Assembly (NCBI GenBank): GCA_903885855.1
Contig: CAISKG010000486.1
Coordinates: forward strand, 1-35,043
Source of the DNA: an uncultured Planctomycetaceae bacterium
GTDB taxonomy: Bacteria; Planctomycetota; Planctomycetia; Pirellulales; UBA1268
Direction: 5' to 3'
DNA length: 35,043 nucleotides
Part shown: positions 1 to 35,043 of the stretch, one piece after another
How positions within the stretch are numbered: position 1 is the stretch's first letter
Layout of the letters: every line of letters begins with the position of its first letter
Notes under the pieces: generated by a model
Seen by the model: the letters and a program-made list of their open reading frames with translations, nothing else
Database searches by the model: none
What the model was told of the DNA's origin: nothing
Made by a program: the position numbers and the translations under genes

Positions 1-198
1 CCCGCGGGGCCACGCTCGCCGGCCTTGCCGGGCGCACCCGCCGGGCCAGCCTTGCCGTCGAGGCCGTTCTTCCCGTCCTTGCCAGGCGCACCGGCCGGGC
101 CCGCGGGGCCGCGCTCGCCGGCCTTGCCCGGCGCACCCGCCGGACCAGCCTTGCCGTCGAGGCCGTTCTTTCCGTCCTTGCCCGGCGCACCAGCCGGG
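1..198. repeat. Two copies of a 99-bp tandem repeat within the collagen-like gene
   Basis: cccgcggggccacgctcgccggccttgccgggcgcaccc... at 1 recurs at 100 with few substitutions (33 codons = 11 GXY triplets). Confidence 0.85.
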
Positions 199-713
199 CC
201 AAGCGCGCCCGGCGCTCCAGCCGGACCCGCGGGGCCACGCTCGCCGGCCTTTCCAGCGAGGCCATCCTTCCCGTCGCGGCCGGGAGGACCCGCCGGCCCC
301 GGCATGCCGTCCTTGCCGGCAGCTCCCACCGGGCCACGCTCACCCTGCGGTCCGGCTGGGCCGCGCTCACCCTGCGGTCCGGCCGGGCCTCGCTCACCCT
401 GCGGTCCGGACGGGCCGCGTTCACCCTGCGCTCCGACGGCACCACGCTCCCCCGCCGCGCCCTTGGATCCCTGCGTTCCACCCGACAGCCCCACCAGGCT
501 GGCGACGCTCGAGGCGAAGCCGCGGCCGCGCCACAGATTCAGCTCGCGCCACTTCTCCTGGTGCTTGTCCCACACCCACAGGAGCCCCGCGTGCTCCTCG
601 TACCACGCATCGCCCTCGGCGGCGTGGCGGGGCAGGTTCGTGTGGTCGTCGATCAAGCCATGGATCGTCTTGATGGGGGGGAAATCGATGGCGGGCACGG
701 GGATGTCCTTCAT
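1..713 (-). CDS. Collagen-like (Gly-X-Y repeat) protein, C-terminus truncated by window start
   Basis: Reverse-complement reading from ATG at 713: MKDIPVPAIDFPPIKTIHGLIDDHTNLPRHAAEGDAWYEEHAGLLWVWDKHQEKWRELNLWRGRGFASSVASLVGLSGGTQGSKGAAGERGAVGAQGERGPSGPQGERGPAGPQ... followed by uninterrupted G-X-Y triplets to the window edge. Not in the ORF track because it runs off the end. Confidence 0.88.
   Translation of the reverse strand, partial: MKDIPVPAIDFPPIKTIHGLIDDHTNLPRHAAEGDAWYEEHAGLLWVWDKHQEKWRELNLWRGRGFASSVASLVGLSGGTQGSKGAAGERGAVGAQGERGPSGPQGERGPAGPQGERGPAGPQGERGPVGAAGKDGMPGPAGPPGRDGKDGLAGKAGERGPAGPAGAPGALGPAGAPGKDGKNGLDGKAGPAGAPGKAGERGPAGPAGAPGKDGKNGLDGKAGPAGAPGKAGERGPA
338..431. repeat. 27-bp tandem repeat (gctcaccctgcggtccggcygggccgc), ~3.5 copies
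   Basis: Copies start at 338, 365, 392 and 419; each encodes GERGPxGPQ on the minus strand. Confidence 0.85.
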
Positions 714-930
714 AACGAGGAATCAGAGATGGCCTGGAAAGAGGGGGGCGAGGCACCGGAATGGGCCTCGCGCGACGCTCCGCTACAGTCGCCACAGCCC
801 CCCCAGTCCGCGCAGACCGCGAAATTTAGCAGGCGACAATTCGCCGTGAAAGCCCCCGGGCATCCCCGAGAAAGCAGCCGGGTCGTCGGCCGCGTGGGGG
901 CGGCGGGACGCGAGCGGCGCCGCGATCCGG

Positions 931-2340
931 CTACCAGCGCGTCTCCATCGCCATCCCGCCCAGATCGGCGATCGGCAGGGGCACCACCCGCACTTCCATC
1001 CCGGCGAAGTGCGTCTCGGTGCGGCTCACGGCGATCGAACTGGCCACCGCCAGATACCACCCCAGGAACACCTGCGAGGGGTAGTGGGCGTTGTCCGTCA
1101 TGCGGGAGAAGCCGACGAACGTGGAGCAGACCCACAAGCCCCCCTTGGCCCACGGGTTCTCCACCATGTCGGCCGCCGCCAGGAAGGGGATCGCCCCGAT
1201 GAACGCATGGCCGCTGACGCCGTTGTTGTCGTTGAACATGTGCCACTGGCTGCCGTTGCCGTCGACCGGCCGCGACGCGCCGGTGGCCATCTGCAGCACG
1301 TACACCGGCGGCGCCCCGACGACGAACATCCGCAGCGACCGCGAGCCCCACTCGCCGAGGATGTCGCCGGTGGGATTCCCCTCGAGCACGATCCCGGTGA
1401 CGGCCGCGGCGCCGAAGACGGAAAGCGCGTAGCGCCCCTCGCCGATGTCCTTGCAACCCAGGAAGAAGGTGCCCAGGTCGGTCGGCTTGACGCTCTCCAT
1501 CCACGCCGTCTGCATGGTGGTGTCGAAGCCGGTGTTGGCCATCAGGGCCCCGGCGCCGAACGCCGCCGCCAGGCCCACGAGGCTGTCGCAGCAGTAGAAG
1601 TTGCGGTAATCCTCGAGCACCTTGTACCCCGCCCGCGACAGGCGCGGATACGAGGAATGCGCCCAGGGAGGCTCGCGCGACGCCGCGACGCCATACGGCA
1701 CGCCGTCGGGCGGCGGGAGCGACAGGATCGGCTCCGCCGTGGGGGCGAGCCGCGCCGCCAGCACGGGGGTCACGTCGCGGCTGCCCGACCAGGCCTGCTC
1801 GATCTGCCAGCCACCGCTGAGCTCGACGCGGCCCGGCGCGCGCGGCGCCGACGCCTCGGCGATCGACTGCGTCTCCACGATGGCCTCGATCCAGGCGCCC
1901 GAACCGCCGGGGGAGAAACGCACCACGAGCCGCTGGCGCCGTGGGGGCGCGAGCCCGGGGGTGGTGGGAATGACTCCGGGCAGGGGCGGCTCCGCCGGCG
2001 GCTCCACCCAGGCCGACTCGATCATCCCCTGCGACGCCGGCCGGACGTCGAAGCCCGGCTCCACGACGCGCGCCACCGGCCACTCGGCCGACACCGCCGC
2101 GCGTGTGTCGCGCCACAGGGCCTGCGGGTCGTCGTGCGGCACGAACATCCCCCCGGCATCCATCGTCGCCGCGCCGCTGCCGAAGCCGGCGGCCGTGCCT
2201 GGCAGTCCGATCGCTCCGCGCCACAGGCACAGCGCGATCAGCAGGGCCCGCACCGCCGGCGCGTGCCGGGGCCGGGCGCGGGGCCCGAGGGGGCGCTCGC
2301 GCTGGATCTCGATCGCCGGTGGAGGCTTCGGGGGGGACAT
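931..2340 (-). CDS. PAP2 superfamily (phosphatidic acid phosphatase-like) protein, 469 aa
   Basis: ORF 931..2661 trimmed to ATG at 2340 (MSPPKPPPAIEIQ...). Motifs VSGHAFIGAIPF and FSRMTDNAHYPSQVFLGW resemble PAP2 motifs 2 and 3. Confidence 0.7.
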   Translation of the reverse strand: MSPPKPPPAIEIQRERPLGPRARPRHAPAVRALLIALCLWRGAIGLPGTAAGFGSGAATMDAGGMFVPHDDPQALWRDTRAAVSAEWPVARVVEPGFDVRPASQGMIESAWVEPPAEPPLPGVIPTTPGLAPPRRQRLVVRFSPGGSGAWIEAIVETQSIAEASAPRAPGRVELSGGWQIEQAWSGSRDVTPVLAARLAPTAEPILSLPPPDGVPYGVAASREPPWAHSSYPRLSRAGYKVLEDYRNFYCCDSLVGLAAAFGAGALMANTGFDTTMQTAWMESVKPTDLGTFFLGCKDIGEGRYALSVFGAAAVTGIVLEGNPTGDILGEWGSRSLRMFVVGAPPVYVLQMATGASRPVDGNGSQWHMFNDNNGVSGHAFIGAIPFLAAADMVENPWAKGGLWVCSTFVGFSRMTDNAHYPSQVFLGWYLAVASSIAVSRTETHFAGMEVRVVPLPIADLGGMAMETRW

Positions 2341-2476
2341 CGGGGGGCGGAACTCTCGCACCCTCCATCGGCGTGAGCAAGGGGGGAAATGGACCCCCGG
2401 TGCGGAATGGCCCCGCGTGGTATCCTCGGGCCCCGCGCGGGTGTTCCCCCCGCCCTCCACCCCTCCCAGGTGCCCC

Positions 2477-4351
2477 GTGTCCGGGCAGGATGCCCCAGCG
2501 CCCCCGTCCCCCCCGGGCGCCCCGCCTGACGATCCGCGGATCCTCGAGGTGCTCTCGAGGTGGTGGGGCTTCGACCGGCTGCGCCCCCTGCAGGAAGAGG
2601 CGATCCGGGCCGCCCTCGACGGCACCGACTCCGTCGTGGTGATGCCGACGGGCGGGGGCAAGAGCCTCTGCTACCAGTTGCCCCCCCTCGTCAACGGCAC
2701 CACGGACGTCGTCGTCTCGCCGCTGGTGGCCCTGATGAAGGACCAGGTCGACGCCCTCGAGGCGATCGGCTATCCCGCGGCGGCGATCCATTCCGCCATG
2801 TCGCCGGAGGAACGCGCGGGCGTCCGCGACCGGCTCGCCGCCGGGGAGCTGCGCCTCCTCTTCGCCTCGCCGGAGCGCCTCGTCAACACCGGCCTGCTCG
2901 ACCTCCTCGCCGAGGTCGGGGTGAAGCGGTTCGCGATCGACGAGGCCCACTGCATCAGCCACTGGGGCCACGATTTCCGCCCCGAGTACCGGCAGATGTC
3001 GCTCCTCCGCGAGCGCTTTCCCCGGGCGAGCATCCACGCCTTCACCGCCACCGCCACCCCGCGCGTGCGCGACGACATCGCCGCCCAGCTCCATCTCCGC
3101 GCGCCGCGGATGCTGATCGGGACGTTCGACCGGCCGAATCTCTGCTACCGGGTCGTGCCGCGCACCGACCGCATCGCCCAGACGCTCGCCATCCTCGGCC
3201 GCCACCGCGGCGAGGCCTCGATCGTGTACTGCATCTCCCGCAAGGAGACGGAGCGGCTGGCGGCCCGGCTGGCGGCCGAGGGGATCCTCGCCCGCCCCTA
3301 CCACGCCGGCCTCCACGCCACGGAGCGGCGGCGCACGCAGGAGGCGTTCGCCCGCGAGACGATCGACGTGGTGGTGGCGACGGTGGCCTTCGGCATGGGG
3401 ATCGACCGCTCCGACGTGCGCCTCGTTCTCCACACTTCCCTCCCCAAGAGCCTCGAGGCCTACCAGCAGGAGACCGGCCGGGCCGGCCGCGACGGCCTGG
3501 CGGCGGAGTGCGTGCTCCTCTACTCCTCCGCCGACGTCTTCAGCTGGGAATCGCTCTGCCGCAAGAGCGCCGCCGAGAGCGACCTCGATCCCGAAGAGCA
3601 GGAGCGGCTCGTGGCCGGCCAGCTCGAGCACCTCCACGCCATGCGCCGCTACGCCCAGGCCGCGCGCTGCCGCCACGCGGCCCTCTCGGAGTACTTCGGG
3701 CAGGCCTACGGCACCGAGCCGTGCGCCGCCTGCGACGTGTGCCTCGGCGAGACGGAGAATCTCCCCGACTCGACGCTCACCGCCCAGAAGCTGCTCTCCT
3801 GCGTGGCCCGCACCGGGGGCCGGTTCGGGGTGCGCCACGTGGGCGAGGTGCTCCGCGGGGCGCGGAGCGAAGCGGTGCTGCGCCACCGCCACGAGGCCCT
3901 CTCCACCTTCGGGCTCCTCGCCGCCCTCGACCAGCGCACCGTCGAGAACCTGCTCCACCAGCTCCTCGACCAGGGCCTGCTCGACCGCACCCCGGGGGAG
4001 CGGCCCGTGCTCGTCCTCAACGAGCGGTCGTGGGAGGTGATGCGCGGCACGCGCGACGTGGTGCTCCTCGAGCCCCGCGCCGGCCGGACGCGCGCCGCCC
4101 GCGCCGACACCGACGATTGGGAGGGGGTCGACCGCGGCCTCTTCGAGCGGCTGCGGGCGTGGCGCCGGCGCGTGGCCGACGCCCGCGGCAAGCCGGCCTG
4201 GACGATCCTCGACGACAGGGCCCTGCGCGGCATCGCACGCGAGCGGCCGGCGACGCCGGCGGCGCTCTTGCGCGTCAAGGGGATCGGCGAGAAGCGCCTC
4301 GCCGACTTCGGGGCAGCGATCCTGGAGATGGTGGCCGGCCGCGAGGCCTGA
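2477..4351 (+). CDS. recQ: ATP-dependent DNA helicase RecQ
   Basis: LRPLQEEAIRAALDGTDSVVVMPTGGGKSLCYQLP, DEAHCISHWGHDFRPEY, ETGRAGRDG, zinc-binding CAACDVC, C-terminal HRDC-like domain. GTG start at 2477 is a guess; the upstream ORF extension is low complexity. Confidence 0.95.
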   Translation: MSGQDAPAPPSPPGAPPDDPRILEVLSRWWGFDRLRPLQEEAIRAALDGTDSVVVMPTGGGKSLCYQLPPLVNGTTDVVVSPLVALMKDQVDALEAIGYPAAAIHSAMSPEERAGVRDRLAAGELRLLFASPERLVNTGLLDLLAEVGVKRFAIDEAHCISHWGHDFRPEYRQMSLLRERFPRASIHAFTATATPRVRDDIAAQLHLRAPRMLIGTFDRPNLCYRVVPRTDRIAQTLAILGRHRGEASIVYCISRKETERLAARLAAEGILARPYHAGLHATERRRTQEAFARETIDVVVATVAFGMGIDRSDVRLVLHTSLPKSLEAYQQETGRAGRDGLAAECVLLYSSADVFSWESLCRKSAAESDLDPEEQERLVAGQLEHLHAMRRYAQAARCRHAALSEYFGQAYGTEPCAACDVCLGETENLPDSTLTAQKLLSCVARTGGRFGVRHVGEVLRGARSEAVLRHRHEALSTFGLLAALDQRTVENLLHQLLDQGLLDRTPGERPVLVLNERSWEVMRGTRDVVLLEPRAGRTRAARADTDDWEGVDRGLFERLRAWRRRVADARGKPAWTILDDRALRGIARERPATPAALLRVKGIGEKRLADFGAAILEMVAGREA

Positions 4352-4360
4352 CCGCCCCGC

Positions 4361-5074
4361 TCACCCCTCGCCGAGATAGGCCTCGCGGACGCGCCGGTCG
4401 TGCGCCAGCTCGGCCCCGGGCCCGGTGAGCGTGACCCGGCCGGTCTCGAGGACGTAGCCGCGGTCGGCGAGGCGGAGGGCCGCGCGGGCGTTCTGCTCCA
4501 CGAGCACCACCGAGATCCCGCGCTTCGCCAGGCTCCCGATGACGTCGAAGATCCGCTCCACGATCAGCGGCGCCAGTCCGAGCGAGGGCTCGTCGAGGAG
4601 GAGCAGCTTCGGCCGGCCGACGAGCGCCCGCGCCAGGGCCAGCATCTGCTGCTCGCCGCCGGAGAGCGTGCCCCCCATCTGCGCCATCCGCTCGCCGAGG
4701 ACCGGAAACATCCCGCAGGCCTCGTCGATGTCGCGCTTCAGCGCCTGGCGGTCGGTCTGGGTGAAGCCGCCGAGTTCGAGGTTCTCGCGCACCGAGAGCC
4801 GCGGAAAGATCCGCCGCCCCTCCGGCGCGTGCCCGATGCCCATCCGCGATACGACGTGGGTCGGCAGGCCGGTGATCGGCCGCCCCTGGAAGGCCACCGA
4901 TCCGGACCGTGCCGGCACCACCCCCACGATCGCCATCAGCAGCGTGGTCTTGCCGGCGCCGTTGGCGCCGATGATCGCCACCGTCTCCCCCTCGCCCACA
5001 TCGATCGACACCCCGTCGAGGGCGCGGATCGGCCCGTAGCCCGCCGACAGGTCGCGCACCTCCAGGATCGCCAT
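4361..5074 (-). CDS. livF: Branched-chain amino acid-type ABC transporter ATP-binding protein LivF, 237 aa
   Basis: MAILEVRDLSAGYGPIRALDGVSIDVGEGETVAIIGANGAGKTT..., GHAPEGRRIFPRLSVRENL, LSGGEQQMLALARAL, LLLLDEPSLGLAP. Confidence 0.95.
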   Translation of the reverse strand: MAILEVRDLSAGYGPIRALDGVSIDVGEGETVAIIGANGAGKTTLLMAIVGVVPARSGSVAFQGRPITGLPTHVVSRMGIGHAPEGRRIFPRLSVRENLELGGFTQTDRQALKRDIDEACGMFPVLGERMAQMGGTLSGGEQQMLALARALVGRPKLLLLDEPSLGLAPLIVERIFDVIGSLAKRGISVVLVEQNARAALRLADRGYVLETGRVTLTGPGAELAHDRRVREAYLGEG

Positions 5075-5103
5075 GCCGTCCTCCCCGGGGCCCGAGCGGC
5101 CCC

Positions 5104-6438
5104 TCATTCCCCGCCGCCGAGATAGGCCTCGATCACCTTCTCGTCGCGACGCACCTCGGCGGGCGTCCCCTCCGCGATCTTCGTGCCGTGGTCGAGGACG
5201 GCGACGCGATCGCTGACGCGCATCACCACGTTCATGTGGTGCTCGATGAGGAGCACCGTCACGCCGGAATCGCGGATCCGCTCGATGAGCGATGCGAGAT
5301 CGGCGGTCTCCGACGGGTTCATCCCCGCCGCCGGCTCGTCGAGGAGGATCAGCCGCGCCCCGGTGGCCAGCGCCCGGGCGATCTCCAGCCGGCGCTGGTC
5401 GCCGTAGGGGAGCTGCCCGGCGATGCGGTTGGCGTCGCCGGCGAGGCCCACGAAGCCGAGGGCTTCGAGGGCCTTTTTGCGCGCCGCCGCCTCGCCGCGC
5501 ACGTTGGCGGGGGTGCGCAGCAGCATCGCCAGCACCCCGCCGGGGATCGTCCGGTCGAGGCCCACCAGCACGTTCTCCAGCACGCTCATGTTGCTGAACA
5601 GCCGGATGTTCTGGAAGGTGCGCGAGATCCCGGCCCGGGCCACGACGTGCGGCGAGCGCCGGCCACGCTGCCAGACGGCGAGCGTCCCGGCGGTCCCGAG
5701 GATGAGGCCGAGGGCCAGGCCGCTCCAGCCGCGGAAGCGGATCCGGCTCTTTCCGGCGGCGAGCCGGTCGAGCACCTCCTCCTTGACCGGCGGGAGCGTC
5801 ACCCCGGCCGCCTGGGGCTCGTCGGAGGGGCCGAGGTCGGTGGGATCGGGGACGGTGCCGGGATCGATGCGCCGGGCGGTGACCTTCGCCTGGAGGGCGT
5901 CGCGCACCAGCCGCGCCTCCGCCAGATCGCGCTTGATGGCCAGCACGTCGGCGCCGTCGGAGCTGACCACGCGCCACTTCCCCGCCATCTGGTCGATCGC
6001 CAGCTCGGAGCGGAAATAACCGCGCAGGCGCTCGACCGCGCCGGCGAGCGTGAACGGCTCCCCGGTGATCATCCCCCGCTTCACCACCGCCATCCACATC
6101 CGGTCGACGTCCACCGCGGCGGCGGCGAAGAGGAGCCCGGTGAGGAGGCCGACGGCCAGCGCCTTGAGGATCGTGCCCGGCGTCAGGGCGCGCTCGAGCC
6201 GCTTGCCGCGGAAGCGCACCGACCCGCCCGACGGGGCGTAGATGCCGCTGACGCAGTTGAAGGCGGTGGTCTTCCCCGCCCCGTTGGGACCGATGAGGGA
6301 GACGATCGTCCCCTCCGGCACGTCGAGGTCGAGATCGGAGACCGCCACCAGCCCGCCGAAGCGGACCGTGATCCGGTCGACGTCGAGGAGCGGCGACCCG
6401 GAGGGACCGGGCACGGCCGGGGACCGGGAATCGCTCAT
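5104..6438 (-). CDS. livG: Branched-chain amino acid-type ABC transporter ATP-binding protein LivG with large transmembrane-hairpin insertion, 444 aa
   Basis: N-terminal SLIGPNGAGKTTAFNCVSGIY (Walker A) and C-terminal VARAGISRTFQNIRLF (Q-loop), QLPYGDQRRLEIARAL, LILLDEPAAGMNP, LLIEHHMNVVMRVSDRV; the two halves are separated by ~182 aa containing two hydrophobic helices. Confidence 0.93.
   Translation of the reverse strand: MSDSRSPAVPGPSGSPLLDVDRITVRFGGLVAVSDLDLDVPEGTIVSLIGPNGAGKTTAFNCVSGIYAPSGGSVRFRGKRLERALTPGTILKALAVGLLTGLLFAAAAVDVDRMWMAVVKRGMITGEPFTLAGAVERLRGYFRSELAIDQMAGKWRVVSSDGADVLAIKRDLAEARLVRDALQAKVTARRIDPGTVPDPTDLGPSDEPQAAGVTLPPVKEEVLDRLAAGKSRIRFRGWSGLALGLILGTAGTLAVWQRGRRSPHVVARAGISRTFQNIRLFSNMSVLENVLVGLDRTIPGGVLAMLLRTPANVRGEAAARKKALEALGFVGLAGDANRIAGQLPYGDQRRLEIARALATGARLILLDEPAAGMNPSETADLASLIERIRDSGVTVLLIEHHMNVVMRVSDRVAVLDHGTKIAEGTPAEVRRDEKVIEAYLGGGE
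5650..6195 (-). other. In-frame ~182-aa insertion in LivG: two predicted TM helices flanking a ~125-aa loop
   Basis: Segment ERALTPGTILKALAVGLLTGLLFAAAAVDVDRMW...GKSRIRFRGWSGLALGLILGTAGTLAVWQRGRRSPH lies where canonical LivG goes almost directly from the beta-hairpin to the Q-loop. Confidence 0.8.
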
Positions 6439-7538
6439 GGCCCCTCCTCGTGCAGCTCCGCCGCCAGCCGGCGCGACGGGATCAGCCCCTCGGGCCGGTA
6501 GCGCATCACGAACACCAGCGCCAGCCCGAAGATCGCCAGCCTCCAGCCGCTGAACGACAGGGCGCTGGATCCGGAGGGATTGATGTTCATCTGCTGGATC
6601 CAGGAGTCGGCCCACGGCGCCAGCACCGTGTCGAAGCCGACGAGGATCGCCACGCCGAGGATCGTGCCGGGGATGCTGCCGAGGCCCCCGAGGATCACCG
6701 CGCAGAGCACCATGATCGAACGGTTGAAGTCGTAGGCGTTGGGGTCGGCCGTGGTGGAGAGGCTGGCCGCGTAGAGGCAGCCGGCGAGGCCGGCCACGGC
6801 CGACGACATCGCGAAGGCGGAGAGCTTGACGCGCGTGGCGGAGATCCCCATCGCCTGGGCGGCCAGTTCGTCCTCGCGCACCGCCACCAGGGCCCGGCCG
6901 AGGCGCGACGTCTCCAGGCGCCGCATCGCCAGCACCACCCCGGCCAGCGACAGCAGCGACAGGTAGTAGAACCAGCGCGGGTCGATGGCGAACGCCTTCC
7001 CCAGATCGAGCCCCGCCACCGTCACGCCCGCCCCGGGCGGGGGCACCGGGTTGAGCCCCTTCATGCCCCCGGTGATCTGCTCGAGGTTGCGCAGGGTGAC
7101 CTTCGCCACCTCGCCGAAGCCGAGCGTGACGATCGCCAGATAATCGCCGCGCAGGCGGAGCGTGGGCGCGCCGAGCGCCAGGCCCGTGCCGGCCGTGACG
7201 AGCACCGCCACGACCGCGGCGGGGAGGAAGCCGATGCGGAAGGGGTACATCGGCACCGTGAGGATCGCCAGGCAGTAGGCCCCGATCCCGAAGAAGGAGG
7301 CGATGCCCAGATGCACGAGCCCCGTGTAGCCCACCATGACGTTCAGCGCCAGGGCGAGGATGCAGTAGATGAAAAGCGTCGTCACCTGGCCGCCGAGCGC
7401 CCCGCCGAGCGCCGGGATGCACAGCGGCGCGGCGGCCAGGAGCACCAGCGCCACCAGCTCCCAGCGCGAGGCGAGCCAGCCGCCGACGCCGGCCGGGCGC
7501 GGCGGGAGGGGAGCGGCGGATGGCGGGGGTGCGGCCAC
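6435..7538 (-). CDS. livM: Branched-chain amino acid-type ABC transporter permease LivM, 367 aa
   Basis: Polytopic; VMVGYTGLVHLGIASFFGIGAY, LRLRGDYLAIVTLGFGEVAKV, ILGGLGSIPGTILGVAIL, YRPEGLI. GTG start; 4-nt ATGA overlap with livG. Confidence 0.93.
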   Translation of the reverse strand: MAAPPPSAAPLPPRPAGVGGWLASRWELVALVLLAAAPLCIPALGGALGGQVTTLFIYCILALALNVMVGYTGLVHLGIASFFGIGAYCLAILTVPMYPFRIGFLPAAVVAVLVTAGTGLALGAPTLRLRGDYLAIVTLGFGEVAKVTLRNLEQITGGMKGLNPVPPPGAGVTVAGLDLGKAFAIDPRWFYYLSLLSLAGVVLAMRRLETSRLGRALVAVREDELAAQAMGISATRVKLSAFAMSSAVAGLAGCLYAASLSTTADPNAYDFNRSIMVLCAVILGGLGSIPGTILGVAILVGFDTVLAPWADSWIQQMNINPSGSSALSFSGWRLAIFGLALVFVMRYRPEGLIPSRRLAAELHEEGP

Positions 7539-7542
7539 GGCG

Positions 7543-8451
7543 TCAGACCTTCTCCCTCGTCCGGCGGCCGAGCAGGCCCTCGGGACGGAACACGAGGATC
7601 ACGATCAGGATCGCGAACACGATCGCCCCGGTCCAGCGCTCCCCCACGTAGGCGCTCGACAGCGCCCGCACCAGGCCGATCACCAGGCCCCCGAGGACCG
7701 CACCGGGGATGCTGCCGATGCCGCCCAGCACGGCGGCGGTGAAGGCGTAGAGGCCGTTCTGGAACCCCATCTGGAAGCCGATGGTGTTGATGTACAGGCC
7801 GTAGATCACGCTGGCGGCGCCGCCGAGGAAGCCGCCGATGAAGAAGGTGGCGGCGATCACGCGATCGACGTCGACCCCCACCAGCGCCGCGGCCACGGGA
7901 TCCTGCGAGACCGCGCGCATCGCCTTGCCCAGGCGCGTGGTGCGCACCAGCAGCGACAGCCCCACCATCAGCGGCACGACGACGAGGACCACGAGGAGGT
8001 CCTTGAGGGTGAACTGCAGCCCGTCGTGGGCGAGGAGATTCGTGGAGGGCACCAGGTCGGGAAAGGAGCGGTCGGCGGGCCCGAGCCAGAACAGCCCGGC
8101 GTTCATGAAGATGAACGACACGCCGATCGCCGACACCAGCGGCGCGAGCTTGGGGGCGTTGCGCAGCGGCTTGTAGACGATCCGGTCGACCGCCACGTTG
8201 AGTCCGCCGCAGAACAGTCCGCAGAGGAGCACCAGGGCCGCGACCCCCGCCCAGGTCGCCGCCCCGCCGCCGGCCGCGATGCCGAGGGCGCCCACGAGCG
8301 TCAGCGCCAGGCAGGCACCGAGCATGATCAGGTCGCCGTGGGCGAAATTGATCAGCCCGATGATGCCGTAGACCATCGTGTAGCCGAGCGCCACCAGCGC
8401 CACCAGGGCGCCGTTGGTCAGGCCGATGAGGCACTGTTGGAGGAAGAACAC
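7543..8451 (-). CDS. livH: Branched-chain amino acid-type ABC transporter permease LivH, 302 aa
   Basis: LTNGALVALVALGYTMVYGIIGLINFAHGDLIMLGA, AVLGGIGSIPGAVLGGLVIGL, FRPEGLLG. GTG start. Confidence 0.93.
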   Translation of the reverse strand: MFFLQQCLIGLTNGALVALVALGYTMVYGIIGLINFAHGDLIMLGACLALTLVGALGIAAGGGAATWAGVAALVLLCGLFCGGLNVAVDRIVYKPLRNAPKLAPLVSAIGVSFIFMNAGLFWLGPADRSFPDLVPSTNLLAHDGLQFTLKDLLVVLVVVPLMVGLSLLVRTTRLGKAMRAVSQDPVAAALVGVDVDRVIAATFFIGGFLGGAASVIYGLYINTIGFQMGFQNGLYAFTAAVLGGIGSIPGAVLGGLVIGLVRALSSAYVGERWTGAIVFAILIVILVFRPEGLLGRRTREKV

Positions 8452-8500
8452 TCGGCTGATCCCGGCGGAGGGGCCCCTGCGGGCTCGGTACGGAAGGAGC

Positions 8501-9781
8501 TCACGAAGAAGGGGGCGCGTCGGGGGCGGGAGCCACGGGAGCGGGGTCGGGGGCGTCGGCGAGCGTGGCCCCGTCGAGGATCTCGAACAGCTCGAAGCGG
8601 CCGCCGCGGACGACGTTCACCGTCAGCGTCCGCAGCGTCGTGTCGCCGTTGTCGTCGAAGCCCCAATGGCCCAGCGCTCCGTCGAAGTCGCGGATCGCCA
8701 GCGCCGCGTCGGTGATCGCGCGCCGGTCCTTCACGCCGGCGGTGGCGATGGCGTGCAGGGCCACGCGTGCCGCCTCGTAGCCGTAGACGGCGTAGGCCTC
8801 GGGGAATTCGCCGTAGCGATCGCGGTAGCGGGCGACGAACTCCCCCCCCTTCCCCTCGAGCCGCTCCGGCGGCAGCCCGCCGAAGGTGACGTAGCAACGC
8901 TCCTCGAGATTCGCGGCCCCGGCCGAATCGATGAACACCTGCTCGAGGCAGCCGTCGGGCACCATCAGGTCGGCGCCGATCCCGGCGGCCGCCATGTCCT
9001 TGGCGAGCTGCCCCCCCTTGCTCTGCGTCGTGCCGCCGAAATAGACGAGGTCGGGACCGGCGGCCTTGATGCTCGCCATCAACGATTTGAACTCCTGCGC
9101 CTTGGCGTCGATCGAGTCGTGGCCGAGGACCTCGATCCCCAGTTCCCGGCAGCGTTCCTCGAAGAGGTCGGCGATTCCCTTCCCGTAGACCTCGTTGTCG
9201 TCGAGGATGTAGACGCGTTTCTTGTTCCGCCGCGCCGCCCAATCGGCCGCCATCGGCCCCTGCAGGTCGTCGGCCGGCACCACGCGGGTGTAGTTGCGCC
9301 GGCCGGTCGGACGGTAGACCTCCGGCTCCCCCGGCATGCCGAGGCCCGGCTTGGTGAGCCCCACGGCGGTGTTCGCCGGCGACACCATGAGCAAGTCGCC
9401 GAGGTTGAGGATCGGCATCGAGACCTTCGCCGCGCCGGAGTTGAAGGTGCCGATGTAGGCGCAGACGTCGGGATCCTGGAGGGCCCGCCGCGCGTTGGCC
9501 GCCTCGGCCTCGCTCGTCCACTGCCCCGCGGCGGCGGTGGAATCGTCGAGGTCGAGATACTCGACGCGGTACGGGCCGACCCGCCCCCCGGCCTCCTCGA
9601 TCGCCATCCGGATCCCGCGCACCAGCGTGTCCGACTGGTGCTTCGCCGATCCGGTGCGTGGCAGCGAGCTGACGATCTTGACCAGGTCGGGATCGGCCGG
9701 GCGGCACCCCGGCAGCCCCCATGCCGCCACGAGGGCGGCGAGGAACAGGGCCCGGCGGCGGCACGACGCGGGAAATGGCAT
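8501..9781 (-). CDS. livK: ABC transporter substrate-binding lipoprotein (LivK/Peripla_BP_6-like), 426 aa
   Basis: MPFPASCRRRALFLAALVAAWGLPGCRPADPDLVKIVSSLPRTGSAKHQ...; lipobox LPGC; periplasmic binding fold motifs (AYIGTFNSGAAKVSMPILNLGDLLMVSPANTAVGLT). Longer upstream starts possible. Confidence 0.9.
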   Translation of the reverse strand: MPFPASCRRRALFLAALVAAWGLPGCRPADPDLVKIVSSLPRTGSAKHQSDTLVRGIRMAIEEAGGRVGPYRVEYLDLDDSTAAAGQWTSEAEAANARRALQDPDVCAYIGTFNSGAAKVSMPILNLGDLLMVSPANTAVGLTKPGLGMPGEPEVYRPTGRRNYTRVVPADDLQGPMAADWAARRNKKRVYILDDNEVYGKGIADLFEERCRELGIEVLGHDSIDAKAQEFKSLMASIKAAGPDLVYFGGTTQSKGGQLAKDMAAAGIGADLMVPDGCLEQVFIDSAGAANLEERCYVTFGGLPPERLEGKGGEFVARYRDRYGEFPEAYAVYGYEAARVALHAIATAGVKDRRAITDAALAIRDFDGALGHWGFDDNGDTTLRTLTVNVVRGGRFELFEILDGATLADAPDPAPVAPAPDAPPSS

Positions 9782-9787
9782 GCGAGA

Positions 9788-9816
9788 ATCGTAAAACCGC
9801 CCCATGGCCCCCGCAA
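9788..9816 (-). promoter_or_regulatory. Candidate sigma70-type promoter of the liv operon, possibly leaderless
   Basis: On the minus strand TTGCGG (9816-9811), 17-nt spacer, TACGAT (9793-9788), then TCTCGC-ATG (start at 9781). Confidence 0.5.
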
Positions 9817-9864
9817 CGGGCCCGCCGTACCGCGATCGGCCCGCCGCCGCGGCCTCCGGCGGGC

Positions 9865-12189
<2,325 letters not shown>

Positions 12190-12283
12190 GGGGCGACCGG
12201 CGCGGGGCGGGGAAACATGTCAGTCTACCCGCCGGCGACGGCGCCCGCGGGCGGCGATTTGCCCGGGCCATCGTCCGCCGCGC

Positions 12284-13621
12284 ATGATGGCGTTCATGAG
12301 CACCACCACTTCCCCGTTCGTGGCCCGCGTGGCCCTCTGGTCCGTCGCCCTCGCCGGCTGCCTCGCCGCCGCCGCGCCCGCCGCCCGGGCCGACGAGCCG
12401 GCGGCGCTGGTGCTGCCCGACACCGACGACGGCCTTCCCGGCGTCGGCCCGATCCGGCGCTACGACTGGTTCAGGAACCTGTGGAAGGAACGCCGCGGGG
12501 CGTGGGCCGGGCGGAAAGCCGCCGATGCGCGGGCGCTGGTGTTCCTCGGCGACTCGATCACGCAGGGCTTCGGCGATGACTTCAAAAACGCCTTCCCCGG
12601 CGCCAAGCTCGCCAACCGCGGCATCAGCGGCGACACCACCCGCGGCATGCTCCTCAGGCTCGCCGACGACGTGCTGGCCCTCGACCCCGCCGGCGTGGTG
12701 ATGCTCATGGGCACCAACGACCTGGAGGAGGGGGCGGCGCCGGAGGCCATCGCCGCCAACGTGAAGGCGATCGTCGCGGCGATCGAGGCCAAGAACCCGC
12801 GCACGCCGATCGTCCTCTGCCAGGTCTTCCCCAGCGCCGCGGAGAAGCAGCGGCCCGCCGAGAAGATCAAGGAGGTCAACCGCCTCGTCGCCGAGGGCGT
12901 GAAGGGGGATCCGCGCGTCCGCCTGATCGACACCTGGACGCTGTTCGCCGACGCGAAGGGCGACGCCAAGCCGGAGGAATTCCCCGATCTCCTCCATCCC
13001 AACGACGCCGGCTACGCCAGATGGGCCGCCGCCATCCGGCCCGTCCTCGAGACGCTCGAGCTCGTGCCCGCGCCGGTCGACGACTTCCAGTGCGAGCCCG
13101 GCTTCGAGATGCTCTTCAACGGCCGCGACCTCACCGGCTGGGGCTACCGGGACCAGCCCACGCTCGGGCGGCAGCTCGATCTCGACGGCCGCACCTCGAG
13201 CCCCGACGGCCGCTACATCGTCCGGCACGGCCGGATCGTCGTCACCACGCCCCCCGAGGGACGGCGCGTGGAGCAGCTGTGGACGACGCGGGAGCTGACC
13301 GGCAACTTCATCCTCAAGCTCGAGTTCCGCGCCACTCCCACCGCCGACAGCGGCGTCTTCATCCGCGCCCCGCAGCTGCAGTGCCGCGACTACCTCCTCG
13401 CCGGCCCGTACAAGGAGCTCAAGCACTACAAGCCGCAGGACTGGAACGAGCTCATCGTCACCGTCATCGACGGGAAGGCGATGTGCCGCTGCCACGACGA
13501 GATCCTCGAGGTGGCGTTGCCGGTGCCGGCGAGCGGCCCGATCGGTCTGGAGGGCGACTCGGGGCAACTCGAATACCGGCGCATCCGAATCGCGAAGGTG
13601 CCCCCGGTGTCCGGGGAATAA
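12284..13621 (+). CDS. Secreted SGNH/GDSL hydrolase fused to a DUF1080 (3-keto-disaccharide hydrolase-like) domain, 445 aa
   Basis: Signal peptide MMAFMSTTTSPFVARVALWSVALAGCLAAAAPAARA; FLGDSITQGF, GTNDLEEG, DLLHPNDAGY; then FEMLFNGRDLTGWGY...GNFILKLEFRATPTADSGVFIR...DWNELIVTVIDGKAMC. Alternative start at 12296. Confidence 0.88.
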   Translation: MMAFMSTTTSPFVARVALWSVALAGCLAAAAPAARADEPAALVLPDTDDGLPGVGPIRRYDWFRNLWKERRGAWAGRKAADARALVFLGDSITQGFGDDFKNAFPGAKLANRGISGDTTRGMLLRLADDVLALDPAGVVMLMGTNDLEEGAAPEAIAANVKAIVAAIEAKNPRTPIVLCQVFPSAAEKQRPAEKIKEVNRLVAEGVKGDPRVRLIDTWTLFADAKGDAKPEEFPDLLHPNDAGYARWAAAIRPVLETLELVPAPVDDFQCEPGFEMLFNGRDLTGWGYRDQPTLGRQLDLDGRTSSPDGRYIVRHGRIVVTTPPEGRRVEQLWTTRELTGNFILKLEFRATPTADSGVFIRAPQLQCRDYLLAGPYKELKHYKPQDWNELIVTVIDGKAMCRCHDEILEVALPVPASGPIGLEGDSGQLEYRRIRIAKVPPVSGE

Positions 13622-13646
13622 GTCGTCCATGGCCCACCGGCCGCGT
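13620..13646 (+). repeat. Copy A of a ~28-nt 3'-end element (aagtcgtccatggcccaccggccgcgt)
   Basis: Near-identical to 18831-18858; begins at the TAA stop of the SGNH-DUF1080 gene. Confidence 0.75.
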
Positions 13647-13654
13647 CAGGCCGG
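13637..13654. terminator. Short inverted repeat between convergent genes, possible bidirectional terminator
   Basis: ccggcc-gcgtca-ggccgg; no T-tract; overlaps the stop codon of the minus-strand kinase gene. Confidence 0.3.
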
Positions 13655-14596
13655 CTCGATCGTCACCCCGTCCGCGAGGCGCGCCACCGCCGCTCCGTCG
13701 AGCCTCCCGGCCAGCGGCAGGCGGCAGTTGTCGGCGGCGCAGGCGAAGCCCAGGCGCACCGCGTCGAGCGGCCCCGCGCCGCCCGCCGTGGCGGCGGCGA
13801 ATCCCGCCGCCAGGCAGTCGCCGCAGCCGATCGGATTCACGATCCGCTCCGGCCGCGGCGGCCGGACACGGAATCGCCCCCCGGCCCCGACCAGGAGCGC
13901 CGGCCGGGCGCCGTCGGTGACGAGCACCCACGCCGCGCCGCGTCGGTGGAGCCCCTCCATCGCCGCGAACGCGTCGCCGTCGTCCTCGAGCGCGCACCGT
14001 GCGGTCGTGGCGAGCTCCGCCCGGTTGGGCTTCACGAGCCGGGGTCGCGCGGGGAGCGCCTCGAGCAGCTCGGGCCCGCGGGCGTCGAGGATCGCCGGGC
14101 AGGGGGTGCGCTCGAGGAGCTCGCGGTAGAGCGTGGCGGGGGTGCCGGCCGGGAGCGATCCGGAGAGCACCACCGCGGCGGCCCCGGCGACGGCGCGGCC
14201 GTAGGCCTCGACGAAGGCGGCGAGCTCGTCGGCGCCGATCGCGCCGGCGTTCTCCACCAGCTCGGTCGTACGGCCCCCCTCGCCCTCGAGGAGCGTGGTG
14301 CAGGTGCGCGTCCGGCCGCGCGTGGGCACGGCGTCGAGCCCGATCCCCAAGCCCGCCATCTCGGCTGCGGTCGCCGCGGCGGGAGCCCCCCCGAGGACCG
14401 TCACCGCCCGCGTCGGACACCCCAGGTGCGCGAGCGCCACCGCGACGTTGACCACCTTCCCGCTCGCGCAGTGCCAGGTCTCCTCCGCCCGGTTCACCTC
14501 TCCGGCCGCCAGCGCCGCGAAGCGCATGATGATCTGCCAGGCCGGGGAGAGGCCGGCGGCGACGACCGGGCCGGCGGGAAGCGGGAGGGCTGGCAT
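13646..14596 (-). CDS. PfkB-family hexose kinase (1-phosphofructokinase/tagatose-6-phosphate kinase-like), 316 aa
   Basis: Start ATG 14596; GKVVNVAVALAHLG, VVLSGSLPAGTPATLYRELLE, LVKPNRAELA, NPIGCGDCLAAGFAAA. Confidence 0.88.
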   Translation of the reverse strand: MPALPLPAGPVVAAGLSPAWQIIMRFAALAAGEVNRAEETWHCASGKVVNVAVALAHLGCPTRAVTVLGGAPAAATAAEMAGLGIGLDAVPTRGRTRTCTTLLEGEGGRTTELVENAGAIGADELAAFVEAYGRAVAGAAAVVLSGSLPAGTPATLYRELLERTPCPAILDARGPELLEALPARPRLVKPNRAELATTARCALEDDGDAFAAMEGLHRRGAAWVLVTDGARPALLVGAGGRFRVRPPRPERIVNPIGCGDCLAAGFAAATAGGAGPLDAVRLGFACAADNCRLPLAGRLDGAAVARLADGVTIEPA

Positions 14597-14608
14597 GGGA
14601 CGCCGCGG

Positions 14609-14638
14609 TTGGTGACGGGGGAGGGAAGCGAATAGTGT
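14609..14638 (+). promoter_or_regulatory. Weak candidate promoter upstream of the 1381-aa CDS
   Basis: TTGGTG-N18-TAGTGT in the divergent intergenic region. Confidence 0.25.
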
Positions 14639-14672
14639 AAGGACGTCCGCCACGAGCCTCCGGGGATCCCCC

Positions 14673-17600
14673 ATGCCCGACGTCCGCCGCGTCGCCGCGA
14701 TCCTCGCGGCCCTCCACGGCCTGCCGGCCGCGCTCCCCGTGCGCGGCGACGATCCGCTCCCGCCCGGCGTGATCGTCCACCTCGACGCCGGCGACGCCGC
14801 CCCGGGCGCGGTCGACGGGCTCGTCGACCGCGCCGCGGCCGGCCGCCGCTTCGCGCAGCCCGTCGAGGGGGCACGGCCCGCCGCCGTGCGCGTCGGCGAC
14901 GCCACGGTGCTCCGCTTCGACGGCGTCGACGACCACCTGCGTGCCACCGGCACGGGCCTCGCCGCCGGGTCGCTCTCGCTCTTCGTCGTCGCCGCGCCGC
15001 ACGCCAATCCGGGGGATTTCCGCGGCTTCTTCGCCGCCAACGCCCCGGGGCGGCGCGACTACGAGTCGGGCTTCACCCTCGATCTCGGCCCCGGCCCCAC
15101 GCGCGCCTTCGATCAGGTCAACGTCGAGGGGGCGGGCTTCGGCGGGGCCCGCGATCTCGCCGGCTCGTCGGCTCCCTTCGGCACGCTCCACGTCCTCGAG
15201 GCGGTGGTGGACGGCGCCGCGGGGGAGGTGCGGCTGGCGATCGACGGCGTGCCCGAGGGGACGCGCCCCCTCGCCGCCGGGCCGGTGGCGCTCGACGAAT
15301 TGACCCTCGGGGCCCGCTACTACACCAACGGCCCCGGCGCCCAGCAGGTGCGCGGCGGCCTGCGCGGCGACGTCGCCGAGGTGATCCTCTTCGACCGCGT
15401 CCTCGACGCGGAGGAAACGCTGGCCGTGCGCCGCCGGCTCGCCGCCAGGCACGCGGCCCTCGGCGCGGCGCTGCCCGCCTCGCTCCCCCCGCCCCCGGGC
15501 GGCGGCGTGCCGCTCGAGCTCGTCGCCGATCCCCCGGCGATCCAAATGCTCGTGCCGGGCTTCGAGGTGCGCGAGCTGCCCGTGAGCCTCGCCAACGTCA
15601 ACAACGTGCGCTTCCGCGCCGACGGCACCCTCGTGACCCTCGGCTACGGGGGCGACATCCACCTCCTCCGCGACACCGACGGCGACGGCCTCGAGGACAG
15701 CGCGCGACGCTGGTACCACAACCAGGGCAGTCTCCGCGGCCCCATCGGCCTCCTCCTCACGCCGCCGGGGTACGAGCACGGCGACGGGATGTTCGTCGCC
15801 TCCAAGGGGAAGGTGTCGCTGTTGCTCGACCGCGACGGCGACGAAGCCGCCGACCACGAGCGCGTGGTGGCCGACGGCTGGCGGGAGATCGCCCAGAACG
15901 TCGACGCCACGGGATTGGCGATGGGCGCTGACGGCAGCCTGTACTTCGCCCTCGACGTGGCCGACTTCGCCAACGCCTACCTCCTCGACGCCGAGGGCCG
16001 GGCCCGCTACGACGTCCGCGACGAACGCGGCACGATCCAGCGCATCCTCCCCGACCTCTCCCGGCGCGAGACGGTCTGCACCGGGATGCGCTTCCCGATC
16101 GCGCTGGCCTTCAACGACCGGGGAGACCTGTTCTGCACCGAGCAGGAGGGGGCGACGTGGCTTCCCAACGGCAACCCCTTCGACGAACTGCTCCACGTGC
16201 GGCTCGACGGCACGGCCCCGCGCGCCAACGTCACCGGCATGCGGCACTTCGGCTTCCCGCCGCGCCACCCCGTCCACAATCCCGGCGTCATCGACGAGCC
16301 CTCAACCTTCGACTACGGCCCGCAGCACCAGTCGACCTGCGGCATGGTCTTCAATCCCGGCGTCGCCGCCGGCCGGCCGTTCGGGCCGCCGTCGTGGGCC
16401 GGCGACGCGATCGTCTGCGGCGAGTCGCGCGGGAAGCTGTGGCGGACGACGCTCGTGCCCACGCGCGAGGGCTACGTGGCCGACAGCCGGCTCATCGCCT
16501 GCCTGCAGATGCTCACCGTCGACGCCGCCGTGGCGCCCGACGGCGACCTCGTGGTGGCCTGCCATTCCGGCCCGCCCGATTGGGGCACCGGCCCCGCCGG
16601 CATCGGCCGGCTGTTCCGGATCTCGGCGCGGCGCCACCCCACCCCGCGCCCCGTCGCCGCCTGGGCCGAGGGGCCGGGCGAGATCCGCATCGCCTTCGAT
16701 CGCCCGGTCGATCCGTCGGCCCTCTCCGGGCTCGCCGCGGGCACGGTCGTGGAGTACGGCGCGAGTGTCCGCGCCGGCGACCGCTTCGAGACCCTCGAGC
16801 CCTCCTACGCGGTCGTCCAGGCGCAGAAGCTGGCCCCGCGCCACCGCCTCGCCGTGGCCTCGGCGGCGCTGACCGCCGACCGGCGCACCGTGGTCCTGGG
16901 CACCGCGGGGATCCCCGGGCGCACGCACCTGGCGGTGTCGCTCCCCTTCGCCGAGACCGACGGCGGCGAGGCCGATCGGCCCGGCGCCCTGCCCCGACAC
17001 GCGACGATCGACGTCGATGCCTCGACCGACGGCGTGACGGCGGCGTGGGTGCCGGCGGCCGACGCCGACGGGGGACCGGGACCGCGGGCGGGGTCGATCG
17101 CCGGCTGGCTTCCCCACCTCGATCTGGCCGTATCGCGCCGGCTCACGCTCGGCTCGGCGGGCCACGACGAGCTGTGGGAGCGGCTGCGCGGCCCGGGCCG
17201 GCTCGAACTCGCCACCCGGATCGACGCCACGCACCTGCTGCGCCCCGCCGTCCAACCGGGCAGCACCCTCGACCACCAGTGGCCCCCCGAGACGGCGACG
17301 ATCACGATCCGCGCGGATGGCGCGCTCGACGTGGCGGCGGCGGTGTCGGCCCGGCCGCTCGACGTGGCGGTCACGCGCGACGCGGCCGGCGACACGCTCG
17401 CCACCCTCACGCTCCCCCCCGGGTCGACCGAGCCGGTCGATGTGCGCCTGTCGCTGCCGACCGGCGGCCCGCGCCCGCCGCGCCTCGAGGTGGCCTTCCA
17501 CACCGACGAGGACGGCACGTTGCGGCCGCTGCCGCTCTCGCGCTTCATCCTTCCCTGGGCCTCCGCCGCCGCGGCCGATCCCCTCGCCGCCGCGCCGCGC

Positions 17601-18818
17601 CGCATCCCCGAGCTCGAGGGCGGCAGCTGGGGCCGCGGGCGGCGCGTGTTCCTCTCCGAGGCGGCCGGCTGCTCGAAGTGCCATGCGATCGGGGGCGGCG
17701 GGCCGGCGATCGGCCCCGATCTCGGCAATCTCGTCCACCGCGACCTCGCCGGCGTGACGCGCGACATCCGCCACCCCTCCTTCGCCATCAATCCCGACTT
17801 CACCACGCACGTCGTCCGGCTCGCCGACGGCCGCGTGCTCACCGGGGTGTTGCAGTCGCGTGACGGGAAGCTCCTCCTCGGCGACACCGAGGGACGCTGG
17901 ACGGAGCTCGATCGCGGGGCCATCGAGGGCGTCGAGCCGTCCCCCGTGTCGGTGATGCCGCAGGGCCTCCTCGACAAGCTCACGCCCGACGACGTGCGCG
18001 ACCTCCTCGCCTACCTCCTCCTCCCGGCCCCGGCGATGCCGCTGGAGTCGCCGCTCGACGCCCCGCCGGTGCGGTCGCGGGCGGAGGTCGCCGCGGCGCT
18101 CGCCGGCAGCGCGGGGGTGACGGCGCCGCGGCCGCTGTCGGTGGTGCTCGTCGACGGTGCCAAGGACCACGGCCCCGGCGAGCACGACTACCCGGCGTGG
18201 CGCGAGCGCTGGGTGCAGCTGCTGGCGGCGGCGGAGAACGTGCGCGTGGAGCCGGCGCGGGAGTTCCCCTCGGAGGAGCAGCTCGCCGCCGCCGACGTGC
18301 TCGTGTTCTTCCAGCGCGGCAGCTTCGGCCAGCGTCGCCCCGAGGCGCTCGACGCCTTCCTCGCCCGCGGCGGCGGGGCCGTCTACATCCACTGGGCGGT
18401 CGACGGCCGCGACCGCGCCGGGGACTTCGCCCGCCGCATCGGCCTGGCCGCCGAGGGCGGGGCGATCGCCTTCCGCCACGGTCCGCTCGAGCTGGCCTTC
18501 CCCGAGCGCGACCACCCGATCGTGCGCAACTTCGCCGGCCTCGCGCTCCACGACGAGAGCTACTGGCGGCTCACCGGCGACACCGCCGGGATCACGGTCC
18601 TGGCGACGAGCACCGAGGAGGGGACGCCGACCCCGCAGCTGTGGGTCAAGGAGGAGGGGGCGGGGCGCGTCTTCGTGAGCATCCCCGGGCACTACAGCTG
18701 GACGTTCGACGACCCGCTGTTCCGGATCCTGCTGCTGCGGGGCATCGCCTGGGCGGCCCACGAGCCGGTCGACCGCTTCAACGACCTGGTCACACCGGGC
18801 GCGCGCCTCGGCCGCTAG
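14673..18818 (+). CDS. Multidomain secreted protein: LamG-like + PVC-type membrane-bound dehydrogenase/cytochrome c (CxxCH) + ThuA-like domain, 1381 aa
   Basis: N-terminal LamG-like region; NVNNVRFRADGTLVTLGYGGDIHLLRDTDGDGLED beta-propeller; heme site AAGCSKCHAIGGGGPAIGPDL; C-terminal LSVVLVDGAKDHGPGEHDYPAW...GRVFVSIPGHYSWTFDDPLFRILLLRGIAWAA (ThuA-like). Confidence 0.85.
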   Translation: MPDVRRVAAILAALHGLPAALPVRGDDPLPPGVIVHLDAGDAAPGAVDGLVDRAAAGRRFAQPVEGARPAAVRVGDATVLRFDGVDDHLRATGTGLAAGSLSLFVVAAPHANPGDFRGFFAANAPGRRDYESGFTLDLGPGPTRAFDQVNVEGAGFGGARDLAGSSAPFGTLHVLEAVVDGAAGEVRLAIDGVPEGTRPLAAGPVALDELTLGARYYTNGPGAQQVRGGLRGDVAEVILFDRVLDAEETLAVRRRLAARHAALGAALPASLPPPPGGGVPLELVADPPAIQMLVPGFEVRELPVSLANVNNVRFRADGTLVTLGYGGDIHLLRDTDGDGLEDSARRWYHNQGSLRGPIGLLLTPPGYEHGDGMFVASKGKVSLLLDRDGDEAADHERVVADGWREIAQNVDATGLAMGADGSLYFALDVADFANAYLLDAEGRARYDVRDERGTIQRILPDLSRRETVCTGMRFPIALAFNDRGDLFCTEQEGATWLPNGNPFDELLHVRLDGTAPRANVTGMRHFGFPPRHPVHNPGVIDEPSTFDYGPQHQSTCGMVFNPGVAAGRPFGPPSWAGDAIVCGESRGKLWRTTLVPTREGYVADSRLIACLQMLTVDAAVAPDGDLVVACHSGPPDWGTGPAGIGRLFRISARRHPTPRPVAAWAEGPGEIRIAFDRPVDPSALSGLAAGTVVEYGASVRAGDRFETLEPSYAVVQAQKLAPRHRLAVASAALTADRRTVVLGTAGIPGRTHLAVSLPFAETDGGEADRPGALPRHATIDVDASTDGVTAAWVPAADADGGPGPRAGSIAGWLPHLDLAVSRRLTLGSAGHDELWERLRGPGRLELATRIDATHLLRPAVQPGSTLDHQWPPETATITIRADGALDVAAAVSARPLDVAVTRDAAGDTLATLTLPPGSTEPVDVRLSLPTGGPRPPRLEVAFHTDEDGTLRPLPLSRFILPWASAAAADPLAAAPRRIPELEGGSWGRGRRVFLSEAAGCSKCHAIGGGGPAIGPDLGNLVHRDLAGVTRDIRHPSFAINPDFTTHVVRLADGRVLTGVLQSRDGKLLLGDTEGRWTELDRGAIEGVEPSPVSVMPQGLLDKLTPDDVRDLLAYLLLPAPAMPLESPLDAPPVRSRAEVAAALAGSAGVTAPRPLSVVLVDGAKDHGPGEHDYPAWRERWVQLLAAAENVRVEPAREFPSEEQLAAADVLVFFQRGSFGQRRPEALDAFLARGGGAVYIHWAVDGRDRAGDFARRIGLAAEGGAIAFRHGPLELAFPERDHPIVRNFAGLALHDESYWRLTGDTAGITVLATSTEEGTPTPQLWVKEEGAGRVFVSIPGHYSWTFDDPLFRILLLRGIAWAAHEPVDRFNDLVTPGARLGR

Positions 18819-18830
18819 GGGAAGGTGGAA

Positions 18831-18858
18831 AAGTCATCCATGCCCCCACCGGCCGCGT
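18831..18858 (+). repeat. Copy B of a ~28-nt 3'-end element (aagtcatccatgcccccaccggccgcgt)
   Basis: Near-identical to 13620-13646; 12 nt after the TAG stop of the 1381-aa CDS. Confidence 0.75.
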
Positions 18859-18862
18859 GCCA

Positions 18863-18880
18863 GCCGCCGCATCCGGCGGC
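18863..18880. terminator. Inverted repeat (7-bp stem, 4-nt loop) downstream of the 1381-aa CDS
   Basis: gccgccg-catc-cggcggc; GC hairpin without a T-tract. Confidence 0.35.
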
Positions 18881-18923
18881 GGATCGGTGTGTCGACAGCG
18901 TGCCAGGGGGCCGCGGCCCGCCG

Positions 18924-19961
18924 TCAGGCCCCGCGCCGCGGCGCGAAGGCGGAGCGGAAATCGGCCCACCCCGAGGGAAACAGCGCCGACCGCAGCCGCG
19001 GCGTCGCCGCGATCACGCGCCCCGCCACCAGCGAGAGGGCGATCGTCGCCACGAGGATCCCCACCCCCATCCGCCACCCCGCCCCGTCGTCGACGCGGAG
19101 CACCGCGAGCAGCCCGTAGAAGATCAGCGTGTGGCAGAGGTAGATGACGAACGATTCCCGCCCCAGCAGCGCCAAGGCCCGCGAGACGCCCGCCGGCAGG
19201 GGCGCCGCGAACAGCGCCAGGAACGCCGCGAGCAGGAAGGCGTCCTGCACCAGCAGCGCGGGAAGGTCGAGCGACGCGACGCGGAACGTCGCCCCCGTGC
19301 GAAACAGCGCCGCCCCGGAGACGACGGCCGCGGCGGCGGCCGGCCAGAAGAGGGCCCCGGGCGCGACGCGCCCCCACACCGCCCGCGCGCAGGTCGCGGG
19401 GAAGAGGAGGAAGGCCGCCGTCCGCACGAACCAGGGCACGCCGCCGGGGAGGGTGTCCGGCAGGAGCGCCAGGGCGACGTGCACGACGGCGGCCACCGCC
19501 GGCACGAGCGCCCCGGCCCAGCGCCGCAGCGCCGTGTCGAAGAGCGTGAAGCTGATGAGCGCGGGGAGGAACCAGAGCATCGACACGCCCGCCACGCTCT
19601 TCAGCGACGCCTCGGTGGGGGCCACCACGCAGCGCACGAGCCCCAGGGGCAGCTCGCGGAGCCCGGCCCCGCGGCGCAGCACCACCGTGAACACGACCGC
19701 GTAGAGGACGAGGAACGCGAGGTAGGGGATCTCGTAGCGGAGGAGCTTGTCGACGAGCTTGCGCCGGTCGGGCAGCCCCTTCGACAGGCAGGCCGAGAGA
19801 AGGAAGAACGACTGCACGTGGAACAGGTACAGCATCCGCCGGAAATCGTCGTACGCCGACGTGATCAGCCCGTTGTGGCCGATGACGATGAGGAGGATGA
19901 GGATGCCCTTGAGGCGGTCGACGGCGATCGACGGCCCGTCCTTCGCGGCGTTGGGGTCCAT
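18924..19961 (-). CDS. Acyltransferase family 3-like integral membrane protein, 345 aa
   Basis: Start ATG 19961; AVDRLKGILILLIVIGHNG, FHVQSFFLLSACLS, multiple TM helices, ALALLGRESFVIYLCHTLIFY. Confidence 0.85.
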   Translation of the reverse strand: MDPNAAKDGPSIAVDRLKGILILLIVIGHNGLITSAYDDFRRMLYLFHVQSFFLLSACLSKGLPDRRKLVDKLLRYEIPYLAFLVLYAVVFTVVLRRGAGLRELPLGLVRCVVAPTEASLKSVAGVSMLWFLPALISFTLFDTALRRWAGALVPAVAAVVHVALALLPDTLPGGVPWFVRTAAFLLFPATCARAVWGRVAPGALFWPAAAAAVVSGAALFRTGATFRVASLDLPALLVQDAFLLAAFLALFAAPLPAGVSRALALLGRESFVIYLCHTLIFYGLLAVLRVDDGAGWRMGVGILVATIALSLVAGRVIAATPRLRSALFPSGWADFRSAFAPRRGA

Positions 19962-19998
19962 GCGCGGCCTCCCCGGGCCGATCCCTGCCGGCGGCGGC

Positions 19999-23256
<3,258 letters not shown>

Positions 23257-23423
23257 GGAGGGGGGGAAGGAGGGCCGGCCGGCGGGTGCGCGCGGCGCGG
23301 CGGGAGGGGACTGGCTCCGGGCAAACTCGGCAAACCCTACCATCAGCCGCGGTCGATCAGCAACGAACGGCTACAATTCCCGACTCCCGCGCGTGTCGCG
23401 CTCCCCCGGACTGCGGAGGCCCC

Positions 23424-23963
23424 ATGTCGATCCCCACGCCCGCCCTCGACGCCCTGCGCGACTCGCTCCCGGACGATCTCAAGGACATCCGCCTCAATCT
23501 GTCGAGCGTCCTGGCCGGGGAGACCCTCTCGCCGGCCCAGGCGCTGGGCACGGCCCTGGCCTCGGCCCGCTTCCTCCGCGCGGGGCGGCTGGTGGAGGCG
23601 CTCGAGAGCGACGCCCGGGGGGCGCTCGGGGACGGGGCCGGCGCGGTGCTCGCCGACGCCGTGGCCGCCTCCGGGCTGATGGCGATGAACACCGTCTACT
23701 ACCGCTTCCGCCACATGGTGGGCAAGGAGAGCTACGCCGCCCGGGCGCCGCGGCTGCGGATGAGCCGCATGATCCAGCCAGCCACCGGCAAGCTCGACTT
23801 CGAGCTCATGAGCCTGGCCTGCGCCGCCCTGGCGGGCTGCGAGGTCTGCATCCAGAACCACGAGAAGAGCCTCCTCCACGAGGGCGCGAGCGAGGACGCC
23901 TGCCACGACGCCGTGCGCGTGGCGGCGGTGGTCGCGGCCGCCGCCTGCGGTCTCTCGGCATGA
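23424..23963 (+). CDS. AhpD-like alkylhydroperoxidase/carboxymuconolactone decarboxylase family protein, 179 aa
   Basis: FELMSLACAALAGCEVCIQNHEKSLLHEG (CxxCxxxH signature). Confidence 0.9.
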   Translation: MSIPTPALDALRDSLPDDLKDIRLNLSSVLAGETLSPAQALGTALASARFLRAGRLVEALESDARGALGDGAGAVLADAVAASGLMAMNTVYYRFRHMVGKESYAARAPRLRMSRMIQPATGKLDFELMSLACAALAGCEVCIQNHEKSLLHEGASEDACHDAVRVAAVVAAAACGLSA

Positions 23964-25249
23964 GCCGGCCGGCTCCGCCGAGCCGCGCGGCGAGCCCCCG
24001 GCGACGGCTCCTGGTGCTGCTCCTCGTGCCCGGGCTCGTCGCGGCCGAATCCGCCACGCCCGCCGGGCCCGAGGCCGGGGGTCGGCCCGCCGAGGTGCGG
24101 CTGCAGATCCTCAACCGCGCGCCCGAGACCGCCACGGTGTCGCAGCTCGGCGCCGGCCGCCCGCCGGCACCGGCCGCCACGATCCCCGCCGGCGGGCAGG
24201 TGATCCTCCCCGCCGAGGCGGGGACGGAGTTCGTGATCGTCGGCGCGACCACCGGCCTCGAGGAGCGCGTCGCCGCGCGGCTGCCGGTGCAGGCCTTCGT
24301 CTTCCGGCCCGATCCGGCTCCTCCCGCGGGCGTGGAGGCCGATCCCGAAGGGCGCGTCGTCCCTCCGCCGGCGGCGCTGAAGGTCGATCCGTTCCACGCC
24401 AAGTGCACCACCGCCGGCGGCTTCCCCATCGTGGCCTCGGCCCGCGTCAGCGACTTCGCGCTCCTCGAGGCCGCCCACCTCGTCGACGCCCTGCTCGCGG
24501 CGCGCCCCGACGTGCGGCGGGCGCTGGTCGAATCGGGCACGCGGCTGTGCATCCTCGGCCACGACGAATACACGACCGACCTGCCGGAGTTCGCCTTCCT
24601 GGCCGAGGGCGCGCCGGAGGGCTTCCCGGGCCTCTCGGGGCGCGACTACTGGGACGCCCGGGCGCGGGGCACCGGGGGGAGCGCCACCGACCCCTACTGC
24701 TCCTGCGGCGAGGAGAATCTCCTCGGCTACGAGGGCGATCCGTACGCCGCGGAGTGCGTGCTGATCCACGAGTTCGCCCACGCCGTCCACCTCCGCGGCA
24801 TGGCCAACGTCGACCCCTCCTTCGACGCCCGGCTGCGGGCGGCCTACGACGCGGCCCTGCGCGAGGGACTCTGGAAGGGCACCTACGCGTCGGTGAACCA
24901 CCACGAGTACTTCGCCGAGGGGGTGCAGAGCTGGTTCGATGACAACCGGGTCGACGACCACGACCACAACCACGTCCATCGGCGGAGCCAGCTCGTCGAG
25001 TACGACCCCCGCCTCGCGGCCCTCTGCCGGGAGGTCTTCGGCGACGCCGAGCTCCGCTACACCAAGCCCGCCACGCGGCTCTCGGGCCACCTCGCCGGCT
25101 ATGATCCCGCGACCGCCCCGCGCTTCGCGTGGCCGGCCAGGCTCGCGGAGGCGCAGGCCCGTATCCTGCGGCACGCGCAGGATCGCTCCCGCGACGCCGG
25201 CCCGCGCCCCGGCCCCCCGGAGGATGACGATGCCCACGCCCCCCGCTGA
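23960..25249 (+). CDS. Secreted zincin-type metallopeptidase, 429 aa
   Basis: Signal peptide; ECVLIHEFAHAVHLRGM (HExxH) and downstream VNHHEYFAEGVQSWFDDNRVDDHDHNHVHRRS; ATGA overlap with the AhpD-like gene. Confidence 0.82.
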   Translation: MSRPAPPSRAASPRRRLLVLLLVPGLVAAESATPAGPEAGGRPAEVRLQILNRAPETATVSQLGAGRPPAPAATIPAGGQVILPAEAGTEFVIVGATTGLEERVAARLPVQAFVFRPDPAPPAGVEADPEGRVVPPPAALKVDPFHAKCTTAGGFPIVASARVSDFALLEAAHLVDALLAARPDVRRALVESGTRLCILGHDEYTTDLPEFAFLAEGAPEGFPGLSGRDYWDARARGTGGSATDPYCSCGEENLLGYEGDPYAAECVLIHEFAHAVHLRGMANVDPSFDARLRAAYDAALREGLWKGTYASVNHHEYFAEGVQSWFDDNRVDDHDHNHVHRRSQLVEYDPRLAALCREVFGDAELRYTKPATRLSGHLAGYDPATAPRFAWPARLAEAQARILRHAQDRSRDAGPRPGPPEDDDAHAPR

Positions 25250-26582
25250 AGAGCCCGCGTCGCGCCGGCCGGGCCGGACCGTCGAGGAGATCCTCGCCGA
25301 CGCCGGCGAGGAGGCGAGGGGGGCGCTGCGCGTCCTGGGGGAGCTGGTGGGCAACGAGCCGCCGGGGGTGGCCGGACCGGTCCCCTTCGCCGCCCGGCAC
25401 CTCGGCGTCGATCCGCTCGCCGTCGCCGCCACGCGCTACACCGGGCCCGCCTCGGCCCTGGCCGTGCTCGGCAACCTGATGCGCCTCGAGATGGAACGCC
25501 ACGGCGCGGCGGTGGCGATCGGCTCGCCCGGCGAGGGGGCCCCACCGGCGTGGTCGCAGATCGACCTCGGCCTCGACGCCCACGGGCTGCCGCTCGAGGT
25601 CACCGTGCCCGGGAAGATGATCGTCGCCTTCCCCGCCGGGACCATCGCCCCGGTGCCGCTGTGCCTGAAGATCGTCGACACGCCGCAGTGGCAGCGCGAG
25701 TTCACGGTCCTCTCGACCGTGGCCGACAAGCGCGTCGCCGAGGAGACGATGAAACGCCTCCGGGAGCGCGTGTGCGGCGGGGAGAACCCGCTCCGCGGGC
25801 GGGTGCTCCAGGCGAGCGTCGGCGACTGCGGCCTGTCGATCGGCGTCTGCCCCGCCATCGACGCCGGGCGCGAGGGCCTCGTGCTCCCCGACGAGGTGTG
25901 GCGCGAGGTCGACGTCTTCCTCGCCGCCGCCACCACGCGGCGCGACCTGCTGCGGAGCCTCGGCCTGGGCACCAACCGCGGCCTGCTCGTGGCGGGGCCG
26001 CCGGGGGTGGGGAAGACGTACCTGGTGCGCGTGATCGCCGCGGCGCTCGCCGGCCGCTACACGACGATCCTCGCCGACGCCCACGCCATGCGCCACGTGC
26101 TGGCCGAACTGTACGCCGAGGCGGAGACCTTCGGACCCTCGCTCGTGGTCCTCGACGACATCGACCTCGTCCTCGGCCACCGCGACGCCTCGCACGACAA
26201 CGCCCCCCTGGCCGACTTCCTCGCCACGCTCGACGGGGCCCGGCAGCGCCAGGACGTCCTCACCATCGCCACCACGAACGACCCGCAGTCGCTCGACCCG
26301 GCGGCGCAGCGCGCCAACCGCTTCGACACCATCGTCTCCCTCCCCCTTCCCGACGCCGCGACGCGCACCCGGATCCTCGAGCGCCACCTGGGGCCGCTGG
26401 GGCTGCCGATCGACCCGGCCGATCTGGCCGCCGAGCTCGACGGCGCCACCGGCGCCGACGTGCGCGAGGTGGTGCGCCGCGCGGTGCTCGAGCACGGCGC
26501 CACCTTCGACACGGCCCAGCTCGCCGAGATCGTGCGCTCCGGCCGGTGGCGCGCGACGGTCAACCGGCGGAAGTACCTCTGA
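25230..26582 (+). CDS. AAA+ ATPase (CDC48/FtsH-like AAA module), ~450 aa
   Basis: GPPGVGKTYLVRVIAAAL (Walker A), LVVLDDIDLV (Walker B), TIATTNDPQSLDPAAQRANRFD (sensor 1/Arg finger). ATG at 25224 or 25230; ggagg lies upstream. Starts inside the preceding gene. Confidence 0.88.
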   Translation: MPTPPAEEPASRRPGRTVEEILADAGEEARGALRVLGELVGNEPPGVAGPVPFAARHLGVDPLAVAATRYTGPASALAVLGNLMRLEMERHGAAVAIGSPGEGAPPAWSQIDLGLDAHGLPLEVTVPGKMIVAFPAGTIAPVPLCLKIVDTPQWQREFTVLSTVADKRVAEETMKRLRERVCGGENPLRGRVLQASVGDCGLSIGVCPAIDAGREGLVLPDEVWREVDVFLAAATTRRDLLRSLGLGTNRGLLVAGPPGVGKTYLVRVIAAALAGRYTTILADAHAMRHVLAELYAEAETFGPSLVVLDDIDLVLGHRDASHDNAPLADFLATLDGARQRQDVLTIATTNDPQSLDPAAQRANRFDTIVSLPLPDAATRTRILERHLGPLGLPIDPADLAAELDGATGADVREVVRRAVLEHGATFDTAQLAEIVRSGRWRATVNRRKYL

Positions 26583-27819
26583 GCGCGCCGGTCGCGGTGG
26601 CGCGGATCTCGGCGTCGAGGAGGACGAGCGTCCCCTCCCGGGCCTCGAGGGTGGCCGGGATGCCCGCCGGCAGGCCGACGTGATCGTGGGGCCCGAGCGC
26701 CGTCTCCTCCCCCGCCACCACGAGCCGCCCCGTGCCGGCCACCACCGACACCGCGCGGAAGCGCTCCGGATGGACCGTCGTCGGCCGGCCGGCGACGACG
26801 CGCTCGATCGAGAGCTCGATCCCCCCCGTGCCGCCGCGGTCGGTGCGCTCCGCCGGCACGAGCGTGCGCCGCGCGGCACCGGCGCCGGAGAGGGTGCGGG
26901 CGATCTCGCGCTCGAGGAACACGGTGCCGTTGAGCTCTGGGGCGTCCGGGGGGACGTCGCCGAGCAACCCCGGATCGGCCGGATCGGACTCGACGTCGAG
27001 GAACACGCCCCACCCCCCGCGCCGCAGCGAGCCGAACACGAACGGCACGTGGTGCATCCCGGGGCCGACGTTCACGTAGCCGTGCCGCGTCCCCGGCGGG
27101 ATCGGCATCGCGTAGCCCTCGGTGACGACGGCGGCGCGGTCGCCGAGGACGGTGCGGCCGTTGAGCGGCGAATAGCCGAGGTGGATCTCCACCCCCTCGC
27201 GATGGCGGTGGAAGGGGACGTCGGACCGCTGGCCGTCGAGCCAGGCGAGATTCCAGGAGTGGTCGTCGCCGTAGACGAGGGGCACGATGCCGATCCCGAG
27301 CGCCGGCACGCGGAAGGATCCCTGCGGCGGCGCCGCGGTGTCGCGCGTGGGCGACAGGCCGTTTCCCGCCGTGATCGCCTCCATCTGGGCCACGAACCGG
27401 GCCCGGATGGTCGCCAGCGCCGCGTCGGCGCCGTCGCGGCCCGCGGCGTCGAGCGCGGCCAGGACGCGGGCCACGCCCATGGCGTAGGGGCGGAAGGTGG
27501 CGAGCAGGACGCGCTCGTCCCGCTCCACGGCGAGCATCGAGCGATCGGCGAGGTCGGCGAGGCACTCCCGCGCCCGCTCCACCCAGGGGGCCGCGCCCGC
27601 CCCGACCGCGACGCCCCCCAGCGCCTCGCGCGTGGCGTGGAAGGCCCCGATGACGTGCCGGCGGAAGGCGTGGGCGTAGAGCCGCGCCAGGGCCACGTCG
27701 CGCGGCGTCGCGGCGGAGGGATCGCGGCCGCGCGCGTACCCCTCCTCGGCGAGGGCCACGAGACGACGGTAGTTGGGATGGATCCCGAGCGGCTCGCCCG
27801 CCCCGGCCTGCCCGGTCAT
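26560..27819 (-). CDS. Cupin-domain protein (apparent double cupin), 419 aa
   Basis: Start ATG 27819; SDVPFHRHREGVEIHLGY...AMPIPPGTRHGYVNVGPGMHHVPFVF; C-terminal VVAGTGRLVVAGEETALGPHDHVGLPAGIPATLEA. 3' overlap of 23 bp with the convergent AAA+ gene. Confidence 0.7.
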   Translation of the reverse strand: MTGQAGAGEPLGIHPNYRRLVALAEEGYARGRDPSAATPRDVALARLYAHAFRRHVIGAFHATREALGGVAVGAGAAPWVERARECLADLADRSMLAVERDERVLLATFRPYAMGVARVLAALDAAGRDGADAALATIRARFVAQMEAITAGNGLSPTRDTAAPPQGSFRVPALGIGIVPLVYGDDHSWNLAWLDGQRSDVPFHRHREGVEIHLGYSPLNGRTVLGDRAAVVTEGYAMPIPPGTRHGYVNVGPGMHHVPFVFGSLRRGGWGVFLDVESDPADPGLLGDVPPDAPELNGTVFLEREIARTLSGAGAARRTLVPAERTDRGGTGGIELSIERVVAGRPTTVHPERFRAVSVVAGTGRLVVAGEETALGPHDHVGLPAGIPATLEAREGTLVLLDAEIRATATGALRGTSAG

Positions 27820-28763
27820 CGTGCCGCCCCCCGCTCCGCGAGCGCCATGCCGATCAGCTCGTCGGCCATCGCCGCCAGGTCGTGGCGCGGCTGCCAGCCC
27901 CAGTCGCGGCGCGCGGCCGCGTCGTCGACGGCGCCGGGCCACGAGGCCAGCACGGCGTCCACCGCGGCGTCGGGGGCGAAGCCGATCTCGGCGCCGGGCA
28001 TGCGGCGGCGGATCTCGGCGGCGATCTCCGCCGGAGTCGTCGTCTGGCCGCCGATGGAGTAGACCCGGCGGGTGAGGGACGCCGCGGGGGCGGCCAGCAG
28101 ACCGGCCAACCCCGCCACCGCGTCGCGCACCGAGACGATCGCCAGCCGGCGGTCGGGGCGCGCCTGGAAGGTGAAGCGCCCGCTCCAGGCGGCCTCGAGG
28201 AAAGCGCGCGACGCCAGGGCGCTGGCCGCCCCGGCCGGGGCGTCGCGCGAGACGGTGATCGGCAGGCGGATGCAGCGGAAGTCGAGGCCGTAGCGGGCGT
28301 GGTAGTAGGTGCCGAGGCGCTCCACCGCCATCTTCGTCACGCCGTAGAGCGTCCCCGGCCACTGGGGCGTGGCGTCGGTGAGCACGTCGTCCGCCCCTCC
28401 CCCCATCGCGGCCACGCTGCTGGTGAAGAGGACGGTCGGCCGGCCGTGCCGCAGACTCGCCTCGAGGATCGCGAACGTGCCGTCCATGTTCACGCGCCAC
28501 GCCCGCGGCCGGTCGGCCTCGCAGCTCGCCGAGAGGAGCGAGGCCAGGTGGACCACGGCCGCGGGGCGGTGGCGGGCGAAGGCCTCCTCGAGGGCCGCGT
28601 CGTCGCAGACGTCGCCCCGCTCGTAGACGGCGCCGGGCCCGACGTCGCCGAGGGGCGCGGGGGCCACGTCGAGGAGCACGACGCGCTCGTACGCCCGCGC
28701 GAGCGAGTGGCTGAGGCGGCAGGCGATGTTGCCCGCGCCGCCGGTGATCAGGCAGGTCGCCAT
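27816..28763 (-). CDS. NAD-dependent epimerase/dehydratase (extended SDR), 315 aa
   Basis: MATCLITGGAGNIACRLSHSLA, HLASLLSASCEADR, FTSSVAAMGG, YGVTKMAVERL; ATGA overlap with the downstream cupin gene. Confidence 0.88.
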   Translation of the reverse strand: MATCLITGGAGNIACRLSHSLARAYERVVLLDVAPAPLGDVGPGAVYERGDVCDDAALEEAFARHRPAAVVHLASLLSASCEADRPRAWRVNMDGTFAILEASLRHGRPTVLFTSSVAAMGGGADDVLTDATPQWPGTLYGVTKMAVERLGTYYHARYGLDFRCIRLPITVSRDAPAGAASALASRAFLEAAWSGRFTFQARPDRRLAIVSVRDAVAGLAGLLAAPAASLTRRVYSIGGQTTTPAEIAAEIRRRMPGAEIGFAPDAAVDAVLASWPGAVDDAAARRDWGWQPRHDLAAMADELIGMALAERGAAR

Positions 28764-28813
28764 GGTGCCCCCCGTTGCCCCGACCGTCCGCGCCGCCCGG
28801 CCCCGCGGCCGGA

Positions 28814-29176
28814 TCACCCCAGCTCGCGGAGGTAGTCGAGGGTGTAGATGCCGCTGGAATGGCCGTCGCTGAATTCGATCCCGTAGGCGTACTGCCCCAC
28901 CGGCCGCATCGCCGTCACCGCCAGCGGCACGAGCTCCTGCGGGGCGAGCACCGGGAGGAGCGCCTTCGGCTTGGGCGCCGCCCGTTCCTCGCGGCAGGTC
29001 GCGCACGGGCAGGCGTCGCGCAGGAGCCGCGGCGGATAGACGCTCCGCAGGCCGTCGCTCCAGCCGATCTCCACGCCGCCGTCGGGACGGCGCGCGAGCG
29101 ACTGCGGAACGACCCCTGCGGCGCGCCCCGCGTTGGGATCCGTGCCGCCCGCCACGCCGGTCGAGCCATCGCTCAT
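28814..29176 (-). CDS. DUF971/gamma-butyrobetaine hydroxylase-like N-terminal domain protein, 120 aa
   Basis: VEIGWSDGLRSVYPPRLLRDACPCATCREE...VGQYAYGIEFSDGHSSGIYTLDYLREL. Confidence 0.85.
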   Translation of the reverse strand: MSDGSTGVAGGTDPNAGRAAGVVPQSLARRPDGGVEIGWSDGLRSVYPPRLLRDACPCATCREERAAPKPKALLPVLAPQELVPLAVTAMRPVGQYAYGIEFSDGHSSGIYTLDYLRELG

Positions 29177-30459
29177 GGTCGTCGCTCCCCTGATCCCCCG
29201 CTCGTGCCCCGGGCGTCGACGACGCGACTCCCCTTCCCCTCGAAGCGCGGCAGCGTGCCCGGCGGAACCACCGCCACGTTGACGCGCAGCCCGAGCCGCA
29301 GATGGAACTCCCGCTCCACGCGCTGCGGGTCCGCCAGGCGGTCCTCGATCTCGAGATCGAGCTCGTCGAGGCTCATCCGCCGCGCCACCGTGAGCCGGTA
29401 TTCCGTCACCTCGGGGAAGCCGCGCACGATGCCGTCCACGGCGCCCGGGAAGACGTTGACGCCGCGCACCACGAGCATGTCGTCGGCGCGCCCCACGATC
29501 CCCCCCGTGAGGCGCACCCAGGGCGGGTCGGCGGCCGAGTCGGCCGGCCACGACGCGCGCACCAGGTCGCCGGTGCGGTAGCGGATCAGGGGCGCACCGG
29601 CGCGGCCGAGCGTGGTGAGCACCAATTCGGCCAGCTCGCCGGCGGCGGCCGGCTGGCCGGTGGATGGCGCGAGAAACTCCGGGTGGAACCAGGGCTCGAG
29701 CACCTCGAGATGGCGGCCGTGCCGGTCCCCCACGCCCCACGGCCCGACTTCGCTCGAGCCGGCGTGATCGAGGACGCGGGCATCCCACTCCAGGCCGATG
29801 CGATCGCGGACCTGGGGGATCGATCCTCCCGGCTCCCCCGCCACGATCACCAGGCGGATCGGCAGCCCGGCGATGTCGATCTTCGCCTGCGCCGCCACCT
29901 CCGCCAGATGCAGCGCGTAGCTCGGCGTGGCCATCAGCACCGTCGCGCGCGTGTCGCAGGCGAGCTGGAGGCGGGCCAGCGACGACATCCCGCCGGTGGG
30001 GATGACCATCGCCCCGCGCTTCTCCGCGCCCTCGAAGCCGCTCCAGAATCCGATGAACGGGCCGAACGACGAGGCGACGAGCACCCGATCGCCCGGCCCG
30101 ACCTCGGCCCGCGCGAGGATCGCGTCCCAGCACTCCAGCCACCAGGCCCAATCGGCGGCGGTGTCGAACACCGGCATGGGACGGCCGTGCGTGCCGCTGG
30201 TGCGGTGGAAGCGCACGTAGTGCTCGGGGGGGAAGGTGAGATTGGCGGGGATGCCCCCCGCGCTGCCGGCGACGAGCTCGGCCTTGGTCGTCAGCGGCCA
30301 GTCGGCGAGTTCGGCGAGCGATGCCGGCCGGGGCACCTCGCCGGCGAACTTCGCCGCGTAGAAGGCGTTGGCGGGAATCACCTCCGCCATCAGCGCGCGC
30401 AGGCGTCGCAGCTTGTGCTCGTCGAGCGCGGCGCGCGTGGCCGGGGCGGATGCCATCAT
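29173..30459 (-). CDS. Phenylacetate-CoA ligase-like adenylate-forming enzyme, ~428 aa
   Basis: FHRTSGTHGRPMPVFDT, VIVAGEPGGSIPQVRDRI, DHAGSSEVGPWG, PLIRYRTGDLVR, VGRADDMLVVRGVNVFPGAVDGIV; ATGA overlap with DUF971. Start at 30459 or 30456. Confidence 0.88.
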   Translation of the reverse strand: MMASAPATRAALDEHKLRRLRALMAEVIPANAFYAAKFAGEVPRPASLAELADWPLTTKAELVAGSAGGIPANLTFPPEHYVRFHRTSGTHGRPMPVFDTAADWAWWLECWDAILARAEVGPGDRVLVASSFGPFIGFWSGFEGAEKRGAMVIPTGGMSSLARLQLACDTRATVLMATPSYALHLAEVAAQAKIDIAGLPIRLVIVAGEPGGSIPQVRDRIGLEWDARVLDHAGSSEVGPWGVGDRHGRHLEVLEPWFHPEFLAPSTGQPAAAGELAELVLTTLGRAGAPLIRYRTGDLVRASWPADSAADPPWVRLTGGIVGRADDMLVVRGVNVFPGAVDGIVRGFPEVTEYRLTVARRMSLDELDLEIEDRLADPQRVEREFHLRLGLRVNVAVVPPGTLPRFEGKGSRVVDARGTSGGSGERRP

Positions 30460-30490
30460 GCCCGCAGTATGGCATGACCGGCGGCGGCGG

Positions 30491-30508
30491 GGCGGCCCCC
30501 GAGCCGCC
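30491..30508 (-). terminator. Hairpin just downstream of the PEGA lipoprotein stop
   Basis: ggcggc-ccccga-gccgcc between the PEGA stop (30510) and the ligase start; no T-tract. Confidence 0.3.
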
Positions 30509-30509
30509 A

Positions 30510-31124
30510 TCAGAATCCCGACGGCGGCAGTCCGAGGCTCGGCTGGCCCTGTGCGGGGGCGTTCTGGAACGGCGCCTGCAGCGCGGGAGCGGGGAACGCG
30601 AGCGGCCCCTGCGGGGGGGCGGTCGCCGGAGCCGGGCCGCCGCGCCATCCGCCCGGCAGGGAGGGGAGGCCGGGAGGGCCCGCCGTCGGCGGCGGGGGCA
30701 GGCTGCCGGCCGCCAGGCGCACTTGCTGCGCGCGGGCCACGACCGCCTCGGCGGGCTGGGAGTCGGCGGGCGTCATCGCCAGATCGACGACGCGCTCGTC
30801 GCGGATCTCCCACGGCCAGAGGTTCTCCGTGACGAAGTCGAGCGGGAACACCTGGTACCAGGGCATCGGGAACGGCTGCCGGACGGTGAGTGTCTCGAAG
30901 CCGTCCTTGACCAGGCGGATCTTGCGGGTGCCGTAGTAGATGAAGTCGGTCGACACGGGCGTCGAGCCGATCTGGTAGTCGTCCACGTAGACGAGCGCCC
31001 CGGGGGGGCTCGAGCGGATCGTCATCCGCCGCTGCACGCATCCGGAGGCCGCCACGGCGACCACGAGCGCCGCACACAGCGGCAGCAGGGGCCGGGCCGG
31101 AGGAAAGGGGCGGGGGGCAGCCAT
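30510..31124 (-). CDS. PEGA-domain lipoprotein, 204 aa
   Basis: MAAPRPFPPARPLLPLCAALVVAVAASGCVQRRMTIRSSPPGALVYVDDYQIGSTPVSTDFIYYGTRKIRLVKDGFETL; lipobox ASGC; Pro-rich tail. Confidence 0.85.
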   Translation of the reverse strand: MAAPRPFPPARPLLPLCAALVVAVAASGCVQRRMTIRSSPPGALVYVDDYQIGSTPVSTDFIYYGTRKIRLVKDGFETLTVRQPFPMPWYQVFPLDFVTENLWPWEIRDERVVDLAMTPADSQPAEAVVARAQQVRLAAGSLPPPPTAGPPGLPSLPGGWRGGPAPATAPPQGPLAFPAPALQAPFQNAPAQGQPSLGLPPSGF

Positions 31125-31190
31125 GGCGGAAACCATAGGGATCGCCCCCCCCTGCCGCCAGACCGGCGGGCGGCCCCGGCGGGCCGCTCC

Positions 31191-31216
31191 CAAACCCGGC
31201 CCGCGGCAAGGGTTTG
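31191..31216. promoter_or_regulatory. Inverted repeat CAAACCC-N12-GGGTTTG in the divergent intergenic region
   Basis: caaaccc at 31191-31197 and gggtttg at 31210-31216, between the PEGA gene and the PP2C gene. Confidence 0.35.
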
Positions 31217-31312
31217 CGGTCGCGGCGCGGAAGCGACGCCGCTAGAATCCCGCGTCCGGAGGGCGGCTCGGTCGCCGCCCCGACACCGAGGGTCTTCCGA
31301 GCGATCGACAGC

Positions 31313-32665
31313 GTGGGAACCGGCACCACCCTCGTGTTCGGCGAACGTTCCGACATCGGACGGCGCCGCTCCAGCAATCAGGACTCGTTGGCGGTCGCGC
31401 CACCGGCGAGCCCCCAGCAGTACCGCACCCGCGGCTGGCTGTTCCTCGTCGCCGACGGGATGGGGGCCCACGTGGCGGGCGAACGTGCCAGCCGGATCGC
31501 CGCCGAACAGGTGCCGCTGATCTACGAGAAGAACGCCTCCCGCTCCCCCCCGCTGGCCCTCAAGCGGGGCCTGGAGCAGGCCAACACCGAGATCCACACG
31601 CGCGGCCGCCAGCAGCCGGAATACCTCGGCATGGGAACGACGTGCACCACGCTCGCGATCCTCCCCCGCGGGGCGCTGGTGTGCCACGTGGGCGACAGCC
31701 GTGCCTACCGGCTGCGCGGCAACCGCCTCGAGCAGCTCACGCGCGACCACTCCGCCGTGTGGGAGCTCGAGGCCCAGGGGGGGCTGTCGCGCGAGCAGGC
31801 CGAGCGGGTGGTGGGCAAGAACGTCATCACCCGTTCCATGGGCCCCCATGCGAGCGTCGACGTCGACGTCGAGGGGCCGATCGGCGTGGAGGCCGGCGAC
31901 ACCTTCCTGCTGTGCAGCGACGGGCTCTCCGGGCAGGTGGCCGACGAGGAGATCGGCCTGTTCATGCGGGAGCTTCCGCCCCGCGACGCCTGTGCGGCGC
32001 TCGTCGGCCTGACGCTCGTGCGCGGCGCCCCTGACAACGTCTCGGTGATCGTCGCCCGCACCGGCGCCGAGGAGACGTCGGCCAGCACGGCGGGGGAGCC
32101 CCCGTGGCAGATCGACGACGACGGCGCCCCCGCCGCGGGCCCGACGGCCCCTCCCTGGCGGCTGCTGGGGATCGCGGCGGCGAGCCTGCTGGTGGCGCTC
32201 GTGCTCAGCCCGTGGGGCGACCTGGTGCGCAGCCTGCCCGATGCGGCCCGCGCGGTGTGCGTCGTGGGCAGTGCGGTGGCACTCCTGGTGATGCTCGCCA
32301 CGGTCGTGATGGCGATGGTGGCGTTCACCGTGCCCGGCGGCGGCGGGCGGGCCCTGGCGGCCGGCCACCGCCTCGGCCAGAGCCCCTACCGCACCTACGA
32401 TTGCACGCCGCGCGCGAGCCTGCTCGAGGGCGTGGTGGCCAGCGCCGAGCAGGCGGCCGACGGCCTCTCCCCGCCGGAGGCCGAGCGGATGCTCGCGGCG
32501 ACGGCCCTGGCCCGCAAATACGCGGCGGCGGGGAGCTTCCACGAGGCCACCGTGCGCGTGGCCGAGGCGATCGCCGTCTACGCGCGCTCGGTCGACGAGG
32601 CGCGCAGCGGCGAGACGATCCGCATGCAGGCCCCCCGCCCCGAATCCCACCCGGACGCCCGCTGA
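31313..32665 (+). CDS. PP2C-family serine/threonine phosphatase with C-terminal TM segments, ~450 aa
   Basis: RSDIGRRRSSNQDS, FLVADGMGAHVAGERAS, VCHVGDSRAYRLR, TFLLCSDGLSGQV, GAPDNVSVIV, then two hydrophobic stretches. No ATG near the domain start; GTG 31313 is a guess. Confidence 0.85.
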   Translation: MGTGTTLVFGERSDIGRRRSSNQDSLAVAPPASPQQYRTRGWLFLVADGMGAHVAGERASRIAAEQVPLIYEKNASRSPPLALKRGLEQANTEIHTRGRQQPEYLGMGTTCTTLAILPRGALVCHVGDSRAYRLRGNRLEQLTRDHSAVWELEAQGGLSREQAERVVGKNVITRSMGPHASVDVDVEGPIGVEAGDTFLLCSDGLSGQVADEEIGLFMRELPPRDACAALVGLTLVRGAPDNVSVIVARTGAEETSASTAGEPPWQIDDDGAPAAGPTAPPWRLLGIAAASLLVALVLSPWGDLVRSLPDAARAVCVVGSAVALLVMLATVVMAMVAFTVPGGGGRALAAGHRLGQSPYRTYDCTPRASLLEGVVASAEQAADGLSPPEAERMLAATALARKYAAAGSFHEATVRVAEAIAVYARSVDEARSGETIRMQAPRPESHPDAR

Positions 32666-32678
32666 CCGGCGGACGACG

Positions 32679-33860
32679 ATGAAGATCCTCTCCCGCTACG
32701 TGCTGGTGGAGCTGCTCCAGGTGTTCCTGGTGGCCCTCTCCGCGCTCACGCTGTTCATGCTGGTGGTGGGGCTGGTGAAGGAGGCGCAGCAGCAGGGCCT
32801 GGGCCTCGTGCAGATCGCCCGGCTGGTCCCCTACGTGCTCCCGGAGGCGATGCGCTTCGCCGTCCCGGGCACCATGCTCTTCGCCGTGGCGAGCGTCTTC
32901 GGGCGGATGTCCGCCACCAACGAGATCACCGCCCTCAAGGCGGCCGGCGTCTCGCCCATGGCGGCGATGTGGCCCGCCTTCGCGCTGGCCGTCGCGGTGA
33001 GCCTGGTTTCGGTCTGGCTCAACGACGTGGCCGTGTCGTGGGGGCGCGACGGCGTGCGGCGCGTGGTCGTCTCGAGCGTCGAGGAGATCATCTACGGCCG
33101 CCTCCGGCAGCACCGCTCCTACAGCGCGCCGCACATCTCCATCAACGTCAAGCACGTCGAGGGGCGGACGCTCGTGCGCCCGACCCTCTCCTACCAGCCG
33201 GAGACGGGCGACGCCGTCACGGTGTCGGCGGCCTCGGCGGAGATGCGGGCCGACCCGTCGAAGGGGATCCTGGCGGTCACCTGCCGCGACGGCACCCTGC
33301 AGGTCGGCGACGTCAAGGCGGTGTTCCCCGACGAGATCACGCGCGAGATCGAGCTCGACACCCTGAGCCGCAAGGGCGCGGCGTCGACGAGCCCCTCGGA
33401 GATCGCGATGGCCGACTTCCCGGCCGCGGTCGCCGAGCAGCACCGCCGCATCCGCCAGTGCGAGGAGATCGCCGCCGCGAAGATCGCGCTGGCGACGCTC
33501 TCCGGCCGGCTCGACCTCACCGTGCCGGCGTACGTGGAGCCGGAGCGCGAGGCGGTGCGCCTCGAGACCGCGCGCCTCCACCGCATCGAGATGGAGCCCT
33601 GGCGCCGCTGGGCCAACGGCTTCAGCTGCCTGTGCTTCGTGCTCGTCGGCGCCCCGATGGCGATCCGGATGCGCAACGCCGACTTCCTCACCAGCTTCTT
33701 CATGTGCTTCCTCCCGATCCTCGTCGTCTACTACCCCGTCTTCATGGCGGGGGTGTCGCAGGCGAAGTCGGGCAGCGTCCCGCCGGTGGCGGTGTGGACC
33801 GGCAACGTGCTGGTCACGCTGTGGGGGATGTGGTTGATGCGTCGCGTGATCCGCACCTGA
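32679..33860 (+). CDS. LptF/LptG (YjgP/YjgQ) family permease, 393 aa
   Basis: [29 protein letters not shown]...[31 protein letters not shown]; periplasmic domain; C-terminal TM helices. Confidence 0.88.
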
Positions 33861-33919
33861 CACGCACGGCCCGACGCCCCGGCGGGGGCGCGGGCCTCCC
33901 GCCGCGCCGGAGTGTCCCC

Positions 33920-34921
33920 ATGCCCCGCCCCGTGACGCTCTTCACCGGCCAATGGGCCGACCTGCCCCTGGCCGACGTGGCGCGCCGGGCGCGCGGCTTC
34001 GGCTACCAGGGCCTCGAGTTGGCCTGCTGGGGCGACCACTTCGACGTCGGCCGGGCCCTCGACGAGCCGGGCTACTGCACCCAGAAGCGCGACGAACTGG
34101 AGCGCCACGACCTGGCCGTCCACGCCATCTCCACGCACCTCGTCGGTCAGGCGGTGTGCGACCGCGTGGACGAGCGCCACCGCGCCATCCTCCCGGCCCA
34201 TGTCTGGGGCGACGGCGATCCCGCCGGGGTCAACCGTCGCGCGGCGGAGGAGGTGGCGCGCACGGCGCGGGCGGCGAAGAAGCTCGGCGTGGGGGTCGTC
34301 AACGGCTTCACCGGCTCCCCGATCTGGCACCTCCTCTATTCCTTCCCGCCGGTGCCGAAGGAGACGATCGACGCCGGGTTCGCCACCTTCGCGGCACGCT
34401 GGAATCCGATCCTCGACGTCTTCGCGGAGTGCGGCGTGCGTTTCGCGCTCGAGGTCCACCCCGCGGAGATCGCCTTCGACCTGGTGACCGCCGAGCGCGC
34501 CCTCGAGGCGCTCGGCCGGCGCGAGGAGTTCGGATTCAATTTCGACCCCAGCCATCTGCACTGGCAGGGGGTCGATCCGGTGCAGTTCATCCGCGCTTTC
34601 CCCGAGCGGATCTACCACGTGCACATCAAGGACGCCGCCACGACCCTCGACGGCCGCAGCGGGATCCTCGGCAGCCACCTCCCCTTCGGCGATCCGCGCC
34701 GGGGATGGGACTTCCGTTCACCGGGCCGGGGGGCGATCGACTTCGAGGCCATCGTCCGCGCGCTCAACCAGATCGGCTACCGCGGGCCGCTGTCGGTGGA
34801 ATGGGAGGATCCGGGGATGGACCGCGAGCAGGGCGCGGCCGAGGCCTGCCAGTTCGTCAAACACCTCGACTTCGCCCCGCCGGGCCGGGCCTTCGACGCG
34901 GCGTTCGCGGAGGAGTCGTGA
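33920..34921 (+). CDS. Sugar phosphate isomerase/epimerase (xylose isomerase-like TIM barrel), 333 aa
   Basis: [13 protein letters not shown]..., [48 protein letters not shown]. Confidence 0.9.
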
Positions 34922-35043
34922 TGCGGGGCTCCCGCCGAGGATCGCCGTGCCGGCGGATCCTGCCCCTGGCGGCGGCGGCGGTGCTGTCGCTGTCGGTCGG
35001 GCCGGCGGCCGCCGACGACCCGCCGCGCCGGCCGCGCGTCACC
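34921..35043 (+). CDS. N-terminus of a secreted protein (probable signal peptide), truncated by window end
   Basis: [41 protein letters not shown]...; ATG overlaps the preceding TGA (TGATG). Confidence 0.6.
   Translation, partial: MRGSRRGSPCRRILPLAAAAVLSLSVGPAAADDPPRRPRVT

Follow-up and report, generated by a model that had tools for sequence, protein, structure and literature searches.

Two similar stretches of about 28 nucleotides in the window (the whole stretch of DNA analysed, 35,043 nucleotides long) are each one end of a dispersed repeat and not a stand-alone 28-nucleotide motif. It is probable, at roughly 0.83, that the sequences to which they belong are decayed copies of one non-autonomous MITE/REP-like mobile element, which inserts at YTAR by means of a trans-acting transposase. 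Computation on the sequences reveals the repeat family, the constraint on its fold, the duplication of a tetranucleotide, the polymorphism of its sites, and its abutment to stop codons.

Anatomy, fold, and distribution of the repeat

The two stretches lie at 13620-13646 and 18831-18858, as the initial annotation placed them, and both occupy gaps between convergent genes. The nearby stop codons are TAA at 13619-13621, which overlaps the first stretch, and TAG at 18816-18818, which ends 12 nt before the second. The genes that they terminate encode a 445-aa protein with GDSL lipase and 3-keto-disaccharide hydrolase domains (12284-13621) and a 1381-aa protein with ThuA, DUF7133, and LamG domains (14673-18818). 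The inverted repeats described beside the stretches are also present, as CCGGCC..GGCCGG at 13637-13654 and CCGCCG-CATC-CGGCGG at 18864-18879. GC bias alone had been judged unlikely to give such a match, and this is borne out, as AAGTCRTCCATG with at most one mismatch matches exactly twice in the window against a mean of 0.09 in shuffles, none of 100 of which reached two. By itself, the second half, CCCACCGGCCGCGT, does not reach significance in the window when two mismatches are allowed; thus, the joint match of both halves carries the weight.

Across the genome (4.37 Mb in 646 contigs, with the window as contig C486), AAGTCRTCCATG occurs exactly at 35 sites, and the longer consensus of the initial annotation, searched with a flexible gap, matches three times, against none for a reversed-pattern control. 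A covariance model, R1, was built from the copies and its matches listed down to 25 bits; it places the repeat at about 75 separate positions in this genome (>=25 bits), the weakest being uncertain. Further copies, on which the initial annotation made its case depend, therefore exist. A chance likeness of GC-rich sequence, or a convergence of simple hairpins, would fit the insignificance of the GC-rich half by itself, but these genome-wide pattern and model match counts already refute it, leaving it a negligible probability.

Alignment of the copies places the 28 nucleotides within a much longer repeat, the main form of which is about 127 nt and reads CTAG-CTGTCCGTGGAAAAAGTCATCCATGACCTTTTTCCACGTGTGGGCACCCTGAAAAAGCCGAGGTTTTTCACGGGTGCCTGCCGCCGCATCCGGCGGCGGATCACTTTGTCCACAGCCTG-CTAG. 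This element is short, non-coding, multi-copy, and dispersed, with imperfect terminal inverted repeats, three hairpins, and a CTAG-type tetranucleotide at each edge. The terminal inverted repeats, CTGTCCGTGGAAAAAGTCATCC and CAGGCTGTGGACAAAGTGATCC, are about 20 nt long and gapped, and do not match cleanly. Subfamily B, of about 155 nt, carries in hairpin 1 an insert of about 26 nt containing CCCACCGGCCGCGTGCC. Its members include both window copies and one at C452:8248, which is why the match first noticed ran beyond the general core. A further subfamily (L158, L126, L145, and similar loci) has the same ends and hairpin 1 with a largely different interior; L158, which was read along its whole length, again has palindromes there that can form hairpins. 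When right ends were searched for lone occurrences, 28 of the 29 matches were known copies, and the remaining one, in C167, turned out to be a left end standing by itself at the stop of a gene. Some copies form head-to-tail pairs with one common CTAG, and many lie at contig ends, which helps explain why planctomycete MAG assemblies are fragmented. In other genomes, most copies (e.g., L247-L282) have CTTTATCCACAG as their right end; it includes TTATCCACA, the exact sequence of the classical DnaA box, where copies in this genome mostly show TTGTCCACA or TGTGTCCACA. Separately, a segment of ~3.7 kb is inverted between two genomes beside element copies (L133 vs. L124), possibly through recombination at the repeat.

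The element folds into its three hairpins with z = -8.6 as single-stranded DNA. In an alignment of 111 distinct copies to the model, standard pairs make up 92.5% of pair cells and double changes occur in 28 of 32 pairs, while sliding the partner by 1-3 columns as a control lowers pairing to 42-57%. This alignment was fitted to the model and is hence biased towards structure. For this reason 34 diverse copies were aligned independently with MAFFT and then folded, and compensatory changes appear in 18 of 29 predicted pairs. Compensatory change thus maintains the structure and not only the sequence. A search of Rfam with three loci holding full copies gave no match on the element at the gathering score, only a neighbouring tRNA reaching the cut-off.

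All 11 same-genus relatives carry the element (27-75 model matches per genome), as do 12 of 13 further genomes from the family (2-84 matches each); these counts include matches on both strands to some copies. Of 15 genomes representing 15 other families in the order, one gave a single weak match and the rest none. The element is essentially confined to one planctomycete family. Most carriers that have names are public planctomycete bins, and several of these are labelled as isolates with lake names. The repeat is also present in public MAGs under the titles Candidatus Kuenenia stuttgartiensis or Verrucomicrobia (L093, L096, L134), which look like wrong titles or mixed bins. No description of the repeat in planctomycetes was found in the open-access literature.

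Target duplication and placement at gene ends

The tetranucleotides flanking the element, of CTAG, CTAA, or TTAG type, behave like a duplicated 4-bp target. In 118 full copies, the left one agrees with the right one at position 1 in 103 cases against 94 in shuffles (p 2e-4), and at position 4 in 94 against 66, a value that none of 5000 shuffles reached. Eleven left/right pairs in the same set are identical without being CTAG, for example CTAA/CTAA, CTGT/CTGT, and TTAG/TTAG. Between the two sides, the TA core covaries only weakly; we ascribe this to decay of the CTAG sites, since that tetranucleotide is under strong avoidance in this genome. One clean empty site is available, in which L158 reads CCCC-CTAA-element-CTAA-CCCGTCC where L149 reads CCCC-CTGA-AACCCCGTCC, with substitutions and small indels around the junction. 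In addition, for three gene ends that bear the element, orthologs in up to nine same-genus genomes are without it, though those genomes hold dozens of copies elsewhere. A presence/absence comparison of L041 with L128 was set aside because the loci are too diverged.

Gene ends, as called by a simple codon-usage gene caller, often coincide exactly with the element's edges, in keeping with the association proposed in the initial annotation. Of 71 copies in this genome, 28 have the left edge exactly at a plus-strand stop and 14 have the right edge exactly at a minus-strand stop, so that 42 element ends fall exactly on stops; no copy lies within any called gene. Exact abutment was also found in genome G016 (7 left and 3 right edges, 44 copies) and in a mixed set from other genomes (11 left and 8 right, 66 copies). 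Pooled over 181 copies, this gives 46 left and 25 right ends exactly at a stop, a mild orientation preference (46:25, p = 0.017). The rarity of the target bears on this placement. In 266 kb sampled from this genome, CTAG was observed 62 times against 623 expected by composition, about a tenth, and it occurs twice in the 35 kb of the window. Of the 62, 49 lie in or beside the repeat and 13 outside elements, 6 of these 13 being gene stop codons. The share of copies at stops is close to this CTAG background in this genome and in G016, and exceeds it in the mixed-genome set (19/66 vs. 6/87). Placement at stop codons thus follows largely from the target CTAG itself often being a stop codon, and purging of insertions within genes would add to it.

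Copy 1 is a truncated left end on the plus strand (13603-13646), comprising the ancestral stop position, the terminal repeat, the first arm of hairpin 1, and the start of the subfamily-B insert. The remainder is deleted up to the stop codon of a convergent pfkB-type kinase gene (minus strand, 13646-13648), which adjoins the remnant. In relatives that have the same convergent neighbour, the upstream gene ends with AAGCTTCCCTGA (...CTT-CCC-TGA), whereas the gene end in the window reads AAGGTGCCCCCGGTGTCC..., that is, GTG-CCC-CCG-GTG-TCC-GGG-GAA-TAA. The CCG at 13604-13606 stands where the orthologs have their stop TGA, which corresponds to model positions 4-6, the place at which the element abuts the stop in other copies. 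The following segment (13607-13621) is an element-derived gene end in which the TAA arose inside the element and which, with the decayed stop, adds P-V-S-G-E. Since model positions 4-6 are exactly where the stop was lost, and the gene now stops within the element, the insertion and its subsequent decay account for these five codons and for the new stop.

Copy 2 (plus strand, 18813-18909; covariance model match of 48.6 bits, E 1.7e-13) belongs to subfamily B and has an internal deletion. The TAG of its left CTAG (18815-18818), one of the two in the window, is the stop codon of the gene for the 1381-aa protein. The 28-nt stretch that follows comprises the hairpin-1 arm, the loop, and the start of the subfamily-B insert. 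GTGCC lies at the likely deletion junction (18857-18861), and intact subfamily-B copies (C351, C14) have GTGCC at both edges of the missing segment, which suggests that the deletion may have occurred through GTGCC microhomology. Hairpin 3 (18864-18879) is retained, and the right tetranucleotide, CCAG (18903-18906), is a decayed target duplicate. The last 86 bp of this gene (18733-18818) are repeated at 100% identity at the end of contig C14 (G000:C14:6291-6376), where an intact subfamily-B element and different downstream DNA follow; strain variation, rearrangement at the repeat, or misassembly could account for this. Elsewhere in the window, positions 1-453 hold, on the minus strand, arrays of GC-rich repeats with periods of 27, 54, and 99 bp, and these multiples of 9 nt possibly encode a collagen-like Gly-X-Y protein.

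Mechanism of insertion and alternative explanations

In the proposed mechanism, a transposase acting in trans would recognise the imperfect terminal inverted repeats, make a 4-bp staggered cut at YTAR, with CTAG the best target, and join the element there. In these genomes CTAG is very rare and, where it does occur, often consists of C and a TAG stop codon. Insertion at such a stop would duplicate the target and leave the stop intact, so that it would be harmless and retained, while insertions inside genes would be purged. Deletions and mutations in the TA core would afterwards erode the copies; at copy 1 the original stop has been lost, leaving the gene to end within the element. The target set is similar to that listed for IS5, namely CTAG, CTAA, TTAG, and CAAG (PMC5493358), and IS701 elements make 4-bp duplications too (PMC2266710); thus, a DDE transposase acting in trans is the best-supported machinery. 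A non-exhaustive search of the genomes yielded no autonomous partner with matching ends among the DDE_5, DDE_Tnp_1, and DDE_3 matches. IS630-type DDE_3 had no match in the 12 genomes of the genus, and DDE_Tnp_1 matches were few and low-copy. A 1.44-kb IS701-like DDE_5 element was found with unrelated flanks in three genomes (G000:C459, that is L242:3-1446; G001:C27; G011:C318), and comparison of the three fixed its boundaries. It was rejected as the partner since its ends, TTCGACTTTTGCAG, are unrelated. We therefore call the repeat MITE-like without assigning it to an IS family.

Conservation of the three hairpins, weak TA-core covariation, the mild orientation bias at stops, the imperfection of the single clean empty site, and the missing partner transposase count against this explanation as a whole. 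Ordinary DDE transposition does not require strong hairpin conservation, which is more typical of elements moved single-stranded. The repeat could accordingly be of the REP/REPIN or PATE type and travel in single-stranded form with the help of a Y1 (HUH) tyrosine transposase of the IS200/IS605-RAYT kind, which would recognise the hairpins and cut beside the tetranucleotide. The strongly conserved hairpins, the tetranucleotide-specific target, the head-to-tail pairs with one common CTAG, and the presence of Y1 genes in 16 of 60 family genomes favour this, and GTAG REPs, located at gene ends, often supply the TAG stop of flanking ORFs (PMC3733652). However, at E <= 1e-6 no Y1 gene was found in this genome, nor in most of the others of its genus, and the Y1 loci found elsewhere are not flanked by the element, save for one weak match about 1 kb away. 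Y1 insertion of the IS200/IS605 kind makes no target duplication and carries the right cleavage site along, whereas the left and right tetranucleotides here covary, and we consider movement by a Y1 transposase unlikely.

A different alternative is that the repeat is a functional 3'-end element, which terminates transcription or stabilises the mRNA 3' end and is conserved because of what it does for the upstream gene. The initial annotation had proposed a genome-wide 3'-end element, and the repeat is indeed genome-wide, structured, and tied to gene ends, abutting stop codons exactly with a mild orientation bias and sparing the called genes of this genome. The analysis lends no support to a dedicated role as terminator, processing site, or protein-binding site; it points to a mobile repeat of ~127 nt with target duplications, placed largely by its target CTAG. 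Orthologous genes in relatives are without it, many copies lie away from stops, stops are reached from both ends, and the window copies have lost most of the fold. A terminator scan found one weak site in a complete copy (shuffle mean 0.3), whereas the window region gave none. The runs of T are located within the stems, and beyond this one chance-level site no GC-rich stem directly followed by a U tract, as in rho-independent terminators, was found. This function is thus quite improbable, though a secondary effect on transcripts is possible. It is also doubtful that the repeat is a new hybrid substrate for single-strand/double-strand transposition, combining 4-bp-duplicating insertion at stops with a strict three-hairpin fold, or has been recruited as a portable mRNA 3' end.

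Comparison with known mobile repeats

As a probable non-autonomous mobile element, the repeat illustrates how a compact GC-rich genome can be colonised almost harmlessly when the targeted tetranucleotide is often part of a stop codon. Insertion of this kind can alter the C-terminus of a protein, as copy 1 does by adding five residues, and a position directly behind a stop codon does not by itself make an element a terminator. MITEs of the IS5/IS701 type resemble it in their 4-bp target duplication (YTAR or 4-bp), CTAG-preferring targets, and lack of coding capacity, and less cleanly in their terminal inverted repeats, which are imperfect in the present element. Its ends, however, differ from those of every transposon found in the analysis, including the single DDE_5 (IS701-like) element of the genus, and a structurally constrained three-hairpin interior is unusual for MITEs. 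ERIC and Correia-type repeats are palindromic, ~100-150 bp long, inserted at TA-containing sites, and transcribed in 3' regions. They belong to another phylum, and the abutment of the present element to stop codons is exact.

GTAG REPs and REPINs associated with RAYT are likewise palindromic, high-copy, and intergenic, and often provide the TAG stop of their neighbours (PMC3733652). However, they are single palindromes of 20-40 bp, whereas the element spans about 127 nt with three hairpins and no GTAG tag; it has a target duplication, and no RAYT was found in this genome. The PATEs and short mobile repeats of Haloquadratum are transposase-free, the PATEs carrying palindromes and SMR-A, of ~110 bp, having prominent inverted repeats (PMC3119063). 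Insertion without target duplication, which marks IS200/IS605-derived PATEs, is at odds with the left/right covariation and the one empty site described above. SMR-A also differs from the element in having no target duplications and in mainly targeting other mobile elements, while the Haloquadratum repeats as a whole resemble it in being mobile, transposase-free, and endowed with inverted repeats or palindromes (PMC3119063).
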